From Salinibacterium sp. dk2585 (GTDB lineage Bacteria; Actinomycetota; Actinomycetes; Actinomycetales; Microbacteriaceae), in assembly GCF_008001035.1 (NCBI RefSeq), contig NZ_CP042856.1:2418001-2482000 (forward strand): a stretch of DNA of 64,000 bases, written 5' to 3'. Of this stretch, positions 1-64,000 are shown in pieces; positions within the stretch are counted from its first letter, which is position 1; each line of letters starts with the position of its first letter. The notes under the pieces are model-generated. The model was given only the letters and a program-made list of their open reading frames with translations. It ran no database searches and had not been told where the DNA came from. The position numbers were made by a program, and so were the translations under genes.

Positions 1-671
1 ATCCGCAGTTCAAGGGACTTGCCCCCGACAACATCGCGGCGGCCGCCGACGCTTCGCTCGAGCGCCTCGGCACCGACCACATCGACCTCTACTACGCCCA
101 CTACGACGAGCCGGAACGCCCCATCGAGGAGATCGCCGCCGCGTTCGACGCCCTCGTGACAGCCGGCAAGGTGCTCGCGGTCGGCGTCTCTAACGTCGAA
201 CCGGAGCGCATCGCCGCCTGGATCGACACCGCACAGAAGAACAATCTCGCCGCACCCATCGCGCTCCAGCCGCACTACAACCTGCTCACGCGCGAACCCT
301 ACGAGAGCAGCCTCGCGCCTCTTGCGGCACAGCACGGGCTCGGCGTCTTCACCTACTTCTCGCTCGCCGCCGGCATGCTGACGGGCAAGTACCGCTCAGC
401 ATCCGACATTCAGGGCACCGACCGCGAGCGGCACCTCTCGCGTTACACGAACGACGCCGCGTTCCGCGCGATCGATGCGCTGACGGATGTCGCGGCCACC
501 CACGGCGTTGCGCCCGCGTCGGTCGCGCTCGCCTGGCTGCGGAGCAAGCCGAGCGTGGTCGCCCCCATCGCGAGCGCGCGCAACGTCGCCCAGCTGGAGG
601 CCCTCATCGCGGGTGCCCGGCTCGAGCTCACGCCGGAGGACGTGGCGCGCCTCGACGCGGCCTCCGCGTAG
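1..671 (+). CDS. Aldo/keto reductase, 5' end outside the window
   Basis: C-terminal 222 residues of an aldo/keto reductase, an NADPH-dependent TIM-barrel oxidoreductase of aldehydes and ketones. The frame is open from base 3, so the start lies upstream of the window. Visible family marks are DLYYAHYDEP, which carries the catalytic His of the Asp-Tyr-Lys-His tetrad, then GVSNVEPERI, and the nucleotide-binding C-terminal stretch SVALAWLRSKPSVVAPIASA. The Asp, Tyr and Lys of the tetrad would lie in the missing part. It resembles the YajO/Tas-like subgroup, but the substrate cannot be read from the sequence. It is convergent with the binding-protein gene that follows, with two hairpins between them. 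Confidence 0.9.
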   Translation, partial: PQFKGLAPDNIAAAADASLERLGTDHIDLYYAHYDEPERPIEEIAAAFDALVTAGKVLAVGVSNVEPERIAAWIDTAQKNNLAAPIALQPHYNLLTREPYESSLAPLAAQHGLGVFTYFSLAAGMLTGKYRSASDIQGTDRERHLSRYTNDAAFRAIDALTDVAATHGVAPASVALAWLRSKPSVVAPIASARNVAQLEALIAGARLELTPEDVARLDAASA

Positions 672-680
672 CCGCGTGGG

Positions 681-759
681 CGTTGCCCTCGGCAACGCAA
701 AGTGCGGGCCCGGTGGCGATGTGCGGCGTAGAGCACGCACATCGCCACCGAACCCGCAC
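681..759. terminator. Short hairpin plus 24-bp-stem hairpin between convergent genes
   Basis: Two inverted repeats lie between convergent stop codons. The first, at 681-697, is CGTTGCC-CTC-GGCAACG, a perfect 7-bp stem. The second has arms 702-725 and 736-759 that pair over 24 bp with two adjacent mismatches around a 10-nt loop. Neither strand has a clear U-tract, so this is either a bidirectional terminator or a resident palindromic repeat. The pairing is seen directly; the function is inferred. Confidence 0.5.
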
Positions 760-779
760 ATGGTTGCGAGTTGGCGTCC

Positions 780-1616
780 TTAGATCAGGCGCTCTTCGCC
801 GACCTCGGCTGCCGATGCGGGCAGGCCGTACTCGGCGAGGTACTCGACCAGGCGACCGTCTTCACGCATCTCCTCGGCGAGGACGTTGAAGGCATCCGCC
901 AGCTCGGTGTTGGCCGGGTCGAACAGCACGGCGGTCTGCGAGGGAACGCTCGTCGACTGCACGCGCTCGTCCTCCTGCAGGACCTCAATCGTGTAGTCCT
1001 CGCCCTGCGTGGCGACGACGGCAGCGCCGTAACCGTCGAGCGCGGCGTCGAGACGACCGGCCTTCAGGTCCTGCGCGAGGCTCAGCGAGTCGGGGTAGAC
1101 GCGGGTCTCGGTGCCCGGGAGGCTCTTCAGGTCGTCGACCCAGAGGTAGCCCTCGACGGTGCCGATGGTCTTGCCGAGCAGTTCGTCGACGGTGGAGTAA
1201 CCCTCCTCCGAGTAGACGCTGAGCTCATCGAGGTAGAGCGGGGTGCTCAGGGTGACGACATCGGCGCGAGCCTGCGTGCGGTAGAAGCCACCGAGCGCGA
1301 CGTCGACGCGGGCCTGCTCGATCGCCGGGATGGCGGTCGCGTAGGTGTAGGGCGCGAAATCGATCTCGAGGCACTCCGCTGCGGCGAACTCCTTGATCAT
1401 GAGGGAGTCGATGCCGGCAATGTCGCCGTCCTCCTCGAGGGAGTACGGCGGCGTATTGGTGAGGGCGACCGAGAGCACGCCATCCTTCACCGTCTCGACG
1501 CCGACGGTGGGTTCGCAGTCGTCAGCAACCGTCGACTCGCCGGCGCTGGAGCATCCGGTGAGCACGAGCGCCGCGGCGGCAGTGAGCACGCCGAGGCTGA
1601 GAACGCTCTTCTTCAT
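780..1616 (-). CDS. Polar amino acid ABC transporter substrate-binding lipoprotein
   Basis: A 278-residue extracytoplasmic solute receptor for the transporter encoded just upstream. The N-terminus is a lipoprotein signal peptide ending in LTGC with Cys22 as the lipidated residue, so the protein should be anchored outside the membrane. The body follows the family 3 (HisJ/GlnH-like) pattern, including GIDSLMIKEF near the N-lobe and RVDVALGGFYRTQ. It is the last gene of a six-gene operon, 46 bp after the permease. Polar amino acids or opine-like compounds are typical ligands; the exact ligand is unknown. The neighbouring aminotransferase and semialdehyde dehydrogenase point to a diamine or a basic amino acid. 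Confidence 0.88.
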   Translation of the reverse strand: MKKSVLSLGVLTAAAALVLTGCSSAGESTVADDCEPTVGVETVKDGVLSVALTNTPPYSLEEDGDIAGIDSLMIKEFAAAECLEIDFAPYTYATAIPAIEQARVDVALGGFYRTQARADVVTLSTPLYLDELSVYSEEGYSTVDELLGKTIGTVEGYLWVDDLKSLPGTETRVYPDSLSLAQDLKAGRLDAALDGYGAAVVATQGEDYTIEVLQEDERVQSTSVPSQTAVLFDPANTELADAFNVLAEEMREDGRLVEYLAEYGLPASAAEVGEERLI

Positions 1617-1662
1617 TGTTTCTCCTCTTATTGGTGTCAGGGTGTAGCTGTGTGATGTGGGG

Positions 1663-2325
1663 TCAAGCGAGGTGCTTGCTCAGTCGCTTCTCGAAGTTCT
1701 CGACCAGCCAGCCACCGGGCACGGTGATGACGAGGTAGAGGATTCCGGCGAGGGTGAGCACTTCGAGGTACTCGAAGGTGGATGCACCGATCGAGTAGGC
1801 CTGGCTCAGGAGTTCTGGCAGGCCCAGGGTGAAGGCAAGGGAGCTGACCTGCAGGATGAGGATCGCGAAGCCCATGAGGGTGGGCAGCGCGATGCGGAAT
1901 CCCTGCGGGATGAGGATGAAGCGCACGATGTCCGCCCGCTTCAGCCCCAGCGCGTCGGCAGCCTCAAGCTCACCCTCCGGCACTGCGCGCAGGCCGGCAC
2001 GGATGATCTCACTCGTGTATGCGGAGGTCGTGAGGCCAAGCGCGATGACGGTGGCGGCGAAGGAATCCAACACGACGCCGGCCTCCGGCAGCCCGAAGTA
2101 GACCATCTGGAGCATGACGAGTGCGGGCATCCCGCGCCCGACCTCGACGACGATGATCGTGAGCCAGCGAACGATCGCGTTCTTGGCCGAAGACATGAAG
2201 GCGAGCACGAAACCGATCGGGATGCCGATCACGAGGGCAAGCACCGTGACCTGCACGCTCACCCAGAGCCCGGAGAGCAGGCGGGGCAACCATTCGACCC
2301 AGTCAGTCAGCAGTTCCATGGTCAT
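1663..2325 (-). CDS. Amino acid ABC transporter permease (HisM/GlnP type)
   Basis: A 220-residue inner-membrane permease with about five hydrophobic segments. It has the cytoplasmic EAA loop that docks to the ATPase (EAADALGLKRADIVRFILIP, about residues 120-140). Length is usual for the HisM/GlnP family. Its ATG overlaps the stop of the upstream permease in an ATGA arrangement, and a second in-frame ATG two codons later is possible. It pairs with the other permease as a heterodimer through which the substrate would pass. It is the fifth gene of the operon. Confidence 0.9.
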   Translation of the reverse strand: MTMELLTDWVEWLPRLLSGLWVSVQVTVLALVIGIPIGFVLAFMSSAKNAIVRWLTIIVVEVGRGMPALVMLQMVYFGLPEAGVVLDSFAATVIALGLTTSAYTSEIIRAGLRAVPEGELEAADALGLKRADIVRFILIPQGFRIALPTLMGFAILILQVSSLAFTLGLPELLSQAYSIGASTFEYLEVLTLAGILYLVITVPGGWLVENFEKRLSKHLA

Positions 2326-2960
2326 GCCCTCCTTCCGAAGCTGAGTTTCTTCTCCAGCCAGCGCGAGAGTGCGGCGAGCGGAGTGCCGAGGGCGATGTAC
2401 ACGGCACCGGCGATGACGAACGGCAGGAGGCCCTCACCCGAGCTGCGGGCGCCCTGGCTGGTGACGAACATGATCTCGGCGACGCCGATCGTGGAGACGA
2501 TCGACGAGTCCTTCAGGAGGCTGATGAGCCACGTGACCATGCCGGGGATCGCGACCCGGAATGCCTGGGGGCCGATGACCCGCGAGAACGTTGTCGTGCT
2601 CGTGAGCCCGAGGGCGGCGGATGCCTCGAACTGCCCCTGGTGCACGGCCATGAGCCCGCCTCGGTAGATCTCGGCGAGGTGCCCGGCAGAGATGAGTCCG
2701 AGGCCCACGATCGCTGCCGGCAGCGGCTCCCAACGGATCAGGTCGGAACCGACACCGAAGAACAGGATGAAGACGAACACCACGGGCGGCACGCCGCGGA
2801 GGATGTCGATCACGCCCTTCGTGACCAGGCGCACGATCGCAAAGCGGGAGCGGCGCCCTCCTGCGAGTGGCAGGGCGATCACCGCCCCGAGCGCGAACGC
2901 CGCGAATGTCACCAGCAGGGTGACGGGCACCGCGCTGAGGATCTTGAGGAAGTGGTCCAT
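2322..2960 (-). CDS. Amino acid ABC transporter permease, second subunit
   Basis: A 212-residue permease of the polar amino acid type, starting [11 protein letters not shown]. The frame stays open upstream, but the ATG at 2960 overlaps the TGA of the ATPase gene (ATGA), which is the operon's general pattern, so the longer reading is rejected. The EAA loop is visible (FEASAALGLTSTTTFSRVIG). Hydrophobic segments cover most of the chain. It would form the membrane channel with the permease encoded immediately downstream. Confidence 0.88.
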   Translation of the reverse strand: MDHFLKILSAVPVTLLVTFAAFALGAVIALPLAGGRRSRFAIVRLVTKGVIDILRGVPPVVFVFILFFGVGSDLIRWEPLPAAIVGLGLISAGHLAEIYRGGLMAVHQGQFEASAALGLTSTTTFSRVIGPQAFRVAIPGMVTWLISLLKDSSIVSTIGVAEIMFVTSQGARSSGEGLLPFVIAGAVYIALGTPLAALSRWLEKKLSFGRRA

Positions 2961-3733
2961 CAGCGATCCGTGATGGCCGAGAGGAACTGCTTCGCGCGGG
3001 CGGTCTTGGGCGCGGCGAGCAGCTCGCTCGGCACCCCCTCCTCGATGATCGCGCCATCCGCCATCACGATGAGTCGGTCGGCGACCTCTGCCGCGAAGTG
3101 GATCTCGTGCGTGACGACGACCATCGTCATGCCCTGGTCGGCGAGACGACGCATGACGGCGAGCACCTCGAGGCCCAGCTCGGGGTCGAGCGCACTCGTG
3201 GGCTCGTCGAAGAGCATGATCTGCGGCTCGAGCGCGAGGGCCCGGGCGATCGCGACACGCTGCTGCTGCCCACCGGAGCACTTCTGCGGGAAGTTCTCCA
3301 TCTTGCTGGCAAGGCCGACGCGCTCCAGCAGCTCGCGCGAGACCTTGTCGGCCTCCTCGCGGCTACGGCCGAGCACGCGCTCCTGGGGGAAGGAGACGTT
3401 GCGCAGCACGTTCATGTGCGGGAAGAGGTTGAACGACTGGAACACCATGCCGACCTTGCGGCGCAGCGCGAGAAGGTCGGCCGCCGACACCCGGCCCGCG
3501 AAGTCGATGTTGCTGCCGAGCACCTCGAGGGTGCCGGAGTCGGGCACCTCGAGCTGGTTGACGCAGCGCAGCAGTGTGCTCTTGCCCGAACCGCTCGGCC
3601 CGATGATTGCGACGACCTCGCCGCGCTTGACGTCGAGCGAGACGCCGCCGAGGGCGACATGGTCGCCATACACCTTGCGGATGTCGTTGAGACGGAGGAT
3701 GGTCTCCCCCGACTTCGGCTGCGGATCGGTCAT
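2960..3733 (-). CDS. Amino acid ABC transporter ATP-binding protein (GlnQ/HisP type)
   Basis: A 257-residue ABC ATPase that would energise import through the two adjacent permeases. Walker A is GPSGSGKST (about residues 45-53), the Q-loop region is [11 protein letters not shown], the signature is [15 protein letters not shown] (the usual LSGGQ with Cys in place of Leu), Walker B plus catalytic Glu is [12 protein letters not shown], and the switch is VVTHEI. FNLFPHM is typical of the polar amino acid subfamily. Start and stop both overlap neighbours by 4 bp, implying translational coupling. Confidence 0.95.
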
Positions 3734-4938
3734 GTGGTGGTCCTTCCACGAAGCGCACGGACGGCATCCACGGTGCCCCGCTCGATCGTCGAGATGTGCG
3801 TGTCGGTCATTGGGGTCGACAGGGCGAGCAGGCCGTTGGTGCCGAGCATGACGCCGCGCTCATACGCGGCCCACCAGAGCTCACCGAGGTCGAGTTGTTC
3901 ACGGATGCGCATGAGCGAACCGTTGCCGCTCACGGCAATGCCCGCCTCCTCCAGCGCAGTGCGAAGTGCATTGCCACGGGCGTTGAGGGATGCGATGGCC
4001 TCTTCGTCGAAGAGTGCCATGGCGACTCGGCCCGCCGTCATCGTGATTGGGTTGGCACTGAAGGTGCCGCCCCATCCAACGTTACGCTGCCCGAGCGGGT
4101 CGAATACGCCGAGCACGTCCTCTCGTCCGCCGACCGCGCCGACGGGGAAGCCGCCGCCGATGATCTTGCCCGCGCTGATGAGGTCAGGCTTCACGCCGTA
4201 GGCCTGGGCGAGCCCGCCGAAGGCCATGCGCAGTGTAATGACCTCGTCGACGATCATGAGGGCGTCGACGCGGCGGGTGGTCTCGCGAACGTGGTCGACG
4301 AATGCCTGCTCCGCTGGCACGAGGCCCGCCCGGTTGGGCATGAGGTCGATCAGCACGGCGGCGAGGTCGGAGCCTGCCTCGGCGACGGCCGCGTCGAAGG
4401 CGGCACGGTCACCCTGGGGCACCTCAATGACATCGCTGCGCACGCCGGCCGTGACACCGGGGGCCGTGACCGAGACCACCGCGTCGGAGGTGCCGTGGTA
4501 GCTGCCCTCGAAGCGGATGAGCTTGTCGCGACCTGTGAAGGCCCTCGCCGCACGGATGGCGGTCATGACCGCCTCCGTGCCCGAGTTCGAGAAGCGCCAG
4601 CGCTCGTGACCCGTGCGGGCCGCGAGCATCTCGGCGAGCGTGATCTCCGACTCCGTCGGCAGGCCGAAGGCGGTTCCCTGCGCCATGAGCGGGGTGACCG
4701 CCGCGGTGACGTCGGGCTGCGCGTGGCCGTGGATGAGCGAGGTGTAGTTGTTGTTGCAGTCGATCACCTCGTGCCCGAGCTGGTCGGTCACGATGGCACC
4801 CTCGCCCTTCACCGCGTAGGGCGGTGCTGGGGGCACGTACAGCGTGGAGCGGGTGTTGCCGCGCGTCATGACCTGCTTCGCCCGTGCGGGCAGGGGGTGC
4901 ACGAGATAGTCGTCGCGCTCCGGCACGACGGTCGTCAT
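3730..4938 (-). CDS. Class III aminotransferase related to glutamate-1-semialdehyde aminomutase
   Basis: A 402-residue PLP enzyme of fold type I. Motifs include [16 protein letters not shown] (phosphate binding, about 117-132), MIVDEV with Asp231 for the pyridine nitrogen, and [15 protein letters not shown] with Lys258 as the expected Schiff-base lysine. The sequence looks like HemL, but the context (aldehyde dehydrogenase and amino acid ABC transporter in one operon) argues for a catabolic transaminase making a semialdehyde for the dehydrogenase. The ATG at 4938 overlaps the upstream stop (ATGA); the longer open frame upstream belongs to the preceding gene's region. Substrate is unknown; ornithine-like, diamine or beta-amino compounds are candidates. 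Confidence 0.85.
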
Positions 4939-6473
4939 GCGTTGCTCACGATCGTGCGGTTCTGCTCGCGCATGAAGCCGGGCAGGTAGTGGAGGCCGAG
5001 GCCGCCCTTGCCTGAGGAACCCGAGAGCTTCCAACCGCAGAAGGACTGCACGCCGGGCCATGCACCGGTTGTCGCACCATCGGCGCGGTTGGAGTAGAGC
5101 ACGCCGGCCTCGATCTCGTCGTAGAACTGCTCAACCTCGTCGTCAACCTTGGAGAAGACGCCGGCGGAGAGTCCGTAGTCGACCGCGTTGGCCTCGGCCA
5201 TGGCTGCGTCGAAGCCGTCCACGCGGATGACCGTCAGCACGGGCGCGAAGAGCTCGTCGCGGGTGAGCTTGTGGCCCTGCGGCAGGTTCTCGATGATCAC
5301 GGGGGCGAAGAAGTTGCCCTCGCGGTCCAGGCGACCGCCCGTGACGATGGTGCCGTCCTTCTTGCCGAGCGCGATCGCCTCGTCGACGCGCGCCGCGATG
5401 GCGTCGTCGATGACGGGGCCGAGGTTCGTGCCGCCGTCGATGGGGTCACCCACCACGAGCTGCTCCGCGCGCTCCTTGAGCTTGGCGACGAGCTCGTCTG
5501 CGACAGACGCGTCGACGACGACACGGCGGCACGCGCTGCACTTCTGCCCGGAGAGGCCGAAGGCCGAGCGCACGATGCCCTCAGCGGCGGCATCGAGGTC
5601 AGCGGATGCTGCGACGATGGCCGGGTTCTGGCCGCCCATCTCGGCGAGTACGGGGCGCTGGTAGCCGCGGGGGCCCGGGGTGTTGAAGAGCTGCCATCCG
5701 ACCTGCGCGGAACCGGTGAAGGCGATGCCGTCGACGTCGCCTGCGGCGAGTGCCTTGCCAACCTCGGCACCACCATGCACCGTGTTGACGACCCCGGCGG
5801 GCAGCTCGGCCGCGATGATGTCGGCGATGATCGCGCTCGAGCGCGGCGTCTTGTCACTCGGCTTGAGCACGACCGTGTTGCCGGTGACGAGTGCGGCCGA
5901 CATCATGCCGACCGTCAGTGCGACGGGGAAGTTGAAGGGCGCGATGACCGCGAAGGTGCCGTAGGGCACGAGCACGTCGAGGTTCTTCTCGCGCTCGGTC
6001 GACTTCTGCTGCGCCTGGTAGCCATTGTTGACCTCGAACCGCGTGCAGTAGTGCTCGATCATGTCGAGCACCTCCTGCGCTTCGCCATAGGCCTCAAGGC
6101 GGGTCTTGCCGGTCTCTGCCGAGACGATCGCGGCGATCTGCGTGAGCTGGCGCTCGACCTCGTCGCGGGCGGCTCGGAGCTTCGCGTTGCGCTCGGCGTA
6201 GGGGGCCTTGCGCCAGGCCTTGGCAGCACCGCGCGCTGCGGCGATGGCGGCCTCGACCATCTCGGGGCTCGCGACGTAGGCGGCACCGACGCGGGTTTTC
6301 AGCGCGACGGGGTCGATGCGCTCGACGAGCGAGTCGGACTCGAGACGCTCCCCGCCGATCAGGTTCTTCTCGATGGGCGAGGGCTCGGCGCGGACGGCAG
6401 CGAGTGCCTCTTCATAGGCGAGGTCGAGCTTCTCATCGCCGAGGCTGGTGGAGGCGTAGTTCACTTTGGCCAT
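4935..6473 (-). CDS. NAD(P)-dependent aldehyde dehydrogenase, glutamate-semialdehyde dehydrogenase-like
   Basis: A 512-residue aldehyde dehydrogenase resembling 1-pyrroline-5-carboxylate dehydrogenases (RocA type). Key residues are visible: Asn181 in APFNFP, Lys204 in VVLKPSDKTP, Glu278 in LAEMGGQNP and the nucleophile Cys312 in SGQKCSACRR. The start is set by AAAGGAG six bases before the ATG at 6473; a longer open frame upstream is Pro/Arg-rich and discarded. It is the first gene of the operon, so its promoter serves the aminotransferase and transporter too. Likely reaction: oxidation of the semialdehyde formed by the aminotransferase to an acid such as glutamate. Confidence 0.88.
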   Translation of the reverse strand: MAKVNYASTSLGDEKLDLAYEEALAAVRAEPSPIEKNLIGGERLESDSLVERIDPVALKTRVGAAYVASPEMVEAAIAAARGAAKAWRKAPYAERNAKLRAARDEVERQLTQIAAIVSAETGKTRLEAYGEAQEVLDMIEHYCTRFEVNNGYQAQQKSTEREKNLDVLVPYGTFAVIAPFNFPVALTVGMMSAALVTGNTVVLKPSDKTPRSSAIIADIIAAELPAGVVNTVHGGAEVGKALAAGDVDGIAFTGSAQVGWQLFNTPGPRGYQRPVLAEMGGQNPAIVAASADLDAAAEGIVRSAFGLSGQKCSACRRVVVDASVADELVAKLKERAEQLVVGDPIDGGTNLGPVIDDAIAARVDEAIALGKKDGTIVTGGRLDREGNFFAPVIIENLPQGHKLTRDELFAPVLTVIRVDGFDAAMAEANAVDYGLSAGVFSKVDDEVEQFYDEIEAGVLYSNRADGATTGAWPGVQSFCGWKLSGSSGKGGLGLHYLPGFMREQNRTIVSNA

Positions 6474-6549
6474 GGGGTGTCTCCTTTGTTTCGGTGCTGC
6501 CGGCCGGGCTGCGGTGCAGCGAGTGGTCGGCCGGCGTTCGTGCTGCCGG

Positions 6550-6735
6550 TCAGGCGGCCGAGGGTCCGCTGGGTGGGGGGCTGTCGGGGGACCCTTCGGG
6601 GGCGTGCCCGTGCAGGTGCGCGAGCGGTCGCGTTCGGATGGGGGTGACCGTGCGACCGGTGGACCCTTGCGCCGCAGGGGGTGTCGCGGGCGCAGTGCTG
6701 GTTCCGAGGGTGACAACTCTGCACTCTGTGGTCAA
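6550..6735 (-). CDS. Candidate 61-residue leader peptide with strong ribosome binding site
   Basis: A short open frame begins with TTG at 6735, preceded five bases upstream by AAGGAGA, a strong Shine-Dalgarno match. It encodes MTTECRVVTLG at its N-terminus followed by a chain rich in Pro, Thr, Ser and Gly, ending GPSAA. It ends 76 bp before the aldehyde dehydrogenase start and lies downstream of the proposed promoter. No family is recognised and composition is low complexity, so it could be a regulatory leader peptide, a genuine small protein, or chance. The ribosome site is the main support. Confidence 0.3.
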   Translation of the reverse strand: MTTECRVVTLGTSTAPATPPAAQGSTGRTVTPIRTRPLAHLHGHAPEGSPDSPPPSGPSAA

Positions 6736-6800
6736 AGGGTTCTCCTTGTGAATTGCCGCGTTGCAACTCGGCAGCGTTCTCGGGGCCTCCGGGTTGTGAA

Positions 6801-6828
6801 AGACTACAGTACTATCGGTTTTAGGCAA
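6801..6828 (-). promoter_or_regulatory. Putative promoter of the amino acid catabolic operon
   Basis: On the minus strand TTGCCT (6828-6823) and TAGTCT (6806-6801) are separated by 16 bp inside an AT-rich patch unlike its GC-rich surroundings. An AGTACT palindrome at 6808-6813 lies in the spacer and could form part of a regulator site; the GntR-type regulator encoded next door is the obvious candidate. This would give a leader of about 320 nt before the dehydrogenase, containing the candidate small ORF. The rest of the 6474-6998 gap shows no other supportable gene. Confidence 0.4.
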
Positions 6829-6998
6829 GCCTGCGCGAACACGGCAGGAATTCACACGACCGAAACACGCGCGAGAGCGATGTTCTGGCACGCCTGAAAA
6901 CGGTGAAGACGGATGCCGCGGCGCAAGCGCAACGCCGTGAAGACGCCACGAATGCACCCCGAAAAGGGGCAACGCCGCGAAGCAGAAACTCGCCTCGA

Positions 6999-7721
6999 TC
7001 AGCCCTGTTCGAGCCGCGCGACGAACCAGCCGTGCACGCCCGTCGCGACCCGCTCGCTCACACTCGCGCCCGTGCGGCGCAAGAACGGCTCCAACAGCAG
7101 GCCAGGGCTCAGCAACGGCCGATTCGACGCCACCACCCGGTCCTCGTCATCGACCAGCACGACATCGCCGTGCGGGCGCAGGGCCGCAGCAAGGGCATCC
7201 GTCACCGCCACGACGTTGAGGTCGGCGGCGACGACGCCCAGGAACTCGCCCTCGTGCACGAGCCCGAGCGATGCCGTGATGGCGTGGTCGTCCGTGCCCC
7301 AGGCATCGATGAAGGGGCCGACGATGGCGAGGCCCTCCGAGTCGCGTGCAGCCCGGAACCATCGCGAGCCGAGGTAGTTGTAATAAGAATCGGATTCGGG
7401 ATTGAAGACGTGCTGCTTGCGGGCCACGCGACCCTCCTCGGCGCGCCACCACAGCATGCCCGAGTCATCCGCCTGTTCGCACGACCACACGAGACCCGTG
7501 CCCTCCACCATGCGGGAGCGGCCAAGCACGTCGACGCAGAGGGGCTCCAAGCTCGCCACCATCGCCGCGACGTGCTCGGCCCCGTAGTGGCCCTCGGCCC
7601 GCAGTGCCAGTGCACGTTCGGCGAGTTCATGCAGGTCGTCACGCATGATCGCGACGACAGCGTCGATATCCGCCACAAGGCCCTCGCCGCTGCCTCCCCT
7701 GCGTTCGCCATCGCCGCTCAT
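6999..7721 (-). CDS. Cytosolic Cache-domain protein, probable ligand sensor
   Basis: A 240-residue protein resembling single-domain Cache (PAS-like) sensor proteins. Marks include SYYNYLGSRWFRAARDS, GPFIDAWGTDDHAITASLG, and GVVAADLNVVAVTDAL, the pattern of ligand-binding dCache modules. Unlike most Cache domains it has no signal peptide or membrane segment, so it should act inside the cell. Its start overlaps the GntR stop by 4 bp (ATGA), so the two are co-translated and may work as sensor and regulator. The neighbouring operon suggests the ligand is an amino acid or amine. Function is inferred from context only. Confidence 0.7.
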   Translation of the reverse strand: MSGDGERRGGSGEGLVADIDAVVAIMRDDLHELAERALALRAEGHYGAEHVAAMVASLEPLCVDVLGRSRMVEGTGLVWSCEQADDSGMLWWRAEEGRVARKQHVFNPESDSYYNYLGSRWFRAARDSEGLAIVGPFIDAWGTDDHAITASLGLVHEGEFLGVVAADLNVVAVTDALAAALRPHGDVVLVDDEDRVVASNRPLLSPGLLLEPFLRRTGASVSERVATGVHGWFVARLEQG

Positions 7722-8473
7722 GCGCTCGCCCTCCGTGAGACCTCGTGATGCAATTCCAGGATGCGGTCGCCGACGTGACCGAGCAGCTCCTCCATCAGCG
7801 CGTGCGTCCGCTCGGCGTCCCGCGCCGAGACCGCCTCGAGCAGCGCGAGCGAGCGCTCAGCCACGGCGGAGCGGTGCTCCCCCGAGCGAAAGACGAGCAT
7901 CGCGTGGGGCGCATACTCCACCTGCGACGCGATCGCCGCACGGCTCAAGCGCGCCGAGCGCGAACTCGCCGCCAACTCGATCAAGAAGCGCGAGTGCACT
8001 CGCCTCGCCGCCATCGCGTTCGAGGCCTCGCCGAAGCTCTCGAGGGTCGTCGACAACGACTGCGTGTCCTGGGCGGATGCGCGCTCCGCGGCCAGCACGG
8101 CTGCCTGCGAGAGGATCGCCACCTGCCAGTCGAGCAGGTCGCGCACCTCGATCACGCTGAGGGCCGCAAGCGAACGCTCGAAGTAACCCATGTTCGACTC
8201 GTCTGGCGCGATCACGAAGGTGCCGCCCGAGCGGCCGCGCGTCGTATGCACGAGCCCCTCCTCGCGCACCACCTTGAGCGCATCGCGCAGCGTCACGGGT
8301 GAGATCGACAGCTGGGCCGCCAGGTCGACCTCGTTGGGCAGCTGCTCGCCGTTGGCATAGATGCCGAGGGTGATGGCGGAACGGATGCGACTCACGACCG
8401 TCTCGGTGCGCCCCGGTTCCGTGAGCGGCGCGAAGAGCACGCGGCGCGTCAGGGTCGTGAGTGAGTCAGACAT
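7718..8473 (-). CDS. GntR/FadR-family transcriptional regulator
   Basis: A 251-residue repressor-type protein. The winged helix covers about residues 22-90 and contains NEVDLAAQLSISPVTLRDAL and VREEGLVHTTRGRSGGTFV, the usual GntR DNA-binding pattern. The remaining alpha-helical part is an FCD/FadR-like effector domain. It lies 12 bp after the M18 aminopeptidase and overlaps the Cache gene by 4 bp, so these three may share a transcript. It likely controls the aldehyde dehydrogenase operon 1.2 kb downstream on the same strand. The effector is unknown. Confidence 0.88.
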   Translation of the reverse strand: MSDSLTTLTRRVLFAPLTEPGRTETVVSRIRSAITLGIYANGEQLPNEVDLAAQLSISPVTLRDALKVVREEGLVHTTRGRSGGTFVIAPDESNMGYFERSLAALSVIEVRDLLDWQVAILSQAAVLAAERASAQDTQSLSTTLESFGEASNAMAARRVHSRFLIELAASSRSARLSRAAIASQVEYAPHAMLVFRSGEHRSAVAERSLALLEAVSARDAERTHALMEELLGHVGDRILELHHEVSRRASA

Positions 8474-8485
8474 GGCGGTTACACC

Positions 8486-9754
8486 CTAGCGACCCGCGAA
8501 GAACGCCCCAGTCGTGCGCTCGAGCGCCCAGAGGTCGTCCACGTGGGCGAGCTCGCGGGCCGAGTGCATCGACAGCAGGGGCACCCCCACGTCGACAACC
8601 CGGATGCCGAGACGGGTCGCCGTGAGCGGGCCGATGGTCGAGCCGCACGGCACCGTATTGTTCGACACGAACGCCTGCACATTCGCGCCCGCCGCCTCTG
8701 CCAGGCGCGACCACAGGGCAGAACCGTGCGCATCCGATGCGTACTTCTGGTTGGCGTTGAGCTTGAGGAGCGTGCCGCCGCCGGCGATGGGCCGGTTGTT
8801 CGGGTCGTGACGCTCGGCGTAGTTGGGGTGCACGGCGTGGCCCGCATCAGCCGAGACGCACCACGACTCGGCGTAGGCACGACGGCGGTCCTCGGCGTTG
8901 CCCTTCAGTCCCCCGCCGATCCGGGCGAGGATGTCATTCAGGAGCGGCCCCGAGGCGCCCGAGCGTGAGTTCGATCCCAGCTCTTCATGGTCGAAGGCCG
9001 CGAGCATGCTGATGTGCCCCTTGACCGGCTTGGCGTTGAGCAGGGCGTGAAGCCCCGCGAAGACGGAGCTCAGGTTGTCGAGCCGACCGGCCGCGAAGAG
9101 CTTTTCCCCCACGCCGAAGCGCGCGGGCGGGTTCGTGTCGGCGGTGAGCACGTCGAAGCCCGCGACCTCCGCGGCGCGCACGCCTGCCGCATCCGCCAGA
9201 GCCCGCAGCATGTCTCCCCCATCGGCCTCGACGCCGAAGACGGGCTGCACGTGCTGCTGCTTGTCGAGCTTGAGCCCGTCATTGACGCCGCGGTCGAGGT
9301 GGATCGCAAGCTGCGGGATGCGCGCGAACGGCCCCGTGCGGGCCAGGTGCTCGCGGCCGTCGCGCGTGACCAGCCGGCCCGCGAACTCGAGCTCGCGGTC
9401 GAGCCACGAGTTCAGCAGCGGCCCACCATAGACCTCGACGGATGCCTGGCTCCACCCGTTGCTCGTCGTGCCGCCGTTGGGCTTGAGCTTGAAGCCGGGC
9501 GAATCGGTGTGCGCACCCAGGATGCGGAACGGCGTCGTCGCAGTCGCCCCCGCCGGCTGCACCCACGCCACGATCGCACCGTCGCGGATGACGAAGCGCT
9601 TGCCCGGCTTCGACGGCCACGCCGCGGACTCATCGAGGCGCGTGAAACCGGCGGCCTCGAGCATCCGCCCCGCCTCCACGGCAGCGTGGTAGCTCGACGG
9701 CGATGCGGCGATGTAACGGGCGAGATCGGCGATGTAGCGTTCGGCATCCGTCAT
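8486..9754 (-). CDS. M18 family aminopeptidase
   Basis: A 422-residue cytosolic metallo-aminopeptidase of family M18 (aspartyl aminopeptidase type), which removes N-terminal residues from peptides. Metal and catalytic motifs of the family are present: AHTDSPG (His82, Asp84), GRLDNLSS (bridging Asp), DHEELGS (catalytic and ligand Glu), SADAGHAVHPNY and LLSMHSARE (last His ligand). Length fits the usual 420-480. The frame is open upstream of 9754, but conservation begins at MTDAERYIADLARY, so this ATG is used. It is upstream of and likely co-transcribed with the GntR regulator. Confidence 0.95.
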   Translation of the reverse strand: MTDAERYIADLARYIAASPSSYHAAVEAGRMLEAAGFTRLDESAAWPSKPGKRFVIRDGAIVAWVQPAGATATTPFRILGAHTDSPGFKLKPNGGTTSNGWSQASVEVYGGPLLNSWLDRELEFAGRLVTRDGREHLARTGPFARIPQLAIHLDRGVNDGLKLDKQQHVQPVFGVEADGGDMLRALADAAGVRAAEVAGFDVLTADTNPPARFGVGEKLFAAGRLDNLSSVFAGLHALLNAKPVKGHISMLAAFDHEELGSNSRSGASGPLLNDILARIGGGLKGNAEDRRRAYAESWCVSADAGHAVHPNYAERHDPNNRPIAGGGTLLKLNANQKYASDAHGSALWSRLAEAAGANVQAFVSNNTVPCGSTIGPLTATRLGIRVVDVGVPLLSMHSARELAHVDDLWALERTTGAFFAGR

Positions 9755-9908
9755 GCGTCTATCCAAGCACGCGCCCTCTGGCCAAGCCTCCAAACACCGC
9801 GGCAGGCGCACGCGCTGCGCACAGCCCGAGCAACAGAAAAGCGGACGCCCGCGCCGCCGCTCCCCTAGCGTGGCCCCGATCACACTCGACGACGAGCAGG
9901 AGACACCC

Positions 9909-10304
9909 ATGGCATACACCGCGATCCGACCGGAGGTGCTGAAGGCGGCCCTCCAGACCATCCCCGCCGACACCCCGTTTCTCATGCTGAACATGCTGAA
10001 GTTCCGCGAGAAGGCGCAGTACGAGGGTCAGGAGAGCGAGCTAAGCGGACGCGAGGCCTACGGCGTCTACGGCAGACAGGCCCGCGCGTACCTCGCCAAG
10101 ATCAACGCGGAGGTCGTCATCATGGGACCCGCCCAGGGCACCGTCATCGGCCCCGAGGATGAGCAGTGGGACGTCATCATGTTCGTGCGTTACCCCTCGA
10201 TCGCGGCCTTCGTCGGGCTCGCGAACGACCCCGAGTATGCGGAGATCGCGAAGCACCGCGAGGCGGCACTCGCAGATTCACGCCTCATCCCGGTGCTCGC
10301 CTAG
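9909..10304 (+). CDS. DUF1330-like small protein
   Basis: A 131-residue protein with the ferredoxin-like alpha/beta barrel pattern of DUF1330, including FLMLNMLKFREKA near the start, VVIMGPAQGTVIG, WDVIMFVRYPSIAAFVGLA and a C-terminal LIPVLA. The start is fixed by CAGGAGA shortly before ATG at 9909; the upstream open frame is not family-like. These proteins are dimeric and often described only as hypothetical. It is convergent with the FAD oxidase gene, the stops being 3 bp apart. No enzymatic role can be stated. Confidence 0.75.
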   Translation: MAYTAIRPEVLKAALQTIPADTPFLMLNMLKFREKAQYEGQESELSGREAYGVYGRQARAYLAKINAEVVIMGPAQGTVIGPEDEQWDVIMFVRYPSIAAFVGLANDPEYAEIAKHREAALADSRLIPVLA

Positions 10305-10307
10305 CCT

Positions 10308-11681
10308 CTACAGCTTCTTTCCGGGGTTGAGCAGGCCCTGCGGATCGAAGGCTCGCTTGACCTCGCGCTGGAGCGCACGCAGCGTCGGGCCGAGTTCGGC
10401 GTCGAGGTGGGCCTGCTTGAGGGTTCCGATGCCGTGTTCCCCAGAACTCGTGCCGCCGAGCGAGACCGCCAGGCCAATGACCTGCTGGTACGTCTCGGTG
10501 GCGAGGGCGACGGATGCGACATTCGCCGGGTTGAACGCGACGATGGGGTGCAGGTTGCCGTCGCCGATGTGACCAGCGGTCGCGATGGGAATGCCCATGC
10601 GGTCCGCAATCTCGTCGATGCCGTCGAGCAGCTCGGTGAGGCGTGAGCGGGGCACGGAGACGTCTTCATTGAGGCTCGCTCCCGCGACCGCGCGCATGGC
10701 CCCGTGGAGGGCGCGGCGCGACGCCATGATCGCCTCCACTCCCGCCTTGTCACGCCCGATCTCGACCGTGCTGGCACCGCAGAAGGTCGCGATCGCGGCG
10801 TACTCGTTCGCGTCGCCCGTCGTGCGGCCCGGCTCGTCGGACTGCACGATGAGCACCGCTTCGGCATCCGCCGGCAGGGTCGCGGTCGGCTCGAAGGCGC
10901 TGATGGCGGCGATGCTACCCCGGTCGAGGAACTCCAGGATGCTCGGTCGCCGCTCCGAGGCCATGATGACGTCGGCCGCCGCGAGCGCCGCCTGTCGGGT
11001 CGGGAAGGCGGCGAGCACGCCGACGGGCTCAGCGGGTCGCGGCAGCAGCGCCACCGTGACCTCGGTGACGATTCCGAGCGTGCCCTCGGACCCCACCACG
11101 AGCGCGGTGAGGTCGAGGCCAGACACCCCCTTGACGGTGCGGCGTCCCGTGCGCACGACGTCGCCGTTCGCGAGCACGACCGTCAGGCCGCGCACGAAGT
11201 CACGCGTGACGCCGTACTTGACGCAGCGCATCCCGCCCGCGTTGGTCGCGACGTTGCCCCCGATGGTCGAGATCTGCCACGAGCCGGGGTCGGGCGGGTA
11301 GAAGAGCCCGACCTGCTCGACCGCCGTCGCGAGGTCATAGGTGAGCACGCCCGCCTCCACGGTCGCGACCTGGTCGGCGACGTCGATCGAGAGGATGCCG
11401 GTCATGCGTTCGAGGCTCAGCACGAGGCATCCGTCGACCGCGTTGGCCCCGCCCGCGAGCCCGGAGCGCGCGCCCTGCGGCACGATCGGTACGCCGTGCC
11501 GGGCGGCAAGCCGCACGACGGATGCGACCTGCTCGGTCGAGCTGGGAAAGACCGCCGCGAGCGGCACGCCGACCCCCGTGCCGTCGGACAGGTCGCGGTC
11601 GAAGGCCAGGGCGGCGTCGCCTGCGAGGAGTTGTTCTGGTGCGAGGAGTGCCGAGAGGTCGTCGATGAGGGATGGAGCCAT
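10308..11681 (-). CDS. FAD-linked oxidase, GlcD/D-lactate dehydrogenase type
   Basis: A 457-residue flavoprotein of the FAD_binding_4/FAD-oxidase_C architecture, oxidising 2-hydroxy acids such as glycolate or D-lactate. The PP-loop region is VPQGARSGLAGGAN, the FAD-contacting segment is STIGGNVATNAGGMRCVKYG, and the C-terminal metal or substrate motifs are TAGHIGDGNLHPIV and SGEHGIGTLK. The ATG at 11681 has GGAGG close upstream; the longer frame reads into an inverted repeat and is rejected. It lies downstream of the RraA-like gene on the same strand. Substrate is not determinable from sequence. Confidence 0.9.
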   Translation of the reverse strand: MAPSLIDDLSALLAPEQLLAGDAALAFDRDLSDGTGVGVPLAAVFPSSTEQVASVVRLAARHGVPIVPQGARSGLAGGANAVDGCLVLSLERMTGILSIDVADQVATVEAGVLTYDLATAVEQVGLFYPPDPGSWQISTIGGNVATNAGGMRCVKYGVTRDFVRGLTVVLANGDVVRTGRRTVKGVSGLDLTALVVGSEGTLGIVTEVTVALLPRPAEPVGVLAAFPTRQAALAAADVIMASERRPSILEFLDRGSIAAISAFEPTATLPADAEAVLIVQSDEPGRTTGDANEYAAIATFCGASTVEIGRDKAGVEAIMASRRALHGAMRAVAGASLNEDVSVPRSRLTELLDGIDEIADRMGIPIATAGHIGDGNLHPIVAFNPANVASVALATETYQQVIGLAVSLGGTSSGEHGIGTLKQAHLDAELGPTLRALQREVKRAFDPQGLLNPGKKL

Positions 11682-11742
11682 GCCTCCATCTTTTCGCACG
11701 GGTCGATGGTGGCCTGTTCGCCCGGACCCTGCACTGTGCTCT

Positions 11743-11798
11743 CGAGTGGCCAAAGATTGCGCCAAAACGTCGCGGGAAGGCGAAAGATTGGCCACTCG
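11743..11798. terminator. Inverted repeat between the RraA-like and FAD oxidase genes
   Basis: CGAGTGGCCAA at 11743-11753 pairs perfectly with TTGGCCACTCG at 11788-11798, and an inner CGCC/GGCG pair can extend the fold. It lies 40 bp past the RraA-like stop and 61 bp before the oxidase start, both on the minus strand. It may terminate the first transcript or act as an operator for the second. No U-tract is obvious. Confidence 0.4.
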
Positions 11799-11837
11799 GG
11801 GGAGACGAGGGGCGCAGGGCGGGACGGATCGGCGCGA

Positions 11838-12311
11838 CTAGCGCTCGACGAGGATGCCATCCTCGTCGCTCCACAGTGTGCGGCCCGGCGCGAAGGTGAC
11901 CCCGCCGAACTCGATTGGCACGTCGAGGTCTCCCTCACCCGCCTTGGCGCTCTTGCGGGGGTTGCTGCCGAGCGCCTTCACGCCCAGCGAGAGGCCGGAG
12001 ATCTCGATCCGGTCGCGGATAGCCCCGTTGATGACGACACCCGCCCAGCCGTTCTCGACCGCGGCCGCCGCGATCATGTCGCCCATCAGGGCGGACTCGA
12101 GTGAGCCACCACCGTCAACCACAAGCACGGCGCCATCGCCCGGCGAATTGAGCACCCGCTTCACAAGACCGTTGTCGCGGTGGCAGCGGATCGTGCGGAT
12201 CTGCCCCGAGAAACGGGCGTGGCCGCCCAAGTTCTGCATCTGCAGGCTGAGTGACTGCAGCGCCTCCTCATGCTCGTCGTACAGGTCCGCCGTCGTGAAG
12301 TCAGTGGTCAT
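11838..12311 (-). CDS. RraA family protein (RNase E inhibitor or oxaloacetate/HMG aldolase-like)
   Basis: A 157-residue RraA-fold protein, near the usual 160. Recognisable segments are FTTADLYDEHEEAL, GAVLVVDGGGSLESALMG, WAGVVINGAIRDRIEI and LGVKALGSNPRKSAK. The family includes RNase E inhibitors and class II aldolases or decarboxylases acting on 4-hydroxy-4-methyl-2-oxoglutarate and oxaloacetate; actinobacterial members are usually annotated by the first name, but aldolase activity is equally possible. ATG at 12311. It stands between the succinate-semialdehyde dehydrogenase and the FAD oxidase without close coupling. Confidence 0.88.
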   Translation of the reverse strand: MTTDFTTADLYDEHEEALQSLSLQMQNLGGHARFSGQIRTIRCHRDNGLVKRVLNSPGDGAVLVVDGGGSLESALMGDMIAAAAVENGWAGVVINGAIRDRIEISGLSLGVKALGSNPRKSAKAGEGDLDVPIEFGGVTFAPGRTLWSDEDGILVER

Positions 12312-12410
12312 GGGGCAAGGCTAACGAGAGGGCGGATGCCACAGGGCGCTGCCGCGACATCCGTATGCCTGCTTCTTCGGCTCACCCCAAGAAAGCGCGT
12401 TCTTCGCGGC

Positions 12411-13877
12411 CTAGCCGAAGGGGTCGGGCGTGAGCGTGTACTTGGGCGAGAGGTACTCGTGGATGCCCTCGAAGCCACCCTCACGGCCGAGACCCGACTG
12501 CTTGACGCCGCCGAAGGGCGCCGCCGCGTTCGAGAGAACGCCCACGTTGAGCCCCATCATTCCGGTGTCGAGCGAGTCGATCAACCGCTGCCCGCGCGCG
12601 AGGTCCTTCGTGAAGACGTAACCAACGAGCCCGTACTCGGTGTCGTTGGCCATGCGTACCGCTTCGTCCTCATCGCGGAAGGTCACGATCGACATGACCG
12701 GACCGAAGATCTCCTCACGGAGGATGTCGCTGCCCGCCTTCACGCCGCTGATGACGGTCGGCTCGAAGAAGGTGCCCTTGCCCTCGATGGGCTTGCCGCC
12801 CGTGTGCAGGGTCGCGCCGCGTTCGACGGCATCGTTGACAAGAGCGGATGCCTTGCCCACCGCCTTCTCGTCGATGAGGGGACCGATCGTGACACCCTCC
12901 TCGGTGCCGCGACCGACACGGAAGCCGTTGACCTTCTCCGTGACGCGGCGGGCGAACTCCTCGGCGACGGACTCGTGCACGATGAAGCGGTTGCCCGCCG
13001 TGCAGGCCTGGCCGATGTTGCGGAACTTCGCGAGCATCGCACCCTCGACCGCCTTGTCGAGGTCCGCGTCGTCGAAGACGATGAAGGGGGCGTTCCCGCC
13101 GAGCTCCATGGACGTGCGCAGCACCTTGTCGGCCGCCTGCTTCATGAGCGAGACGCCGACCGGGGTGGAGCCCGTGAAGGAGAGCTTGCGCAGGCGGTCA
13201 TCGCCCAGGATGGGCTCCGAGACGGCGCTCGAGCTCGACGAGGTCAGCACGTTGACGACACCCTTCGGCAGGCCCGCCTCCTCCAGAAGCTTGACGAAGA
13301 AGAGGGTCGTGAGCGGCGTCAGCTGCGCCGGCTTGATAATGACGGTGCAGCCCGCCGCGAGCGCAGGGCCGACCTTGCGGGTCGCCATGGCGAGCGGGAA
13401 ATTCCACGGGGTGATGAGGTAGCAGGGGCCGACGGGGCGCTGCGACACGATCATCCGACCGGTGCCCTCGGGGTTGGTCGCGTAGCGGCCCGAGATGCGC
13501 ACGGCCTCTTCGCTGAACCAGCGCAGGAACTCTCCGCCATAGGTGACCTCGCCGTGCGCCTCCGCGAGCGGCTTGCCCATCTCAAGCGTCATGAGTAGGG
13601 CGACATCGTCGCGGCGTTCCATCATGAGGTCGAAGGCCTTGCGCAGGATCTCGCCGCGCACACGCGGGGCCGTCGCCGCCCACTCCGCCTGGGCGCCTGC
13701 CGCGGCATCCATGGCGGCCCGGGCATCGTCGGCCGTGGCATCCGCGATTCGCTTGATGACCTCGCCCGTCGCGGGGTCGCGCACATCGAGCGTGGCGCCG
13801 CCGGATGCTGCGCGCCACTCTCCGGCGATGAAGAGGCCGTCGGGCACCGACTCGAGAAGGGTTGATTCGTGCGTCAT
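12411..13877 (-). CDS. gabD: NAD(P)-dependent succinate-semialdehyde dehydrogenase
   Basis: A 488-residue aldehyde dehydrogenase of the GabD subfamily, oxidising succinate semialdehyde to succinate, the last step of GABA breakdown. Family marks are ITPWNFPLAM (oxyanion Asn), IIKPAQLTPL, LELGGNAPFIV (general base Glu, about 252) and GQACTAGNRF (nucleophile Cys, about 285). Length is typical. No GABA transaminase is adjacent, so the physiological aldehyde is inferred only from sequence similarity. The gene appears monocistronic, with 131 bp to the diguanylate cyclase gene upstream. Confidence 0.85.
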   Translation of the reverse strand: MTHESTLLESVPDGLFIAGEWRAASGGATLDVRDPATGEVIKRIADATADDARAAMDAAAGAQAEWAATAPRVRGEILRKAFDLMMERRDDVALLMTLEMGKPLAEAHGEVTYGGEFLRWFSEEAVRISGRYATNPEGTGRMIVSQRPVGPCYLITPWNFPLAMATRKVGPALAAGCTVIIKPAQLTPLTTLFFVKLLEEAGLPKGVVNVLTSSSSSAVSEPILGDDRLRKLSFTGSTPVGVSLMKQAADKVLRTSMELGGNAPFIVFDDADLDKAVEGAMLAKFRNIGQACTAGNRFIVHESVAEEFARRVTEKVNGFRVGRGTEEGVTIGPLIDEKAVGKASALVNDAVERGATLHTGGKPIEGKGTFFEPTVISGVKAGSDILREEIFGPVMSIVTFRDEDEAVRMANDTEYGLVGYVFTKDLARGQRLIDSLDTGMMGLNVGVLSNAAAPFGGVKQSGLGREGGFEGIHEYLSPKYTLTPDPFG

Positions 13878-14008
13878 TGCAACCTCCAGAGATTCTGTCG
13901 GGACGAGGGGTGCTCAGCCGTGAGCTCGGCGCCCGGCCGAGCCTCGGCACCGCTCGAAAGCGTAGCGCAACGGCCCGGTACCGGCCCGTACCGCTCTGGT
14001 ACCGCCCC

Positions 14009-16072
14009 CTAGGCCTGTGCCACCGGGGCCCGCCCGCTCACGCAGTAGAGGTTCTCCCCCATCTGCTTCGCGGCATACATGGCGTCGTCGGCGTTCGCGA
14101 TGAGGGTCTCGGCCGACTCCCCATCCAATCGCACGGCGATGCCGACGCTGACGGCGGCGCGCAACTGGTAGCCATCGACCACGAAGGGCTGCTCCAGCCC
14201 GTCGATGATCCGGCGGGCCACGACCTCGGCCTCTCCCTCGTCATGCAGTTCCGGGAGCAAGACGATGAACTCGTCGCCGCCCTGCCGTGCGAGGGTGTCG
14301 CTGCTCCGCAGGCATCCGCACAGCCTGTCGGAGATCTGCCGCAGGAACTCATCGCCCACCGCATGCCCGTAGTCGTCGTTGACCTCTTTGAAGCCGTCGA
14401 GGTCAAGGAACATGACCGCGAGCGGCGTGAGGCGCCGGTCGGCCGTGCTGATCGCAAGGTCGAGGCGGTCTGCGAGCACTCGCCGGTTCGGTAGGCCCGT
14501 GAGTGCGTCGTGGAAGGCGAGACGACGAATCTCCTCCTGATATTCACGGATCTCGGTGGTGTCACGGAACACGATGACGGCACCCTCGATCTGCTCGTCG
14601 ACGACGAGCGGCGCGGCACTCACGCCCACGTGGATGGCGTTGCCGTCGGCGCGCTGGAAGACCTCGTCCTCACTTCGGAAGGTGACTCCCGTGCGGGCCA
14701 CCGCGAGCATCGCGCACTCGACCTGCTCGACACTGTGGTCGGGGTGGCTGTGGAAGAGCTCGTGGGCGACGCGGCCCAGCATCTGCTCGCGAGTCCAGCC
14801 GAGCATCCGTTCACTCTCGGGGTTCACGTCCGTGATGCGGCCGTCGGGGTCGATCACGACGAGCCCCTCGCCGAGGGTGTCCCTGATTGCCTCGAGGCGC
14901 GTCTTGGCCTCGCGGATCGACCGGCGGTACTGCCGCTTCGAGATGAGGGTGTGCGTCGCGAGGCCGGTGACGGTCGCGAGGGCGATGAGTCCGAAGACGA
15001 AGATCGCGGTGGTCGCGGTATCGCGGGTGATCGACGCCGAGGGCAGCGCTGCCGCCGTCACGAATGACACCACCTTGAGGGCATTCGGATGCCCGTGCGT
15101 GTCGGCGTCGTGGGTCTCTCCACTCAGTCGGGTCTGGGCGTGCTCCGGGTGTGCCGTGCTGAAGGCATACAGGCCCTCGTGGGCCATAGCGTGCCCGGAG
15201 TCGCTCGCTGAGATGGTCTGCCAGGCCTCGGGGTGGCGCTCGGCGAATGCGGGCCCGTCGGTCATGAAACCGAAGGAGTCAGCCTCGTCCGGTCCGCCGA
15301 TGTAGCCGCCCGTTGCGTTGAGCAGCAGGTACCCCTCGGCGCCGATGACCTGGCGGGCCTGCTCCACAAGGTGGAATCCGTCGATGTCGACGATGACGCT
15401 CCCCGCCCGCGCGCCCGTGCTATCGCCGAGCGCCGCGATCACCCGCATGAGGGGCTGCCTGGGCTCGACGATGGCGCCGCTCGCGTCGACCTCGAGGTCG
15501 AGGCGCGTGACGTAGGTGTCCCCCGGCCTGAGGTCGCGGGTCTCGGCGAAGAAGTAGTGCTTCGACCGGTCCTGCAGGCGAGCGGTGGGCACGCGCTGCA
15601 CGCCGTCGTCCGTGCGGCGCACCGCGAGCCGCTCCCTGCCGGTCTCATCGATGTAGCGGATCTGCCTGATCGCCGGCTTGTTGGAGACCTGCGCCTGGAA
15701 GACACTCGCGGCCGAGCTGAGGGTGCCAGCGGAGATTTCCTCGGCGAGGCTCCGCACGGCGCGGGATGCCACGGCGACGCGCGCATCCGAGGCAGCGGTG
15801 TCGATCGAGGATTCAAGGGAGCTCGCCGCAAGGTCAACGCGGGCGCTCTCGGCCGCATTGACTTCAACCGAGTCGAGCGCCTGCTGCGTGTGGAGCCGCC
15901 CGACGAAGATGGCCGTGTACGCGAGCGCCAACACGATGAAGGCTGCGAGGAATGGCGGGAGGACGGAGCGCGCGCTCGCCCGGTGCCCACCGCCAGAGAA
16001 AAGGGTGCGCCACACGGATCGCCTCGCCCTACTAGGGGGGAATTGGGCGGGTTTCACGTGTGGCACGTCCAA
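14009..16072 (-). CDS. Membrane sensor diguanylate cyclase (Cache-PAS-GGDEF)
   Basis: A 687-residue protein with a transmembrane helix at about 38-58, an extracytoplasmic Cache-like sensor to about 345, a second helix near 355-375, a PAS domain at about 390-510 and a GGDEF domain at about 525-685. The active-site motif GGDEF begins at residue 598 and is intact. RSSD nine residues earlier matches the RxxD inhibitory c-di-GMP site. It should make c-di-GMP in response to an external signal. The start is uncertain: TTG at 16072 gives the longest form, with GTG codons a few residues later as alternatives. It is divergent from recQ. Confidence 0.85.
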   Translation of the reverse strand: MDVPHVKPAQFPPSRARRSVWRTLFSGGGHRASARSVLPPFLAAFIVLALAYTAIFVGRLHTQQALDSVEVNAAESARVDLAASSLESSIDTAASDARVAVASRAVRSLAEEISAGTLSSAASVFQAQVSNKPAIRQIRYIDETGRERLAVRRTDDGVQRVPTARLQDRSKHYFFAETRDLRPGDTYVTRLDLEVDASGAIVEPRQPLMRVIAALGDSTGARAGSVIVDIDGFHLVEQARQVIGAEGYLLLNATGGYIGGPDEADSFGFMTDGPAFAERHPEAWQTISASDSGHAMAHEGLYAFSTAHPEHAQTRLSGETHDADTHGHPNALKVVSFVTAAALPSASITRDTATTAIFVFGLIALATVTGLATHTLISKRQYRRSIREAKTRLEAIRDTLGEGLVVIDPDGRITDVNPESERMLGWTREQMLGRVAHELFHSHPDHSVEQVECAMLAVARTGVTFRSEDEVFQRADGNAIHVGVSAAPLVVDEQIEGAVIVFRDTTEIREYQEEIRRLAFHDALTGLPNRRVLADRLDLAISTADRRLTPLAVMFLDLDGFKEVNDDYGHAVGDEFLRQISDRLCGCLRSSDTLARQGGDEFIVLLPELHDEGEAEVVARRIIDGLEQPFVVDGYQLRAAVSVGIAVRLDGESAETLIANADDAMYAAKQMGENLYCVSGRAPVAQA

Positions 16073-16173
16073 ATTCTAGTCCCCCAAATTACCGACAGAC
16101 AGAACTGTCTACCCATGCCGAGTGGACCCAATACGGGGCACACCACGTCGGCGGGTGATGACAGGGTGGACCC

Positions 16174-18294
16174 ATGACCGACGACTTGCGCGCATCCGCC
16201 CTCTCCGTACTCCGCACGCTCGTCGGCCGGCCGGACGCCGACTTCCACGAGGGCCAGTACGAGGCGATCGCCACGCTCGTCGACGGTCGACGGCGGGCAC
16301 TCGTCGTGCAGCGCACAGGATGGGGCAAGTCAGCCGTCTACTTCGTCGCGACCCTCCTGCTGCGCCAGCGCGGCGCCGGGCCCACCGTGCTCGTGTCGCC
16401 GCTGCTCGCCCTCATGCGAGACCAGATCGCCGCAGCATCCCGTGCCGGCGTGAGGGCCGTCGCGATCAACTCGACGAACGCACACGAGTGGGGCGATGTG
16501 CTGGGCGCGCTCGAACGCGACGAGGTCGACGTGCTGCTCGTCTCGCCCGAGCGGCTCAACAACCCGTCGTTCAGGGAGCAACAGTTGCCCGCCCTCGTGC
16601 GACGGATCGGGATGCTCGTGGTCGACGAGGCCCACTGCATCAGCGACTGGGGGCACGACTTCCGGCCCGACTACCGCCGCCTGCGCGACCTCATCGCCGA
16701 CATGCCGCCCGGAGTGCCCGTGCTCGCGACAACCGCGACGGCGAACAGCCGGGTCGTGGCCGATGTCGCCGAACAGCTGTCCGCAAACGCCGATGTCGTC
16801 ACGATCCGCGGCCCACTCGCCCGGGCATCCCTTCGCCTCGGCGTGCTGCGGCTGCCCGATTCAACGTCACGACTCGCATGGCTGCTCACGCACCTCGACT
16901 CGCTGCCCGCTTCCGGCATCATCTATGCGCTCACGGTCTCTGCCGCGGAAGACACCGCGCGTCTCCTGCGGGATGCCGGGCACGACGTGCGCGCCTATAC
17001 CGGCCAGACCGACCCGGCCGAGCGAGAGGAACTCGAGGGCCGCCTCAAACGCAACGAAGTGAAGGCCCTCGTCGCGACGAGCGCACTCGGCATGGGCTTC
17101 GACAAACCCGACCTCGGCTTCGTGCTGCACCTGGGCGCCCCCTCCTCCCCCGTCGCCTACTACCAGCAGGTGGGCCGCGCTGGCCGCGCGACCGAGAACG
17201 CCGACGTGCTCCTCCTGCCCGGGCGGGAGGACCCCGACATCTGGCAGTACTTCGCGACCGCATCCATGCCCTCGCAGGAGCGGGCCGAGACCGTCATCGC
17301 CGCCCTCGATGTGGACACGCCGACCTCAACGCCCGCGCTCGAGGCGCGCGTCAACATCCGCCGCACGCCGCTCGAGCTCCTGCTCAAGGTGCTCGATGTC
17401 GATGGGGCGGTGCGTCGCGTGCAGGGCGGCTGGGTCGCGACGGGCCAGCCGTGGACCTACGACGCCGAGCGCTACGAGCGCATCGCCGCCGAGCGCGTCG
17501 CCGAGCAGCAGCACATGATCGAGTACGAGCGCACGGACGGCTGCCGCATGGAATTCCTGCAGCGCTCGCTCGACGACGAGACGGCGCAGCCGTGCGGGCG
17601 CTGCGACAACTGCGCCGGGCCCTGGTACCCCACGGATGTCGCCGACACCGCCGCAGCGAGCGCCGCGACATCCCTCGACCGGGTCGGCGTGCCGCTCGAA
17701 CCCCGCGCCCAGTGGCCGACGGGTGCCGACCGGCTCGGCCTGCCCGTCAAGGGTCGCATCGCTGCGGACGAACGGATGCTCGAGGGCCGCGCCCTTGCTC
17801 GGCTCACCGATCTCGGCTGGGGCAACACACTGCGGGAGATCTTCGCGGCCGGAGCACCGGATGCGCCCGCCTCCCCCGCGCTGATCGACGCGTGTGTGCG
17901 CGTGCTCGCCGACTGGGGCTGGGAGGAGCGGCCCGCCGCCATCGTCACGGTGCCCTCGCGGTCGCGGCCGCAACTCGTGAGCTCCATCGCGGCCGGAATC
18001 TCCGCGGCCGGGCGCCTTCCACACCTCGGCTCGCTCTCGCTTGAGGGCGGCGGGCCGGAGGGCGAACCCGGCGGCAACAGCGCCTACCGGCTCGCCGGGG
18101 TGTGGGACAGGTTCGTGGTGCCGCCCGCCCTCGCCGACGACCTCGCGGGTCTCGCGGCCGTCAAGCCGGGCGCCCCCGTACTGCTGGTCGACGACCTCGC
18201 CGACAGCCGCTGGACCCTGACGGTCGCCGCCCGCTCGCTGCGTCGGGCCGGGGCATCCGGGGTCCTGCCGTTCGTGCTGGCACTGCGCGGCTGA
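16174..18294 (+). CDS. RecQ-family ATP-dependent DNA helicase with phosphoribosyltransferase-like tail
   Basis: A 706-residue superfamily 2 helicase. Walker A is RTGWGKS (47-53), the DEAH box is at 151-154 within VVDEAHCISDWGHDFRPDY, and motif VI is QQVGRAGRA. A zinc-binding cluster includes CGRCDNC. The last about 200 residues are not a standard HRDC domain: they end in VLLVDDLADSRWT (from 669), which looks like the PRPP-binding loop of type I phosphoribosyltransferases. That suggests a RecQ-PRTase fusion, an arrangement common in actinobacteria. It probably unwinds DNA in recombination or repair; the role of the tail is unknown. Confidence 0.88.
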   Translation: MTDDLRASALSVLRTLVGRPDADFHEGQYEAIATLVDGRRRALVVQRTGWGKSAVYFVATLLLRQRGAGPTVLVSPLLALMRDQIAAASRAGVRAVAINSTNAHEWGDVLGALERDEVDVLLVSPERLNNPSFREQQLPALVRRIGMLVVDEAHCISDWGHDFRPDYRRLRDLIADMPPGVPVLATTATANSRVVADVAEQLSANADVVTIRGPLARASLRLGVLRLPDSTSRLAWLLTHLDSLPASGIIYALTVSAAEDTARLLRDAGHDVRAYTGQTDPAEREELEGRLKRNEVKALVATSALGMGFDKPDLGFVLHLGAPSSPVAYYQQVGRAGRATENADVLLLPGREDPDIWQYFATASMPSQERAETVIAALDVDTPTSTPALEARVNIRRTPLELLLKVLDVDGAVRRVQGGWVATGQPWTYDAERYERIAAERVAEQQHMIEYERTDGCRMEFLQRSLDDETAQPCGRCDNCAGPWYPTDVADTAAASAATSLDRVGVPLEPRAQWPTGADRLGLPVKGRIAADERMLEGRALARLTDLGWGNTLREIFAAGAPDAPASPALIDACVRVLADWGWEERPAAIVTVPSRSRPQLVSSIAAGISAAGRLPHLGSLSLEGGGPEGEPGGNSAYRLAGVWDRFVVPPALADDLAGLAAVKPGAPVLLVDDLADSRWTLTVAARSLRRAGASGVLPFVLALRG

Positions 18295-18326
18295 GTTGCA
18301 TCGCTGCACCACTGGAACCCCCGACG

Positions 18327-18390
18327 AATGACTGGGTTTCGGACAGATGACTGTGCCGCGGCGTAATCATCCGTCCGAAATTCGGTCATC
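18327..18390. repeat. Palindromic dispersed repeat, copy A
   Basis: A 64-bp imperfect palindrome centred on GCCGCGGC at 18355-18362. Arms contain ATGAC, TTTCGGAC and GATGA blocks mirrored on the other side. Most mismatches are transitions that would form G-U pairs in RNA. It lies between recQ and the unknown gene that follows, 58 bp before the latter's start. Copies B and C share the centre and block order. Confidence 0.75.
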
Positions 18391-18448
18391 AGCGCTGCCC
18401 CGCCATCCGGCAGCGCCGGTTCGCGCACGCGACCGCTACGCTCGGCCC

Positions 18449-19348
18449 ATGGACGCAGCGCTCAGGCCCCACTCCGACGTTTCCGTCGGGCAATGGGTGC
18501 TCGATGCCGTCGGTGAGTGGGACTGGGCGGCCGGCCTGCGCTGGCTCGTGCCGCCGGTCTACGAGGCGTACGCGCGCATCCTTCACCCGGCGTCCGGCCA
18601 ACAGCTGAGGTGGAGCGGTGACAGGGTCAGCGGAGAGGAACGGCGGATGCGCTGGCACGAGGTCGCCGCGCGGGAGGGCACCACGCTGCATCCGCTCGCC
18701 CAGTGGGGCCTGCTGATCGCAGGCTCGACGCGGCCCGGCTTTGGGGAAGACGGCTGGCAGTACGGCGACCCGGAGCAGGGGCGCATGGACCTGGACGAGC
18801 TCGCTGCCGTCACAAAGGTGCTCTCGCGGCACACCTCGACACCCGCCGACTGCTTCGCCGCGGTCTGGGAGGGATGGGGCGAGCTCTACACCACCCGCAT
18901 CCGCTACAGCGCGGCGGCATGGGCGCCGGCCCCAGAACTGGAGACGTACGGGTGGTCGCCTTTGTCTGCGATGCCGCCATCGATGCGAGGACCCGAGGCC
19001 CACCCGCGCCAGCATCCGTTGATCGAAGTGGCCTGGTACAACGACCGCTTCGAGTTGCCGCACCGCGAATCGCTCCTCTTTGCATGCGACGTGCGGGCAT
19101 TCGCCGACACGAGTTGGCCCGTGCGAAGCGGACTCGACTCGACCGGCAACTCGCTGACCCCCATGGCCCTCTGGCCGAGCGACCGCGCGTGGTACCTCGC
19201 GAGCGAGATCGACTTCGACTCGACCATCGTGGGCGGCAGTCGCGCGCTGGTCGACGAGCTGCTGCGACTCAACGACACGGATGCCGCGGAGGTAGTCGAG
19301 ATCTCGATCGACGCCGACCTCACGACCGAGGGCGACCACATCAACTGA
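18449..19348 (+). CDS. Conserved hypothetical protein flanked by palindromic repeats
   Basis: A 299-residue soluble protein that I do not recognise. It is rich in Trp, Asp, Glu and Pro (VGEWDWAAGLRWLVPP, AAVWEGWGELYTTR) with no signal peptide, membrane segment or catalytic signature. The C-terminal half contains DTSWPVRSGLDS and WPSDRAWYLASEIDFDST, where a repeated acidic/aromatic pattern suggests a folded enzyme-like or binding domain. The ATG at 18449 is the first good start; earlier in-frame codons lie inside repeat A. Palindromic copies A and B stand 58 bp before and 45 bp after the gene. Codon use matches its neighbours, so recent foreign origin is not evident. Confidence 0.75.
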   Translation: MDAALRPHSDVSVGQWVLDAVGEWDWAAGLRWLVPPVYEAYARILHPASGQQLRWSGDRVSGEERRMRWHEVAAREGTTLHPLAQWGLLIAGSTRPGFGEDGWQYGDPEQGRMDLDELAAVTKVLSRHTSTPADCFAAVWEGWGELYTTRIRYSAAAWAPAPELETYGWSPLSAMPPSMRGPEAHPRQHPLIEVAWYNDRFELPHRESLLFACDVRAFADTSWPVRSGLDSTGNSLTPMALWPSDRAWYLASEIDFDSTIVGGSRALVDELLRLNDTDAAEVVEISIDADLTTEGDHIN

Positions 19349-19393
19349 GCCAGTTGCCTGAGGTGCGACGAGCGTGCGGCACACGTCTCAGGA

Positions 19394-19461
19394 CGAATGA
19401 CCGGGTTTCGGTCAGATGATCGTGCCGCGGCGCGGTCATCTGACCGAAACCTAGTCATTCG
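19394..19461. repeat. Palindromic dispersed repeat, copy B
   Basis: A 68-bp near-perfect palindrome centred on GCCGCGGC at 19424-19431. The 34-bp arms start CGAATGAC and contain TTTCGGTCAGATGA; only a few transition mismatches separate them. It lies between the unknown gene and the TetR regulator. Where copy B reads GGTCAGATGA, copy C reads GGGCAAATGA, with matching changes in the opposite arm, so pairing is preserved. Confidence 0.8.
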
Positions 19462-19531
19462 CGCGGACCACCGCGGAAAGCTCGGTTCTTTGACACTTGT
19501 AAACGACGCTCGGCTTCCCTAGGGTGCCCCT

Positions 19532-20125
19532 ATGGGCATCGTCGCCAGCACAGAGCAGCACGCCGTGCAGCGCTCCTCCGACCCGAGGGCCGAGCGTTCC
19601 CGGGCCCAACTGCTCGACGCGACGATCACCCTCGTCTCCGACCGCGGCACCACCGACCTCCCCCTCACCGAGCTCGCGCGCACGGCCGGGGTCAGCCGCC
19701 AGGTGGCCTACCTGCACTACGCCGACCGCGACGACCTCATTGTCGAGGCGGCCCTGCACCTCATGCGCACGAGGCTGACGAGCGCCGAGCCGACCGCGAG
19801 CGCCCGCGAGGCAATCGAACGCGTCACCATGCACTTCGCCGCCCACCGCGACTTCTACCGCGCCGTGTTCATGGGTGCGTGCTGCTACGCGTTCAACGAG
19901 CGGATGCTCGCACTCCTGCGCCCCTTCACCCTCCTCCTCGTGCCACACGTCGAGGGCCAAACGCAGCTCGATGCGGCCGAGTTCCTCGCGGGAGGTGCCG
20001 GGGCGATCATCTCCCGCTGGGTGATCGACCGCGTCGACGCATCGACACCACGGCAGATCGCCGACCGCATCACGGCGGCCAGGCGCGCCATCACGACCAT
20101 GCCCCAGGTTCCGCCCGCGAACTGA
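19532..20125 (+). CDS. TetR-family transcriptional regulator
   Basis: A 197-residue regulator. The N-terminal helix-turn-helix covers about residues 20-68, with SRAQLLDATITLVSDRG and VSRQVAYLHYADRDDLI matching the TetR pattern. The C-terminal ligand domain is alpha-helical and not assignable to a known effector. The esterase gene begins 43 bp downstream on the same strand, so the pair probably forms an operon and the regulator likely controls itself and the esterase. The palindromic repeat upstream (copy B) ends 70 bp before the start and is not a typical TetR operator. Confidence 0.88.
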   Translation: MGIVASTEQHAVQRSSDPRAERSRAQLLDATITLVSDRGTTDLPLTELARTAGVSRQVAYLHYADRDDLIVEAALHLMRTRLTSAEPTASAREAIERVTMHFAAHRDFYRAVFMGACCYAFNERMLALLRPFTLLLVPHVEGQTQLDAAEFLAGGAGAIISRWVIDRVDASTPRQIADRITAARRAITTMPQVPPAN

Positions 20126-20168
20126 CGACCCACACCCCACCCGACCCGGACTCAACGAGGAGCGCCCG

Positions 20169-21719
20169 ATGACCGACAACACCACCGCCCACGCCGCCCA
20201 GTCGCAGGCGAACGCCGACGACCTGACCGTCGCCACGACCCACGGTGCCGTCCGCGGCATCGTCGACAAGGAGGTGCGCACCTGGCGCGGCATCCCCTTC
20301 GCGGCCCCGCCGGTCGGCGAGCTGCGCCTGCGCAAACCGCACCCGGCTGAGCCGTGGGAGGGAGTGCGCGACGCGAGCGAGTTCGGAATGGCGCCGCCAC
20401 AGGTGGTGACGTTCGAGGCGTCCGGAATCGGCAAGGAGACCCCGGTCGGCGAGGACTGCCTCACCCTCAACGTGAGCGCGCCACTGGCTCCCTCGGCTGA
20501 GCCTCGACCCGTGCTCGTCTACCTGTACGGCGGCGCCTACACGACCGGATCGAACCGTTCGACCGGCTACCTCGGCTCCCGCCTCGTGAAGAACGGCGAC
20601 GTCATCTACGTCTGCCTCAATTACCGGCTGGGCGCGCTCGGCTTCGTCGATTTCAGCCCGTACAGCACGCCGGAGCGCCCCTTCGAGAGCAACCTCGGCC
20701 TGCGCGACACCGTCGCGGGGCTGGAATGGGTGCGCGACAACATTGCCGCGTTCGGGGGTGACCCCGACAACGTCACGATCTTCGGCGAGTCCGCTGGCGG
20801 CATGTCGGTCACCTCGCTCATGTGCATCCCGTCAGCGAAGGGGCTCTTCCACAAGGCCTTCGCGATGAGCCCAGCCCCGGCATCCATGTACGGCCCCGAG
20901 CTCCACGCTGACTGGAGCCGCCGCTTTCTCGAGAACTTGGGCGTCGATGAGGCGGATGCCGCGGCCGCCCTCAGCGAGCGCCCCTGGCAGGATCTCATCG
21001 CCGCAAGCCGCAAGCTGGGCCACGACTACATCCCCGACAACCAGCCCAGCGCTCTGCCGACGGCCCCGGTGGTCGACGGCGACTTCCTGCCGAAGCACAC
21101 GATCGACGCCTTCCGCGACGGCGACGCCCACCCCGTGCCGTTCGTCGCTGGTACGACCGATCGCGAGGGTGCGTTCTTCACGATCGTGCTCGATCTGATG
21201 CCGACCAAGCCGAGCCGCATCGACACGATGTTCAAGCAGACGGATCCGGATGCCCGCGACCGGGTCGTTGCCGCCTACCCGGGTTACCCGAGCAAGAGGG
21301 CCGCAATCGACCTCGGCGGCGATGCGATCTTCTGGCACCCCACCATCCAGGTCACGGAGGGTCACTCGCGCCACGCCCCCACGTGGTCGTACCGCTTCGA
21401 CTACGCGCCTCCGCTGCTGAAGCTCACCAAGATCGGGGCGACCCACGGCACGGATGTCGCGGCAGTCTTCGACGGCTACGACGCGGGACTGGGCAAGATC
21501 GTCACGGCGCTGGGCGGCCGCGGCACGGCGAATGCGCTCGCGCAGCGCTTCCAGGGCGCGCTACTCTCCCTCGCGCGCACCGGCAGCCCGGGTGCCGACT
21601 GGCCGCAGTACGACGAGACGGCACGGCAGACCCGCATCTTCGACTCGGAGGACCGCATCGAGTCCGACCCGCGCGCTGGTCGCCGGCTCGCGTGGGGCGA
21701 CTACCGGGGCCACCGCTGA
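20169..21719 (+). CDS. Carboxylesterase, type B (para-nitrobenzyl esterase family)
   Basis: A 516-residue alpha/beta-hydrolase of the carboxylesterase/lipase family that hydrolyses carboxylic esters. The oxyanion hole is YLYGGAYTTGS (about 118-128), the nucleophile is Ser208 in FGESAGG, and NYRLGALGF is the usual downstream block. The acid and His of the triad lie in the last 250 residues (GATHGTDVAAVF holds the likely His). No signal peptide, so cytosolic. GAGGAG before ATG at 20169 supports the start. Co-transcribed with the TetR regulator; substrate unknown. Confidence 0.92.
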   Translation: MTDNTTAHAAQSQANADDLTVATTHGAVRGIVDKEVRTWRGIPFAAPPVGELRLRKPHPAEPWEGVRDASEFGMAPPQVVTFEASGIGKETPVGEDCLTLNVSAPLAPSAEPRPVLVYLYGGAYTTGSNRSTGYLGSRLVKNGDVIYVCLNYRLGALGFVDFSPYSTPERPFESNLGLRDTVAGLEWVRDNIAAFGGDPDNVTIFGESAGGMSVTSLMCIPSAKGLFHKAFAMSPAPASMYGPELHADWSRRFLENLGVDEADAAAALSERPWQDLIAASRKLGHDYIPDNQPSALPTAPVVDGDFLPKHTIDAFRDGDAHPVPFVAGTTDREGAFFTIVLDLMPTKPSRIDTMFKQTDPDARDRVVAAYPGYPSKRAAIDLGGDAIFWHPTIQVTEGHSRHAPTWSYRFDYAPPLLKLTKIGATHGTDVAAVFDGYDAGLGKIVTALGGRGTANALAQRFQGALLSLARTGSPGADWPQYDETARQTRIFDSEDRIESDPRAGRRLAWGDYRGHR

Positions 21720-21725
21720 GCCCGC

Positions 21726-22220
21726 CTATGCGGACTGGAGTTCGCGAAAGCGGCTCTGGTGGAAGACGAGGGGTGCGACGTCAGGGAACAGCTCCGAGCG
21801 CACGACCTTGAGCAGCACCACCTCGTGGTCGCCTCCGGGAAAGCTCGAGTGAATCTCGCATTCGAGCCAGAGGGCGGCATCGTCGATCAGCACGGCGCCA
21901 TGTTCCCCCGCCTGCCAGGGCACGTCGGCGAAGCGATCCACGCCGCGGGCAGACAGGGTGCGGCACACCGCGCCCTGCCCCGCGCCGAGGATGCTGAGGC
22001 CGAGCCGCTTGACGCTGGAGAGCGTCGGCCAGGTGGTGGAGGTGTTGGCGATGCAGACACCGACGAGCGCCGGGTCGAGCGAGACGGATGTGAAGGAGTT
22101 CACGGCGAGCCCGACGGGACGACCGTCGACAGATGCCGCCACCGCGACGACCCCGGTTGGGAAGAGTGAGAACGCCTGCCGCAGGGCCAGGGTCGGGTCA
22201 TCCGTCGTCATGGTCATCAT
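21726..22220 (-). CDS. Flavin reductase family protein
   Basis: A 164-residue FMN-binding split-barrel protein of the HpaC/flavin reductase family. Such enzymes use NAD(P)H to reduce free flavin, which is passed to a two-component monooxygenase. Visible blocks are FPTGVVAVAASVDGRPVG, VNSFTSVSLDPALVGVCIA, LSILGAGQGAVCRTL and HEVVLLKVVRSELF. It is divergent from the padR gene with a shared 97-bp control region. The nearest partner is the LLM-type monooxygenase of the neighbouring operon, which would need reduced flavin. In the riboflavin catabolic cluster of Microbacterium the analogous enzyme is the reductase RcaB. Confidence 0.88.
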   Translation of the reverse strand: MMTMTTDDPTLALRQAFSLFPTGVVAVAASVDGRPVGLAVNSFTSVSLDPALVGVCIANTSTTWPTLSSVKRLGLSILGAGQGAVCRTLSARGVDRFADVPWQAGEHGAVLIDDAALWLECEIHSSFPGGDHEVVLLKVVRSELFPDVAPLVFHQSRFRELQSA

Positions 22221-22242
22221 TCGCGCCCCTCAGGCTGCTAGT

Positions 22243-22264
22243 CAAGTTTGATTAGTACACTTAG
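22243..22264. promoter_or_regulatory. Candidate PadR operator in the flavin reductase/padR divergent region
   Basis: A 22-bp AT-rich site starting CAAGTTTGATTA in the only AT-rich part of the divergent intergenic region. It agrees at about 15 of 22 positions, by eye, with the site at 28088-28109 in the promoter of the importer/monooxygenase operon. AGTCAA and TTGATT at 22240-22253 form a small inverted repeat across its left half. A shared regulator, most simply the PadR protein encoded between the two sites, is inferred. Confidence 0.4.
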
Positions 22265-22317
22265 GCTAACCTGTTGCACGGCCTTCGACAAGACCGCTTT
22301 GCACAGAGATGAGGACC

Positions 22318-22884
22318 ATGTCGACCACCACCCGTCTCGTCATCCTGGGCGCCGTGCGACAGTTCCAGCCGGTGCACGGCTACTTCCTGCGCCGCGAACT
22401 GCTCAGCTGGCATGTCGACGAATGGGCCAACATCCAACCCGGCTCGATCTACAACGCGCTCCGCTCGCTCGAGAAGGACGGCTACGTGCAGGAGGACGGC
22501 ACGACCTCCGAGGGCCGCCGCCCCGAGCGCACGACCTACCGCGTCACGCCGGAGGGCGAGACGGAGTTCCTGCGGATGCTGCGCCACGCACTCTGGAACG
22601 TCGAGACCTTCGACGTCAAGCCCGCCATGGCGCTGACGTCGTTCATGTATGCCCTCCGCCGCCAGGAGGTCATGGAGGCGCTTGAGCACCGCATCAAGGA
22701 GATCGACGCCCGCATCTCGAGCAACAACTACAACGTCGAGGACGTGCGCAACTCACCCTCGACGCCCGCGTACGTGCGCGAGATCTTCGAACTCTCGTCG
22801 GCGCGACTGCGGTCCGAGCAGACGTGGTCGCGCGACCTGCTCGGGCGACTGCAGGACGGCGAGTACACCTTCGCGGGCGAGTAG
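22318..22884 (+). CDS. PadR-family transcriptional regulator
   Basis: A 188-residue regulator with an N-terminal winged helix (about 5-85) containing QPVHGYFLRRELL, NIQPGSIYNALRSLEKDGYV and RRPERTTYRVTPEGE, the PadR signature, and a C-terminal helical dimerisation domain. An earlier ATG at 22309 is in frame, but GAGGACC favours 22318. PadR proteins usually repress genes for catabolism or efflux and release DNA on binding a small molecule. It sits between the flavin reductase gene (divergent) and the ribokinase end of the importer operon (convergent), so it likely governs both. Confidence 0.9.
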   Translation: MSTTTRLVILGAVRQFQPVHGYFLRRELLSWHVDEWANIQPGSIYNALRSLEKDGYVQEDGTTSEGRRPERTTYRVTPEGETEFLRMLRHALWNVETFDVKPAMALTSFMYALRRQEVMEALEHRIKEIDARISSNNYNVEDVRNSPSTPAYVREIFELSSARLRSEQTWSRDLLGRLQDGEYTFAGE

Positions 22885-22902
22885 ATCACGGCGCCGGCGC
22901 CC

Positions 22903-22953
22903 GGCGGTGTGCGGCTTTGGGGGCGCCGCGCGAGATAGAGCCTGCGCACCGCC
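22903..22953. terminator. Imperfect hairpin between convergent padR and ribokinase genes
   Basis: GGCGGTGTGCGGCT (22903-22916) pairs with AGCCTGCGCACCGCC (22939-22953), with one bulge and a G-U pair. Its place between two convergent stop codons fits a bidirectional terminator. There is no strong U-tract. Confidence 0.4.
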
Positions 22954-23001
22954 ACCACACGCGCGCGCTCTCCGCCGCGCACCCCTCGATAGCGCGCCGA
23001 C

Positions 23002-23868
23002 CTACGCCCCGAGCATCCGCTCGATCGCCTCGAGCGACAGCTGCTCGACCTGCGCGCCGAGATGCTGCGCCGTGATGGCCCCGGCGGCGGATGCCCGTCG
23101 CAGCGCCTGCGCGATGTCGTGACCCTGGGCAAGCGACGCGACGAGGGCCCCGCAGAACGCGTCGCCCGCACCCGTCGTGTCGACCGCCTCGATGGGAAAC
23201 GCCGCAACCTGCCCCGAGTCACCCTCGGAGCGCCAGACGGCCCCCTTCTCGCCGAGCGTCATGACGACCGTGCGGGGCCCCGCCGCCACCAGGTGGTCGA
23301 GCCCGCCAAGGTCTCGCGCCTCGGATTCGTTGACGACGAGGATGTCGACGTGCGCCAGCAGCGATGGACGGAACGCTGTCGTCGGGGCAGCATTCAGCAC
23401 TGTCACGGCACCCGCCGCACGCCCCGCTGAGAGGGCCGCCTCGACGGCATCCGCTGGCACCTCAAGCTGGGCGAGCACGACACCAGCGCCCTTGACGGCG
23501 GCCGCAGCATCCCTCGCCGTCAGCGAGCCGTTGGCACCCTGCGACACGATGATCGCGTTGCCCGAGTCGGGGAGCACGGTGATGTGCGCAAGCCCGGTCG
23601 GAAGGGACGAATCGACGCCGAGCATCCGGTCGTCGAGGCCCGCCGCGCGCAGGTGCGAGCGCAGGAAGGCACCGTCACCGTCGTCACCGACGCCTCCACA
23701 GAAGCGCACCTGTGCGCCCGAGCGCGCCGCCGCGACGGCCTGATTGAATCCCTTGCCGCCGGGGAGGCGAGCGATCGCCTCCCCCAGCACCGTCTCCCCG
23801 ACCGCGGGCAGGCGGTCGACACCCACCATGAGGTCGAGGTTGATGCTGCCGACGACAACGACGTCCAT
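23002..23868 (-). CDS. Ribokinase-like PfkB-family carbohydrate kinase
   Basis: A 288-residue PfkB-fold sugar kinase. The N-terminal signature is GSINLDLMVGVDRLP followed by LPGGKGFNQAVAAARSG, and the C-terminal signature with the catalytic Asp is DTTGAGDAFCGALVA. Overall it is most like ribokinase, which phosphorylates ribose to ribose-5-phosphate. It starts 2 bp after the monooxygenase stop, so the two are tightly coupled. That coupling implies the monooxygenase reaction frees a ribose-like sugar; the same pair (RcaE and RcaD) occurs in riboflavin catabolism of Microbacterium. Substrate is inferred. Confidence 0.9.
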   Translation of the reverse strand: MDVVVVGSINLDLMVGVDRLPAVGETVLGEAIARLPGGKGFNQAVAAARSGAQVRFCGGVGDDGDGAFLRSHLRAAGLDDRMLGVDSSLPTGLAHITVLPDSGNAIIVSQGANGSLTARDAAAAVKGAGVVLAQLEVPADAVEAALSAGRAAGAVTVLNAAPTTAFRPSLLAHVDILVVNESEARDLGGLDHLVAAGPRTVVMTLGEKGAVWRSEGDSGQVAAFPIEAVDTTGAGDAFCGALVASLAQGHDIAQALRRASAAGAITAQHLGAQVEQLSLEAIERMLGA

Positions 23869-23870
23869 GG

Positions 23871-25229
23871 CTACGAAGCGGTGACGCGTGCCGCACGGAA
23901 GCGCGCAGCCGGGTGGTCATCGCCCAGGGTCGGCGCGGTGCCGATGAGGCGCTCGCGCAGCGTCTCGCCTTCGTACTCGGATGCCGCGACGCCCCGCTCC
24001 CGCAGGATCGGCAGCACGTGGTCGATGAAGTCGCGGGTCGAGCCGGGCTGCACGAGCGGCGTCAGGAGGAAGCCGTCGAGGTCGGCCGTCTCGGCGCGCA
24101 TGCACATCTCGTCGGCGACCTGCTCGGCCGTGCCAACGAAGGGGGTGCCGCGCACGCCCTTCTCATGCCAGTCCTTGAGCACGTCGCCCACCGTGAGTCC
24201 CGCGAAGCGCGAGATCTGCGTCTGCGAGAGCTCCGTGTGAAGGTCGGTCATGGGCGTCGCGGGGTCGTATGAGGAGAGGTCGAGGCCCGTGAACATCGCG
24301 TAGGAGGCAACCGCGACGGCGGGGTCCTGCGCGTCGAGCACCGCCTGATGCTTCGCCTTGGCCTCCTCCTCGGTCGCGCCGATGACGCACGAGAAGGCCG
24401 ACATGATCTTGATCGACTCGGGAAGGCGACCCTGGTTCACGGCCTCAGCACGGATGCCGCGCACCTGCTCCGCCATCTTCTCGATCGACGATCCGCCGAG
24501 GAAGATCGCCTCGCCGTGCGTGCCACCGAAGCGCACCCCGCGGTCGGAGGATCCGGCCTGGAAGAGCACGGGCGTGCCCTGCGGCGAGTAGGAGGTCTGG
24601 CCGTAGCCATCCGACTTGAAGTACGGGCCCTCGTGCGTGATGCGGTGCACCTTGGCAGGGTCGGCGAAGCGGCCCTGCTTGTCGCGCTCGAGCGCGTCGG
24701 GCTCCCACGAGCCCTCCCACAGCTTGTAGACGAGGTCCATGAAGTCGTCGGCCATGTCATAGCGGTCGTCGTGCGCGACCATGGGAATGCCGAAGGCACC
24801 CGCCGCGGTCTCCGCGGTTCCGGTCGTCACGACGTTCCAGCCGACGCGGCCCTTCGAGATGTGGTCGAGGGTCGCCATGCGGCGGGCGAATGCGTAGGGC
24901 TGCTCCAGCAGGGTCGAGCCCGTGATGACGAGGCCCAGCTGCGAGGTGGATGCCGCGAGTGCCGCGGCGACGATGGCCGGGTCGAGGCGAGGCAGGTCGA
25001 GGCTCTCGGTGACCGTGACATCCGGCCGCTGCCCATTGACCTCGGACCAGCCCCACGCGTCGGCGAGGAAGACGAAGTCGAGCTTGGCGTCCTCACACAT
25101 GCGGGCGATCTCAAGCCAGTAGTCGAGGCGGTCGAAGTGGTCGCGCTTGTTCTCGGGGTGGCGCCACGTAGCGGTTCCGGAGTCGTTGGCCTGGGCGTTT
25201 TCGAACAGGCCGAATCGCAGTTTCTTCAC
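23871..25229 (-). CDS. LLM-class flavin-dependent monooxygenase (NtaA/SnaA/DszA family), riboflavin lyase candidate
   Basis: A 452-residue TIM-barrel monooxygenase that uses reduced FMN and oxygen. Marks of the NtaA/DszA subfamily are FVFLADAWGWSE, WNVVTTGTAETAAGAFG, GQTSYSPQGTPVLFQAGSS and a C-terminal GFLLTPLVQPGS. Substrates in this family range from nitrilotriacetate to sulfones, and RcaE of Microbacterium maritypicum, which cleaves riboflavin to lumichrome and ribose, belongs here. Next to an ABC importer, a ribokinase and a flavin reductase, a riboflavin-type substrate is the best fit. Sulfonate or other heterocycle degradation remains possible. Confidence 0.85.
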   Translation of the reverse strand: MKKLRFGLFENAQANDSGTATWRHPENKRDHFDRLDYWLEIARMCEDAKLDFVFLADAWGWSEVNGQRPDVTVTESLDLPRLDPAIVAAALAASTSQLGLVITGSTLLEQPYAFARRMATLDHISKGRVGWNVVTTGTAETAAGAFGIPMVAHDDRYDMADDFMDLVYKLWEGSWEPDALERDKQGRFADPAKVHRITHEGPYFKSDGYGQTSYSPQGTPVLFQAGSSDRGVRFGGTHGEAIFLGGSSIEKMAEQVRGIRAEAVNQGRLPESIKIMSAFSCVIGATEEEAKAKHQAVLDAQDPAVAVASYAMFTGLDLSSYDPATPMTDLHTELSQTQISRFAGLTVGDVLKDWHEKGVRGTPFVGTAEQVADEMCMRAETADLDGFLLTPLVQPGSTRDFIDHVLPILRERGVAASEYEGETLRERLIGTAPTLGDDHPAARFRAARVTAS

Positions 25230-25283
25230 GGTGTTTCCTTGAATGTGGAGAGAGGTGTCCCCTTGGACCAGGGGACGGTGACG

Positions 25284-26120
25284 TCAGCGGGAGACGACCT
25301 CGCCGTCGCTCCACCACAGGGCGCGCTTGCGCACGAGGGAGAGGAGCGAGACGAGGAGCACACCGAGCACGCACAGGAGCACGATGCTCGCCCACGTCAC
25401 GGGAAGGTTCGCCTGAGCGGCCGAGATGGTCACGAGTGACCCGAGGCCGGCCTGCTGGCCGGCGGCGACGAATTCGGCGACAGCCGCACCGACGACCGCG
25501 AGGGGCAGCGACACGCGAAGCCCCGCGAAGACGAACGGCATGCTGCCGGGGAACCGCAGTTCCCTGAAGATCTCCCAGCGGCTCGCGTGCAGCGTCCGCA
25601 GCACGTCGAGGGCCTTGGGGTCGACCTCGCGGAGGCCTGCGAGGGAGTTCACGAGCATGGGGAAGAAGACGACGAGCGCCGTCACGATGTACTTGGGCAT
25701 CATCCCGAAGCCGAAGGCAACGACGAGCGCCGGGGCGATGGCGACGATCGGGGTCACCATGATGACGACGAAGAGCGGCATGACGGCCCGCTCGAGAATC
25801 TCGAACTCAGCCATGACGACCGCGATGAGGAACCCGGCCAGGATGCCAGCGGCCGCGCCGATCGCGACCTCCTGCAGCGTCACCAGGAAGTTGACGCCAT
25901 ACATCTGTGGGTCGTCGATCAGGCTCATGACGATGCCGTCGATCGTGGGGATCACGTAGGGGTTCGCGATCGCCGTGACCTGCCACAGGGCGCCGAACAC
26001 GATGAAGGTGATGGCGGGCGGCAACCAGATGCGCCAGCCGAGGCCCGGCTTGCGACGCTTGGTGGCCACCGCGGCGACGGATGCCACGGCCTCGGTCTCG
26101 GTCATGTTGTCTGACATCAC
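25284..26120 (-). CDS. ABC transporter permease, SsuC/TauC/ThiX type
   Basis: A 278-residue permease with an N-terminal helix and five more hydrophobic segments. The cytoplasmic coupling loop contains ALDVLRTLHASRWEIFRELR followed by FPGSMPFVFAGLR, typical of the nitrate/sulfonate/taurine/thiamine-precursor class. Its ATG overlaps the ATPase stop by 4 bp. It forms a homodimeric channel in this class. The monooxygenase gene follows 54 bp downstream. The same class includes RibX, a riboflavin importer permease, so the family does not exclude flavin transport. Confidence 0.9.
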   Translation of the reverse strand: MMSDNMTETEAVASVAAVATKRRKPGLGWRIWLPPAITFIVFGALWQVTAIANPYVIPTIDGIVMSLIDDPQMYGVNFLVTLQEVAIGAAAGILAGFLIAVVMAEFEILERAVMPLFVVIMVTPIVAIAPALVVAFGFGMMPKYIVTALVVFFPMLVNSLAGLREVDPKALDVLRTLHASRWEIFRELRFPGSMPFVFAGLRVSLPLAVVGAAVAEFVAAGQQAGLGSLVTISAAQANLPVTWASIVLLCVLGVLLVSLLSLVRKRALWWSDGEVVSR

Positions 26121-26914
26121 AGTCCTCCCATGACGCGGCGCAGGCTCGTGCGAACCCTTGCCTCAAGGTCCCTGAATTCGTCGGTCGCGTAGAGCTCCTC
26201 GCCACGCGGGCGCGGAAGGTCGACGGGGATGATCTCGGCGATGCGGCCCGGGTGCGCCGCCATGACGACGATGCGGTCGGACAGGATGATCGCCTCGGGC
26301 ACGGAGTGCGTGACGAACATGACGGCCTTGCGGTTGGACTGCCAGAACTCGAGGAGTCCCATCCGCTGCTGGTCGCGGTTCATCTCGTCGAGCGCCGAGA
26401 AGGGTTCGTCCATGAGGAGCACGCTCGGGTCGAAGACGAAGGCGCGAGCGATCGCGGCACGCTGCTGCATGCCACCCGAGAGCTGCGAGGGGTACTTGTC
26501 GACCGCGTGGCCGAGGCCGAACGATTCGAGCAGCTCGCGGGCATCCCGCGTCGCACGCCCCGCGTTCGTGCCCTTATTGACCCGCATCGGCAGGGTCACG
26601 TTGTCGAGCACTGTGCGCCACGGCAGCAGGGCGGGAGCTTGCGGAACCAGCCCGATCATCTTGTTGCGCGTTGCCGCGGTGACCGACTCGCCGTCGATCG
26701 TGACGTTGCCCTCGTCGGCGTCGAGCAGGCCGGCGACGACCTTCAGCAGGGTCGACTTGCCGCAGCCGCTCGGCCCGATGACGGAGACGAACTCGCCCAT
26801 GCGGATGTTCAGGTCGACGTCCTGCAGCACCGTGCTGCGGGCATCCGTTGGCCCGAAGCTCTTGCCGACGCCACGGATGCTGACGCCTCCGTCATGCACG
26901 TTCGTCTCCGTCAT
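26117..26914 (-). CDS. ABC transporter ATP-binding protein, SsuB/TauB type
   Basis: A 265-residue ATPase with Walker A GPSGCGKST (about 49-57), the Q-loop VPQAPALLPWRTV, signature LSGGMQQRAAIARAF, Walker B VLLMDEPFSALD, and the switch FVTHSVPEA. LPWRTV and GMQQR are typical of the nitrate/sulfonate/thiamine-precursor class. ATG at 26914 lies 7 bp after the binding-protein stop; the frame is open further upstream into that gene and the longer start is rejected. It supplies energy for the permease encoded next. Confidence 0.93.
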   Translation of the reverse strand: MTETNVHDGGVSIRGVGKSFGPTDARSTVLQDVDLNIRMGEFVSVIGPSGCGKSTLLKVVAGLLDADEGNVTIDGESVTAATRNKMIGLVPQAPALLPWRTVLDNVTLPMRVNKGTNAGRATRDARELLESFGLGHAVDKYPSQLSGGMQQRAAIARAFVFDPSVLLMDEPFSALDEMNRDQQRMGLLEFWQSNRKAVMFVTHSVPEAIILSDRIVVMAAHPGRIAEIIPVDLPRPRGEELYATDEFRDLEARVRTSLRRVMGGL

Positions 26915-26921
26915 CGTCGGG

Positions 26922-28028
26922 TCACTCCCCCGGCCAGATGAGGGTGCCGTTGTCGTAGAGGTCGGCGACCAGGTCGGCATCCATCATGTCCTCGATCGCG
27001 GGGAGGTTCTTGACGCCGCCGTACTGCTCGACGAGCTTGTACTCCTGCTCCCACTGCTCGACCGTCTGCACGCCGGGTGCGAGGTCGGGGTTGCTCGTGA
27101 CCCAGGTCGATTCGACGTTCCAGGTGCGCTCGAGCTGCTCGCGTGGGAAGGCGGAACCCTGGCCGTTCTCCTCGGCGAGCTTGCTGATCATGTCGATGCA
27201 CTCGTCGGAGTTCGCCAGGCAGTGCTCGAGCGCCTTGAGGCTCGCGCGCATGAAGTCGGCGGCGACCTCGCGGTTCTCCTCGAGGAACTTGGTGTTGACC
27301 TCCATGACGTTGTAGGTGCCGTTGACTCCCTCGTCAGCGGGGAAGAATTCGCTGAACTCCTCGCCCATCGCGCGCAGCGTTTCGGGCTGGTTCGACGCGT
27401 AGCCGACGATCGCGTCGACCTGCCCGCGCGTGACGACGGTCGGGTCGTAGTTGGTCATCTTGACCAGTTCGACCTTGGACACGTCGACGCCGGCGTTGTC
27501 GAGCATGGCGGATGCGATGGGCGTCAGGTTGATGAAGTAGCCGAGCTTCTTGCCCTCGAGGTCCCCCAGGCTCTTGACGTCCTTGTGGGCGAAGATCGAG
27601 AACGGCGAGGTGCTGCCGTAGGTCGCGATGGCCGTGAGGTTGTCACTGTTGGCTGCGGCGAGCATCACATCGGATGCCGAACCGAGCGCGGTGAACTGTG
27701 CCTGGCCCGAGGAGACGAGCTGCTGGCCGTTCGCGCCGGATGCGTTGATCTCGACGTCGAGGCACAGGTCGTCGAAGAAGCCCATCTCCTCGGCGAGGAA
27801 GACATCCATCTGGCCCGCGCTGGCCGAGTAGCCGTAGCCGGAGATGTAGGTGATGGTGCCGGCGTCGCGGTTGCGCTCGCACTCCTCCTGACTGAGGAGC
27901 GAGTCGCTCGGCTCGGCCGGTTCCGCGTCACCTCCGGCGCAACCGGTGAGCACAAGAGCGGCGGCAGCGAATACGCTGGCGATCGATACTGCGCGGCGCT
28001 TTGCACCGCTGGCAAGAAGAGCTTTCAC
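26922..28028 (-). CDS. NMT1/THI5-like substrate-binding lipoprotein
   Basis: A 368-residue solute receptor. The signal peptide ends in LVLTGC with Cys30 as lipid anchor. SGYGYSASAGQMDVFLAEEMGFF and ANGQQLVSSGQAQFTALGS match the periplasmic-binding fold of NMT1/THI5-like proteins, which bind thiamine precursors, sulfonates, nitrate or, in RibY, riboflavin. Residues 150-330 include KKLGYFINLTPIASAML and GQVDAIVGYASNQPE. It is the first gene of the five-gene operon, behind the promoter at 28076-28104. Ligand is unproven; the downstream ribokinase suggests a ribose- or ribityl-containing compound. Confidence 0.88.
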   Translation of the reverse strand: MKALLASGAKRRAVSIASVFAAAALVLTGCAGGDAEPAEPSDSLLSQEECERNRDAGTITYISGYGYSASAGQMDVFLAEEMGFFDDLCLDVEINASGANGQQLVSSGQAQFTALGSASDVMLAAANSDNLTAIATYGSTSPFSIFAHKDVKSLGDLEGKKLGYFINLTPIASAMLDNAGVDVSKVELVKMTNYDPTVVTRGQVDAIVGYASNQPETLRAMGEEFSEFFPADEGVNGTYNVMEVNTKFLEENREVAADFMRASLKALEHCLANSDECIDMISKLAEENGQGSAFPREQLERTWNVESTWVTSNPDLAPGVQTVEQWEQEYKLVEQYGGVKNLPAIEDMMDADLVADLYDNGTLIWPGE

Positions 28029-28075
28029 GGGAGGTTCCTTCCTCGGGCCGGGTCCGTCATTGGATGGCAGGGCAA

Positions 28076-28109
28076 AGCTAACACGGTCAAGATTGAATAC
28101 TCAACCTTG
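28076..28109 (-). promoter_or_regulatory. Promoter with overlapping palindromic operator for the importer/monooxygenase operon
   Basis: On the minus strand TTGAGT (28104-28099) and TTAGCT (28081-28076) are separated by 17 bp. A 22-bp palindrome at 28088-28109, beginning CAAGATTGAATA on the plus strand, pairs at 9 of 11 positions and overlaps the -35 and spacer, the classic place for a repressor. It resembles the site at 22243-22264. The leader to the ATG would be about 40 nt, too short for an FMN riboswitch. Confidence 0.5.
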
Positions 28110-28156
28110 TCGGTTCGCGAAATGGACCGAGGAAGGCCCCCCGTTTTGGGCTGCAG

Positions 28157-29371
28157 TTAGACGCGTTCGATGATCATCGAGGTGCCCTGCCCCACACCGA
28201 CGCACATGGTCGCGAGGCCGCGCTTGGCATCCTCACGCTCCATGCGCCCGAGGAGCGTCACGACGAGGCGCGACCCGCTGGAGCCGAGCGGATGCCCCAA
28301 AGCGATCGCGCCGCCATTGCGGTTCACGATCTCAGGGTCGATGCCGAGCCCGCGCACCGTCGCGAGCGACTGGGTCGCGAAGGCCTCGTTGAGCTCGACG
28401 GCACCGAACTGGTCGACCGTCATGCCCGTGCGGTCGAGCAGCTTCTGCGTCGCGGGGATCGGGCCGATGCCCATGACGGGCGGCGCGACACCCGCCGAGG
28501 TGCCGGCGACGATGCGGGCCCGTGCCGCGAGGCCGAACTTCTCGACAGCGCGCTCCGATGCGACGACGATTGCCGAGGCACCGTCGTTGAGCGAGCTCGA
28601 GTTGCCGGCCGTGACGACACCGCCGGGCTTGACGACGGGACGCAGCCCCGCGAGCACCTCAGCGGTCGTGCCCGCGCGCGGCCCCTCATCCGTGTCGACC
28701 ACAGTGTCGCCCTTGCGACCCTTGACCGTCACGGGAACAATCTCGTCCTTAAAGTAACCCCCCTCGATCGCGGCGAGCGCGTTGGCGTGCGAGCGAACGG
28801 CGAAGGCGTCGGCGTCCTCGCGGGAGATTCCGTAGACCTCAGCCACCTCCTCACCCGTCTCGGGCATCGACAGCGTGAACTTGTCATCGCGCGACAGGTC
28901 GCCACCCTTCGCGAAGCGGGGGTTGACGAAGCGCCATCCGATCGAGGTGTCGAAGGTCTGGCCAGGCTTCGCGAAGGCCTTGTCAGGCTTCTCCATCACC
29001 CAGGGCGCGCGGCTCATCGACTCAACACCGCCTGCGACGACGATGTCGGCGTCGCCCGAGCGGATCATCTGCGAGGCGAGCACGATCGCACTGAGGCCGG
29101 ATGCGCACAGGCGGTTGACCGTCAGGCCGGGCACGTGGTCGGGGAAGCCTGCGAGCAGCCATGCCATGCGGGCGACGTTGCGGTTCTCCTCGCCGGCACC
29201 ATTGGCGTTGCCCATGATGACCTCGTCAACGTCGGCGGGGTCGATGCCCGCGCGCGTGACCGCCTCCTTGATCACCAGCGCCGCCAGGTCGTCGGGGCGC
29301 ACGGAGGAGAGCGCGCCCCCATAGCGACCGACGGGGGTGCGGGCGCCGCCGATGAGGAAGGCTTCAGTCAT
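28157..29371 (-). CDS. Acetyl-CoA C-acyltransferase (thiolase)
   Basis: A 404-residue thiolase, cleaving 3-ketoacyl-CoA to acetyl-CoA and a shortened acyl-CoA. The nucleophile is Cys89 in NRLCASGLSA, the catalytic His is in GGAIALGHPLGSSGS, and the second Cys is in CVGVGQGTSM. NEAFA near 320 is also conserved. It could serve fatty acid oxidation or the beta-ketoadipate route; the sequence does not decide. It stands alone, 128 bp from the importer operon on the same strand, and is not clearly co-transcribed with it. Confidence 0.93.
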   Translation of the reverse strand: MTEAFLIGGARTPVGRYGGALSSVRPDDLAALVIKEAVTRAGIDPADVDEVIMGNANGAGEENRNVARMAWLLAGFPDHVPGLTVNRLCASGLSAIVLASQMIRSGDADIVVAGGVESMSRAPWVMEKPDKAFAKPGQTFDTSIGWRFVNPRFAKGGDLSRDDKFTLSMPETGEEVAEVYGISREDADAFAVRSHANALAAIEGGYFKDEIVPVTVKGRKGDTVVDTDEGPRAGTTAEVLAGLRPVVKPGGVVTAGNSSSLNDGASAIVVASERAVEKFGLAARARIVAGTSAGVAPPVMGIGPIPATQKLLDRTGMTVDQFGAVELNEAFATQSLATVRGLGIDPEIVNRNGGAIALGHPLGSSGSRLVVTLLGRMEREDAKRGLATMCVGVGQGTSMIIERV

Positions 29372-29496
29372 GGGTCTGGGTCCTTACGTGAGGTGCGAGA
29401 GATGCAGCGTTCCATTGTCTCAACCGGATGCGGCGGCCACCAATTCCCCACCCCGGCTGAATGCAGACACGCAGCGCCCGGTCGTATGCTCACCCC

Positions 29497-29979
29497 ATGA
29501 CCCTCACGGAGATCCCCCTCACGCGACTCGACGGCACGGTCGAGCGCTTCGCCGACTACGCCGACAAGGTCGTGCTCGTCGTCAATGTCGCATCCCGCTG
29601 TGGGCTCGCACCCCAGTACGAGCAACTCGAGGAGCTCCAGCGCAAGTACGGTGAACGCGGCTTCACGGTGCTCGGCTTCCCCAGCAACCAGTTCGCGCAG
29701 GAGCTCAAGAGCAGCGACGATATCGCGGAGTACTGCTCCACGACGTGGGGCGTCACCTTCCCGATGATGGAAAAGACGAAGGTCAACGGGGGCAAGAAGC
29801 ATCCGCTCTATGCCGAGCTGCACAAGGCGAAGGACTCGGCCGGACTCGCCGGACCCATCCTCTGGAACTTCGAGAAGTTCCTCGTGCTGCCGAACGGCGA
29901 GGTGCACCGCTTCCGTCCCACAACCAAGCCAGACGACCCCGCCATCATCGAACTCATCGAAGCCAACCTGCCGAACTAG
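29497..29979 (+). CDS. Glutathione peroxidase family (thiol peroxidase)
   Basis: A 160-residue thioredoxin-fold peroxidase that reduces hydrogen peroxide and lipid peroxides. The active-site block is NVASRCGLAPQY with Cys35 in place of selenocysteine, and FPSNQFAQE and ILWNFEKFLV supply the Gln and Trp of the catalytic set. As the organism probably lacks glutathione, thioredoxin or a mycothiol-linked donor is expected. ATG at 29497 fits the family start; 12 extra in-frame residues upstream are ignored. A GNAT-like gene follows 8 bp downstream in the same operon. Confidence 0.92.
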   Translation: MTLTEIPLTRLDGTVERFADYADKVVLVVNVASRCGLAPQYEQLEELQRKYGERGFTVLGFPSNQFAQELKSSDDIAEYCSTTWGVTFPMMEKTKVNGGKKHPLYAELHKAKDSAGLAGPILWNFEKFLVLPNGEVHRFRPTTKPDDPAIIELIEANLPN

Positions 29980-29987
29980 GAGGCACC

Positions 29988-30272
29988 ATGTCCGAGAAGT
30001 TCAGTCACGAAGCGGATGCCCACCGCTACACGCTGCGCATCGACGGCGAGCTCATCAGCGTGCTCGACTACGCGCCAGGCGGCGACCGCGTCTCGTTTAC
30101 GCGCACCTATACAAGCCCCGCCCATCGCGGCAAGGGCTACGCGGCCAAGGTCACGGAGTACGCCGTCAACGATGTCGAGGCGCAGGGCGGCAGGCGCATC
30201 GTGCCCATGTGCTGGTTCGTGGGGCAGTGGTTCGACGAGCACCCCGAGCGCGCCGAACTGCTCGCGCGATAG
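29988..30272 (+). CDS. Small GNAT-like N-acetyltransferase
   Basis: A 94-residue protein of the short GNAT_like/YidJ class. TSPAHRGKGYAAKVTEYAV is the acetyl-CoA pyrophosphate-binding motif, and IVPMCWFVGQWFDEHPE matches the family's C-terminal segment. The start is fixed by TAGGAGG four bases before ATG, overlapping the end of the peroxidase gene region, so the two are co-transcribed. Such small proteins acetylate small molecules or proteins; the acceptor is unknown. Confidence 0.88.
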   Translation: MSEKFSHEADAHRYTLRIDGELISVLDYAPGGDRVSFTRTYTSPAHRGKGYAAKVTEYAVNDVEAQGGRRIVPMCWFVGQWFDEHPERAELLAR

Positions 30273-30398
30273 CGAACCGCCGCGAGTCGCGACTACTTGA
30301 CGAGCGAGAAGTCGCCCGTGAGGGCGTCGCCGAGGGCGGATGTCGTCGCGCTGATCGGCTGGGCCACAGCCGCGCCCTTCTCGGCGCGGCAAGGCTAA

Positions 30399-30427
30399 TT
30401 GGTTGTCGTGTCAACTATCGATAGAAT
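30399..30427 (+). promoter_or_regulatory. Promoter of the marR gene, likely leaderless transcript
   Basis: TTGGTT (30399-30404) and TAGAAT (30422-30427) are spaced by exactly 17 bp. Transcription would start about 7 bp later, at or next to the ATG at 30435, and no Shine-Dalgarno sequence is present, which fits a leaderless mRNA. A perfect 10-bp palindrome CTATCGATAG (30415-30424) overlaps the -10 and could be the autoregulatory operator. Confidence 0.5.
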
Positions 30428-30434
30428 GGCGGGC

Positions 30435-30911
30435 ATGGAGGAGACGCCCTGGCTCGACGACGAGCAGCTGCGCGCCTGGAAGCGCCTCATCGCGGTCGTG
30501 GAACAACTGCCCGGCATCCTCGACACCCAACTGCAGCGCGACTCCGGCCTCACCCACTTCGAGTACTACGTGCTCGCCATGCTCTCCGAGGCCACCGAGC
30601 GCACCCTCCGCATGAGCGCACTCGCCGAACGCACCAACGCAACGCTCCCGCGGCTTTCACACGTGGTCGCGCGACTCGAAGCGCGGGGTCTCGTCGAGCG
30701 TCGCCGCTGCGAGGAGGACAAGCGCGCCACCAACGCGGTGCTCACAGAGGCCGGCTGGCAGAAGGTACTCGAGACGGCACCCGGCCACGTGCGCACCGTG
30801 CACAGCAGCGTCATTGCGCCCCTCTCCCCCGAGCAGGTCGCGCAGCTCGACGGCATCGCTACCGCAATCCTCGGCCGCATCGCCCCCGGCAGGCCACTGC
30901 CCGAAGCCTGA
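30435..30911 (+). CDS. MarR-family transcriptional regulator
   Basis: A 158-residue winged-helix regulator. TPWLDDEQLRAWKRLIAV, LTHFEYYVLAMLSEA, MSALAERTNATLPRLSHVV and RRRCEEDKRATNAVLTEAG form the MarR pattern, with the wing at about 90-105. Three in-frame start codons exist (30399, 30426, 30435); the promoter position favours 30435. MarR proteins bind palindromes at their own promoter and respond to phenolic or oxidative compounds. Neighbours include redox genes, but no target can be assigned. Confidence 0.88.
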   Translation: MEETPWLDDEQLRAWKRLIAVVEQLPGILDTQLQRDSGLTHFEYYVLAMLSEATERTLRMSALAERTNATLPRLSHVVARLEARGLVERRRCEEDKRATNAVLTEAGWQKVLETAPGHVRTVHSSVIAPLSPEQVAQLDGIATAILGRIAPGRPLPEA

Positions 30912-30950
30912 TCGCACGTCGCTGCCAGCCTGCCGTCGTAGTGTGGAACG

Positions 30951-31307
30951 ATGACAGAGCGCGGCCCGCACCCCGAACAGGCCAGGCCTGAGCGGATGCC
31001 GCGCGGTGGCGCCAGCCTTGAAGTGCTGCGCGCCGAGGCTCACCAGGAACTCGACACCGTCATCGAGGAGCGACTGCTCGGTGGCGAAGACCCGTGGAAC
31101 TTCATGGAAGAACTGCCCAGCGTCGACGAGATGGTCGTCTACCTCCTTCGCGCCGACGCGATCAACGCCAACGACGGCGTGCTCCCCTCGCCAACCCGCG
31201 AGTACCGGGTGATGCGGCAGATCGCGCTCGAGCATCCGGCCCTCACCCCGACGGTGTGGCGCATGCTCGAGGCAGACGGCACCCTCAAATCCCGCGGAGC
31301 GGCATAG
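30951..31307 (+). CDS. Small conserved hypothetical protein
   Basis: A 118-residue acidic, helical, soluble protein. SLEVLRAEAHQELDTVIEE, EDPWNFMEELPSVDEMVVYL and SPTREYRVMRQIALEHP give a pattern seen in actinobacterial hypotheticals, but no function is known to me. No membrane segment or catalytic motif is visible. It lies 39 bp after marR and 40 bp before the phosphatase gene on the same strand, so it may be part of a short operon. Confidence 0.7.
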   Translation: MTERGPHPEQARPERMPRGGASLEVLRAEAHQELDTVIEERLLGGEDPWNFMEELPSVDEMVVYLLRADAINANDGVLPSPTREYRVMRQIALEHPALTPTVWRMLEADGTLKSRGAA

Positions 31308-31347
31308 TCACCCGCCGTTCATGACCGCTGGCTAGGCTGGCCACACC

Positions 31348-32061
31348 ATGCGACTCCACCTCATCCGCCACGGGCAGACACCGGCCAACGTGCTCGGGCT
31401 ACTGGACACTGCACACCCCGGCCCCGGGCTGACCGAGCTCGGACACGAGCAGGCGCGCCGCATCCCCGCTCAGCTGGATGCCATCGACGCGCTCTACACC
31501 TCGGAACTCGTGCGCACACACCTGACGGCTGAGCCCCTCGCCGCGACGCGCGGCCTCAACCGCACCACCCTGCCAGGCCTCCACGAGATCGAGGCGGGCG
31601 ACCTCGAGGGCCGCAGCGACCGCGACGCCGTCATCACATACCTCAAGACGACCTTCGCGTGGGGCATCGGCGAACTCGACGCACGCATGCCCGGCGGACC
31701 GAGCGGGCGCGACTTCTTCGAGCGCTACGACGCCGACATCGAGACAATCCTCGGCAGTGGGGCAGATTCCGCGGCCCTCGTCAGCCACGGCGCCGCCATC
31801 CGCGTCTGGGTGGCCCGCCACGCACGCAACGTCGCCACCTCCTTCGCCGCCGAACACAAGCTCGAGAACACGGGCATCGTCGTCATGGAGGGCTCCTTCG
31901 CGGAAGGGTGGACCCTCCGCCGCTGGCAGGAGACCCTCGTCGACGAACTGACGGATGCCACAGGTCCCGACCCCACGGCAGAAACCCTCGAGACGGTCGT
32001 CGGTTCAGAGCAGGCCGACCGTCTCGTGCACGAGAACGCGCGTCAGGTGGCCGGTGAGTAG
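31348..32061 (+). CDS. Histidine phosphatase superfamily protein
   Basis: A 237-residue phosphoglycerate mutase-like phosphatase. LIRHGQTPANVLG carries the phospho-acceptor His8 and the Arg of the RHG motif; SELVRTHLTAEPLA, LHEIEAGDLEG and VSHGAAIRVW provide the other active-site Arg, Glu and His. The last 50 residues are an acidic extension (TGPDPTAETLETVVG) beyond the fold. Members dephosphorylate sugars, nucleotides or proteins; substrate not assignable. Confidence 0.9.
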   Translation: MRLHLIRHGQTPANVLGLLDTAHPGPGLTELGHEQARRIPAQLDAIDALYTSELVRTHLTAEPLAATRGLNRTTLPGLHEIEAGDLEGRSDRDAVITYLKTTFAWGIGELDARMPGGPSGRDFFERYDADIETILGSGADSAALVSHGAAIRVWVARHARNVATSFAAEHKLENTGIVVMEGSFAEGWTLRRWQETLVDELTDATGPDPTAETLETVVGSEQADRLVHENARQVAGE

Positions 32062-32075
32062 CCGGCGCCTCGCGG

Positions 32076-32420
32076 CTACCCGCGCGCGCTGAGCACGCAG
32101 AACTCGTTGCCCTCGGGGTCGGCCATGACGACCCAGGTCGAGTCGCCCTGGCCCACGTCGGCGCGGGTCGCCCCGAGCTCCTCGAGGCGCGCAACCTCGG
32201 CCGCCTGATCGTCGGGCACGAAATCGAGGTGCAGGCGGTTCTTGACGACCTTCTCGTCGGGGGTGTCCAAGAAGAGGAGCGTCGGGCCGCCAGCGGGGTT
32301 CCTGATCTCGACGCCCTCCTCCTCATCGACGATCTCCCAGCCGAGGGCATCCGCCCACCAGTGGCCAAGCTTCTTGAAGTCGTGGCAGTCGACGACGACC
32401 TGTTCCCATCTGAGTGACAT
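32076..32420 (-). CDS. VOC-fold (glyoxalase-like) protein
   Basis: A 114-residue vicinal-oxygen-chelate protein with two beta-alpha-beta-beta-beta modules. Blocks typical of the actinobacterial glyoxalase-like class are VVVDCHDFKKLGHWWADALG, LLFLDTPDEKVVKNRLHLDF and WVVMADPEGNEFCVL. The His and Glu of LHLDF and NEF could bind metal. The ATG at 32420 is preferred because a longer frame has no family match. Usually annotated as resistance or dioxygenase-like; no substrate can be stated. Confidence 0.85.
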   Translation of the reverse strand: MSLRWEQVVVDCHDFKKLGHWWADALGWEIVDEEEGVEIRNPAGGPTLLFLDTPDEKVVKNRLHLDFVPDDQAAEVARLEELGATRADVGQGDSTWVVMADPEGNEFCVLSARG

Positions 32421-32476
32421 GGGGCGAGGATACGCCCGTCCAGCCGCCGCTGACAGTGCTCGCATACGCTGGACCC

Positions 32477-32740
32477 ATGACCACCAAGACCGACTACAGC
32501 CCCGCCGAGGGCATCACCATGTTCAGCACCACCTGGTGCGGCTACTGCCGCAACCTGAAGGGGCAGCTCGACCGTGAGGGCATCCCGTACACGGAGGTGA
32601 ACATCGAGCAGGTCGAGGGCACTGCCGAACTCGTGGCATCCGTCAACGGTGGCAACCAGACGGTGCCGACCGTGATCTTTCCCGACGGCTCGACCGCGAC
32701 GAACCCCTCGCTCGCGGACGTGAAGGCGCGGCTCGCCTGA
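32477..32740 (+). CDS. Mycoredoxin (glutaredoxin-like protein)
   Basis: An 87-residue thioredoxin-fold protein. The active site is WCGYC (Cys21 and Cys24), and VNGGNQTVPTVIFPDGS gives the cis-Pro and the glutathione/mycothiol-contact loop. CGYC plus TVPT is the usual mycoredoxin-1 pattern, so it likely reduces mycothiol mixed disulfides. ATG at 32477 is the family start. It supports the view that this is a mycothiol-using actinobacterium. Not clearly in an operon. Confidence 0.9.
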   Translation: MTTKTDYSPAEGITMFSTTWCGYCRNLKGQLDREGIPYTEVNIEQVEGTAELVASVNGGNQTVPTVIFPDGSTATNPSLADVKARLA

Positions 32741-32762
32741 CGCCCGGCGTCTCTCCCTGGCA

Positions 32763-32830
32763 CGCATGACTGCTTTTCGGGCAAATGACTGTGCCGCGGC
32801 GCAGTCATTTGCCCGAAAAGCAGTCATGCG
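32763..32830. repeat. Palindromic dispersed repeat, copy C
   Basis: A 68-bp palindrome with 34-bp arms, a single mismatch, centred on GCCGCGGC at 32793-32800. Arms begin CGCATGACTGC and contain TTTTCGGGCAAATGACTG. It lies between mycoredoxin and the GST-like gene. Length, centre and block order match copies A and B, 13-14 kb away. Arm sequence differs but pairing is kept. Confidence 0.85.
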
Positions 32831-32889
32831 CGTCGCGGAAGGTGCGGGCGACCGAGACGGGATGTCGCGGCCGGGGTAGCGTCGGGAGC

Positions 32890-33900
32890 ATGAGCCAAGA
32901 CCACACCCCGAGTTACGTGACGCCCGGCCAGGAGTTCGACCGCGACACCAACTACATCGAGGACCGCATCACGCGGGACGGTCGCGACGACTGGCCCGTC
33001 GAAGCGGGACGCTACCGCCTCGTCGCCGCCCGGGCCTGCCCCTGGGCGAACCGCACCACGATCGTGCGCCGCCTCCTGGGGCTTGAGGATGCCATCTCGC
33101 TCGGACTGCCGGGACCGACGCACGACAAGCGCTCGTGGACCTTCGACCTCGACCCCGACGGCCGAGACCCGGTGCTCGGCATCGAGCGCCTGCAGGAGGC
33201 ATACTTCCAGCGCTTCGCCGACTACCCGCGCGGCATCACGGTGCCCGCCATTGTGGATGTACCCAGCGGGATGGTCGTCACCAACAACTACCCGCAGATC
33301 ACCCTCGACTTCTCCACCGAATGGGTCGAGCACCACCGGGAGGGCGCGCCCGACCTCTACCCCTTGGCACTTCGGGACGAGATCGACGAGGTCGCCGAAC
33401 TGATCTTCCACGACGTCAACAACGGCGTCTACAAGTGCGGCTTCGCGGGCAGCCAGAAGTCCTACGAGCGGGCCTACGACACCCTCTTCGCCCGGCTCGA
33501 CTGGCTCGAGGACCGCCTGTCGCGGCAGCGCTACCTCGTGGGTGACACGATCACCGAGGCAGACATCCGTCTCTTCACGACGCTCGTGCGCTTCGACGCC
33601 GTCTACCACGGGCACTTCAAGTGCAACCGCAACAAGCTCAGCGAGATGCCGGTGCTGTGGGCGTATGCGCGCGACCTGTTCCAGACGCCCGGCTTCGGCG
33701 ACACGGTCGACTTCGAGCAGATCAAGGCGCACTACTACGTGACGCACGTCGACATCAATCCCACGCAGATCATTCCCAAGGGCCCGGATGTCTCGGGCTG
33801 GCGCACCGAGCACGGCCGCGAGCAGCTCGGGGGCCGCCCCTTCGGCGACGGCACCCCGCCGGGACCGCCGCCCGCCACCGAGCGAGTCCCGGGCTTCTGA
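32890..33900 (+). CDS. Xi-class glutathione S-transferase / (mycothiolyl-)hydroquinone reductase
   Basis: A 336-residue protein of the ECM4/Xi-class GST family. The catalytic motif is ACPWANR with Cys50, and GKD/VPAIVDVPSG plus NNYPQITLDF fit the thioredoxin-like N-domain; YLVGDTITEADIRLFTTLVRFD is the C-domain signature. Xi-class enzymes reduce thiol conjugates of hydroquinones. In an organism likely lacking glutathione the thiol may be mycothiol. The ATG at 32890 is preferred because the longer reading enters palindromic repeat C. It adds to the local redox genes (peroxidase, mycoredoxin). Confidence 0.9.
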   Translation: MSQDHTPSYVTPGQEFDRDTNYIEDRITRDGRDDWPVEAGRYRLVAARACPWANRTTIVRRLLGLEDAISLGLPGPTHDKRSWTFDLDPDGRDPVLGIERLQEAYFQRFADYPRGITVPAIVDVPSGMVVTNNYPQITLDFSTEWVEHHREGAPDLYPLALRDEIDEVAELIFHDVNNGVYKCGFAGSQKSYERAYDTLFARLDWLEDRLSRQRYLVGDTITEADIRLFTTLVRFDAVYHGHFKCNRNKLSEMPVLWAYARDLFQTPGFGDTVDFEQIKAHYYVTHVDINPTQIIPKGPDVSGWRTEHGREQLGGRPFGDGTPPGPPPATERVPGF

Positions 33901-33935
33901 TCTCTCGCTGAGACGTGTCCTGCGATAGTGGAGGG

Positions 33936-36260
33936 GTGACTTCCGCAGACGCCAGCCCCGCAGCATCCGCCCCGCTCGCGACGATCGCGACCGAGCCGCC
34001 CGTAGCGCTCAAGCGCCCGAGCGAGCGAGCACACCACGGCGACACCTTCGTCGACGACTACGAGTGGCTGCGCGAGAAGGAGAGCGCAGAGGTCGTCGCG
34101 CACCTTGAGGCCGAGAACGCCCACACGGATGCCGCGACCGCGCACCTGGCAAGCCTGCGCGAGAAGCTCTTCCAGGAGATCAAGGGCCGCGTCAAGGAGA
34201 CCGACCTCGGCGTGCCCGTGCGGGAGGGCGTCTGGTGGTACTACAGCCGCACGGTCGAAGGCCAGCAGTACGCGCTGCACTGCCGCGCCCCGATCGCGAG
34301 CCCCGACGACTGGACGACGCCCGCCCTCCCCGACGACGGCTCCGGCCTGCCGGGCGAGCGGGTGTTGCTCGACGACAACGCCGAGGCGGATGGCCACGAC
34401 TTCTACTCGCTCGGCAGCTTCGACGTGTCGGGCGACGGTTCCCTCATGCTGTGGGCGGTCGACGTCGTCGGTGACGAGCGCTACACGCTGCGGCTGCGGC
34501 CCCTGGCGACGGATGATTCGGGCGACAGTCGCCCCGAACCATCCGAGGTGCCCGGGCCGGTCGACACCCCCGCGCCGCCGCCCGAGGAGGTCATCGAGGG
34601 CATCGCGCCCGGCGCCTTCTTCGACGCGACGGGACGCTACGTCTTCTACACGACTGTTGATGATGCCTGGCGCCCCGACACCGTCTGGCGGCACGAGGTG
34701 GGCACGCCGGCGAGCGCGGACGTCAAGGTGTTCCACGAGCCCGACGACCGCTATTGGGTCGGCGCTGGCCTCACCCGCAGTCGCCGCTACCTCGTCATCC
34801 AGCTGGGCTCCAAGATCACGAGCGAGGCGCACGTGCTCGACGCGAGTGACCCGACCGGCGAGTTCCGGGTGGTGTGGCCGCGGCGCGAGGGCGTCGAGTA
34901 CTCGATCGAGCACGCGATCATCGACGGCGAAGACCGGCTGCTCATCATCCACAACGATGGGGCCCTGGACTTCGAGCTGGTGGATGTCGCGGCATCCGAC
35001 CCGCTCGGCGAGCGCCGCGTGCTCGTTCCGCACCGGCCGGGCATCCGTCTCGAGGATGTGGACGCCTTCGCGACACACCTCGTGCTCGAGTACCGGCGCG
35101 AGGCGCTGCCGAGGGTCGGTATCGCGCGCCTCGGCGGGGTGAGTAGCGCGGTTCGCTCAGAGCCGGCCGCGCGAACCGCGCCGATCGAGCCTGCGAGGGA
35201 GGACAGCGCCACATCGAAACCCGCACCCGAGGGTTTCGATACCGTCGCTGAGCGATTTACTCAGCCCGCGTTCGAAGAACTCGACTTCGACGAAGAACTC
35301 TTCTCCGCCGGCGCCCGCGGCAATCCCGAGTGGACCCAGCCGACCGTGCGCTTCGGCTACACAAGCTTCGTGACGCCCAGCACGGTGAGCGAGTACACGG
35401 TCGCGACCGGCGAGATCCGCGTACTCAAGCAGCAGCCGGTGCTGGGCGGCTACGACCCCGCCGACTATGTGCAGCGCCGCGAGTGGGCGACCGCCGAGGA
35501 TGGCACGCGCATCCCGATCTCGCTCGTGCACCGTCGCGACGTGACCCTGGAGAATGCGCCGACGCTGCTCTACGGCTACGGCTCCTACGAGCACAGCATC
35601 GACCCGGCCTTTTCGATCGCGCGGGTCAGCCTGCTCGACCGCGGCGTCGTCTTTGCGGTCGCGCACGTGCGCGGCGGCGGCGAGATGGGCCGCGACTGGT
35701 ACGAGCATGGCAAGACGCTCACGAAGCGCAACACTTTCACCGACTTCGTCGCGTGCGGGCAGCACCTCGTCGACACGGGCGTGACGACGCCCGAGCGGCT
35801 CATCGCGGAGGGCGGCAGCGCCGGCGGCCTGCTCATGGGCGCCGTCGCGAACCTCGCACCCTCGCTCTTCGCGGGTATCGTCGCGGCGGTTCCCTTCGTC
35901 GACCCGCTGACAAGCATCCTGGATCCCGAACTGCCGCTGACGGTCGTCGAGTGGGACGAGTGGGGCAACCCCCTCGCCGACCCCGAGGTCTACGCCTACA
36001 TGAAGTCGTACTCGCCCTACGAGAACGTGGCGGATGTCGCGTACCCGCGGATTCTCGCCGTCACAAGCTTCAACGACACCCGTGTGCTCTACGTCGAGCC
36101 GGCCAAATGGGTGGCGCGCCTCCGCGAGGTGGGGGCCCCTGTGCTGCTCAAATGCGAGATGGAGGCGGGTCACGGCGGTGTGAGTGGACGCTACAAGGCG
36201 TGGCAGGAGCGCGCGTGGGAACTCGCATGGATGCTCGACGTGTGGGGCATCCGTGACTGA
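33936..36260 (+). CDS. S9 family oligopeptidase (oligopeptidase B-like) with an inserted repeat element
   Basis: A 774-residue serine peptidase cleaving short peptides, probably after basic residues. The N-terminal beta-propeller is followed by the catalytic domain, with Ser628 in GGSAGGLLMG, a catalytic His in EAGHGGVSG, and the Asp in SFNDTRV region. About residues 402-446 form a low-complexity insert between YRREALPRVGIARL and the conserved FDEELFSAG; this coincides with palindromic DNA at 35141-35270. The start is either GTG 33936 or GTG 33915. Its stop overlaps the GTG start of the next gene. Confidence 0.9.
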   Translation: MTSADASPAASAPLATIATEPPVALKRPSERAHHGDTFVDDYEWLREKESAEVVAHLEAENAHTDAATAHLASLREKLFQEIKGRVKETDLGVPVREGVWWYYSRTVEGQQYALHCRAPIASPDDWTTPALPDDGSGLPGERVLLDDNAEADGHDFYSLGSFDVSGDGSLMLWAVDVVGDERYTLRLRPLATDDSGDSRPEPSEVPGPVDTPAPPPEEVIEGIAPGAFFDATGRYVFYTTVDDAWRPDTVWRHEVGTPASADVKVFHEPDDRYWVGAGLTRSRRYLVIQLGSKITSEAHVLDASDPTGEFRVVWPRREGVEYSIEHAIIDGEDRLLIIHNDGALDFELVDVAASDPLGERRVLVPHRPGIRLEDVDAFATHLVLEYRREALPRVGIARLGGVSSAVRSEPAARTAPIEPAREDSATSKPAPEGFDTVAERFTQPAFEELDFDEELFSAGARGNPEWTQPTVRFGYTSFVTPSTVSEYTVATGEIRVLKQQPVLGGYDPADYVQRREWATAEDGTRIPISLVHRRDVTLENAPTLLYGYGSYEHSIDPAFSIARVSLLDRGVVFAVAHVRGGGEMGRDWYEHGKTLTKRNTFTDFVACGQHLVDTGVTTPERLIAEGGSAGGLLMGAVANLAPSLFAGIVAAVPFVDPLTSILDPELPLTVVEWDEWGNPLADPEVYAYMKSYSPYENVADVAYPRILAVTSFNDTRVLYVEPAKWVARLREVGAPVLLKCEMEAGHGGVSGRYKAWQERAWELAWMLDVWGIRD
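35141..35270. repeat. Palindromic element inserted in frame in the oligopeptidase gene
   Basis: Within the coding sequence a segment begins GAGTAGCGCGGTTCGC and ends near GCTGAGCGATTTACTC. It contains a perfect inverted repeat ATCGAAACCC/GGGTTTCGAT at 35213-35222 and 35231-35240, and CGCGGTTCG/CGAACCGCG near the left end. GGTTTCGATAC and GAGTA at opposite ends resemble the dispersed palindromic repeats common in Microbacteriaceae genomes (from memory). It adds about 43 codons without disturbing the frame. Confidence 0.6.
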
Positions 36261-37284
36261 TGCCCCCTTTCCGAACTCAGGAGTTGGCCCTCCCTTCTCA
36301 GGAGCCGGCTTTCCCAACTCAGGAGCCAGCGGTCCCAACTCAGTAGCCAGCTTTCCCAACTCAGAAGCCAGCGTTCCTAGTTCAGGAACGGCCCTCCTGA
36401 GTTCTGGAACCGATCTCCTGAATTCGGAAAGCCAGCTCCTGCAGTGGGAAAGTTGGCGGGGTCGCGAGCGGGAGCACCAGGCGCGGGCCGACGCGCTGAC
36501 CGCCCGGTGGCGCGCGCGGCAGCAGTCGGGCTCGAAGCATCCCGTCGACGACTTCCTCTTCACGTACTACCCGGTGCGCCCCGCGACCCTGCGCCGCTGG
36601 CACCCGGGAGCGGGCGTCACGCTCGAGGGCGCCGCGACCAAGGAGCGCGCCGCCTGGAAGTGGTACCTGGTCGAGGGTGACGACGTGCGCGTCGACACGG
36701 CGGCGCTGCTCGCCCAGCGCGAGTCCAGCATCCGCTTCATCGTGTCGCTGCTGCAGAAGACGGCGACCCGACAGGCGAACTTCGGATGCTTCGGGCTGCA
36801 CGAATGGGCCATGGTGTACCGCTCAGACGAGACCCGTCACGAGGTGCCGCTGCGGCTCGGTGGCGCGGGCACGAACGAGGTCGTCGAGGGACACCGCATC
36901 GCGTGCAGCCACTTCGATGCGTTCCGCTTTTTCACGCCCGAGGCGGTGAGCCGAAACCGGCTTGTACCGAGCCGCGACAACCAGCCCGAACTTGAGCAGC
37001 CCGGCTGCCTGCACGCGGGCATGGACGTCTACAAGTGGGTCACGAAGCTCGGCCCGCTCGTGCCCGGCGAGGTGTTGCTCGACGCCTTCGAGTTGGCGCG
37101 CGACATCCGCCAGCTCGACATGCGCGCATCGCCGTATGACCTGCGCGAGTGGGGTTACCAGCCGGTCACTATTGAGACGCCCGAGGGCAAGGCGGAGTAT
37201 GTGCGCGAGCAGCGCGGCTTCGCCGAGCGCGGCAATGCGCTCCGGGAGCGCGTCATCGCGGCGGTCGTTCCCCTGTTGGGCTGA
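36253..37284 (+). CDS. Conserved actinobacterial protein (often labelled 3-methyladenine DNA glycosylase) with repeat-built N-terminus
   Basis: A 343-residue reading from GTG 36253, which overlaps the oligopeptidase stop. Residues from about 62 onward follow a conserved family: LLQWESWRGREREHQARADAL, HPVDDFLFTYYPVRP, GCFGLHEWAMVYR, EQPGCLHAGMDVYKW and LDMRASPYDL. Databases often name it 3-methyladenine DNA glycosylase, but I know no biochemical proof. Residues 6-68 are nine 7-residue repeats (FPNSGAS type) encoded by 21-bp DNA repeats. The last repeat, LLQWESW, is also the start of the conserved domain. The true start may therefore be nearer 36430. Confidence 0.75.
   Translation: MTDAPFPNSGVGPPFSGAGFPNSGASGPNSVASFPNSEASVPSSGTALLSSGTDLLNSESQLLQWESWRGREREHQARADALTARWRARQQSGSKHPVDDFLFTYYPVRPATLRRWHPGAGVTLEGAATKERAAWKWYLVEGDDVRVDTAALLAQRESSIRFIVSLLQKTATRQANFGCFGLHEWAMVYRSDETRHEVPLRLGGAGTNEVVEGHRIACSHFDAFRFFTPEAVSRNRLVPSRDNQPELEQPGCLHAGMDVYKWVTKLGPLVPGEVLLDAFELARDIRQLDMRASPYDLREWGYQPVTIETPEGKAEYVREQRGFAERGNALRERVIAAVVPLLG
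36268..36456. repeat. Nine-unit 21-bp repeat array at the 5' end of a gene
   Basis: Exactly nine contiguous 21-bp units. Units 1-5 follow TTTCCCAACTCAGGAGCCAG(C), and units 6-9 shift to the reverse-complement-like CTCCTGAGTTGGGAAAG type. All are in frame with the downstream gene and keep a 7-residue periodicity with no stop codon. The final unit overlaps the conserved protein start. Not a CRISPR: there are no spacers. Confidence 0.85.
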
Positions 37285-37331
37285 ACGTCCTGCCGGCCGC
37301 CCACCGCCCCCGCTCGCCACGCGGGAGTTGG

Positions 37332-37430
37332 CTTTTCCAGTACTCAGGAACTCCTGAGTTGGGAAAGCGAACTCCTGAGTTGGGAAAGCGAACTCCTGAG
37401 TTGGGAAAGCTGGCTCCTGAGTTGGGAAAG
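37332..37430. repeat. Second 21-bp repeat array between convergent genes
   Basis: CTCCTGAGTTGGGAAAGC units start at 37351, 37372, 37393 and 37414 (the last is partial), at 21-bp spacing; an inverted partial copy TTTTCCAGTACTCAGGAA lies at 37333-37350. It fills the gap between two convergent genes and ends 2 bp before the stop of the DarT-like gene. Orientation is opposite to units 1-5 of the first array, so the arrays form large inverted repeats around the gene at 36253-37284. Confidence 0.85.
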
Positions 37431-37432
37431 GG

Positions 37433-38323
37433 CTAGGAGCGAACGAACCAGGGCGGGTACACGGCAACGCGGATGTTGACGCCCGCGTCAGCCAGCACCG
37501 CCTTGACCTCATCGCGCGCCTTGGAGTTGGCGACGCCGATGAGGGAGATCGCCTCGATCGGCACGGGTCCGGCCACGAGCAGTTCAACGCCGGCGAGGGG
37601 TCGCTCGTCACCGTCGAGCGCCTCGATCGCGATGAGTCGACGCAGTTCGCGCCGGAGGGCGACAGGGTCGGCCGTCATGGGGGCGGTGGGGGCGGATGCC
37701 TCGTCGAGCGCGAGCACGAGTGGTGCCGCCTTCTCGATCTCGGCGACGGTCGTGGCGAGCATCACGTAGTCGCCGACCGAGCTCGTGCGCGCGGCTGCGC
37801 TGAGGCGGGGGTCGGGAGTGCCCGAGCGGATGTCGCCCCACAGCCCCGATTCGGGCGTTGCGAAGAAGGGCACGCAGTCGGCGACGACGCTGGGTGCTGA
37901 TTCCTCGGCCTCGACGGCATCCGTGCCGGTTTCGGCCGAGGCCGCGAGTCCGGCGGCGGCCTGCGCGGGCGCGGTAACCGCCTCAGGGAGTGTCGCCGCG
38001 CGCCGCTGCTCGCGGTGCGAGGGCGAACTGATGTCGATGTTGGGCTCGACCGAGTTCGCGGGGAGCAGCGCACCCCTCTCGGCGATGCCGGCGAGGTTGC
38101 GCACGTGCGTCAGGTGGAACACGCGGTGCGCCTCGACGTTGATGGGCTTGTCGACGGGGGCACCCGGGGCGCGCTTCGCGATCGCGGGGCGCGCGGGGCG
38201 CGGTGCCCCTGCGGAGGCGCGGGGCGTGCGGGCCTTGGTGACCTTCGGCGGTGCAGCGGGCGCGGGCTTGGGCGAACAGATGTCGCAGAGTTCTTTATCG
38301 AGTCCGTGGATGCATTCGCTCAC
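37433..38323 (-). CDS. DarT-like ADP-ribosyltransferase with N-terminal Cys motif
   Basis: A 296-residue protein. The N-terminus MSECIHGLDKELCDIC has a CxHx8CxxC zinc-type pattern, followed by a Pro/Ala/Lys-rich linker to about 60. The remainder aligns with DarT (DUF4433) DNA ADP-ribosyltransferases: VFHLTHVRNLAGIAERGALL (His70, His73), HREQRRAATLP (Arg107 likely matches the NAD-binding Arg), VADCVPFFATPESGLW, and GVELLVAGPVPIEAIS with Glu247 at the catalytic Glu position. A 35-residue low-complexity insert splits the NAD site region. No macrodomain antitoxin (DarG) is adjacent. Function is unknown; a toxin or DNA-modifying role is plausible. Confidence 0.7.
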   Translation of the reverse strand: MSECIHGLDKELCDICSPKPAPAAPPKVTKARTPRASAGAPRPARPAIAKRAPGAPVDKPINVEAHRVFHLTHVRNLAGIAERGALLPANSVEPNIDISSPSHREQRRAATLPEAVTAPAQAAAGLAASAETGTDAVEAEESAPSVVADCVPFFATPESGLWGDIRSGTPDPRLSAAARTSSVGDYVMLATTVAEIEKAAPLVLALDEASAPTAPMTADPVALRRELRRLIAIEALDGDERPLAGVELLVAGPVPIEAISLIGVANSKARDEVKAVLADAGVNIRVAVYPPWFVRS

Positions 38324-38410
38324 GCCGGGGGGCCTTTCGTCTCGGCATCCGCTGGGGCTAGGGCTGCCACTTCCAGAGTACGCGGCCCACAGACTCCCCG
38401 GCGACCGGGC

Positions 38411-39115
38411 TCAGGCGCTCTTGGCCTGCGCGGCCTCTCGATAGGTGGCGGTGACGAGGATCGGCATGTGGTCGGATGTGCCGCGCGGCAGCGTCTCGAC
38501 GCTGCCGATCTCGAGCCCCATCGAGGTGGCGAGGTCGAAGTGTCCTCGGAAGAACTTGTAGCGCGTGTAGGTGCGCGTGTCACTGAGCGTGAGGTCGTAG
38601 CCGTTCTCGCCGACCCGCCGCGTGAGCTGGTTCTTGAAGACCGGGTAGTTGTAGTCGCCGACCATAAGAGTGGGCAGACCAGGGCCCATGGCGTGCAGTT
38701 GCTCGTGCGCGACCCGGATCTGCTCGCGTCGCAGCGAGTTGAGGGCGGTGAGCGGTGCGGCGTGGAAGGAGGCGACCACGACCTCGCAGTCGTGCTTGAG
38801 GTCGACGAGGCGACTGCCGAGCAGGCGCTCGTGGGCGGGCTTCAGGAGGTGGTCGTGGAGCGACTTCTTGAGTTCGAATGCCTTCGTCTCGGTCGCCGTG
38901 AAGCGATCGCGACGGTAGTAGACGGCGAGGCCGAGCCGGTTGCGCCTCGTCGCATCGGCGAGGTGCATGCCGCCCACCTCGGCGGGAAGTTCGGCCGTGT
39001 CTGCCTCCTGCAGGCACATCAGGTCGAGGTCGTGTTCCTCGGCGAGCGCCTCAATCTCCCCCACCGCGCGGTGCTTGCGCAGGTTATAACTGACGACTTT
39101 CACTGCATTCCTCAA
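38411..39115 (-). CDS. Endonuclease/exonuclease/phosphatase family protein
   Basis: A 234-residue protein with the EEP fold: VVSYNLRKH at the N-terminus, MCLQEADTAE (metal-binding Glu), VVASFHAAPLTA, LMVGDYNYP (Asp and Asn) and GTSDHMPILVTA with the terminal Asp-His pair. Members hydrolyse phosphodiester bonds in nucleic acids or phospholipids. There is no signal peptide, so it should be cytosolic. It lies 87 bp upstream of the DarT-like gene on the same strand; a functional link is possible but unsupported. Confidence 0.88.
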   Translation of the reverse strand: MRNAVKVVSYNLRKHRAVGEIEALAEEHDLDLMCLQEADTAELPAEVGGMHLADATRRNRLGLAVYYRRDRFTATETKAFELKKSLHDHLLKPAHERLLGSRLVDLKHDCEVVVASFHAAPLTALNSLRREQIRVAHEQLHAMGPGLPTLMVGDYNYPVFKNQLTRRVGENGYDLTLSDTRTYTRYKFFRGHFDLATSMGLEIGSVETLPRGTSDHMPILVTATYREAAQAKSA

Positions 39116-39154
39116 TTGCCGGTGTTGCGGGACGGAGCTGGAGTGGCATCCACT

Positions 39155-39964
39155 CTATTCCGGTGAGGTGGGTGCTTCGTCCCACCCAGTTCGGGGCGTG
39201 CTGCAGCTCTCAGCGAAGACGTATTGGGAGGGCAGCTTGCGCTCGTGGCTGGTCCAGTCGATCGCGGGCCTGCGCTTGTCCTCCGGCACGTACCCGAGCC
39301 GGTAGACCGCCATGAGTTCGAGGTCGCCCGGCACTTCGAGCAGGCGTTCAATCTCGGCCCAGCGCCCCGGCACCTCCATGGGGAAGGAGACGAACTGGAT
39401 GCCCATCCCGAGTTCGACGGTGGCGAGCCAGACGTTCTCCATGGCCGCGCCCATGCTGAAGACCGAGTAGAAGGAGGAGAGTTCGCCTGGCCGGTATTCG
39501 CTGCGATCGAGCAGCACGGCCATGAGCAGCGGTGACCCTGCGACGAGCTTGCGGTTCTCGGCACCGAGCGTCTGCGGCACGTGCAGCGAGTTCATGAGCT
39601 TCTGCCCGCGCGGCGTGAACGCCTGCGAGGTGAAGGGCCGAAGGGCCGCCGGCATCCTGTCGAAGAGCATGCCGCTGCGCTTCTCGGCCATCTCCTTCTT
39701 CGAGAAGCGGAAGTAGGGCTTGTAGCGCTCGAAGAAGGTGCCGTTCGACATGGCCTCGGTCATGCTCTCGCCGCTGATGCGCGCAATGGTCTCGATCGTG
39801 TCGCGGTTCTCGATGAGCACGAACCGCCAGGGCTGGGAGTTGAGTTGCGAGGGCGCGCGGCCGGCGAGCTCGACGAGGAGCCGCTGGTGCTCCTCGGAGA
39901 TGGGGTCGGGCAAGAAGGGGCCGTTGGTGGTCTTGCGGCGGCGGATGGCGTCGAACAGTTCCAC
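39155..39964 (-). CDS. Nitroreductase family protein
   Basis: A 269-residue FMN-dependent oxidoreductase. [36 protein letters not shown] and [20 protein letters not shown] are the FMN-binding blocks of the nitroreductase fold. Family members reduce nitroaromatics, quinones or flavins with NAD(P)H. The GTG start at 39964 overlaps the last base region of the upstream membrane-protein stop (TAGTG), so the two genes are coupled. The longer open frame upstream is Arg-rich and rejected. Confidence 0.87.
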
Positions 39965-40473
39965 TACCCGCGCCGCTTCCGTCCCGCTGCCGGCGTCGTG
40001 CGCTTCTCCTTGCGCTTCTTGGCTCCGGCAACACCGGCGATGACGCCAGCGACCACATAGAAGGGCGCGGCGGTGAGGGCGACGATCGGATGCAGCGGGC
40101 TGCGGGCATCCACGGCGGAGAGGACACCGAGCGGCACGAGCGCGGGAAGCAGCACCCACGAGGCGAGCTTGCCCTTGTTCTTTCGCTTGTTGCCGGCTCC
40201 CTGGGGGCGCACCGGGGGAAGGCTCGCGCCGGCTTCCCGCCCCGCGATGACACCGCGCGGCTTGCGCGCGATGGCGCTGCGGGCGGAGAGCACGAGCGGA
40301 CCGAGCCCGTTCCAGACCACGAGCCCTGTGAGGCCCAGCGTCGAGATGTAGAGGGCGTGGTGAATCCAGCGGGCGCTGCTCGTGTCGACGACCTTGGTCG
40401 CGACGCCGAGGCCGAGACTCGCGTTCGCGGCATAGCTGATACAAGCGGCTGAGGTGAGCTTTGCGGTGTCCAT
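39964..40473 (-). CDS. Small membrane protein of unknown function
   Basis: A 169-residue protein with about three hydrophobic stretches ([50 protein letters not shown]) and a Lys/Arg-rich tail ([10 protein letters not shown]). I recognise no family. The start is taken at ATG 40473 with GAGGAG just upstream; GTG 40503 is an alternative. It is the first gene of a pair with the nitroreductase. The divergent MarR gene begins 163 bp away and may regulate it. Confidence 0.65.
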
Positions 40474-40635
40474 GTCCTCCTCATGATCGACTCGAATGCC
40501 CACCCTGGATCATTTTCCCGGCTGGCGTTCAGACAAGCGGGATCCCTTGGCGTTACCCATCGCCGTGCCGAACAACCTGCAATACAGTGCACGCACGCCC
40601 CACCGCGCTCACGCCGTGCTCGAAGGAGCCTGAAG

Positions 40636-41079
40636 ATGGACAACAGCAAGCTGCCGCCGCCCTACCGCACACCCCGGCTGCGCAGGCTGCTCCACGTCCA
40701 CAGCACGCTCTGGTACGAGCACGTGTCCACCGAGATCACCTCGGTGCAGTACGTCGTGCTGTGGTGCCTCCATCACCACGGGGATCAGCCCCAGCGCGAG
40801 CTGCTCCGGCTCGCGCAGATCGACAAGTCCTCGCTCGCTGAGCTGCTGCGCCGCATGGAGCAGCAGGGCAACATCACGACCGCACGGGATCCCGACGACA
40901 AGCGATGCAAGACCGTCTCGATCACCGAGAAGGGGCGGCGCATCCACGACGAGCTCTCGACCGGCGCGGACCTCATCAACGACATGATGGCGAGCGGCCT
41001 GACGGCGGCTGAACTGAAGCAGTTCGACGCCACCCTCGAGAAGCTGCTCACCTCCGAGGTCATCCGGAGCGTCAACTAG
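40636..41079 (+). CDS. MarR-family regulator, first of two tandem paralogues
   Basis: A 147-residue winged-helix regulator: HSTLWYEHVSTEITSVQYVV, LLRLAQIDKSSLAELLRRME and RDPDDKRCKTVSITEKG give the recognition helix and wing. AAGGAG upstream of the ATG at 40636 fixes the start; the longer frame is rejected. The next gene, 84 bp on, is a clear paralogue. Divergent from the membrane protein/nitroreductase pair, which is a plausible target given MarR habits. Confidence 0.9.
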   Translation: MDNSKLPPPYRTPRLRRLLHVHSTLWYEHVSTEITSVQYVVLWCLHHHGDQPQRELLRLAQIDKSSLAELLRRMEQQGNITTARDPDDKRCKTVSITEKGRRIHDELSTGADLINDMMASGLTAAELKQFDATLEKLLTSEVIRSVN

Positions 41080-41163
41080 CCGCTTGGGCGCCTGGCACTA
41101 CAGTGATCGGAGATCGTCCGTACACGCGACGATTGGCCAGATCACGATGAAGTGTGGGGGAAC

Positions 41164-41595
41164 ATGACGGCGCCCGTCCCGTACCGAAGCCTCGCCATCA
41201 GGCGCGCGCTCCAGACCCACACGGCCCTCTGGCACGAACACGTCTCGAGCGAGACCACCTCTGTGCAGTACGGGGTGCTCTACTTCCTCAACGAGCACGG
41301 TGAGCTCGGCCAACGACAGCTCATGGACCTCACGCAGCTCGACAAGTCCTCGCTCGCGGAACTCCTGCGCCGCATGGAAGGCCAGGGCAGCGTCGAGACC
41401 CGTCGCGACGGCGACGACAAGCGCCGCAAGACCGTCACCATGACGAAGGAGGGCCGAGAACTCTTCGAGCAGCTGCGCCCTGCCGCGCTCCGGGTGAATG
41501 AGATGCTCACCGGCAACCTGAGCGACACCGAGAGGCAGTCACTCGATCGCCTGCTGGCGAAGATCGTCGACGACGGGGAACGCGCCGCCAGCTGA
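41164..41595 (+). CDS. MarR-family regulator, second of two tandem paralogues
   Basis: A 143-residue regulator. HTALWHEHVSSETTSVQYGV and LTQLDKSSLAELLRRMEGQG mirror the preceding protein closely, and the wing RRDGDDKRRKTVTMTKEG likewise, so the pair arose by tandem duplication. GTGGGGGAAC before the ATG acts as a ribosome site. Its stop abuts the stop of the convergent J-domain gene. Either the pair acts as heterodimers or each responds to a different signal; no data here. Confidence 0.9.
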   Translation: MTAPVPYRSLAIRRALQTHTALWHEHVSSETTSVQYGVLYFLNEHGELGQRQLMDLTQLDKSSLAELLRRMEGQGSVETRRDGDDKRRKTVTMTKEGRELFEQLRPAALRVNEMLTGNLSDTERQSLDRLLAKIVDDGERAAS

Positions 41596-42525
41596 TCAGG
41601 TGAAGCGGATGCTGGACTGCAGCCGCGTGCGCACCTCGAACAGTTCCGTGCCGCCGATCAGTGGCGCGTCGGCAAGGTCACCCCGCAGCACGCCTGGCAG
41701 GCGCGAACGCTGCACGACCGCACTCGTGACGCCGCGCATCCGGCCGACGGTCAGAGCCTCGTCGATCGCGTCGTCCGGCACGACGACGACGAGGTTCGTG
41801 AACTTGACCTTGGCGGCCCTCGCGACCGACTTGGCCCGCAGCGACAGGGAATGGAGCGGCCGCTCCCCCGGCGCAAGCGCCTCGCCCACGATCTCGTTGC
41901 GCTTGACCCGCACGGGCGAGCCCCAATCCTCAGACTGCACCGCGAAGAGCCCGCTCGGCCCGAGCACGACATGGTCGAGCTTCGACGCCCACGGGTCGCC
42001 CGCGGCATCCGTCGCCACGTCATGCCAGACCGTGTAGGCGATGCCGAGCTCGGCCGCCTGCGCCGCCGTCGCCTCCTCCGCGAGGGCGTTCGCGAGCAGG
42101 TGGCGGATGTCGCGGGGCGCCGACCGCACGAGTGCGGGGTCATACGGGTCTGGCAGGGCGGCGCCTCGGCCGGCCCACTCACGCATCAGGTCGAGGTAGT
42201 GCTCACGGCTGAGCCCGCCGGGGTGCCCGTAGGTGCGCGCCTGGGGGCGGCTCTCGGAGGTTCGCCGCGGCGCGGCTGGAGCCCATGTCGCATGGCTCTG
42301 TGCGTTGCGGCTGGGGCGACCGCGATCGTAGGCCGCCCGGTCGACCGGCGTGCCGAGCTGTTCCCACGCGCGCTGCACGTCGTGGAAGCGCTTCGCGTCG
42401 CCGCCCGTGTCGGGGTGCGTCTCGCGCAGCATCCGCCGGTATGCCTTGCGCAGCTCCTCGTCGCTCGCGCTCGGCGCGACGCCGAGCACCTCATAGGGCG
42501 ACGGGTTCAGCGGGCTGGGTGGCAC
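41596..42525 (-). CDS. J-domain protein fused to a NERD-like nuclease-related domain
   Basis: A 309-residue protein. The N-terminal DnaJ domain (about 10-65) has YEVLGVAPSASDEELRKAYR and the HPD motif at His37-Asp39, needed to stimulate DnaK ATPase. After a Pro/Arg linker, residues about 135-300 resemble a NERD domain: VWHDVATDAAGDPWASKLDHVVLGPSGLFAV and VVPDDAIDEAL. The pairing suggests recruitment of DnaK to a nucleic acid or nuclease-related task. Function of the fusion is unknown to me. Confidence 0.78.
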   Translation of the reverse strand: MPPSPLNPSPYEVLGVAPSASDEELRKAYRRMLRETHPDTGGDAKRFHDVQRAWEQLGTPVDRAAYDRGRPSRNAQSHATWAPAAPRRTSESRPQARTYGHPGGLSREHYLDLMREWAGRGAALPDPYDPALVRSAPRDIRHLLANALAEEATAAQAAELGIAYTVWHDVATDAAGDPWASKLDHVVLGPSGLFAVQSEDWGSPVRVKRNEIVGEALAPGERPLHSLSLRAKSVARAAKVKFTNLVVVVPDDAIDEALTVGRMRGVTSAVVQRSRLPGVLRGDLADAPLIGGTELFEVRTRLQSSIRFT

Positions 42526-42537
42526 CGGTCCAGAGTA

Positions 42538-44304
42538 CTAGCGGCCACCTCCACCGCCGCCGCCACCGCCACCGCCCGAGACGGCGCCGCCAGTCGAACC
42601 GCCCGAGGAGGAGCTGAAGCTGGACGTCGCGCTCGTGCTGACGCTCCCGATGCTCGAGGCGAAGACGGCCGCATTGAAGGGGCCCGAGCCGACGTACCAG
42701 TCGGGTGTGCTGCCCTGCTCCTGGTAGTAGCGCCCGAGCTCCTCCGCCCACTCCTTCTCATGGCCGAAGAGCATTGCGTAGGGCAGCAGCTTCTCGTTGA
42801 GCTTCACGATCTGGGCCGTGTCGTCGGTGGCGATGGGTTCGCGGAGGGCGCCCTGGGGCGACTGCAGGTAGCGCAAGCGGTCTGCCTCCGCGAGTTCGAT
42901 GTAGTCCTTGAGGCCCTTCATGTGGTCGCGCACTGCCACCCCGCGCTCGTCGAGGGGAGTCTTGATGAGCGGCATGAAGGACGAGGCTCCCACGATGAGC
43001 GAGAGGGCAAGCGCGACACCGGGCCATCCGCCGCCGTAGGCGAGGTCGAGCGAGACCGCCGCGAAGATGATGCCCGCCACCATGGCAACAGCGTTGAAGA
43101 TCAACACGGGCACGACGGCCTTGCCCGGGTACTTGCGCCGGTAGCCCTCCTCCACGAGCTGCTTGCCGACCCGCTCATAGAGCTTGCCGAGCTTCTTGGT
43201 CGCCTTCTCGTCCTGTTTGTCGAGGTCGCGGTGCTCTCCCGGCGTGAGGGTCGCGCCGAAGAGCGCGTGCAGGAACTCGCGTTCGTACTCGTCGACGCCA
43301 TCCGCCGTCACGAACTGGAGGCGGTACCTGGGCTTCTTGATGAGGGGCGACATCCCCGCCTCGATGACACGGATGCGACGGGCGACCGCGAGCGCGATGA
43401 TCTGCGCCGGCGTGGCTTTGGCGCCCGCACCCACCACGAAGGCTGACTTCACGAGGGGCTCGCCTGGTGGTGGGCCGTATTCGGGCACGATGATGCCGCG
43501 CCCCGGAGCATCCGCCAGCCGCGTCCGACGCACGTGGAAGGCCCACAGCAGCGCGACGACCGTGCCGGCAGCGCCGACGAAGGAGAGCGTCGGCCAGGGC
43601 GCGTCGAAGAAGCCGCTCGGGCGCTCGGTGAAGGTGTCAGGCTCGAAGCCGACCGCGATGGTGAGGCCCTCATACGGCCCCACGTTGCGCGCCTCGAAGT
43701 TGAGACCGTCGATCTCGGCCGGCTTCGCCTGGCCCTCCGCACCCCAGACGGCAGCGACGTTGCCCGTGAGCTTCTCTTCGAGGCCCGGCTCAAGGTGGAG
43801 GGTCGCGCTCACGACGCCGAACGGCTGCGGCCACTCGAGACCGTTCACGTCCCAGTAGAACTCGTCCGAGTCCGTGTCGGGGTAGTAGCGGTTCGCATTG
43901 ACCATCGTGTACTCGATGACGTAAGTCTGCTCGCCCTGCACGTAGTCGTCGCCGCCGAGGGCGAGCTCGATGCCGCCGTCGACATCCTCTTCCTCGTATT
44001 CGACCGGTGCACCCGTCTCGTCAGTGACTGACACGACGGTCGGATGCGTCGGCAGGCCGTTGTAGCGGTCGGGGATGGTGCGCAGGATGCCGCGGTTCTG
44101 GTCGAAGTCGGGGAACTCCGCCACGATCGTCTCGACCACACGCAGCGTCGCGCGACCCTCCTCATTCGTGCCGAGGTAGTAGTCGGCGTGGAAGCTTTCG
44201 AACTCGAAGTCTTCAACGCCGGCCTGCGCCGCTTGGACGGGTGCCGACCACACCCCGAGCAGGGCGAGGGCGGTGACGGCGAGCACGGAGAGGAAACGTC
44301 TCAT
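42538..44304 (-). CDS. DUF2207 membrane protein
   Basis: A 588-residue protein beginning with a signal peptide (RRFLSVLAVTALALLGVWS). An extracytoplasmic DUF2207 region (FHADYYLGTNEEGRATLRVVE, NRGILRTIPDRYNG) is followed by a helix near 250, a cytoplasmic part and two more helices near 410-450. The C-terminus is an extreme Gly-rich tail (more than ten consecutive Gly), a hallmark of this family. The start at 44304 is preferred although the upstream frame stays open. The function of DUF2207 is unknown; a membrane-envelope role is usually guessed. Confidence 0.85.
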   Translation of the reverse strand: MRRFLSVLAVTALALLGVWSAPVQAAQAGVEDFEFESFHADYYLGTNEEGRATLRVVETIVAEFPDFDQNRGILRTIPDRYNGLPTHPTVVSVTDETGAPVEYEEEDVDGGIELALGGDDYVQGEQTYVIEYTMVNANRYYPDTDSDEFYWDVNGLEWPQPFGVVSATLHLEPGLEEKLTGNVAAVWGAEGQAKPAEIDGLNFEARNVGPYEGLTIAVGFEPDTFTERPSGFFDAPWPTLSFVGAAGTVVALLWAFHVRRTRLADAPGRGIIVPEYGPPPGEPLVKSAFVVGAGAKATPAQIIALAVARRIRVIEAGMSPLIKKPRYRLQFVTADGVDEYEREFLHALFGATLTPGEHRDLDKQDEKATKKLGKLYERVGKQLVEEGYRRKYPGKAVVPVLIFNAVAMVAGIIFAAVSLDLAYGGGWPGVALALSLIVGASSFMPLIKTPLDERGVAVRDHMKGLKDYIELAEADRLRYLQSPQGALREPIATDDTAQIVKLNEKLLPYAMLFGHEKEWAEELGRYYQEQGSTPDWYVGSGPFNAAVFASSIGSVSTSATSSFSSSSGGSTGGAVSGGGGGGGGGGGR

Positions 44305-44373
44305 ACACGCCACGATAGGCGCGCAGCACCCGCTCCGCGTCAACCGATCGGCCGACGCCGACAGACGGATGCC

Positions 44374-44904
44374 CTAGAAGCTCACCTCGAACGATTCGAT
44401 CCCCGACCACGGGCTCGTCAGCTCGACGCGCTCCAGCAGCTGGTCCTTCGGCATGTCGAAGAAGAGGGTGGACTCGACGGACTCTCCCGCGTCGAGCGCC
44501 TGCATGCCGCCGTCGGCGGCCGTCCCGGCCCAATAGTCGGGGAAGTACTCCACGTCGGAGGCGAGGCCCTTGACCTTGAGCTGTGCGAGGTCAATCGTCT
44601 CGTCCGTGCCGTTTTCGACATTGACCCCGACGGTGCAGTACTGGCCCACGGCCGTGAACTCGGGCTTGTCCTCGCCCACGCCGCTGATGCCGCAGATGCG
44701 ACGTGTCACCGAGACCGCGACGCCATCTTCGCTCGCGAATGCCTTGCCCACGTCGGAGTTCGCGGCCGGCGCCGAAGGCGGTGCCGCGTCTCCAGCGCAA
44801 CCGACGAGCGAGACGCCCAGCCCGGCGACAGCGAGGGCGACAGCGACTGAACGGCCGGAGCGGACCCAAGCGCGGCTCATCCGAGCGGTGACGTGCTTGG
44901 GCAT
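44374..44904 (-). CDS. Secreted DUF4352-like lipoprotein
   Basis: A 176-residue lipoprotein with a signal peptide and lipobox SLVGC (Cys36). The mature part carries GQYCTVGVNVENGTDETIDL, an immunoglobulin-like beta segment typical of DUF4352/telomeric-like fold proteins, and two Cys that may pair. It follows no obvious partner but is 70 bp upstream of the DUF2207 gene on the same strand, so both may reach the cell surface together. Function unknown. Confidence 0.8.
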   Translation of the reverse strand: MPKHVTARMSRAWVRSGRSVAVALAVAGLGVSLVGCAGDAAPPSAPAANSDVGKAFASEDGVAVSVTRRICGISGVGEDKPEFTAVGQYCTVGVNVENGTDETIDLAQLKVKGLASDVEYFPDYWAGTAADGGMQALDAGESVESTLFFDMPKDQLLERVELTSPWSGIESFEVSF

Positions 44905-45119
44905 GGAGCACCTCCAGGGCGTCTTTCAACATCGAAAGGAAACAATGCGGCCACGGCCGCGTCGGGTAAGACCCAAGTAAAGCGCGCGCATCACCGCAAG
45001 TGGCAGTCCCCACAATGGGTGCCGACAGCCCCTTCTCCCGCGCGACACACCCCGAACTGGGGTGCGAATCGCCGCCTCGCGTTAGTGCGCCGTTCGGATT
45101 CGAATGATGGACTGGAGTC

Positions 45120-46067
45120 ATGTCCGGTTATACGGCCGCTCACCGACGGCCCGACCATTTCGTCCTGCACCTCAGCGACACCCACCTTCTCGCTGGAGGC
45201 AAGCGCCTCTACGACCGTGTCGACAGCGAAGCGCGCCTGGCTGAACTCTTTGCGCGCTTGGAAGCATCCGGTGCTCGCCCGGAGGCGATCGTGCTCACGG
45301 GCGACCTCGCCGATCACGGCGAGCCGGAGGCCTACGCGAAGCTTCGCGCGATCGTCGAACCCGCGGCGGAACGCCTGGGCGCACAGGTCGTGTGGGTCAT
45401 GGGCAACCACGACGACCGGGGCGCGTTCCGCGAGCAACTGCTCGACCAGCACCCCTCGACCAGGCCCGTCGACCGCGTGCACGACATCAACGGCCTCCGC
45501 ATCATCACGCTCGACTCGACCGTGCCGGGCCACCATCACGGCGAGGTGAGCGACGAGCAGCTCGACTGGCTCGCCGAGGAACTCGCGTCACCCGCACCTC
45601 ATGGCACGATCCTCGCGATGCACCACCCGCCCGTGCCGAGCGTGCAAGACCTCGCGGTGCTCGTGGAGCTTCGCGACCGCGGGCCCCTCGCCGAGGTCGT
45701 GCGAGGCTCGGACATCCGGAGCATCATCGCGGGCCACCTGCACTATTCGACGACCGCGACCTTCGCCGGCATCCCCGTCTCGGTCGCATCCGCCACCTGC
45801 TACACGCAGGACCTCGCGGGCGAGTTCGGTTCGACCATGCCGCGCGACGGTGCGCAGTCGTACAACCTCATCCACGTCTACGACGACACCGTCATGCACA
45901 CGGTCGTGCCCGTCGCAGCCTCCTCGACGCTGTCGTACACCTCGACCGACGAGACGGCGCAGATCCTCGCCCGTCACGGGGTGAGCATCCTGCCTCCGGC
46001 CAATGCGCCCGTGCCGGCGGAGCCGCCGCTGACGACGGGAGTGCTCGACCTCATGCCCGTCGGGTAG
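45120..46067 (+). CDS. Metallophosphoesterase, CpdA-like phosphodiesterase
   Basis: A 315-residue calcineurin-like phosphoesterase. All metal motifs are visible: HLSDTHLL, LTGDLADHGEP, VMGNHDDRG, AMHHPPVP and AGHLHYSTTATF. The pattern is closest to class III cyclic nucleotide phosphodiesterases, so hydrolysis of cAMP or another phosphodiester is likely but unproven. ATG at 45120 follows a 215-bp gap from the divergent lipoprotein gene. It is convergent with the Stealth gene, stops being 1 bp apart. Confidence 0.88.
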   Translation: MSGYTAAHRRPDHFVLHLSDTHLLAGGKRLYDRVDSEARLAELFARLEASGARPEAIVLTGDLADHGEPEAYAKLRAIVEPAAERLGAQVVWVMGNHDDRGAFREQLLDQHPSTRPVDRVHDINGLRIITLDSTVPGHHHGEVSDEQLDWLAEELASPAPHGTILAMHHPPVPSVQDLAVLVELRDRGPLAEVVRGSDIRSIIAGHLHYSTTATFAGIPVSVASATCYTQDLAGEFGSTMPRDGAQSYNLIHVYDDTVMHTVVPVAASSTLSYTSTDETAQILARHGVSILPPANAPVPAEPPLTTGVLDLMPVG

Positions 46068-46068
46068 C

Positions 46069-47601
46069 TCAGTCGCTCGGGCTCTCCCATGGCGCCGCGA
46101 TCGGGAAGTAGTGCTCGAGGAACCCCAGCACCGCTTCGGCCCGCTCCATCGCGTCGAGCTCGGGGAAGGAGCCGTCGTTGAGGCAGAAGAAGTCGTAGTC
46201 GCGCCGCTTCAGCAGTCGCTTCATGTCCTTCACACCCTGCCGCGCGGTCGTGTCGACGTAGCGCACCCTGGCCGTCGGCTGGATGACCGCGCGCCCCGTC
46301 ATGAGTGCGTAGTAGTGGTAGAAGGAGTTGGTCACCGAGATGTCGGTGGCCTGCCGGAACTGTGCGGCGGCAGTGCGGGCGAACTCCTCGGGGAACTCGG
46401 CCTCCAGCTCCTGCAGCACTGAACGGCGCAGGGGCGCGGCGGCATGCTCGAGGTGGTTCGTGATCGTCACGCCGAAGCGGTCTTTGAGGAGCCTGCGGTT
46501 GGTGCGTGCCGCATTCTCGAAGCCGCTGCGGCTGGGATGGTTCTGCCCCATGCCAATGCGCGTCTCAGACAGGATGAACTTGCTCACGCCGCCGGGAGAG
46601 AAGAACATCTCGGGCCCGACCGCGCGGCCGAAGAACATGTCGTCGTTCGAGTAGAGGAAGTGCTCGCTCAGCCCCTCGATGTGGTGCAGTTGGCTCTCAA
46701 CCGCGTGCGAGTTGTGGGTCGGCAGCACGCTCGTGTCGGCGAAGAACTGCTCGCTCCGCAGTAGCGTGACCTTCGGATGCTCGGCCAGCCAGGCGGGCCG
46801 CGGCGAGTCGGTCACGATGTAGATGTTGCGGATCCACGGCGCGAAGAGGTGCACCGAGCGAAGCGCGTACTTGAGTTCGTCGATCTGCCGGAAACGCGCC
46901 TCGTGGTCGTCACCTTCGCCCACGACGTAGCTCGCCATGCGCGCCGCACGCTGCCGCTGGTACTCCTCGGATGACCCGTCGACCCACGAGAAGATGATGT
47001 CGATGTCGAAGGTCACATCGAGGCTCGAGGGTTCGAACATTCCCTGCAGGGTCGGCCACTGCCGCCCATAGAGCTCGACCGTGTCACGCACGATCTCCGA
47101 GGTGGGGGTGTGGTGCCGCTGCAGGATGTTGGGGCGCGGAGCGATGACCTGGCCACGGATGTCGTCCCACTCCCACAGCTCGACCGGAACACCGTTCTCG
47201 TGGTCGTAGCGCAGGGTGCCGTGCTCAGAGATGCGGGGACGGTACAGAGTGAAGGCCCGCGCCTCCGGGTCGGGTGACAGCCTGCCCTCCGCGAGCGGCA
47301 CCGAACTCCCAACGACGGATTGGTCGACGCGGATGTCGCGTGCAGCGAGGTCTGCCCTCGCGGCCTTCGCCATCCTCATGGTTCGCGAGCGGAAGGGTTC
47401 CGCCTGGCACGCCGAGGCAAGAGCGGCTTCGAACCGCTCACGCTCGGCGAGATCGATGACGACGACCGGACGCGGGTCCTGCCTGCGCACGAGGAAGTAG
47501 TCGATGCCGTTGGCGGTCAGCACATCCCGCACGAAGTCGAGGTCAGCGCGGAACGCCTGCCACGGAGTGAGGCCGTCGCAGCCAAGGGAAGAGAGAGTCA
47601 T
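46069..47601 (-). CDS. Stealth-family sugar-phosphate transferase
   Basis: A 510-residue protein with the conserved regions of Stealth proteins (hexose-1-phosphotransferases of capsule and cell-wall polysaccharides). CR1 is FDIDIIFSWVDGS, CR2 includes DELKYALRSVHLFAPWIRNI, CR3 has LEHAAAPLRRSVLQELEAEF, and CR4 ends VKDMKRLLKRRDYDFFCLND. YSNDDMFFG is the nucleotide-sugar motif. It would build a surface glycopolymer. The frame extends to 47730, but that overlaps the next gene; the 47601 start lacks a strong ribosome site, so it is uncertain. Confidence 0.85.
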   Translation of the reverse strand: MTLSSLGCDGLTPWQAFRADLDFVRDVLTANGIDYFLVRRQDPRPVVVIDLAERERFEAALASACQAEPFRSRTMRMAKAARADLAARDIRVDQSVVGSSVPLAEGRLSPDPEARAFTLYRPRISEHGTLRYDHENGVPVELWEWDDIRGQVIAPRPNILQRHHTPTSEIVRDTVELYGRQWPTLQGMFEPSSLDVTFDIDIIFSWVDGSSEEYQRQRAARMASYVVGEGDDHEARFRQIDELKYALRSVHLFAPWIRNIYIVTDSPRPAWLAEHPKVTLLRSEQFFADTSVLPTHNSHAVESQLHHIEGLSEHFLYSNDDMFFGRAVGPEMFFSPGGVSKFILSETRIGMGQNHPSRSGFENAARTNRRLLKDRFGVTITNHLEHAAAPLRRSVLQELEAEFPEEFARTAAAQFRQATDISVTNSFYHYYALMTGRAVIQPTARVRYVDTTARQGVKDMKRLLKRRDYDFFCLNDGSFPELDAMERAEAVLGFLEHYFPIAAPWESPSD

Positions 47602-47683
47602 GTAGGCCCAATCGTTCGAGCCTGGGCCCACATGAGTGAAGGAGCCCGTCAGCCTTCCCCAGCATAACGAGGCGCGTGGTCGG

Positions 47684-47905
47684 TCACTGCGCCGATGAGA
47701 GCCCCCGCGCAATCTCCGCGATGCGCTCATCGCTCAGCTCAACGCCTGTCTCGCGTACCCGCTGCCGCAACATCTGCTCTGCTGATTCGTGCGTGTGGCC
47801 CTGACGAAGATCTGAGCGCACCTGCTCGATGATGCCGTCGAGACGCTGCTCATTGCTGGCGTCGTCGCTGCCGTCCTGGATGGGGCCGTCCTGTGTCTCA
47901 CGCAT
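47684..47905 (-). CDS. Small acidic hypothetical protein
   Basis: A 73-residue soluble protein starting MRETQDGPIQDG and ending GLSSAQ. The middle, RLDGIIEQVRSDLRQGHTHESAEQMLRQRV, predicts two amphipathic helices. I recognise no family. ATG at 47905 is chosen because the longer frame upstream is Ser/Arg-rich and unlike a real N-terminus. It lies just upstream of the Stealth gene on the same strand and may share its transcript. Confidence 0.6.
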   Translation of the reverse strand: MRETQDGPIQDGSDDASNEQRLDGIIEQVRSDLRQGHTHESAEQMLRQRVRETGVELSDERIAEIARGLSSAQ

Positions 47906-48074
47906 GACGCCATCGTGCGCCGGGCACCCTACGGTTGCCTGAATGCGCGGCCGCCGCGGCTGTGCGGGAGGTTTCAGCCAAGAAATCGCGTGGAAACTGT
48001 GCGATTCGCCCTCCGGGTACGGCTGTTGTCGCGAGAGACTATGTCTGGATCCGCGAAGGGACAACACGCGCACC

Positions 48075-48491
48075 ATGCCTGAGCTCCACAACATACGACT
48101 GCCCGCCGGGTGGTACCCCGACCCCAGTGGGGCCGATCACCGTCGCTGGTGGGACGGCAAGACGTGGACGCAGCACACCGCGCCATTCCAGCGGCCCGCC
48201 CCCGTCTACGACGTCGTGGACCTCGTGGAGCAGAAGGCGACACTGCGCGACGGCGAGGAAGCCGAGACATCCGCAGCCGCAGCGCCCCGTCGCATCCGCA
48301 CCGCCGCCCGCATCGGCCGTGGCCTTGCGGCCCTCGCACACAAGCTGCCGTTCGGGCTTCCCGCTCCAGCGGACGATCCACAGGAAGACAGGGTCGATGG
48401 GCCTCCGCCCACGCCGCCAGCTCCACCGGCCCGCGCCAAGGGCGCTTCCGCCAAGAAGTCCGCGCCCCGGCGGCCGCGCGCCCGCCACTGA
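48075..48491 (+). CDS. DUF2510 domain protein
   Basis: A 138-residue protein. The N-terminal 35 residues match DUF2510: AGWYPDPSGADHRRWWDGKTWTQH. The rest is Ala/Pro/Arg-rich and probably disordered, ending ARH. DUF2510 is common in actinobacterial membrane and regulatory proteins, with unknown function. No membrane segment is visible here. ATG at 48075 fits the domain start; the upstream frame shows no family match. Confidence 0.8.
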   Translation: MPELHNIRLPAGWYPDPSGADHRRWWDGKTWTQHTAPFQRPAPVYDVVDLVEQKATLRDGEEAETSAAAAPRRIRTAARIGRGLAALAHKLPFGLPAPADDPQEDRVDGPPPTPPAPPARAKGASAKKSAPRRPRARH

Positions 48492-48603
48492 GCTGGGCAC
48501 TCGCCCCCGAAGCCGAGCACTCACCCCCGAAGCGGGGATGCCGCTACACCTCACCGACTGGTTACCGTGAACCGAATCGTCACAGACCGGAGGGGGACCG
48601 GGC

Positions 48604-49263
48604 GTGAGCTTTACCGGACAGGAATACCCGAACCAGTCCGCACCGGGGTTCCGCGACCCTCGCGCGCTCAGCGAGGAGGAGTGGCGAGCCTCGCTGCCAT
48701 CGTTCGGGCAGCAGCTCGGCACTGGTCTCAGGCCCACGGACCCCCTCAGGCAGTCGGAAACCATTGCCCGCGCCAACTCCCGAATCCCGTCGGCATCATG
48801 GGACACGGGGCCCGTCCGCAGCAACACCGCGTGGGTGTGGTGCCTAATCGCGACGCCCTTTGTCGGTAGTGCCGCGGCAGCGCCCGTTGCAATCATGATC
48901 TTCGGCCTCGAACACTTCATCGCGGTTGCTCGGGCACAAGACGACGGCTCGATGGCGGCCAGCCTGACGGTGTTCGTCGTCGCGACAACCCTGACGATCG
49001 CCGCGCTGGTACTCCTCTTCGCCGTCAAGGACCGCTCTGCTTTGCGGCGGCTGGGGCACGAGGAGACGGCGGCGCCGTGGCTCGCACCGCTCTGGCCGCT
49101 TTTGTACCTCGTCGTCCGGACCACGTTCGCTCGCAGGCAGGCAGGGAGCGGCGCTGCGCCGCTCGTGGTGTACCTGGTCCTGCAACTCGGCCCGCCGGCG
49201 CTCGGCGTCGCGGCGGCTGCCCTCCAGGCTGCGTCAGTAGCCTCCGGCTCGAGCGCCCCGTGA
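48604..49263 (+). CDS. Small multipass membrane protein
   Basis: A 219-residue protein with a GTG start at 48604 preceded by GGAGGGGGACC. The first 75 residues are soluble and Ser/Pro-rich; hydrophobic segments follow near 78-102 (WVWCLIATPFVGSAAAAPVA), 115-140 and 185-205. No family recognised. It sits between the DUF2510 gene and the IclR regulator on the same strand with short gaps. Confidence 0.7.
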   Translation: MSFTGQEYPNQSAPGFRDPRALSEEEWRASLPSFGQQLGTGLRPTDPLRQSETIARANSRIPSASWDTGPVRSNTAWVWCLIATPFVGSAAAAPVAIMIFGLEHFIAVARAQDDGSMAASLTVFVVATTLTIAALVLLFAVKDRSALRRLGHEETAAPWLAPLWPLLYLVVRTTFARRQAGSGAAPLVVYLVLQLGPPALGVAAAALQAASVASGSSAP

Positions 49264-49275
49264 GACGCTGAACAC

Positions 49276-50043
49276 ATGGCCAACTCGCCGAGTGGTGACT
49301 CCCTCATCTCTCGTGTCGTTCGCATCCTCGAGACGTTCGACACGGATCGCACGAGCCGTAGCGTCTCGGATATCGCACGGCGCACGGGCATCCCGTCGTC
49401 GACGACCCACCGGCTCGTCGCAGAATTGAGCGAGCACGGCCTGCTCGAACGCGACGAGCGCGGCAACGTGCACGTCGGGATGCGCCTCTGGGAGCTGGCC
49501 ATGCGCGGCTCGCAGGCGCTGCGACTTCGCCAGATCGCGATCCCGTTCATGGAGAGCGTGCAGGCGAAGGTGCGCCAGCACACGCAGTTGGCGGTGCTGG
49601 AAGACGACGAGGCCCTCTTCATCGAGCGGCTTTCGAGCCGCGACTCCGGCGCGAACATCACACGGATCGCGGGGCGCCTGCCGCTGCACGCCTCGTCGTC
49701 CGGCCTCGTGCTGCTGGCCAATGCGGATGCCGCGCTGCAGGACCGCGTGCTCGCGGGCGAGTTGCAGCAGCGCTCGGCCGAGACCGTGACCGACCCCGCT
49801 CGTCTGCGCTCGATGATCGGCGAGATCCGACGCATCGGGCACGTCATCGCCCCCGGCTACATCGCACCGGAATCGGTGGGTGTCGCGGTACCGGTCAAGG
49901 GCCCGGGTGGCGGCACGATCGCGGCGCTCTCTGTCGTGCTCCCTCGCGACCACGGCGACGTCGGAACCGTCGTGATGTATCTCAAGTCGGCCTCGACGGG
50001 GATCACCCGCGCAATGCGCGATTCACAGAATCTTTCCCATTGA
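49276..50043 (+). CDS. IclR-family transcriptional regulator, likely pobA activator
   Basis: A 255-residue regulator. The N-terminal HTH spans about 8-65 (VSDIARRTGIPSSTTHRLVAEL) and the IclR effector domain follows (VQAKVRQHTQLAVLEDDEALF, YIAPESVGVAVPVKGPGG). IclR members such as PobR/PcaR control hydroxybenzoate catabolism, and pobA lies 110 bp downstream on the same strand, so regulation of pobA is likely. ATG at 49276 is 12 bp after the membrane-protein stop. Confidence 0.9.
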   Translation: MANSPSGDSLISRVVRILETFDTDRTSRSVSDIARRTGIPSSTTHRLVAELSEHGLLERDERGNVHVGMRLWELAMRGSQALRLRQIAIPFMESVQAKVRQHTQLAVLEDDEALFIERLSSRDSGANITRIAGRLPLHASSSGLVLLANADAALQDRVLAGELQQRSAETVTDPARLRSMIGEIRRIGHVIAPGYIAPESVGVAVPVKGPGGGTIAALSVVLPRDHGDVGTVVMYLKSASTGITRAMRDSQNLSH

Positions 50044-50153
50044 ACAGGAACTGAGTTCATGCTCGGCCCAGGGCTCTCCACAATGGCAGCAGGGCCCACG
50101 ACAGGCCTCCACTGACACTCGCGGCACCGGGCCGCGCCGACAAAGGAGTCCCC

Positions 50154-51344
50154 ATGACCGAGACGATCCGCACCCAGGTCGGCATCATCGGGGCCGGCCC
50201 TGCCGGCCTCCTGCTCTCCCACCTCCTCGACCGCGCGGGCATCTCCTCGGTCGTGATCGACAAGCGCAGCCGGGAGGACATCGAGAAGACGATCCGCGCC
50301 GGCATCCTCGAGCAGGGCACGGTCGACGTGCTCGTCAACACGGGCGTCAGCGACCGCGTGCTGCGCGACGGCCACAAGCACGACGGCATCGAGCTGCGCT
50401 TCCAGGGCGAGGGCCACCGCATCGACTTCCCGTCACTCGTCGGCCGTTCCGTCTACCTCTATCCGCAGCACGAGGTGCTGATCGACCTCATCGCCTCGCG
50501 CCTTGCCGCGGGAGCAGACATCCGCTTCGGCGCCAGCAATGCGGCGCTGCACGGCCAGCTCAGCGACAGCCCAAGCATCAGCTTCACGGATGATTCGGGG
50601 CAGGATCTCGTGGTCGAATGCGACTTCATCGCGGGCACCGACGGCTCGCAGGGCATCGCCAAATGGTCGATCCCCGAGACCGATCGCCGCGACTTCTTCC
50701 GCCCCTACCCCTTCGCCTGGTTCGGCATCCTCGCCGAGGCGTCGCCCAGCAGCGAGGAGCTCATCTACAGCGCGGGCGACAACGGCTTCGCCCTCATCAG
50801 CCAGCGAAGCGAGACCGTGCAGCGCATGTACTTCCAGTGCGACCCCGAGACCGACACGAACACCTGGGGCGAGGAGCAGATCTGGGATGAGCTGCAGGCG
50901 CGCGTGCCCGGCCACGAGCTCAAGCGCGGGCACATCTTCCAGAAGGACGTGCTCCAGTTCCGTTCCTACGTCTGCGAGACCATGCAGTACGGCCGCATGT
51001 TCCTCGCGGGGGACGCGGCCCACACGGTGCCGCCGACCGGCGCCAAGGGCATGAACCTCGCGGTCGCCGACGTGCTCGTGCTCGCCGACGCCATGACGGC
51101 CTACTTCGACAACGGCAGCACCGAGAAGCTCGACAACTACGCTCCGACCGCGCTCAAGCGCATCTGGCGCGGCCAGCAGTTCTCCTACTGGATGACGTCA
51201 ATGCTGCACGCGACACCCGACGAGCACCCCTTCGACAAGCAGCGCCGCTACGGCGAACTCGAGACGGTCACGAGCTCGCCCGCCGGCCAGACCTACCTCG
51301 CAGAGGCGTACACGGGGTGGCCCTTCGACGTCAGCTATAGCTAG
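50154..51344 (+). CDS. pobA: 4-hydroxybenzoate 3-monooxygenase
   Basis: A 396-residue FAD monooxygenase converting 4-hydroxybenzoate to protocatechuate with NAD(P)H and oxygen. The FAD-binding GAGPAGLLLSHLL is at 12-25, the DG motif and FIAGTDGSQG at about 160-168, and GDAAHTVPPTGAKGMNLAV near 284. AAAGGAG before ATG at 50154 fixes the start. Family length is 390-395. The protocatechuate pathway genes are not in the window. The last 8 codons fall inside a 107-bp tandem repeat. Confidence 0.95.
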   Translation: MTETIRTQVGIIGAGPAGLLLSHLLDRAGISSVVIDKRSREDIEKTIRAGILEQGTVDVLVNTGVSDRVLRDGHKHDGIELRFQGEGHRIDFPSLVGRSVYLYPQHEVLIDLIASRLAAGADIRFGASNAALHGQLSDSPSISFTDDSGQDLVVECDFIAGTDGSQGIAKWSIPETDRRDFFRPYPFAWFGILAEASPSSEELIYSAGDNGFALISQRSETVQRMYFQCDPETDTNTWGEEQIWDELQARVPGHELKRGHIFQKDVLQFRSYVCETMQYGRMFLAGDAAHTVPPTGAKGMNLAVADVLVLADAMTAYFDNGSTEKLDNYAPTALKRIWRGQQFSYWMTSMLHATPDEHPFDKQRRYGELETVTSSPAGQTYLAEAYTGWPFDVSYS

Positions 51345-51570
51345 GTCGTCACCGCCCTCGCAGGCTCGGTCGGCGCTGGGGTCGCGCGACCGCTCCGCGC
51401 TCGCCTCGAGCTCCACCGCGCGGGTGGCCCTTCGACGTCAGCTATAGCTAGGTCGTCACCGCCCTCGCAGGCTCGGTCGGCGCTGGGGTCGCGCGACCGC
51501 TCCGCGCTCGCCTCGAGCTCCCCGCGCGGGGTGGCCCTTCGACGTCAGCTATAGCTAGGTCGTCACCGCC
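51315..51570. repeat. 107-bp tandem direct repeat spanning the pobA 3' end
   Basis: Unit boundaries at GGGTGGCCCTTCGACG occur at 51315, 51422 and 51529, exactly 107 bp apart. Copies 1 and 2 are almost identical along their whole length (a few changes at the end); the third stops after about 42 bp. Each copy repeats the last codons and stop of pobA, so the two downstream copies duplicate part of the coding sequence. Confidence 0.85.
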
Positions 51571-51742
51571 TCGTCGCCGGCCTGGGGCGGGCAACGGAGG
51601 CCGGCGTGCCTGCACTCTGCTCCATGCGGGCAGGAGCACAGCCGGGAAGCAGGCGGCGTCACGGCACAGTGGCCTCCCGGCGTTGTCACTCGAGGCATGG
51701 ACGTGGCACGCAGCCTTCCCAAGGGAAGGCGCCTCGCGCGCA

Positions 51743-51778
51743 AGAAAAGGCCCGGGGTCGCTCTGAGCAACCCCGGGA
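51743..51778 (-). terminator. Intrinsic terminator of the transporter/quinone-oxidoreductase operon
   Basis: Minus-strand hairpin with arms CCCGGGGTTGCTC and GAGCGACCCCGGG (51777-51751), one G-U pair, then CCTTTTCTT downstream (51750-51742). Stem plus T-tract is a classic rho-independent terminator, 12 bp after the stop of the last quinone oxidoreductase gene. Confidence 0.75.
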
Positions 51779-51789
51779 CCGGTGCATTC

Positions 51790-52776
51790 CTAGAAACGGA
51801 TCGCGATCTTACCGACCGACGTTCCCGACTCAATGAGTCGGTGCGCGTCGCCGACACCCTCCTTGCTGAAGGGGAAGACAGCCGTCGGCGCCTGCAGTCC
51901 GTCGCGCTTCAGCCAGTTCGACAGGAAGTCGAGGGCGGGCCGGTGCTCCTCCGTGCCATAGAGGGTTGCACTCGCGGCGACGACGAACTTCGCGCACTTG
52001 TTGTAGTAGAGGTTCGAACCCTCAGCATCAAGGATGCTCAGCCCCTCAAGCGCATTGGAGAGCATGATCATCCCGCGGAACTTCAGGGCCTTGAGGTCAT
52101 TGACGAGGGTGCTTCCCGCCACGTGGTTGATAGAGACATCCACGCCCTCACCGTCGGTGAGGCGAAGGACCTCGTTCTCGTAATCCGGGTGCTCCGCTCG
52201 GGAGATCACTTCGTCCGCGCCGTTGGCAATGCAGGCCTCACGCTTCGACTCGTCAGAGACCACCGCGATCACGCGGTTGCCGTTCTCCTTCGCGACGAGC
52301 GTGAGCATGGTGCCGAGGCCACCCGCCGCCGAGTGGATGAGCACAGTGGCATCCGACGCGATGGGGGTGAAGTGGTGGTACATGAGGTACGCGGCTGGCA
52401 GGTTGAAGCTGTAGACCACGGCCTCCTCGAACGACGCCTCGTCCGGGATGAGTGTCGTGCGGGATGCCGGCGCCACCGACAGTTCCTGGTAGGCGCCGCC
52501 ACGCACGAGTTCCGCGCTGACGCGGTCGCCTACGGCAAGACCCTCAACCCCGTCGCCAACGGCGACGATCGTGCCGACGACCTCGGAACCGAGCACCGAC
52601 GGCATCGCGGCCTTCCACCGCAGGTAGCCTCCGCGACGGATCAGGGTGTCGGCGTAGATGACACCTGCGTAGGCGTTCTTGATGAGCACCTCGCCGGCGC
52701 CCGCCGTGGGCTCCGGGGCGTCGATGAGTTCGAAGGAGTCGGCGTCGCCGAACTCGCGGGTGAGAAGAGCTTTCAT
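51790..52776 (-). CDS. Zinc-free quinone oxidoreductase-like MDR protein, copy 1
   Basis: A 328-residue medium-chain dehydrogenase/reductase resembling NADPH:quinone reductase (QOR). IYADTLIRRGGY and VLGSEVVGTIVAVG match the catalytic domain, and LIHSAAGGLGTMLTLVAKENG is the nucleotide-binding loop. The zinc-binding Cys ligands of alcohol dehydrogenases are absent. The ATG at 52776 has AAAGGA upstream; the long N-terminal extension is rejected. Clearly paralogous to the next gene. Last gene of the operon, followed by the terminator. Confidence 0.88.
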   Translation of the reverse strand: MKALLTREFGDADSFELIDAPEPTAGAGEVLIKNAYAGVIYADTLIRRGGYLRWKAAMPSVLGSEVVGTIVAVGDGVEGLAVGDRVSAELVRGGAYQELSVAPASRTTLIPDEASFEEAVVYSFNLPAAYLMYHHFTPIASDATVLIHSAAGGLGTMLTLVAKENGNRVIAVVSDESKREACIANGADEVISRAEHPDYENEVLRLTDGEGVDVSINHVAGSTLVNDLKALKFRGMIMLSNALEGLSILDAEGSNLYYNKCAKFVVAASATLYGTEEHRPALDFLSNWLKRDGLQAPTAVFPFSKEGVGDAHRLIESGTSVGKIAIRF

Positions 52777-52802
52777 TTGTGGATCCTTTGTGAGGTCGTG
52801 TG

Positions 52803-53795
52803 TCAGAACTTGATTGCGAGCTTGCCGACGGTCTTGCCCGTCTCCAGCCGCTGGTGGGCCTCGCTGATGCCCTCCGCGGTGAAGGGGTAGACCTCTGCGA
52901 GCCCCTGCAGGTTGTCTTCCTTCAGGCATTCGCTGAGGTAGTCGAGGGCAGGGCGGTGCTCAGGCGTGCCGTAGAGCGTCGCGCTCGCTGCCATCACGAT
53001 GTTCGGCGAGCCGTTGACGATGAGATTCTTGAGTTCCCAGTCCGCCTCGGGGAAGCCCTGGATGATGTTGGTGAGCATGAGCTTGCCGCGGAACTTGAGC
53101 GCCTTCAGGTCGTTGCGCATCCACTCGCCCGCCATGTGGTTCATGGTGACGTCGACGCCGCGACCGTCCGTCAGTCGGAGCACCTCGTTCTCGTAGTCGG
53201 GGTGCTCGGACGTGACGATCACGTCATCCGCGCCGAAACTGAGGCATGCCTCGCGCTTCGCCGGGTCAGAGACGAGGCCGATGACCCGGTGCCCGTTCTT
53301 CTTGGCGACGAGGGTCAGCATGGAACCGAGACCTCCGGCCGCGGAGTGGATCAGGATGTCGCGATCGCTCTCAGGCGACAGCTCTACGAAGTTGTAGTAG
53401 ATGAGGTATGCGGCGGGCAGGTTGAAGCTGTGCACGACGGCCGCCTCGAAGGATGCCTCGTCGGGGATCACCGTCGTGCGGGTCACGGGGGCGACGGAGT
53501 ACTCCTGGTAGGCGCCTCCCCTTACCATCTCGGCACTGACTCGGTCACCCACCTTGAACTCGGTGACACCGTTGCCCACGGCGCTGATGGTGCCGACCAC
53601 TTCGGACCCGAGCACAGTGGGCAGCTCTGCGCGCCAGCGGGCATACGCACCCGAGCGAATGAGCGTGTCAGCGTAGATCAGGCCCGCATAGGCGTTCTTG
53701 ATCACGACCTGTCCCTCTGCGGGCTCAGGAATCGGTCGCTCTACGAGCTCGAACTGCTCGGTGCCGCCGAAAGCGTTTGTTACTACGGCCTTCAA
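52803..53795 (-). CDS. Zinc-free quinone oxidoreductase-like MDR protein, copy 2
   Basis: A 330-residue paralogue of the downstream enzyme, with TTG start at 53795 and AAAGGA in front. IYADTLIRSGAY, VLGSEVVGTISAVG, VRGGAYQEYSVAP and SAAGGLGSMLTLVAKKNG line up with the other copy through the full length. NADPH-dependent reduction of quinones or enones is the family activity. The two copies may handle different ketones or consecutive steps of one pathway. It follows the ATPase gene by 37 bp. Confidence 0.88.
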   Translation of the reverse strand: MKAVVTNAFGGTEQFELVERPIPEPAEGQVVIKNAYAGLIYADTLIRSGAYARWRAELPTVLGSEVVGTISAVGNGVTEFKVGDRVSAEMVRGGAYQEYSVAPVTRTTVIPDEASFEAAVVHSFNLPAAYLIYYNFVELSPESDRDILIHSAAGGLGSMLTLVAKKNGHRVIGLVSDPAKREACLSFGADDVIVTSEHPDYENEVLRLTDGRGVDVTMNHMAGEWMRNDLKALKFRGKLMLTNIIQGFPEADWELKNLIVNGSPNIVMAASATLYGTPEHRPALDYLSECLKEDNLQGLAEVYPFTAEGISEAHQRLETGKTVGKLAIKF

Positions 53796-53832
53796 TATCT
53801 TGTCCTTTCACATCGGCCTGGGGCCGCGCCGG

Positions 53833-54642
53833 TCAGAGAACGCTCTTCATGAAGCGCTGCGTGCGCGCTTCCTTGGGATTTCCCAGCACTTCGGCGGGAG
53901 GGCCCTGCTCGACGATGACGCCGCCGTCCATGAAGACGACCTGGTCTGCAACGCTGTTTGCGAAGCCGATCTCATGGGTTACGACGAGCATCGTCATCCC
54001 CTTCTCTCCGAGCGAACGCATCACGTCGAGCACCTCGCCCACAAGCTCGGGGTCGAGGGCAGACGTCGGCTCGTCGAAGAGCATGACGCGGGGATGCATC
54101 GCGAGTGCCCTGGCAATCGCGACGCGCTGCTGCTGCCCTCCCGAGAGCTGCGCGGGGTAGTGATTTGCGTGTGCCCTGAGCCCCACGTCGGCCAGGAGCT
54201 CGAGGGCCTCCTTGGTGGCCTGCGCCTTGCTCCGACCGAGCACACGGATCGGCGCCTCGATGATGTTCTCGAGTGCCGTCATGTGCGGGAACAGGTTGAA
54301 CTGCTGAAACACCATTCCCATGGACTGGCGCTGCTTCGCAATCTTCGACGTGTTCAGCGCGTGCAGTCCGTCACCGTCAGGCCGATAGCCGATAACCTCC
54401 CCATCGACCACGACGAAGCCTTCCGTCGGCGTCTCGAGGTGATTGATGCAGCGCAGCATGGTGCTCTTGCCGGATCCGGACGGTCCGAGCACGCACATGA
54501 CTTGGCCTTCGACTAGCTCCAAGTCGATACCCTTCAGCACCTCGATCGATCCGAAGGACTTGTGGAGATTGACCACCTGGACGACGGGTGACAAGTTTTT
54601 GTCGCCCACCGATCGCTCCTTGGTTGCGAGTGACGTTTCCAT
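53833..54642 (-). CDS. Polar amino acid-type ABC ATP-binding protein
   Basis: A 269-residue ATPase: Walker [11 protein letters not shown] (about 54-63), Q-loop [11 protein letters not shown], signature [15 protein letters not shown], Walker [13 protein letters not shown], switch VVTHEIGFA. The FNLFPHM block marks the polar amino acid class (GlnQ/HisP). ATG at 54642 lies 2 bp after the permease stop; the long N-terminal extension read from the opposite frame is not real. It powers import through the permease encoded upstream, though the co-transcribed oxidoreductases hint at a non-amino-acid substrate. Confidence 0.92.
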
Positions 54643-54644
54643 CT

Positions 54645-55580
54645 CTAGTTCCCTTCCTCGAGCTCGACGCGGCGAGGGCCGCGGTCGGAGTAGCCACGGT
54701 TGTAGTTGCGCTCCAAGAAGTGCTGTCCGATCGAGAGGATCGTCGTCAGCACCAGGTACCAGAGGCACGCGACGATCAGCAGCGGGATGATCTCGAAGGT
54801 CTGCGAGTAGATGAGCTGCACCGAGTAGAGAAGTTCGGGCAGCGCGATCACGCTGACGAGCGCTGTCGCCTTGAGCATGCTGATGACCTGGTTGCCCAGC
54901 GGAGGCACGATCACGCGCAGCGCCTGCGGCGCTATGACCCTGCGGAAGTTGAGGAACGGCGTCATCCCGAGGGCGAACGCGGCCTCCTTCTGCCCCTTGT
55001 TCACGGAGATCAGTCCGCTTCGGATGATCTCGCTGACGTAGGCACCCTCGTTGAGCCCGAGCCCGATGAGCGCCGCAACCCACACGGTGATGAACTGGTT
55101 CGTGCTCGCCTCGAAGAACGTCGGCCCCCACGGGATGCCGAGAGCGATCTTCGGGTACAGCACCGAGAGGTTGAACCAGAAGATCAGCTGCACGAGCAAC
55201 GGGGTGCCGCGGAAGAACCACTGGTAGAACCCGGCGATAGCCTTGAGGGTTAGGTTGCTCGACATCTTCATCAGCGCGATCATCACGCCGATCGCCAAGC
55301 CGAGCGACATCGCCGCGACAGTGAGCACCACGGTGTTCCGCAGGCCTTCGAAGACCGCCGGGGCGAAGATGTACTTCGCGATGACGGGCCATTCGACCCG
55401 TTCGTTTGTCATGAAGCTGTAGACGACCGCGAGGAAGACGATCAGCACCACGATCGAGGCTGCTGTCTGCCACGGATGCCGCTGCCGCTTGACTGCCGCG
55501 TCGCGCCGGACCTCCACTCCTTCCGACACGAAGACGGAGCCACTGCGTGTTGCTCGAAGGTTGACAGGTGAACTACTCAT
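54645..55580 (-). CDS. Polar amino acid-type ABC permease
   Basis: A 311-residue permease with about 40 extra residues at the N-terminus ([13 protein letters not shown]) before the first helix and five or more membrane segments after it. The EAA loop is [20 protein letters not shown] followed by [10 protein letters not shown]. Only one permease gene is present, so the channel is probably a homodimer. ATG at 55580, 27 bp after the binding-protein stop. Confidence 0.9.
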
Positions 55581-55607
55581 GTGACGTTCCCTTTACCGTG
55601 ACGTCCC

Positions 55608-56588
55608 TTACGGAACGATGATTGCCTCGTCGACTCCGCCGAAGCCGCTGTTCCACTTGTCGAGAATCGCCTGGTGGGTGCCGTCTTCGATGATGACGTT
55701 GAGAGCGTCCTTGATCACTTCGGCGAGCTCCTCCCAGTAGTCGGACTCGCGCGCGAGCGCGATCCCCGACGAACCGGGACGTACGTCCTCGTGCACCGAT
55801 ACGAGAGTCGGCGAGTCGAAGCGGTAGACCGACTTGAAGCTGTCGGGCTGCTGGCTCATGAGGTAGACGTGCATGTCGGTGGCCGAGATCTGCACATCGA
55901 TGCGGTCCGCGTCAAGTGCGAGGACCGCCTCGTTGATGGTCTTGAACGTCTGCAGCTCGATGCCAGGGAGACCTGCCTCAACGCAACCGGGCTGGTAGAT
56001 CGTCTCGTACTCCGGAACCTGGATCGAGCCGGCGATGAGTCCGAGGCGCTGGCCGCAGAGGTCGAGCAGGCTGTCTGCTGTGAAGTCCGAGTCCTCGCGC
56101 ACCAGCATGCTGATGTCGGTGGAGTGCGCGATCACGAAGGTGACCTCTTCGGTGCGGGCAGGCGTGGCCGCCCACGACGACATGACGGCGTCGTAGCGAC
56201 CAGAGACGAGACCCGGGAGCATGGAGTCGAACGAGGTCTTCTCGAACTTGAGGTCGAGGTCGAGCACGGCGCCAAGGGCCTGCGCTGTCGAGACCTCCCA
56301 GCCGCGAAGGTCTCCGCCCTCCGGCGGCGCGATGACAGCGGTGGGGTAGATGTCGAGAGCGATGCTGAGGTGGCCTTTGTCGCGGATCTCCGCAGGCACG
56401 CGGTCAGCCAGTTCCTGGACGACCTCAGGGCGGGGAATCTCGGTGAAGGGTAGGTTGCCGTCATCGACAGGGGCCGTGGTCGGTGCCGACGAGCAGCCGG
56501 CGAGGAACACTGCACCGACGACGAGCGAGCCCATACGCGTAGCGATGGAAAGCCGGCCCTTGCCGGGCTCCGGTGAAGATCGGAACAT
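55608..56588 (-). CDS. Family 3-type substrate-binding lipoprotein
   Basis: A 326-residue receptor whose signal ends FLAGC with Cys32 lipidated. IRDKGHLSIALDIYPTAVI, GWEVSTAQALGAVLDLDLKF and FDSMLPGLVSGRYDAVMSS are the family pattern of polar amino acid receptors. AAGGAGG five bases before ATG at 56588 fixes the start; the open frame beyond it is rejected. It heads the five-gene operon. Ligand unknown; coupling to two QOR-like enzymes suggests an aromatic or keto compound rather than an ordinary amino acid. Confidence 0.88.
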   Translation of the reverse strand: MFRSSPEPGKGRLSIATRMGSLVVGAVFLAGCSSAPTTAPVDDGNLPFTEIPRPEVVQELADRVPAEIRDKGHLSIALDIYPTAVIAPPEGGDLRGWEVSTAQALGAVLDLDLKFEKTSFDSMLPGLVSGRYDAVMSSWAATPARTEEVTFVIAHSTDISMLVREDSDFTADSLLDLCGQRLGLIAGSIQVPEYETIYQPGCVEAGLPGIELQTFKTINEAVLALDADRIDVQISATDMHVYLMSQQPDSFKSVYRFDSPTLVSVHEDVRPGSSGIALARESDYWEELAEVIKDALNVIIEDGTHQAILDKWNSGFGGVDEAIIVP

Positions 56589-56937
56589 GTTGCCTCCTTG
56601 CTGCTTGGTCCTGCCATCCGGCACCAGGGGGGCGCATTCCACTCTCTGGACCTGCAGGAATCTGTTGGTAGTCGCATCAGTTTGTCGATCACGACAGCGA
56701 GCGAGTATGGATTCCGATGCCAAGGTTTAGGGCCGCGTTTGGCCCGCGTCGCCAAGCGCCGCGACGCGCTTCGCCATGGCGGGAAGTGAATCGTCCGATA
56801 CGTCGCATCAATTGGCGCAATCTGCCAAGACACGGCGCCCAGCAGGGCATCGCACGCCGTACACAAGGGCCGTGCCACGCCTCAGTCTTGACGAGGTGAT
56901 CTAACGCAGCGCCGCGAACGAAAGCAGGAGCACAGCT
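56589..56937. other. Divergent intergenic region of the binding protein and DMT genes
   Basis: This 349-bp gap shows no gene that I can support; open frames within it are Arg/Pro-rich. It must carry promoters for the five-gene minus-strand operon and for the DMT transporter gene. A weak minus-strand candidate is TCGACA with ACAGAT 17 bp on, around 56650-56680. No clear operator is visible, although a PucR regulator is encoded nearby. Confidence 0.4.
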
Positions 56938-57912
56938 TTGCCACAAGACCATGCCCAACCGCGAGGACCGAGGGTGACAGGGCGTCGGGCGCGGTACCAC
57001 CTGCCATTCGCCTTGCTCGGGGCGGGCATCGCCGGTTCCTTCATCGCCATCCAGTCACGCGTGAATGGCGGACTCGCCCAGCAGCTCGGCGACGGCATCG
57101 TCGCGGCGGCGATCTCACTGCTCGTCGGGCTCAGCGTCCTGTGCATCATCGCGTGCCTATCACCCCAGTTGCGGACCGGACTGCGCCGCGTCTTCTCGGG
57201 CCTGCGCTCCGGGCAGCTCCAGACCTGGACCCTTGGTGGCGGCCTCATGGGGTCGCTCTTCGTGCTCTCCCAGTCCCTCCTCACCCCCGCCGTCGGCATC
57301 GTGCTCTTCACCCTGGGGATCGTCGCCGGGCAGGCCACCGGCGGCCTCCTGATGGACCGCACCCTGATCGGTCCAGCGGGGCGGGTATCCCTCACCCCCC
57401 AGCGTGTGCTGGGTGCCGTGCTCGTCGTGCTCGCAGTGCTCATCGCCGGATGGGACACGCTGGGGCATGATCTGGCCTCGTGGCTCGTTGTCGCCCCCGT
57501 GGTCGTGGGGGTCGGGGTCTCATGGCAGGTCGCGATCAATGGAGTGCTCCGCGAGACCGCGGGCAGCGCCATCGCTGTGGCCTTCGTCACCTTCCTCGTG
57601 GGTGCCGCCGCCCTGGTCGCCTGCGCTCTCGTATCCATCGCATTCCACGGATGGCCCCCGGCATGGCCGACATCCCCCTGGCTGTATCTCGGCGGGGTGT
57701 TCGGCATCGTCTTCGTCGCTGTCTCGACTTCGCTCGTGCGGATGGTCGGGGTGCTGCTCCTCGGCATGGCGAGCGTGGCCGGCCAGCTGCTCTCATCGCT
57801 AGCCATCGAATGGATGGCGCCCCTCACCGATGGGGTCTCGACAAGCATGATCGTGGGGGCGAGCCTCGCCCTCGTCGCGGTCGCGCTTGCGGCCATCCCC
57901 GCGCGTCGCTGA
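56938..57912 (+). CDS. DMT-family transporter (DUF606/YdcZ type)
   Basis: A 324-residue membrane protein with about ten hydrophobic segments in two similar halves. ALLGAGIAGSFIAIQSRVNGGLAQQLG and VAGQATGGLLMDRTLIG begin the two repeats of the YdcZ/DUF606 fold. TTG start at 56938 follows GCAGGAG. Related proteins move metabolites or drugs, direction unknown. It is divergent from the ABC operon and convergent with the PucR gene, 37 bp apart, so co-regulation by PucR is possible. Confidence 0.88.
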   Translation: MPQDHAQPRGPRVTGRRARYHLPFALLGAGIAGSFIAIQSRVNGGLAQQLGDGIVAAAISLLVGLSVLCIIACLSPQLRTGLRRVFSGLRSGQLQTWTLGGGLMGSLFVLSQSLLTPAVGIVLFTLGIVAGQATGGLLMDRTLIGPAGRVSLTPQRVLGAVLVVLAVLIAGWDTLGHDLASWLVVAPVVVGVGVSWQVAINGVLRETAGSAIAVAFVTFLVGAAALVACALVSIAFHGWPPAWPTSPWLYLGGVFGIVFVAVSTSLVRMVGVLLLGMASVAGQLLSSLAIEWMAPLTDGVSTSMIVGASLALVAVALAAIPARR

Positions 57913-57949
57913 CGGACGAGCACCCCCACGCGGGGAGCTCAGGATCCCG

Positions 57950-59614
57950 TCAATGGCTTGCCCACTGGGTGCGAGTCAGCCGATCCTGGAGCCGGACGGC
58001 CCATTCGACCCGGAACCTCTGGTCCGGGTCGCGGAAGCTGATCTCGAGGATTTCCTCGATGCGTTCGACGCGGTACCGCACCGTGTTGAGGTGCACGTGC
58101 AGCCGCTCTGCCGTTCGCTTGAGGTGGCGGTCCTCAGCGAAGTACGCGATGAGTGTCTTGACATAGTCGCCCCCGCCACTGCCGTCCCGATCGGCGAGGC
58201 TGCCGAGCACCGAGTTGACGTGGCGCTGGATCGTCTCGCGCGTGGCATCGGCAGGAAAGGCGTCGAGCGTCCTGTCGTAGAGAGTGGCCAGCTGCTCGGG
58301 CTCGTATCCGGTGGAGAGGTCGAGGGTCAGAAGTGCTCGGTAGTACGACCCGGATAGCTCTCCCAGACTGTGGACCTTGGGGCCGAGCACAGCGCGGTAC
58401 TGCGTCCCCCGGATGCCCGGCAGCAGCTCTCCCCCGACATAGCCGAGGATCTGCTTGGAGCTGTGCTGCGCCACAGGCAGGAGACCGATGATGTCTCCCC
58501 GATAGGAGAGCGCAAGGGAGTCCGGAAAGTACCTCCGGATGGCGTCGCGCACGGTGCCGACCGAGGAACTGGGCGCGGTGCCCGTCTGTCCCACGGCTCG
58601 CACCACGAGGGCGCGCAGAGGACCTTCGATGCGCGCTCCGAGCAGGGCGGCGTCCATAGTGAGTGCTCGCTCGTCCACCTCGGCCTCCAGGAGACGCTCA
58701 AAGAAGCGGTTGCTGAGCCGCATCTCTGCCGCGAGCGACGCCGACTTGCGCATGAGCTGCAGGTCGATGACGTTCACGACCGTCTTGGCGAGGGTCATCT
58801 CCGCGCGGGTGAATGCCCTGCGGCCGTAGAAGACCAGTCGTCCCGTCTGCAGGGGGCTGGTCTCCACCGCCCACAGTTCCCACGGGCTGATGTCAACCGC
58901 GATGCCGCTCACACTCGTGAGCACTCGCCCGGCGTCATCCTGCAGGTCGAGCCGCACCTGCAGGCGATGGGCGACGACCTCCATGACGCGTTCCGGTTCC
59001 TCCGTTTGGGTCGCGGTCTCGAGGAGCACGCGCGTCTGGTAGACGACGTCCTCGTTCTCCTTGAGCTCCTCGGAGAGCCTGCGTATCGTCTCCTGATCCA
59101 ACTCGGACGACTTCAGCTTCGCGACGGTTGTCGTCAGGCAGTCGGCGATGAATTCGAGCTCGGAGAGTTCGGAGCGTTCGAAGTGCCTCACCTCCCGCTG
59201 CCCCACATAGAGCACGCCGAAGGTCTCTTCACTCGCGAGAAGCGGCGCGGCGGCAACCCCGACGATTCCCTCCTGGTTGATGAGGCGCGCCCGTTTGGGG
59301 TACTCGAGCAGGGGGTCGTCCTGGTAGTCGTAGTCGGGGTCGGCGAGCGCTCTGCCCTCGGCTATCGCCTGGCCGCCGATCCCCAGGCCTAGCTCGAGCT
59401 TCCAGGCGGACATCATTTCTGCGGTGCGCAGACCGGATGATCCAGCCATGTACATGATCGCATCCTCGCGTACGCCGACCCAGGCGAGGTCGCTGTCGAG
59501 CAGGCGACGCGCGTGCTCTGCTGCGAAATAGGCAGCTTCGGTCACGGTCCGTGCGGCAAGGAGCTTGCGCTGGAACTTGGACCGCTCTACCGCAGGCGCG
59601 GCCTCAAGAACCAC
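57950..59614 (-). CDS. PucR/CdaR-family transcriptional regulator with GAF domain
   Basis: A 554-residue regulator. A GAF domain occupies about 20-175 (VGVREDAIMYMAGSSGLRTAEM, GQAIAEGRALADPDYDYQDD), then a central GGDEF-like/PucR region, and the C-terminal HTH_30 helix: DRHLKRTAERLHVHLNTVRY. Such proteins activate catabolic genes on sensing a small molecule via the GAF. GTG at 59614 is the start; GAGGCGG is the only upstream purine run. Likely targets are the neighbouring ABC operon or the flavin oxidoreductase. Confidence 0.88.
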   Translation of the reverse strand: MVLEAAPAVERSKFQRKLLAARTVTEAAYFAAEHARRLLDSDLAWVGVREDAIMYMAGSSGLRTAEMMSAWKLELGLGIGGQAIAEGRALADPDYDYQDDPLLEYPKRARLINQEGIVGVAAAPLLASEETFGVLYVGQREVRHFERSELSELEFIADCLTTTVAKLKSSELDQETIRRLSEELKENEDVVYQTRVLLETATQTEEPERVMEVVAHRLQVRLDLQDDAGRVLTSVSGIAVDISPWELWAVETSPLQTGRLVFYGRRAFTRAEMTLAKTVVNVIDLQLMRKSASLAAEMRLSNRFFERLLEAEVDERALTMDAALLGARIEGPLRALVVRAVGQTGTAPSSSVGTVRDAIRRYFPDSLALSYRGDIIGLLPVAQHSSKQILGYVGGELLPGIRGTQYRAVLGPKVHSLGELSGSYYRALLTLDLSTGYEPEQLATLYDRTLDAFPADATRETIQRHVNSVLGSLADRDGSGGGDYVKTLIAYFAEDRHLKRTAERLHVHLNTVRYRVERIEEILEISFRDPDQRFRVEWAVRLQDRLTRTQWASH

Positions 59615-59793
59615 TAGACCGCCTCGCTACTACCACTCGAGCAGAATACAGGCAAGGTCCACGGTGGTTTGACCACGGCCTGGGACCACATGCCGGCGAC
59701 TGCGATGTGGATGCCACCAAAACCTCGCGCCGGATGGGGCACGACGTTGTCACTCCCGATAGCCGACTACGGGCCAAGCAGGCCCCCCGCTAG

Positions 59794-61839
<2,046 letters not shown>

Positions 61840-61850
61840 GCCGATCTCAG

Positions 61851-61879
61851 AACTCAGGAAGGCCGAGCCTTCCTGAGTT
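61851..61879. terminator. Perfect 13-bp hairpin between convergent genes
   Basis: AACTCAGGAAGGC (61851-61863) pairs perfectly with GCCTTCCTGAGTT (61867-61879) around the loop CGA. It lies between convergent stops and fits a bidirectional terminator. The CTCAGGA core recurs in the 21-bp arrays near 36.3 and 37.4 kb. Confidence 0.6.
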
Positions 61880-61903
61880 CGAGACGAGTGAGGCGCTGTT
61901 GAC

Positions 61904-62194
61904 CTACGCGGTCTGCTGGCCGATCGCGAAGCTGACGCTGCCGTCGCTCGCAACCTGCGCGTCGAGCACCTTGTCGGCGAGGGCGATCCGTGCACCCTCG
62001 TCGAGGAAGACGCGGGCGCCATCCTGCTCGAGCACCTGGTCGCTGGCCTCGGGAGCTTCGACGACCGAGACTCCGAGTTCAGCATTGGCCGCGGTGCCCT
62101 CGGAGTTGATGCGAAGACCGGCGCTCTCGACATCCGGGTTCTGGTCGATGATGGCCTTGACGACGTTGCTGGCGGTCTCGGTGAGGGTGAGCAT
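61904..62194 (-). CDS. Cys-less HesB/IscA-like protein
   Basis: A 96-residue protein with the HesB/A-type fold outline: LTLTETASNVVKAIIDQNP, SAGLRINSEGTA and DEGARIALADKVLDA. Genuine A-type iron-sulfur carriers have three Cys (C-x60-CGC); none exists here, so cluster binding by that route is excluded. GGAAGGAG five bases before ATG at 62194 fixes the start. Cys-less relatives are common in actinobacteria; function unknown. Confidence 0.8.
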   Translation of the reverse strand: MLTLTETASNVVKAIIDQNPDVESAGLRINSEGTAANAELGVSVVEAPEASDQVLEQDGARVFLDEGARIALADKVLDAQVASDGSVSFAIGQQTA

Positions 62195-62315
62195 GGCGCT
62201 CCTTCCAGTTCGGGGTTGGCCCCCCACGCTCCCGCAGAGTGAGGCGCAGCTCAAGCCACGGCGGTGCTTTGTGCGGGCATTCCCACCTGCCTTGCACGGG
62301 ATGCTCAGCGGCCCG

Positions 62316-62513
62316 TTACTCCCCCGCGTCGCCTTCGCCCGGCCTCACCGGCGCGTCGTCGCGCCAGTCGATACGGGTGTTGCCCTCGGGCGTCGTCGTC
62401 ACGTCGATGCGGGGTGCGGCATCCTCTTCGACCGCGTCTGGCGCGGCCGTGAGCTGGTCGTGCCGCTTCTCCTCGAAGGTCATGTCGTCATCGTCGCTGT
62501 CGCGGGGTTCCAT
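62316..62513 (-). CDS. Small acidic hypothetical protein
   Basis: A 65-residue very acidic protein (MEPRDSDDDDMTFEEKRHDQL, then RIDVTTTPEGNTRIDWRDD, ending GDAGE). No family recognised. The weak ribosome site and small size make it less certain, but an ordered hydrophilic pattern and GC-rich third positions support translation. Upstream of the Cys-less HesB-like gene on the same strand. Confidence 0.5.
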   Translation of the reverse strand: MEPRDSDDDDMTFEEKRHDQLTAAPDAVEEDAAPRIDVTTTPEGNTRIDWRDDAPVRPGEGDAGE

Positions 62514-62602
62514 GACACCATCGTGCCCCTGGTCATGCCAGACTTACAGGGGGCGACCCGAGCCCTGTGAGCTCACTGCACAGTGAAGCGACGGAAGGCA
62601 CA

Positions 62603-64000
62603 GTGACCACTATCGAGACGGGGCGCCTCGACAACGGCGACGAGACCGCCGCTGAACTTGCACGCCAACGAGACACGAGCGAGATGCTCCTGTCGGTCGC
62701 CCGGGCGCTGTGCGAACCGACAGACCTGCCGGCCGTGTCACAGATCATCGCCGACGCCGTGCCGACCGTCTGCCAGGTCGACCGAGGCGCCGTCATCCTG
62801 TGGGACGAGATGACCGACACCTTCGTTGTCTCCGCCGTCGCGGGCTGGTCCGGCGCACTGAGTCGCCGCCTCGGCCTCTGGGCCGGCACCCCGTTCTCGG
62901 CACCCGCGCTGTATGACCTCATGCGTTCCGGCGGGCCCGTGCTTCTCGACGGTGCGCATGAGGACTGGACGCACGAGATCGTCAGGGATTTCGACATCCG
63001 CGCCCTCGCCCTCGTGCCCATCACGGTGTCGGGCCGCTCAATGGGCTTCGTGGCGGCGCACTGGGCCGACACCGAGCCCCCCGCGCAACTCGACGAGATC
63101 ACGCGCAGTCGCCTCACCGGCCTGGCAGGTCTCGCCGGGGTTGCGCTCGACAACAACCGTCTCGCCAATGAGATCGAGTGGAACGTCGAGCACGACCGCG
63201 TCACGCGCCTCCCCAACCGCCAGGCGCTCGAGCGCACCCTCGCAGGCATGGTGGAACAGGCGGATGCCGCGGGCAGGGGCACGGTCGTGATCGTCTGCGA
63301 CATCGACCGCTTCAAGCGCATCAATGACCGCCTCGGACAGCAGGCCGGCGACACGGTGCTGCAGGAGGTGGGCGAACGGCTCAAGCGGGTCGTGCGCCAG
63401 GGTGACACGGTCGCGCGCTACGGCGGCGACGAGTTCGCGATCACCTTCGCCCGGGCGACGCACCCCGACGAGGTCGCACCCGCGATCGCGCGCATCCAGC
63501 GCTCCTTCAAGCATCCGATCGCGGTCGAGGGCCAGGATGTCGTCGTCTCGCTCTCGCTCGGCATCTCCTCACTCGTCGAGATCGGCACGGAGGGCTCCGT
63601 CGCCGAGCGCGCGCAGCGCCTGGCCGCGAGCGCCGAGTCCGACCTCATGGCCAAGAAGGCTGGCCGCCGGCTGGCACGGGGCGCCACCGCCTCCGACGAT
63701 GAGCTGCAGCTCGACACCGACCTGCACGGCGCCGTCGTGCGCGGCGAGATCTTCGCGGTCTACCAGCCGCAGATCGACGTGCTCTCCGGTCGCGTCGTGG
63801 CCGTCGAGGCGCTCGCCCGGTGGAATCACCCCACGCGCGGCCTCGTGCGCCCCGACCAGTTCATCGCCCTCGCTGAGGAGAACGGCACGATCTCCGAGAT
63901 CGGCACCCAGGTGCTCCGCTCCGCCTGCCGGGACGCACTCGCGTGGGGCGCCGCGGGCTACCCGGTCGAGGTGTCGGTCAACGCCTCGGTCGCACAGTTG
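62603..64000 (+). CDS. GAF-GGDEF-EAL c-di-GMP signalling protein, 3' end outside the window
   Basis: At least 466 residues, open to the window edge. A GAF-like sensor occupies about 25-185 (VCQVDRGAVILWDEMTDTF, IRALALVPITVSGRSMGFVA). The GGDEF motif is intact at residue 274, with RQGD nine residues before it (RxxD inhibitory site). The EAL domain begins about 380 (YQPQIDVLSGRVVAVEALAR), with Glu402-Ala-Leu. GTG at 62603 follows GGAAGG. The protein may make or degrade c-di-GMP; the C-terminal EAL residues are not visible. No membrane segment, so cytosolic. Confidence 0.88.
   Translation, partial: MTTIETGRLDNGDETAAELARQRDTSEMLLSVARALCEPTDLPAVSQIIADAVPTVCQVDRGAVILWDEMTDTFVVSAVAGWSGALSRRLGLWAGTPFSAPALYDLMRSGGPVLLDGAHEDWTHEIVRDFDIRALALVPITVSGRSMGFVAAHWADTEPPAQLDEITRSRLTGLAGLAGVALDNNRLANEIEWNVEHDRVTRLPNRQALERTLAGMVEQADAAGRGTVVIVCDIDRFKRINDRLGQQAGDTVLQEVGERLKRVVRQGDTVARYGGDEFAITFARATHPDEVAPAIARIQRSFKHPIAVEGQDVVVSLSLGISSLVEIGTEGSVAERAQRLAASAESDLMAKKAGRRLARGATASDDELQLDTDLHGAVVRGEIFAVYQPQIDVLSGRVVAVEALARWNHPTRGLVRPDQFIALAEENGTISEIGTQVLRSACRDALAWGAAGYPVEVSVNASVAQL

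Follow-up and report, generated by a model that had tools for sequence, protein, structure and literature searches.

The nine 21-bp repeats that read as the N-terminus of a conserved actinobacterial gene are probably a REP/BIME-like hairpin array that lay behind the stop codon of a prolyl oligopeptidase (S9) gene and was captured by the reading frame of the gene that follows. The array occupies positions 36268-36456 of the window, that is, of the whole 64,000-nucleotide stretch of DNA analysed here, which corresponds to positions 2,418,001-2,482,000 of the G000 contig. The features of the locus are given below in window coordinates.

33915-36260, forward strand: prolyl oligopeptidase (S9) gene (Pfam PF02897, E 7.6e-91; PF00326, E 2.2e-62)
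36253-36255, forward strand: GTG overlapping the S9 stop codon (GTGACTGA), from the list of in-frame starts and the sequence
36258-36460, forward strand: predicted long hairpin, comprising the whole array behind the S9 gene (RNA fold)
36267-36389, forward strand: forward arm, six CTTTCCCAACTCAGGAG-type units in 21-bp steps (weight-matrix scan, TRF)
36394-36452, reverse strand: reverse arm, three units (weight-matrix scan, codon listing)
36430-37284, forward strand: conserved actinobacterial gene, with the array as its predicted N-terminus (alignment of relatives)
37332-37430, no strand assigned: further array of this family, in the gap separating two convergent genes (TRF, 16-mer matches)
37433-38323, reverse strand: DarT-like gene (PF14487, E 2.1e-14)

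The repeat unit consists of CTTTCCCAACTCAGGAG plus 4 nt and occurs in inverted-repeat arrays with a 21-bp step. The initial annotation had described nine 21-nt units at 36268-36456 together with the heptads they encode, and a codon listing reproduces both exactly; likewise, the aligned rows show that the last unit (LLQWESW) supplies the first residues of the conserved domain, so that the last unit of the reverse arm overlaps the first codons of that domain. The arms are inverted as had been proposed, but the suggested division into five and four units does not hold, since the weight-matrix scan gives six forward units, of which the second and sixth are degenerate, and three reverse units. Matches to the unit 16-mer with up to 3 mismatches number 11 in the window, versus 0.23 expected from shuffles. 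The predicted RNA fold of 36258-36460 has an energy of -89.9 kcal/mol (z -4.97), with none of 200 shuffles as good. An Rfam search of 35000-39000 returned three weak matches, all under the gathering score, and a described RNA family was discarded on this ground as the identity of the array.

The same 21-bp unit recurs on the opposite side of the conserved gene, where the array at 37332-37430, directly behind the stop codon of the DarT-like gene, contains four reverse units and one degenerate forward unit, the latter identified by eye; the fold of 37285-37433 has an RNA z of -4.10. The DarT-like gene itself scores under the NCBIfam DarT cut-off and has a long N-terminal part beyond the PF14487 match. 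Elsewhere in the window, a 107-bp unit is repeated in tandem at 51313-51570 (2.4 copies with 98% matches).

The unit belongs to a dispersed family. In the 2,835,338-base, single-contig genome of G000 there are 84 copies with at most 2 mismatches, compared with 0 for a reversed-pattern control, and a weight matrix built from these 84 units, preselected at up to 2 mismatches from CTTTCCCAACTCAGGAG, defines 38 loci in 27 stretches around the copies; the stretches were picked around known copies, and the context figures that follow describe the arrays rather than the genome. The family is narrowly distributed: with at most 1 mismatch, the unit is found 46 times in G000, 32 times in G001 and as a single match in G010, and 56 of 59 genomes have none. 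Paired TCAGGA cores 21 bp apart give a similar picture, with 63 in G000 and 52 in G001 (2 and 5 in the reversed controls) and 0-5 in the other 57 of the 59 genomes.

Most of these arrays sit at the ends of genes. By gene calls made with a simple codon-score method, in which single cases may be wrong, 36 of the 38 loci are not wholly within a called gene, the exceptions being the array at 36268-36456 and that at 206468. Half of the loci (19/38) fall in gaps between convergent genes; of the 233 adjacent gene pairs in these stretches, 42 are convergent. When the unit threshold is relaxed, a stop codon on the same strand is found within 400 nt for 49 of 69 arms, and 46 of 69 begin between -10 and +30 nt from it. 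The units are oriented in the coding sense of the gene ending there, and a convergent gap thus contains forward units, a loop and reverse units. This forward-then-reverse arrangement is seen at 27 of the 38 loci in G000 (nine have one arm and two have repeated alternation) and at 29 of the 37 in G001 (seven and one, respectively). Since ordinary GC-rich hairpins adjoin some of the arrays, the arrays need not be terminators.

The similarity of the two arms within a locus was also compared with shuffles. Inner arms and spacers match perfectly at some loci, among them G000:187551 and, for its two innermost unit pairs, 2507358, and the inner-arm identity within G000 loci (0.834) is in slight excess over the shuffles (mean 0.784, maximum 0.830 of 2000). 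In G001 the corresponding identity is 0.847, versus 0.814 across loci, and it lies within the shuffles, the highest of which reached 0.851. Spacers match in six of eight G000 loci, a value of 3.25 that is within the shuffle range (highest 3.38), and in two of six G001 loci, with no excess over shuffles.

At the junction in question, the S9 stop codon occupies 36258-36260 and the array starts 6 nt further on. The conserved gene is 57-70% identical to the best 80 of 593 relatives; it has no Pfam or NCBIfam match and is putatively a 3-methyladenine DNA glycosylase. Ahead of GTG 36574, which is within the conserved domain, the only in-frame ATG, GTG or TTG codons are GTG 36253 and GTG 36184, the latter within the S9 gene. 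GTG 36253 is accompanied only by a weak Shine-Dalgarno-like stretch (GTGGGG).

The conserved gene is present in all five genus genomes, and a comparison of the junctions is informative. In G001 (90% identity) the array has five units in place of nine, the open frame is 28 codons (four units) shorter, and the GTG that overlaps the S9 stop is kept, as in G000. Thus, a change in unit number, for which the initial annotation had suggested comparing sister strains, is indeed seen, here between species. In G002 (83%) the junction carries units in both orientations with a different wording, TTTCATCATTCAGGA, compared with TTTC[CA]CAA[CT]TCAGGAG in G000 and G001. The AGGAG of the G002 forward unit lies 6 nt ahead of an in-frame GTG, and the repeat may therefore supply a ribosome binding site in this orthologue; the GTG is 47 codons before the conserved His and upstream of the reverse arm. 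In G003 and G004 there is no array at the junction and no S9 gene in the flank examined, and the gene has an ordinary ATG.

The coding frame is the sole stop-free frame across the array in G000, G001 and G002, with 1, 0 and 3 stops per frame in G000, 3, 0 and 3 in G001, and 0, 4 and 4 in G002. An open frame in three species favours translation, to a modest degree because about one in three frames is open in any array (a mean of 1.09 of 3 per array in G000 and 0.91 of 3 in G001) and because the species share ancestry. As the coding frame is the only one free of stops in all three arrays, translation from GTG 36253 appears likely on sequence grounds.

The position of the start relative to the conserved domain points to how the array was acquired. 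In 80 orthologues, the median distance from the conserved His back to the closest in-frame start is 15 codons (10-90% range 11-23, maximum 42), while the corresponding distance is 74 codons in G000, 46 in G001, 41 in G002 and 12 in both G003 and G004. Only G000 and G001 are beyond the range of the orthologues, the 41 of G002 being inside it, and the orthologue with a distance of 42 carries no array evidence. An S9 gene is found in the flanks (up to 2.5 kb, a few shorter) of G000, G001 and G002 only, among 85 loci. The start distances and the restriction of the S9 flank to array-bearing species suggest that the array most likely came with the end of the S9 gene and replaced the conserved gene's own start.

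The initial annotation had offered two origins for the repeats, growth from the gene's own 5' end or capture of a repeat element by the reading frame. The former is not supported, given the dispersed family to which the array belongs, its position 6 nt behind the S9 gene and the short distances at which array-free orthologues start. The latter gains support from the occurrence of the element at 38 loci, most of them directly behind stop codons. At G000:2793210-2793351 the reverse unit CTCCTGAATGATGAAAG seems to hold the initiation codon of the following gene, which may be a second instance of an array providing a gene start.

A plausible course of events can be proposed for the capture. The array hairpin would have served to protect or end the S9 transcript, and a rearrangement would have set the S9 gene and its hairpin ahead of the conserved gene, removing the latter's own start. 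Translation would then begin at GTG 36253, by coupling to termination at the S9 stop codon, and continue across the hairpin, and the repeats would have become an extension of the N-terminus, tolerated but not selected for. With a unit of 21 bp, or seven codons, such an extension can change in length by gain or loss of whole units without loss of frame.

Two other views of the extension need to be considered against capture. One, which we regard as unlikely, is that the array is untranslated and the repeats are only the leader of the conserved gene and the tail of the S9 gene, with translation starting at a non-standard codon such as the CTG of the last unit (LLQW). The segment between the array and the conserved domain does contain in-frame CTG codons and no ATG, GTG or TTG, and a start in the last unit would fit the median distance of the orthologues; however, the conserved overlap of GTG 36253 with the S9 stop in G000 and G001, the location of the AGGAG-preceded GTG ahead of the reverse arm in G002, and the coding frame as the sole open frame in all three species argue for translation. 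The other view, that selection maintains the array as a low-complexity domain at the N-terminus of the conserved protein, draws on the same open frame and on the difference of precisely four whole units between G000 and G001. It is highly improbable in light of the recurrence of the unit at 38 loci, nearly all of them not wholly inside a called gene, the extension sequence, which is almost entirely different between G000 and G002 and absent from G003 and G004, and the 80 orthologues that start close to the domain.

How the capturable element itself evolves can be seen by comparing loci across the genus, for which flanks cut clear of the arrays were mapped. On the G000 stretches, positions were found for 33 of the 37 G001 loci and not for the other four. 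An array is present in the same G000 gap for 29 of the 33 (two of the 29 being contig ends of one locus); two others lack an above-threshold array in G000 and two are placed by one flank only. The two G000 gaps without an array hold, respectively, a member of a second hairpin family and a degenerate pair. At G000:185407-185495 there is a hairpin of the second family, while the matching gap at G001:C8:1008502-1008601 has an array of the 21-bp family, suggesting that hairpin families can replace one another.

Placement is sparser in G002, where 18 of 38 G000 loci could be matched to a stretch, in several cases loosely. Of these 18, seven have an array in a G002 wording (163598, 187551, 2092952, 2267194, 2454267, 2455351 and 2793210) and 11 have none, a proportion that is not an unbiased rate, as the stretches were picked from G000 positions and G002 copies. 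At 2455351 a third wording, GGAAATTCAGGAAA, is found in G002, and a wording near that of G002 is kept at two G000 loci (CTTTCATCATTCAGGAG at 2793334 and CTTTCATGATTCAGGAC at 2267194). The simplest reading of these sequences is that many arrays are old, stay in place, vary in unit number and have been rewritten together. The REP-like family is found here in G000 and G001, with differently worded relatives in G002.

The arrays are unevenly distributed along the chromosome. The dnaA gene is at 0.6-1.1 kb in G000, and the number of loci per 200 kb declines with distance from the origin (14, 10, 6, 5, 3, 0 and 0; KS p 6e-6, with loci treated as independent). The interval from 822,070 to 1,935,688 of the 2,835,338 bases, the middle 39% around the expected terminus, contains none of the 38 loci; the terminus was placed by symmetry only, the GC skew being too weak. 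A p value of 6e-9 for the gap was set aside in favour of the KS test because the limits of the gap came from the data.

Convergent gene pairs are comparably frequent in a 400-kb sample of the gap (60/339) and in 400 kb elsewhere that were selected to lie clear of known arrays (64/354); of the convergent gaps, 6 of 20 and 6 of 30, respectively, contain strong stems. Each sample has one inverted pair, a degenerate one at 886.5 kb in the gap and one at 684 kb in the other, and the gap sample also has three weak single matches. Because of these matches and the degenerate pair, the gap is not an absolute one. No other repeat wording emerged from a de novo k-mer search of 400 kb on the terminus side.

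In addition to the 21-bp arrays, our analysis reveals two further hairpin families. The second family, GAGTGGCCAAA[GC]TTTCGGC...GCCGAAAGTTTGGCCACTC, is unrelated in sequence and has about 17 loci in G000 (for example, G000:403225), located at 87,901-772,762 and 2,249,799-2,777,078, with no locus between 773 kb and 2,249 kb; there are seven sites in G001, one in G002 and none in G003 or G004. The third family, TTGAGTAG...CGNATCGAAAC, is present in G000, G001, G002 and G004 and in 13 genomes of other genera (13 of the 59 further genomes, outside the genus; 14 of 60 family genomes counting G000). Its five G000 loci all fall outside the gap, a result that does not reach significance by itself (p 0.08); G002 has no copy on C9:1-1,033,016, the side away from dnaA. 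In G064, whose genome is 3.3 Mb, one copy lies about 1.38 Mb away from dnaA; the terminus-gap rule may therefore not be general, and any gap would be narrower in that genome.

Several explanations for the family as a whole can be set beside that of gene-end hairpins that are mostly inherited in place. A palindrome mobilized by a Y1 transposase of the REP-associated type, or by a similar enzyme, would account for dispersed palindromic repeats confined to a few related genomes, and yet we consider it very unlikely: the Y1 transposase (PF01797) is found in none of the five genus genomes, while the same search is positive in 5 of 14 control genomes, and the 29 of 33 placed G001 loci that share a G000 gap indicate that the loci are mostly inherited and not hopping. 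Mobility was rejected for Y1/RAYT transposases, the type searched. The viral contig collection contains no copy of the exact 17-mer, which counts against mobility as well and eliminates a viral source of that 17-mer. A further candidate, DNA uptake sequences with species dialects that spread by biased uptake, could explain why wordings differ at shared sites. Uptake sequences are, however, far more numerous than the 84 close copies found here, and they are not known for tandem arrays of 21 bp or for a terminus region devoid of copies, which makes this origin most improbable even with inverted pairs tied to terminators as in the Neisseriaceae (PMC3630211, in excerpt).

The distribution around the origin bears on two proposals of chromosome-scale function. 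By analogy, the arrays may be positional marks for a DNA-binding protein, like Noc or SlmA sites, that are kept off the terminus. The position of dnaA at 1 kb, the falling counts and the empty region are in keeping with this, as is the sparseness or absence of Noc and SlmA sites near the terminus (PMC4726725, in excerpt), but the proposal is distinctly unlikely given that the unrelated second family has the same gap, so that exclusion is not tied to one motif, that the gene-end hairpins vary in arm length and loop and do not form one fixed palindrome, and that degenerate and weak matches occur on the terminus side. A broader and tentative proposal, which we also regard as unlikely, is that the gene-end hairpin arrays form a co-evolving, origin-centred system that is rewritten in concert and nearly excluded around the terminus, with the capture as a by-product. 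A chromosome-scale force would then set the sites at which arrays are permitted, for example hairpin processing in terminus segregation or a trans-acting factor that binds hairpins. Both the concerted rewriting and the terminus gap are based on two or three genomes.

If the repeats were captured as proposed, the case shows how protein sequence can arise from a non-coding hairpin at a gene end, which supplants the start of another gene with the frame kept, and the three species with an array and the two array-free relatives provide snapshots of such a capture. The family is also a tractable case in which to ask how scattered repeats can be reworded at many sites when no Y1 transposase is present, and why hairpin repeats become scarcer towards the terminus of replication. 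Among the titles and opening abstract lines surveyed, none describes these repeats or a terminus gap of such repeats in this bacterial family, a weak negative.

Among known systems, the closest parallel is with the REP and BIME elements of enterobacteria and pseudomonads. REP elements are palindromic repeats scattered through extragenic regions, frequently in gaps between convergent genes (PMC1525189), and form clusters of alternating orientation whose units carry a GT(A/G)G head (PMC2817692); gyrase cleaves at BIMEs (PMC6379681), according to excerpts of these three sources. The arrays share with them the many dispersed palindromic copies mostly outside genes (84 copies at 38 loci), the opposite orientation of units within clusters (27 of 38 loci forward then reverse) and the frequent location between convergent genes. 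They differ in that the unit consensus CTTTCCCAACTCAGGAG is without the GT(A/G)G head given in the excerpt of PMC2817692, that no Y1 transposase family is found in the five genus genomes, that the arms are tandem arrays with mostly a 21-bp step in G000, and that the wording varies between species at shared sites. The arrays thus fall outside the RAYT-linked REP class on two features, the Y1 transposase and the GT(A/G)G head.

Compared with Neisseriaceae uptake sequences, the present family has far fewer copies, tandem arrays and a terminus gap. Species dialects and inverted pairs linked to terminators, which an excerpt of PMC3630211 reports for the Neisseriaceae, are common to both. Noc and SlmA sites, like the arrays, number in the tens and are uneven over the chromosome, being sparse or absent near the terminus (PMC4726725, in excerpt); the difference is that here hairpin arrays lie behind genes and a second, unrelated repeat family shares the pattern. 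Rickettsia palindromic elements, of about 150 bp, are inserted in genes in nearly half of the cases and are read in frame in unrelated proteins (PMC10969869, in excerpt). The present array, a palindromic repeat, would resemble them if it is read in frame with a protein gene, as the open frame predicts. Unlike the Rickettsia elements, however, it belongs to a family that is normally behind genes, was probably captured at a gene junction, and has one clear and one possible case (G000:2793210) among 38 loci.
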